This document shows positions 1 through 7,948 of a DNA stretch of 7,948 nt, piece after piece; the first letter of the stretch is position 1; every line of letters starts with the position of its first letter. Both the position numbers and the translations under genes were made by a program. This DNA is from Deltaproteobacteria bacterium RIFOXYA12_FULL_61_11 (GTDB taxonomy: Bacteria > Bdellovibrionota_F > JAHFAK01 > YA12-FULL-61-11). The stretch covers positions 1 through 7,948 of the forward strand of contig MGSU01000197.1 of assembly GCA_001799195.1 (NCBI GenBank), read 5' to 3'. The notes beneath the pieces are model-generated. The model was not told where the DNA came from. It searched no databases and saw nothing but the letters and a program-made list of their open reading frames with translations.

Positions 1-93
1 TATGCCTACGGTAATGCCACCGGCGCCGCCTGCCAATGCCCCGGCTCGACCTGTCTCGGCTACGACGGCGGTCAGGGTTGCTGCCGCAACTGA
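1..93 (+). CDS. Cysteine-rich protein, C-terminal fragment (5' end outside window)
   Basis: Reading from base 1 gives 30 residues and a TGA stop at 91-93. Third codon positions are nearly all C, G or T, with C strongly dominant, as in the confirmed genes here, so this looks like a real coding end. The tail contains five cysteines (visible residues 11, 13, 18, 27 and 28, the last two adjacent) among glycines, tyrosines and small residues, and ends in CCRN. Such spacing suggests disulphide bonding in a secreted or surface protein. The next gene downstream is also secreted, but a shared role is only a guess. I do not recognise the family from this short piece. Confidence 0.6.
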   Translation, partial: YAYGNATGAACQCPGSTCLGYDGGQGCCRN

Positions 94-116
94 TCCTTCT
101 CTTTTCCTCATCAGTT
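88..116 (+). terminator. Weak hairpin overlapping the stop codon, possible terminator
   Basis: AACTGAT at 88-94 and ATCAGTT at 110-116 form a perfect 7-bp inverted repeat around a 15-nt pyrimidine-rich loop. The left arm contains the stop codon of the partial upstream gene. No T-run follows directly; T-rich sequence comes only about 20-40 bases later (136-157). The position suits transcription termination or mRNA end protection, but the long loop and AT-rich stem make it weak. Confidence 0.22.
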
Positions 117-161
117 CCCTTCTAAATACAACGCCTTTAAAATAATTTTTCTTTTTCCCAT

Positions 162-178
162 CCGGCACGACCTTTGCC
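162..178 (+). promoter_or_regulatory. Sigma-54 (RpoN) -24/-12 promoter candidate
   Basis: CCGGCACGACCTTTGCC matches the RpoN consensus YTGGCACGrNNNTTGCW at all defined positions except the T before GG and the final W. The essential GG (164-165) and GC (176-177) are both present with exactly 10 bases between them, the required spacing. Transcription would start near 189, giving a leader of about 54 nt before the protease start at 243. RpoN promoters need an AAA+ enhancer-binding activator, so the protease gene would be under conditional control. I cannot identify an activator site in the upstream pyrimidine-rich stretch. The match and position are seen; activity is inferred. Confidence 0.6.
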
Positions 179-231
179 TTGTTCCCAGGGTCCCTCGATC
201 GTGCTATGAACCAATCCTCGACGTTTGAACC

Positions 232-240
232 GAGGAGGGG
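232..240 (+). promoter_or_regulatory. Strong Shine-Dalgarno site of the protease gene
   Basis: GAGGAGGGG lies directly upstream, its AGGAGG core (233-238) 4 nt from the ATG at 243. It decides the start: the in-frame TTG at 225 would place this site inside the coding sequence and add six residues ahead of a good signal peptide. Confidence 0.8.
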
Positions 241-242
241 GC

Positions 243-1748
243 ATGATCCGCACCATTGGTATCCTCACCGCATTCGCCTTCGCAGCAGCGGCCTGGGCCG
301 CACCGTTCAATCTCGTCACCTTGCAGCAATCCCTGAAGACGACCAAGGCCTCCTGGACTGCCGGGCCGACCGGGCTGCACGATCTCAGCATGCAGGAGAA
401 GCGCGAGCTCCTCGGCCTGCTCGACTACGTCGAGATCACGGCCTTCTCCGAAGTCCGTGACGAAGACTACTTGGACGAGGACCTGCCGCTCACCCACGAC
501 TGGCGGAACGTAAACGGCAAGAACTACGACACCGACATGCGCTACCAGGGCCGTTGCGGGAGCTGCGTGGCCTTCGCCACGGTCGCGGCCGTGGAGATGC
601 AGCTCAACATCACCAACAAGCGGCCCGACCTGGACCTGGACTTCAGCGAGCAACACCTCTTCACCTGCGGCGGCCGTTCTTGCTCGACCGGCTGGTACGC
701 GACCTCGGGACTCTCGTACATCCAGAAGTACGGCGTCCCCGATGAGCAATGCTTCCCCTATCTCTCGGGGAACCTCGGTCAGGACCTGCAGTGCACGCAG
801 ACCTGCGGTGACGCCAAGGCTCGCCTCTTCACCATCCCCTCGTTCCGCACCGTGACCAGCGGCAGCGAGAACATCGAGGTCATCAAGAAAGCCCTCACCG
901 AAGGCCCCCTGCTGACCACCATGCGCGTCTACGAGGACTTCTATGCCTATACCGGCGGAGTCTACGAGTACAAGAGCGGCAAGATGGTCGGCGGCCACGC
1001 CGTGACCATGCTCGGCTACGACGTCGAGCGCCGGGCCTGGTTGGTCAAGAACAGTTGGGGCGACGCCTGGGGCGAGGGCGGCTACTTCTGGATCCGCTGG
1101 GGGGATGTCTCCGGCCTCGGCCAATCGACCTATCAACCCGTGGTGAAGTCCTTGGAGGGTTTCGTCAAGATCACCGATCCCAAGGACGAAGCCGTGCTCT
1201 CGGGCAAGGTCGTCTTCTCGGTCGAGAACACCTATACCGGCGCAACCTCGGTGGCCTACAAGCTCCTCTCCAAGGGCGAGGTACTGTCTGAGCAGAGCAA
1301 GGAAGCCGCCCCGCAGACGACCTTCAGCCTCGACACCGCCGCTCTCCCCGACGGCGCCTACGACTTGGTCGCCCTGGTCCGCCGCGGTGAACAAGAATTC
1401 CGCTCCCACTACCTCAAGGTGTGGATCCTCAACACCCAACCAACCCTCTCTCTGACCCTAACCGACCCGGTCGAGGGCACCGTACTCTCGGACAAGATCC
1501 TGCTCTCCTACTCCTGTGGCGCGGACCAGAGCATTCCCTTCACCGTCCTACGCACCGTCATCGAGGGAGCCGGCGTCAGCAAATCGTTCGAGGTGAAGAA
1601 CCCCTGCCCGGCAATCAAAGTCCGCTGGACGACCTTCCTCTTCCCGAATGGGGAGTACACGGTCCGCGGTATCGGCTTGGTCGGGACCAAGGCCAGCGTC
1701 TCCTCGAAGCCCGTGAAGCTCAGCGTCAAGAACCCGGCAAAACCCTGA
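243..1748 (+). CDS. Secreted papain-family (C1A) cysteine protease with two Ig-like domains
   Basis: 501-residue exported endopeptidase. Residues 1-20 are a signal peptide: MIR, a hydrophobic alanine-rich core, and a likely cut after AWA. Residues 23-62 resemble the short cathepsin-B-type propeptide (WTAG at 38-41, then an LS..EKRELLG helix), which normally blocks the active site until removed. The mature domain starts near LPLTHDWR (81-88). Papain landmarks are all present: oxyanion Gln102, nucleophile Cys108 in CGSCVAFA, the SEQ.L..C motif (135-142), His252 in GGHAV, and Asn270 in KNSWG followed by WGEGGYFWI. The Trp normally after the catalytic Cys is Val109. Residues about 310-395 and 402-498 are two beta-rich modules with the LPDGAYDL / FPNGEYTV signature of bacterial Ig-like domains; the second has two cysteines that could pair. 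An active extracellular or periplasmic protease is likely, for nutrition, predation or processing; its substrate is unknown. The sigma-54 promoter and strong ribosome binding site upstream suggest regulated, high expression. Confidence 0.93.
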   Translation: MIRTIGILTAFAFAAAAWAAPFNLVTLQQSLKTTKASWTAGPTGLHDLSMQEKRELLGLLDYVEITAFSEVRDEDYLDEDLPLTHDWRNVNGKNYDTDMRYQGRCGSCVAFATVAAVEMQLNITNKRPDLDLDFSEQHLFTCGGRSCSTGWYATSGLSYIQKYGVPDEQCFPYLSGNLGQDLQCTQTCGDAKARLFTIPSFRTVTSGSENIEVIKKALTEGPLLTTMRVYEDFYAYTGGVYEYKSGKMVGGHAVTMLGYDVERRAWLVKNSWGDAWGEGGYFWIRWGDVSGLGQSTYQPVVKSLEGFVKITDPKDEAVLSGKVVFSVENTYTGATSVAYKLLSKGEVLSEQSKEAAPQTTFSLDTAALPDGAYDLVALVRRGEQEFRSHYLKVWILNTQPTLSLTLTDPVEGTVLSDKILLSYSCGADQSIPFTVLRTVIEGAGVSKSFEVKNPCPAIKVRWTTFLFPNGEYTVRGIGLVGTKASVSSKPVKLSVKNPAKP

Positions 1749-1759
1749 AACAAAAAACC

Positions 1760-1776
1760 TTGGCACCCAGCCTTCT
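1760..1776 (+). promoter_or_regulatory. Degenerate sigma-54-like element before the receiver/PAS gene
   Basis: TTGGCACCCAGCCTTCT has a perfect TTGGCAC -24 half, but the -12 half is CTTCT instead of TTGCT, so the essential GC is TC. It lies in the 82-base gap after the protease gene, about 55-70 bases ahead of the next start, the right place for a promoter. Loss of the -12 G usually cripples RpoN promoters, so this may be decayed, weak or chance. The alternative is co-transcription from the protease promoter. Confidence 0.2.
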
Positions 1777-1830
1777 CGCGGCTTCCCCCTCGCTTCCTGC
1801 GCTTTCCAAGACGCGGTCTGAGCAACGGTG

Positions 1831-3285
1831 ATGACCACCTCCAAGGGCAACATCCTGATCGTCGAGGACGAGCGGCTCATCGCCCTCGAACTCAAACACT
1901 CCCTCGAAGACCGGGGTTTCCGTTGCGCCGGTTTCGCCTCGAACGCGGACCAAGCCCTGGAGCTGGCCCGACGGCTCCGTCCTGACTTGGTACTCATGGA
2001 CATCAGGCTCGAAGGCCAGGGCGACGGCATCGGCGCGGCCAAGATCCTGCAACAGGAGCTCGGCCTCCCGGTCATCTTCCTCACCTCCCATTCCGACGAA
2101 ACCACGGTACGCCGGGCCGCAGAACTCGGCCCCTACGGTTACCTGCTGAAACCGATAGAAGAACATGAGCTCACCCTCGCCTTGGAGATGGCGCTCTCGA
2201 AGGCGCGCATGGAAACCGCCCTGCGCCGGCAGGAACGATGGTTGGCCACCACCTTGCGCAGCATTCGGGAGGCCGTTGTCTGTGCCGACAACACGGGCAA
2301 GGTCACCTTCCTTAATCCCGCTGCCTCGAACCTGCTGGGTTGGCAAGGCGATGAGGCCAAGGGGGAACCCCTCGGCAAGATCCTCGAGCTGATCGACGAG
2401 ACCACGGGCCGGAAACACGAGCCGTTCGTCGAGGTCTTCGCCGCTCCCACCAACCCCGAGGTCCGACTCTGCACCCACCTCTCCCTGCTCACGCGTGACG
2501 GCCGGCGGCTTCACGTGAGCGAGAGCATCGCTCCCATCACCGATGAAGACGGCACGCTGCTCGGCACGCTGGTCATCCTGCGCGACGTCTCGGCCGAGGT
2601 CCGCACCGAACGGGACTTCTTCGCGCAGCAGTTCGAGCGCATGTTGGCCCACCTCTCCGAGCTCGAGATCAACGGCAAGGTGTTGTTCGCAGAGGTACTC
2701 GGAGCCTTGGGTCCCGATCAGAAGGTGCTGGCAGGCACCGTGGTCGAAGCCTGTCGGGACCTTCGCTTCCTCACCAGTCGTCTGGCAGCGGTCCACCAGA
2801 GCAGCACCGAGGAAACGCCTGCGCCGAGAACCGCCGTGCAGCTCCAAACGTTGCTTCGCGAACTCCCGGAGGTGTTCCGCGGTCCAACGACGCGGAAAAA
2901 GATAGTCCTCGCTTTGGACCTACCCCAACAACCGATCACGGTCTCGGCCGAACGCGAGTTGCTGTGGTTCTTGATCGCCTCCCTGGTCGAGACCTTGCTC
3001 GAGAACTCTCCCCCGGTGTCCACGGTGAGAATCTCCCTCGCGGTCGAGCAGGGTGAAGGCCCACGGCTCGAACTCAGTAATCCCGAGTTGCGCATGACCC
3101 TGCCCTCCTCCCTCGAGGAACGTCCCCCCAGTGAAGAGGTGTGCGCCTTCCTGCTCACCCCGCAACAGGCGCGCTTCCACCACTTCCTGAGCACGATCGC
3201 TCGGCGGCACGGCCTCACCTTCGAGGTGCGCGATCACGCGGGGATCATCCTCAACGTTCCCGCCTCGATGATCCTCACACCCTGA
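1831..3285 (+). CDS. Receiver-PAS signalling protein with degenerate histidine-kinase-like C terminus
   Basis: 484-residue cytoplasmic protein; no signal peptide or membrane segment. Residues 5-125 are a complete CheY-like receiver: acidic E12/D13, phospho-acceptor D57 in LVLMDIRL, T85, and K107 in YLLKPI. A helical linker leads to a PAS domain at about 133-255 (WLATTLRSIREAVV, then FLNPAASNLLGW, ending APITDEDG..LGTLVILRDVS), the REC-PAS arrangement common in phosphorelay proteins that usually continue into a kinase. Here residues 262-484 have kinase-like helical then alpha/beta character but no HE(L/I)(R/K)xP or HRVKN phospho-acceptor box (H274 sits in AHLSELEIN), no clear Asn N-box (SLVETLLENSPP) and no DxGxG ATP lid. 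I infer a receiver-driven pseudokinase or output domain rather than an active kinase. The ATG at 1831 was chosen; GTG at 1828 is the only other nearby start, and neither has a good ribosome binding site. It follows the protease gene by 82 bases on the same strand, so co-transcription is possible. The 3' end overlaps the convergent RecU-like gene by 11 bp. Confidence 0.87.
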   Translation: MTTSKGNILIVEDERLIALELKHSLEDRGFRCAGFASNADQALELARRLRPDLVLMDIRLEGQGDGIGAAKILQQELGLPVIFLTSHSDETTVRRAAELGPYGYLLKPIEEHELTLALEMALSKARMETALRRQERWLATTLRSIREAVVCADNTGKVTFLNPAASNLLGWQGDEAKGEPLGKILELIDETTGRKHEPFVEVFAAPTNPEVRLCTHLSLLTRDGRRLHVSESIAPITDEDGTLLGTLVILRDVSAEVRTERDFFAQQFERMLAHLSELEINGKVLFAEVLGALGPDQKVLAGTVVEACRDLRFLTSRLAAVHQSSTEETPAPRTAVQLQTLLRELPEVFRGPTTRKKIVLALDLPQQPITVSAERELLWFLIASLVETLLENSPPVSTVRISLAVEQGEGPRLELSNPELRMTLPSSLEERPPSEEVCAFLLTPQQARFHHFLSTIARRHGLTFEVRDHAGIILNVPASMILTP

Positions 3286-3913
3286 GGGCCGTCGGGAGTC
3301 GCAAGCCCGACATACCCACACCGTACCTTCCTTCCAGGCGGTCGAGCGCGGCGAGATAATCGAGGACGACGAGCCCCGTACCCGGGCGTACGGGCTCGAG
3401 TATCTCGTGCAAGACGTCCAGCCCGAGGCTACGACGCCTTGCACCTCCGGTCTCCGGTGCGATGAGCTGAATAGGGACGAAAAAAACTTCCTCGGAGCGG
3501 GAGAACTCGACCAGGAAGCCGGCCAGTGCTCCCATCGCGGCGACCCGGCGCAGGTAGGCGACCTGGTGGGGATGGAGGTTGTCATAGTCTATTCTGCCGC
3601 GCTTCGTGCTCTTGGCATCGAAAAAAATCGCTCGACCCTGGGGAGCGAGTACGCCACCGTAATCCGGCTCGGCCTTGGACTCGGGCACGAACAACCTGAG
3701 CTCGCCACCGTCGGCGATCTGTCCGTTCAGGGCCAGGACTTCAGCGCTCGGCGAGAGCCTGCGGCCGCGACGTTGCAAGAACCTGCCAGGTACGGCCTTG
3801 CGGGTGATCACCGCGCGACCCGTTTGTTCATAGCCCTGATTGATCAGGTCGACCAGACCTTGGAAGCGCCCCCCGACCTCGCGACCGGCAAGACCTTGGC
3901 GCGCTCCGCTCAC
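3275..3913 (-). CDS. RecU-like Holliday junction resolvase / PBP-related factor A family
   Basis: 212 residues, close to Bacillus RecU (about 206). RecU dimers cut four-way DNA junctions in recombination, using a metal site of the restriction-endonuclease fold. Visible family features: the N-terminal GREVGGRFQ..VDLINQGYEQTGRAVITRK.VPG (10-43), KAEPDYGGVL (80-89) with catalytic Asp84, FFDAKST (97-103) with Asp99 and Lys101 forming the D...(D/E)xK metal site, and NLHPHQVAYL (112-121). Then follows a hydrophobic GALAGFLVEF strand and a FVPIQLI segment like the family's aromatic C-terminal half. It lacks the long N-terminal tail of the Bacillus protein and has an insert at about 46-79 before the first catalytic Asp. 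The GTG start at 3913 is supported by a GAGAGG site (3924-3919) 5 nt upstream and a 4-nt overlap with the glycosyltransferase stop, implying translational coupling. The link to glycosyltransferases is unusual; B. subtilis recU is instead linked to the penicillin-binding protein gene ponA. A role in mobile-element or repair biology is possible. Confidence 0.85.
   Translation of the reverse strand: MSGARQGLAGREVGGRFQGLVDLINQGYEQTGRAVITRKAVPGRFLQRRGRRLSPSAEVLALNGQIADGGELRLFVPESKAEPDYGGVLAPQGRAIFFDAKSTKRGRIDYDNLHPHQVAYLRRVAAMGALAGFLVEFSRSEEVFFVPIQLIAPETGGARRRSLGLDVLHEILEPVRPGTGLVVLDYLAALDRLEGRYGVGMSGLRLPTALRV
3370..3398. other. GC-rich hairpin inside the 3' part of the RecU-like gene
   Basis: CGAGCCC (3370-3376) pairs with GGGCTCG (3392-3398) and GTAC (3378-3381) with GTAC (3388-3391). 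This gives an 11-bp stem with one bulged base (3377) and a 6-nt loop, CCGGGC. It lies about 85 bases past the end of the converging receiver/PAS gene and could slow or end read-through from that side. It has no U-tract, so intrinsic termination is doubtful and it may simply reflect coding sequence. Confidence 0.25.
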
Positions 3914-5463
3914 ATCGGCCTCTCGGTGAGATTGCGCCGACTTACTGCTACCAATTCGCGTTCGTGGTCCGCCCGGGCCAAGCGCTCCGCCACTTCCAGG
4001 TGCCGTCTCGCGGCGGCGAGGTGCCCGCGTTGCCGTTCCAACGTGAGGAGGTTCATGCGAAAGTAGAACCGCTCGAGCATGCGTTCCAATCCGTGATGGT
4101 GGAGGATCAAGTCGACTTGGCCGATCAAGCCCCCGCGCAAGCGGATACTTTCTTCGACGTTGTCGTTGCAGCGGTTCTTGAAAGAGATGCTCGGCTTGCG
4201 TTTGAAGAGCCGCGTAACGGGAATATCCAGATAGCCGCTGCGGCCTCGGGCCTCGGGTACCGTCTCGGTCAAAGGACGGTACCCATAGAGCGAGGGGTCA
4301 TCGGTGTAGTTGCGTTGGATCATGCGCACGCCCTCGTAACGCTCCCATACCCGCGGATCATTGGCCACGGAGAGCAACAGGGCCTGATCCGTGAGGGACA
4401 AACGCTCGTCGGCATCGAGGGAGAAGACCCAATCGCCCCGAAGCCCTTGGAGTAATTGATTCCTTGCGGCGGAAAAATCGTCGGCCCACGTCATCGGCCT
4501 GACCACGGCCCCGGCCCGCCGGATGAGTTCCACGGAAGAGTCCGTCGAGCCCGTATCACCGAACACCGCTTCGTCGACCACCGGCAGCAGGCAATCGAAG
4601 AGCTCCGGAAGATTGGGTTCCTCGTCGCGTACTAACGCGATGCCGGAGATGGTCCGCCGCCCCTCGAAGAGCTGTTCCTGGCGCCGAGCGAAATCCAAGG
4701 CTTGTTCGGTATAGGGGCATCTGCCTGCCTCCGGCTCCCACTTCCGTACGAAGACCCTGCCATTGCGCAGCAACCAGGCATCGAGGTCGACCCGGTTGTG
4801 CTCGAAACTCCGGCTGCCGTGGTGGTGGACGAAGACCCCACGGTGAAAATAATTGCGATAGCCTTGGCGCACCAAGCGCAGGCAGAGATCTGTATCCTCA
4901 TAGTTGCCCAAGCCGAAGCGCTCGTCGAAAGCACCGACGTGATCGAGTCTCTGTCGGGACGTGAGCAGGCAGAAACCGACCAACCGCCAACATTCCTGGT
5001 AACAACCACCGAACGCGCTGCGCACGGCCGCGCCGAACCCCTGCAGTTCCTCGTCGTTGCCGTACTTCGTCTCCCGCACGAGCTGGGGGCCGCCGACGTG
5101 GTTGGACACCGGACCGACCGCTCCAACCTCGGCGCGATGCTCAAAACACTCCACTAGCCCTTTCAACCATTCCTTGCACAAGAGCACGTCATTGTTGAGG
5201 AACAGTATATGCTCACCCTTGGCATGGCGGAGTCCGAGGTTGTTCCCGGCGGCGAAGCCGAGGTTGCGCGAGGAACGCAACAACGAGGCCGGGTGTTGCC
5301 GATGTTCCGAGAGGAAGGCGGCAACCGCCTCGGCGCTATCATCGGTAGAAGCATTGTCGACGACCACGAGTTCGAAAGGATAGTCGGTGTGCGCCCAAAG
5401 GCTGTGGAGGAACTCCAGCGTCACCGCGCGGTGGTTGTAGCAGAGGACGATGATGGTGACCAT
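3910..5463 (-). CDS. Tandem two-domain family 2 (GT-A) glycosyltransferase
   Basis: 517-residue cytoplasmic enzyme with two complete GT2 modules. Module 1 (1 to about 245) resembles rhamnosyltransferase/WbbL-type enzymes: TIIVLCYNH at the N terminus, nucleotide-binding VVVDNASTDDS (Asp36), NLGFAAGNN (67-75), metal-binding FLNNDV (Asp92), and acceptor/base motif FDERFGLGNYEDTDLCLRL (Glu189-Asp190). Module 2 (about 271-470) resembles the GT2 group that includes the peptide S-glycosyltransferase SunS and many TPR-linked enzymes: ISGIALVRDEEPNLPELF, FGDTGSTDSS (Asp303), DDFSAARNQLL (328-338), LDADE (349-353), then RLFKRKPSISFKNRCNDNVEES and an HHHG segment. The last 50 residues are helical and TPR-like. 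Two active sites may add two sugars in sequence to a surface polysaccharide, lipid or protein; donor and acceptor are unknown. The ATG at 5463 follows the upstream stop by 5 nt with only a weak ribosome binding site, suggesting coupling. The stop overlaps the RecU-like start (GTGA). Confidence 0.9.
   Translation of the reverse strand: MVTIIVLCYNHRAVTLEFLHSLWAHTDYPFELVVVDNASTDDSAEAVAAFLSEHRQHPASLLRSSRNLGFAAGNNLGLRHAKGEHILFLNNDVLLCKEWLKGLVECFEHRAEVGAVGPVSNHVGGPQLVRETKYGNDEELQGFGAAVRSAFGGCYQECWRLVGFCLLTSRQRLDHVGAFDERFGLGNYEDTDLCLRLVRQGYRNYFHRGVFVHHHGSRSFEHNRVDLDAWLLRNGRVFVRKWEPEAGRCPYTEQALDFARRQEQLFEGRRTISGIALVRDEEPNLPELFDCLLPVVDEAVFGDTGSTDSSVELIRRAGAVVRPMTWADDFSAARNQLLQGLRGDWVFSLDADERLSLTDQALLLSVANDPRVWERYEGVRMIQRNYTDDPSLYGYRPLTETVPEARGRSGYLDIPVTRLFKRKPSISFKNRCNDNVEESIRLRGGLIGQVDLILHHHGLERMLERFYFRMNLLTLERQRGHLAAARRHLEVAERLARADHERELVAVSRRNLTERPM
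3919..3924 (-). promoter_or_regulatory. Ribosome binding site of the RecU-like gene
   Basis: GAGAGG on the minus strand, 5 nt before the GTG start and inside the last codons of the glycosyltransferase gene. It supports the GTG start and the coupled reading of the two genes. Confidence 0.6.
4255..4284. repeat. Perfect 10-bp inverted repeat within the glycosyltransferase gene
   Basis: GGGTACCGTC (4255-4264) and GACGGTACCC (4275-4284) are exact reverse complements around a 10-nt loop. The arms fall in codons for the GYRPLTETVPEAR part of module 2. No T-run follows on either strand. A stem this long and perfect is uncommon by chance in 8 kb but not exceptional; it could be an mRNA hairpin or a protein-binding palindrome. 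Confidence 0.5.
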
Positions 5464-5468
5464 GGGAC

Positions 5469-7948
5469 TCAGGTGTGTTGTAATTCGTTCTTCAGCCGGA
5501 GCAACAGTTTTTTCGCTTTTCCCATTTTCCCGAGCTGCATGTAGGTCTCGCTGAGGCGGAAGACCACGTCGACCATCCCGGGTTGCAGAGCGAGCCCTCG
5601 TTCATAACTTGCCGCCGCTGCTTCGTGATCGCTCAACGTGGCGTAGAGCTCGCCCAGATCGAAGTGACAGGCGGCATTGTCAGGATCGAGCGTGGTCATG
5701 AGCCTCAGGGCACCGAGAGCGGCCTGAGTCAACCCCTTCCCGTGGTACCAGGTTATCAGTTGGGTGAGCCGCTCCAACGAGGGGACTCCGTGCGGCACAT
5801 CGCCCTCTTCGATCACCCTGCGGGGGAACTTGTCCGCCAGGGCGCAACCCGCGCAGCACTGAAGGGGAGTGGTACTCAGTGCGAGCTGCTGCCTCCTCAC
5901 TTCCTGCATGGTCGCTCCGGACCAGAACTCCAAGAGGGTCGTACTGGTGACCGACCCGAACGCCGGAAGAGCCTGGGCTCGCAAGGCGGGCCAACAGGGC
6001 AGGTACCTGCCGTCGGTCGCCAGGGTGAGGGAGTAAAAGGGACAAAGACAGGGGGTTCCTGAATGAGCCTGCGCAGGCTCTCGCGCGGCCACCGCGACCC
6101 CTGCTTTGAGGGAGCTGTTCGAGAGCACCGAAGAATAGCTCCCGGCCAACAATCGATGGGCCTCGAGGAAACCCAACTCATCGTCCTCGCACGTCGCGAA
6201 GTAGAGGTCGAGCTTGAGCTCCCTGCCCGGTTCCAGACGTTCTCCGAAACGGGAGAGCCTCTCGAGCCACTCGGGGGTGGGCTCCGGGACGATCAGGGAA
6301 AGCCGGTCCAGATCACTGTACATGAGCCGGTCAAGGCTACCCTCGGGTTCGTCCAGACCGAGGTCCAGGACCACCTCGCAGATACGGTGGCCCTTACAGG
6401 CCTTGACGTCATTGACATAGAGGTCCAGGTCCACGGTGCCCAGGGCCGCGCCGTGCCCGGCGAGGACGACCTTCAGGCCGTGGTCCTCGGGGAACTGGTC
6501 GAGTACTTCGTGGAAGAGCTTGAGGTCGAGCACTCCGGACTCACCCGCGACCTGGCATTGAAGCAGGGTGGGCAACCCGGGGCCGAGGTACAGCCTCCGA
6601 GCCGTGGGGCGCCAATCGCGCAAGAGCCCCGCGTACTTCTTCTCGAACGGCACGTCGCGGTCGAGTCGTTCGAGCAGCCGGTACGCGTCCTGGAACTGCC
6701 CCAGGTTCTTCGCCGCGATGGCCTGCTGGAAGTGAGCCTCAAAACGCTCCCGGCAGTAACGGGAGAAGCGCAAGGCGACGTTCAGGGCCTCTTTGTGGTA
6801 GCCGATGGTGATAAGCAGATTGACCGCACTCATGTAGGGCAAGGCAAGGAGCTGCTGGCAGACCATGGCTTCGCTCAGGTGGCCGAGGCTCTCGAAGTTG
6901 TTCTTGCGCAAAAAATAGAGGCTGCCGAGGTAGTATTGGGCCAGGGCCGAGGAAGGCCGGACCGCCAGGATCTGTTCGAAAGCCCTGCGGGCTTCTTCCT
7001 CGTGATCGCGGTTGAACAGGTTGATGGCGCGGATGAGTTCGAGTACCTCCTCCAGGGGGTGTTCCGGAAACTCCACGAGCACGTTCTCGACCAACAATGC
7101 GTCGAGGATACCTAACTCCGCGACCTCGAGTGCATCCGAGAGGTACGAACTGGCCAATTCGAAATTACGGGAGAGGTTCAGGTGCAAGACGGTCTGTTCG
7201 GGCACCCCTGCGAGGACGGCCTTATACCAGGGTACATCGATCGTACGGAGATCCCTGGCCGTCCAGGGAGCCTCGACCTCCTGGGGCAACCTGTCCAAGT
7301 GGTCTATGAAAGGACCGAGCAAGGTACGCCGTTCGGGATCGCGGTCGAGGAAGAAGCCCTGGGCCGTGGCCGAGAACAGCGCGGTGAGCCGTGCTTGCTG
7401 CTCGGGAAGGGCGAGGATGGAGCGCTGCCCCAGCTCGGCCATGGTCGTGGCGGCTCTCCCCCGCAAGACCCCGACCACCTTGCCCGCCCGGAGCAGAGCG
7501 CAGACCTTCGCCACGGGGTCTTCGACGATCGTGGCCTCGGGGAATTGCTCGTGCAACAACTCGGTGTAATCCCTCGGCAACGAACCGCCGAGCATCGCTC
7601 CGAGGCTGCCGTCGCTCGCCCTCATCGTCCCGAACACGGCGTACTTCCGGCAGGCAGCAGGATGGTACTGGGCCTCGGGCAGTAACCAACTCGAACCCAG
7701 ATTGCCGGTGTAGGCTACTGAAGTTGCCTGCAAACCGAGCAGTTCCACCACCGTACCGAAGGTCGCGACGACAAAGGGCAACCCCCACCCCAGGACTTCC
7801 TCGGGAGACCTCCCCTCGAGGTCGGCGAGTAAGCCCGAGGGCAGTAGGACGGGTTCGTCCAGCCCGACCTCGGTCAGGGAAGCTCTCGCATCGCGAGGTG
7901 TCAGGGTGAGAGCCGTGCGGTCGAGGACAAGATGCCGGCAGAAGGGAT
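5469..7948 (-). CDS. TPR protein with degenerate radical-SAM-like barrel and SPASM-type domain (5' end outside window)
   Basis: The frame stays open to the right edge: 55 more codons precede the TTG at 7781 with no stop and no ATG, GTG or TTG, so 825 residues are visible and the start lies outside. Visible residues 1-300 are an unrecognised alpha/beta region. About 300-435 are TPR-like helical repeats (e.g. EEEARRAFEQILAVRPSSALAQ). About 452-600 follow a radical-SAM barrel outline: LPTLLQCQV (Cys464) where the cluster motif should begin, a helix, VVLAGHGAAL (493-502) where GGEPLL is expected, a VVLDLGL strand, and DLDRLSLIVPEPTPE where the LDxLxVSLDG segment is expected. CxxxCxxC is absent. 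Residues 633-701 look like a SPASM auxiliary-cluster domain: Cys635, Gly646-x4-Cys651, an FGSVTSTTLLEFW segment, and Cys698-x2-Cys701. The rest (about 726-825) is further TPR ending in a basic helix. It is probably a cytoplasmic scaffold or Fe-S protein rather than an active radical enzyme; the barrel assignment is by pattern only. It leads the operon with the dual glycosyltransferase 5 nt downstream. Confidence 0.82.
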   Translation of the reverse strand, partial: PFCRHLVLDRTALTLTPRDARASLTEVGLDEPVLLPSGLLADLEGRSPEEVLGWGLPFVVATFGTVVELLGLQATSVAYTGNLGSSWLLPEAQYHPAACRKYAVFGTMRASDGSLGAMLGGSLPRDYTELLHEQFPEATIVEDPVAKVCALLRAGKVVGVLRGRAATTMAELGQRSILALPEQQARLTALFSATAQGFFLDRDPERRTLLGPFIDHLDRLPQEVEAPWTARDLRTIDVPWYKAVLAGVPEQTVLHLNLSRNFELASSYLSDALEVAELGILDALLVENVLVEFPEHPLEEVLELIRAINLFNRDHEEEARRAFEQILAVRPSSALAQYYLGSLYFLRKNNFESLGHLSEAMVCQQLLALPYMSAVNLLITIGYHKEALNVALRFSRYCRERFEAHFQQAIAAKNLGQFQDAYRLLERLDRDVPFEKKYAGLLRDWRPTARRLYLGPGLPTLLQCQVAGESGVLDLKLFHEVLDQFPEDHGLKVVLAGHGAALGTVDLDLYVNDVKACKGHRICEVVLDLGLDEPEGSLDRLMYSDLDRLSLIVPEPTPEWLERLSRFGERLEPGRELKLDLYFATCEDDELGFLEAHRLLAGSYSSVLSNSSLKAGVAVAAREPAQAHSGTPCLCPFYSLTLATDGRYLPCWPALRAQALPAFGSVTSTTLLEFWSGATMQEVRRQQLALSTTPLQCCAGCALADKFPRRVIEEGDVPHGVPSLERLTQLITWYHGKGLTQAALGALRLMTTLDPDNAACHFDLGELYATLSDHEAAAASYERGLALQPGMVDVVFRLSETYMQLGKMGKAKKLLLRLKNELQHT

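Follow-up and report, generated by a model that had tools for sequence, protein, structure and literature searches.

A TPR-flanked protein joining an inactivated radical-SAM-type barrel and a carbamoyltransferase remnant, encoded beside a dual glycosyltransferase

Introduction

Pseudoenzymes are well known among kinases and proteases, and a search of a largely open-access body of literature returned no description of an inactive radical-SAM barrel. In the SPASM radical-SAM enzymes the motif of the auxiliary domain comprises seven cysteines, and twitch domains are shortened versions of it that bind one cluster (PMC6231123). The role of the twitch cluster is not yet settled even for active enzymes (PMC9012708), and a natural protein with an auxiliary Fe-S site but without a SAM-cleaving site would allow the cluster's own role to be addressed.

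The 825-residue protein described here resembles the twitch radical-SAM enzymes BtrN and SpeY in the succession of a barrel and a C...GX4C...CX2C auxiliary site, BtrN being its best structural match, but it lacks both the CxxxCxxC and the GEP motifs, sits between TPR repeats and is fused to a carbamoyltransferase remnant. With SPASM enzymes such as anSME, PqqE and SuiB it has in common the first half of the SPASM motif and a PF13186 match, but not the second half (CX5CX3C...C), so that it can hold one cluster at most. Its N-terminal part corresponds to the C-terminal part of the O-carbamoyltransferases NodU, CmcH, TobZ and GdmN, aligning with three paralogues that this genome encodes and weakly with GdmN; unlike these enzymes, it has lost the GDAG, GPRALG and RESFRPFAP motifs and continues into TPR repeats and a dead barrel. 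A fourth comparison is offered by Planctomycete dual GT2-TPR enzymes, in which the TPRs are fused to the glycosyltransferase itself, whereas here they lie within the pseudoenzyme encoded by the adjacent gene. We tentatively regard the protein as a pseudoenzyme scaffold, in which a dead carbamoyltransferase and a dead twitch radical-SAM module, flanked by TPRs and probably holding a cluster, serve the neighbouring glycosyltransferase; this reading is given slightly less than an even chance.

Gene context

The window, that is, the whole stretch of DNA analysed, is 7948 bp long and makes up the entire contig MGSU01000197.1 of a draft genome of 4.64 Mb (87% complete). Three of its genes are tightly packed on the minus strand:

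5469..7946, minus strand: multidomain protein, 825 residues, open frame with its 5' end open at the contig end
3910..5463, minus strand: dual GT2 glycosyltransferase, with PF00535 in two stretches and PF13704 at 279-359
3275..3913, minus strand: RecU-like nuclease (PF03838, E 1.7e-16), with a 4-bp overlap with the end of the glycosyltransferase gene

The N-terminus of the multidomain protein is missing because its frame runs off the contig end. The glycosyltransferase gene begins 5 bp after the end of the multidomain gene (5469 to 5463), and it apparently forms one operon with the nuclease gene, the product of which belongs to the RecU-like Holliday-junction resolvase family; RecU is best known from Firmicutes. 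The plus strand carries a papain-family (C1) cysteine protease, probably secreted and with a weak Big_7 Ig-like match (225-1748), and a protein with a response regulator receiver and a PAS domain, the C-terminal part of which has no Pfam match (1828-3285). No PADLOC match to a defence system was obtained for the multidomain protein or for the glycosyltransferase.

The 825-residue frame shows a position-specific GC content of 0.67/0.43/0.79, typical for the genes of the window, and a coding-like codon-position composition over most of its segments. The short twitch segment is the exception, with a raised second codon position, which fits the Cys/Pro/Ser/Thr-rich sequence found there. With the frame open and the composition coding-like, a frame error or a pseudogene was judged unlikely.

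Domain organization

The order of domains is dead carbamoyltransferase, TPR, dead barrel, twitch and TPR, all on the minus strand:

7062..7946, minus strand: C-terminal remnant of a NodU/CmcH-type O-carbamoyltransferase, residues 1-295 (hhalign, PF16861; significant alignment from residue 102)
6657..7061, minus strand: first TPR set, residues ~296-430 (Pfam; best stretches TPR_16 at 317-349 and TPR_6 at 403-428)
6087..6599, minus strand: inactivated radical-SAM partial barrel, residues ~450-620 (hhalign with controls, structure models and VIA-align)
5841..6050, minus strand: twitch (half-SPASM) domain, residues 633-702 (PF13186 and hhalign)
5478..5765, minus strand: second TPR set, residues 728-823 (Pfam TPR_19, TPR_2)

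The TPR matches exceed the Pfam cut-off (TPR_19, E 6.6e-14; TPR_2, 2.7e-11; TPR_16, 5.3e-11). An earlier note on this DNA had described the architecture as TPR, dead barrel, SPASM and TPR; the TPRs do flank the central region, but a second dead enzyme, the carbamoyltransferase ahead of the first TPR set, had been missed. The protein is both real and unusual: its folds are known, but their arrangement is new, and two of them are inactivated.

The inactivated barrel

Two sites within the barrel are diagnostic of its state:

6555..6557, minus strand: Cys464, the sole cysteine in the place of CxxxCxxC (cysteine census, alignment)
6441..6461, minus strand: AGHGAAL, residues 496-502, in the place of the GEP-type SAM-binding loop (alignment)

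The cysteine census found no CxxxCxxC anywhere in the 825 residues. With this motif absent and AGHGAAL standing in the GEP loop, the canonical radical-SAM cluster cannot form, and an active radical-SAM enzyme was therefore rejected. The earlier note had already reported the loss of the cluster motif, the lone Cys464 and the altered loop, all of which are present as claimed.

The nature of the fold was assessed by profile comparison and by modelling. When barrel and twitch were compared together with ten radical-SAM/SPASM proteins, hhalign returned an E value of 2.8e-15, with most of the signal coming from the twitch domain. The barrel alone scored 27.8 (P 0.0025) against the radical-SAM profile, whereas 200 shuffled versions did not exceed 22.3, and 29.7 against a wider profile of 14 sequences, compared with 24.8 for the best of 191 natural fragments drawn from proteins without CxxxCxxC; this best fragment itself lies in a genuine B12-type radical-SAM protein, the motif of which is masked in the record. 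The single-sequence AlphaFold model displays alternating strands and helices at a mean pLDDT of 44, and in VIA-align its first rank is viperin (Z 7.6); viperin and EpeE, at Z 7.0-7.6, are tied with other folds, and given this tie and the low confidence the model was set aside as proof of fold. The second model was built from a four-sequence alignment of the barrel protein with three true radical-SAM proteins of locus L053. It matched BtrN with Z 13.2 and an r.m.s.d. of 3.8 over 199 residues; its best 28 entries were all radical-SAM proteins, the next entry having Z 6.9. Since true radical-SAM sequences entered the alignment and the mean pLDDT is 54, this model supports rather than proves a radical-SAM fold.

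An alternative would confine the radical-SAM origin to the twitch domain and assign residues 450-620 to another alpha/beta fold. Residues 440-618 have no Pfam match and PF04055 is not matched at all, neither in the multidomain protein with E values up to 10 nor in a six-frame search of its own genome; the barrel alone reaches an hhalign probability of only 12-24; and Foldseek, with no E value below 0.001 for either model, lists a mixture of TIM-barrel and Rossmann matches. On the other hand, the barrel score exceeds those of all shuffles and natural fragments, the GEP loop aligns with AGHGAAL, behind which the twitch domain follows at a plausible distance, colinear in order and spacing, and a radical-SAM protein takes rank 1 in VIA-align for both models. 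We therefore hold another fold to be quite improbable and interpret residues ~450-620 as a radical-SAM-type partial barrel and a pseudoenzyme, for which the BtrN match provides support of moderate strength. The radical-SAM-like barrel that the earlier note had placed at residues 452-600 is thus supported by the profile comparison with its controls and by a structure model.

The four-cysteine twitch site

PF13186 (SPASM) matches residues 633-701 with an E value of 3.4e-6, over its curated cut-off, and the putative cluster ligands, all identified by alignment, are as follows:

6048..6050, minus strand: Cys633, putative first ligand
5994..5996, minus strand: Cys651, putative second ligand (Gly646-x4-Cys651)
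5844..5855, minus strand: Cys698-x2-Cys701, putative third and fourth ligands

The pattern Cys633-x12-Gly646-x4-Cys651...Cys698-x2-Cys701 fits C-X9-15-G-X4-C...C-X2-C, and the columns of Cys633, Cys651, Cys698 and Cys701 are invariant in all ten aligned sequences (radical-SAM/SPASM proteins). Cys635 is an extra cysteine; it had been proposed earlier as the first ligand, a position that the invariant column assigns to Cys633, while the remainder of the proposed site, Gly646-x4-Cys651 and Cys698-x2-Cys701, was confirmed. Likewise, the earlier SPASM label is justified by the PF13186 match and by the kept auxiliary-cluster site, but has to be narrowed: only the first four cysteines of the seven-cysteine motif CX9-15GX4C-CX2CX5CX3C-C are present, and the next cysteine after 701, at position 760, already lies in the TPRs. 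With the second half absent, a full SPASM domain was rejected, and the segment is therefore a twitch domain.

The retention of all four ligands in a protein whose SAM site is gone could also indicate a redox adaptor, with the twitch cluster exchanging electrons with the genome's radical-SAM enzymes and the dead barrel serving as a docking platform only. The genome, with 135 radical-SAM matches, would offer partners, and for PapB it has been proposed that auxiliary clusters mediate intermolecular electron transfer (PMC10470005). However, the contig carries no radical-SAM gene at all, and auxiliary clusters of the BtrN type have a full set of ligands and a low potential (PMC9012708), and we consider such an adaptor unlikely, although not strongly so.

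The carbamoyltransferase remnant

When the N-terminal 300 residues were compared with three carbamoyltransferases encoded elsewhere in the genome, hhalign gave a score of 58.3 (P 2.8e-7; aligned residues 102-293), against maxima of 24.6 for shuffles and 25.1 for natural fragments; the signal lies mostly within residues 141-200. PF16861, the carbamoyltransferase C-terminus, was matched with E 8.8e-4, below its cut-off, and phmmer found GdmN at the same motif without significance (E 0.38). In the alignment with the carbamoyltransferases the metal-ligand region QPASGDAG reads HPAACRKY, so that CRKY replaces GDAG, and GPRALG is replaced by TMAELG. In the same alignment GPRALGNRSILADPR becomes TMAELGQRSILALPEQ, and EWGPRALGNRSILADPR becomes ATTMAELGQRSILALPEQ. 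The stretch RESFRPFAP is missing, while RSILA and TAR remain. From the loss of GDAG, GPRALG and RESFRPFAP it follows that the active site is lost in the present part of the module, to which this reading applies, the N-terminal half with the metal-binding histidines lying beyond the contig end. A search of the same genome with PF02543 for the missing 5' half gave four matches, all of which failed to fit it.

The residues that are retained, namely RSILA, TAR and parts of the carbamoyltransferase core, would be compatible with a protein that is still an enzyme but of another chemistry, in which one of the two folds, barrel or carbamoyltransferase remnant, would bind a substrate or nucleotide but form no radical. 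Against this, neither fold retains its catalytic and cofactor-binding motifs in the present part and no alternative active-site signature was seen, which leaves this option little probability.

Search for relatives

No full-length relative was found in the own genome and its phylum (two genomes), in 386 genomes across the domain queried with the barrel-twitch part and then with the N-terminal part, in three further phyla, viral contigs, plasmids and phages, or in two pattern scans of 84,980 species genomes, which detect close relatives only, so that distant ones may exist. Everything recovered was either an ordinary radical-SAM/SPASM protein or a TPR match. The single match of the second pattern scan, a protein of locus L053, was rejected as a relative because its CxxxCxxC is intact, as was a 459-residue radical-SAM/SPASM protein of the same genome (contig C214), an ordinary paralogue with CxxxCxxC.

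The strong divergence and the lack of relatives, together with the loss of catalytic motifs in two adjacent modules, might suggest an evolutionary relic: carbamoyltransferase and radical-SAM enzymes, both then active, would once have been fused, and the product would now be in decay and without function. Yet the 825 codons are open with a coding-like composition, the four cluster cysteines are kept at the expected spacing and the gene is tightly paired with that of an apparently intact dual glycosyltransferase, all of which makes a relic improbable.

The neighbouring glycosyltransferase and the proposed role

Planctomycete homologues of the dual glycosyltransferase (CP151671, NZ_CP011275) are 34-35% identical to it over 458 residues and carry TPRs at the C-terminus. 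The glycosyltransferase of the window has no such fused TPR, and the adjoining multidomain protein carries TPRs; the Planctomycete fusions thus hint at a joint function of TPR and glycosyltransferase. One Planctomycete plasmid protein (NZ_CP011275.1, locus L078, 7438-11448) is built from a GT1-type glycosyltransferase, a methyltransferase and two GT2 domains together with TPRs, and a radical-SAM gene lies close to it.

At the deltaproteobacterial locus L053 (JAFGLY010000106.1) a carbamoyltransferase gene adjoins a radical-SAM/SPASM gene, and glycosyltransferase genes lie in that stretch as well (names read from translations), which suggests that both enzyme types can share one pathway. The cluster at 1973-18260 of this locus encodes the carbamoyltransferase, several radical-SAM/SPASM enzymes, an aminotransferase-like protein and glycosyltransferases, and has the appearance of a pathway for a glycan or a natural product.

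In the scaffold reading introduced above, TPR repeats link and bracket the two inactivated modules, an O-carbamoyltransferase and a twitch-type radical-SAM module. The four twitch cysteines would probably bind a single [4Fe-4S] cluster that stabilizes the fold or relays electrons, while the TPR arms and the dead folds would bind partner proteins, foremost the dual GT2 glycosyltransferase, and glycan or peptide substrates would thereby reach working enzymes. The sequence shows the domain identities, the loss of catalytic motifs in the present part, the retained cysteines and the close gene pair, whereas cluster binding, a physical association with the glycosyltransferase and the function as a scaffold are inferred; weighing against them are the failure to find a homologue and the low confidence of both models (mean pLDDT 44 and 54).

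Radical-SAM proteins elsewhere in the genome

The 135 PF04055 (Radical_SAM) matches, nearly all over the curated cut-off, are an extreme load for a genome of 4.64 Mb at 87% completeness. One of its proteins, of 1368 residues (contig C137, locus L061, 2853-6959, minus strand), resembles the window protein in having an inactivated radical-SAM barrel within a long multidomain chain. Its barrel, at residues ~330-510, is of the B12 type and lacks CxxxCxxC (P 9.4e-9, score 63.3 against a shuffle maximum of 28.6); a second, B12-like segment is weakly supported (P 7e-4, score 34.3 against 26.7), and an intact radical-SAM/SPASM enzyme follows the two. The C137 protein thus differs from the window protein in barrel subfamily and in being fused to an intact enzyme, and its N-terminal 900 residues gave no match to the carbamoyltransferase profile.

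Taken with the window protein, it indicates that an inactivated radical-SAM module occurs in a long protein at least twice in this genome. It is possible, but rather doubtful, that the lineage reuses dead radical-SAM and carbamoyltransferase folds as non-catalytic modules for docking, substrate presentation or electron relay within long assembly-line-like proteins, of which these two would be independent examples.

Many of the PF04055 matches sit in multidomain proteins. Contig C41 (locus L068; 113-2623, plus strand) encodes an 836-residue fusion of a glycosyltransferase (group 1/family 4 type) with radical-SAM and SPASM domains, contig C139 (locus L063; 1255-3834, plus strand) a B12-binding radical-SAM protein fused to a GT2 glycosyltransferase, and contigs C280 and C151 double radical-SAM proteins.
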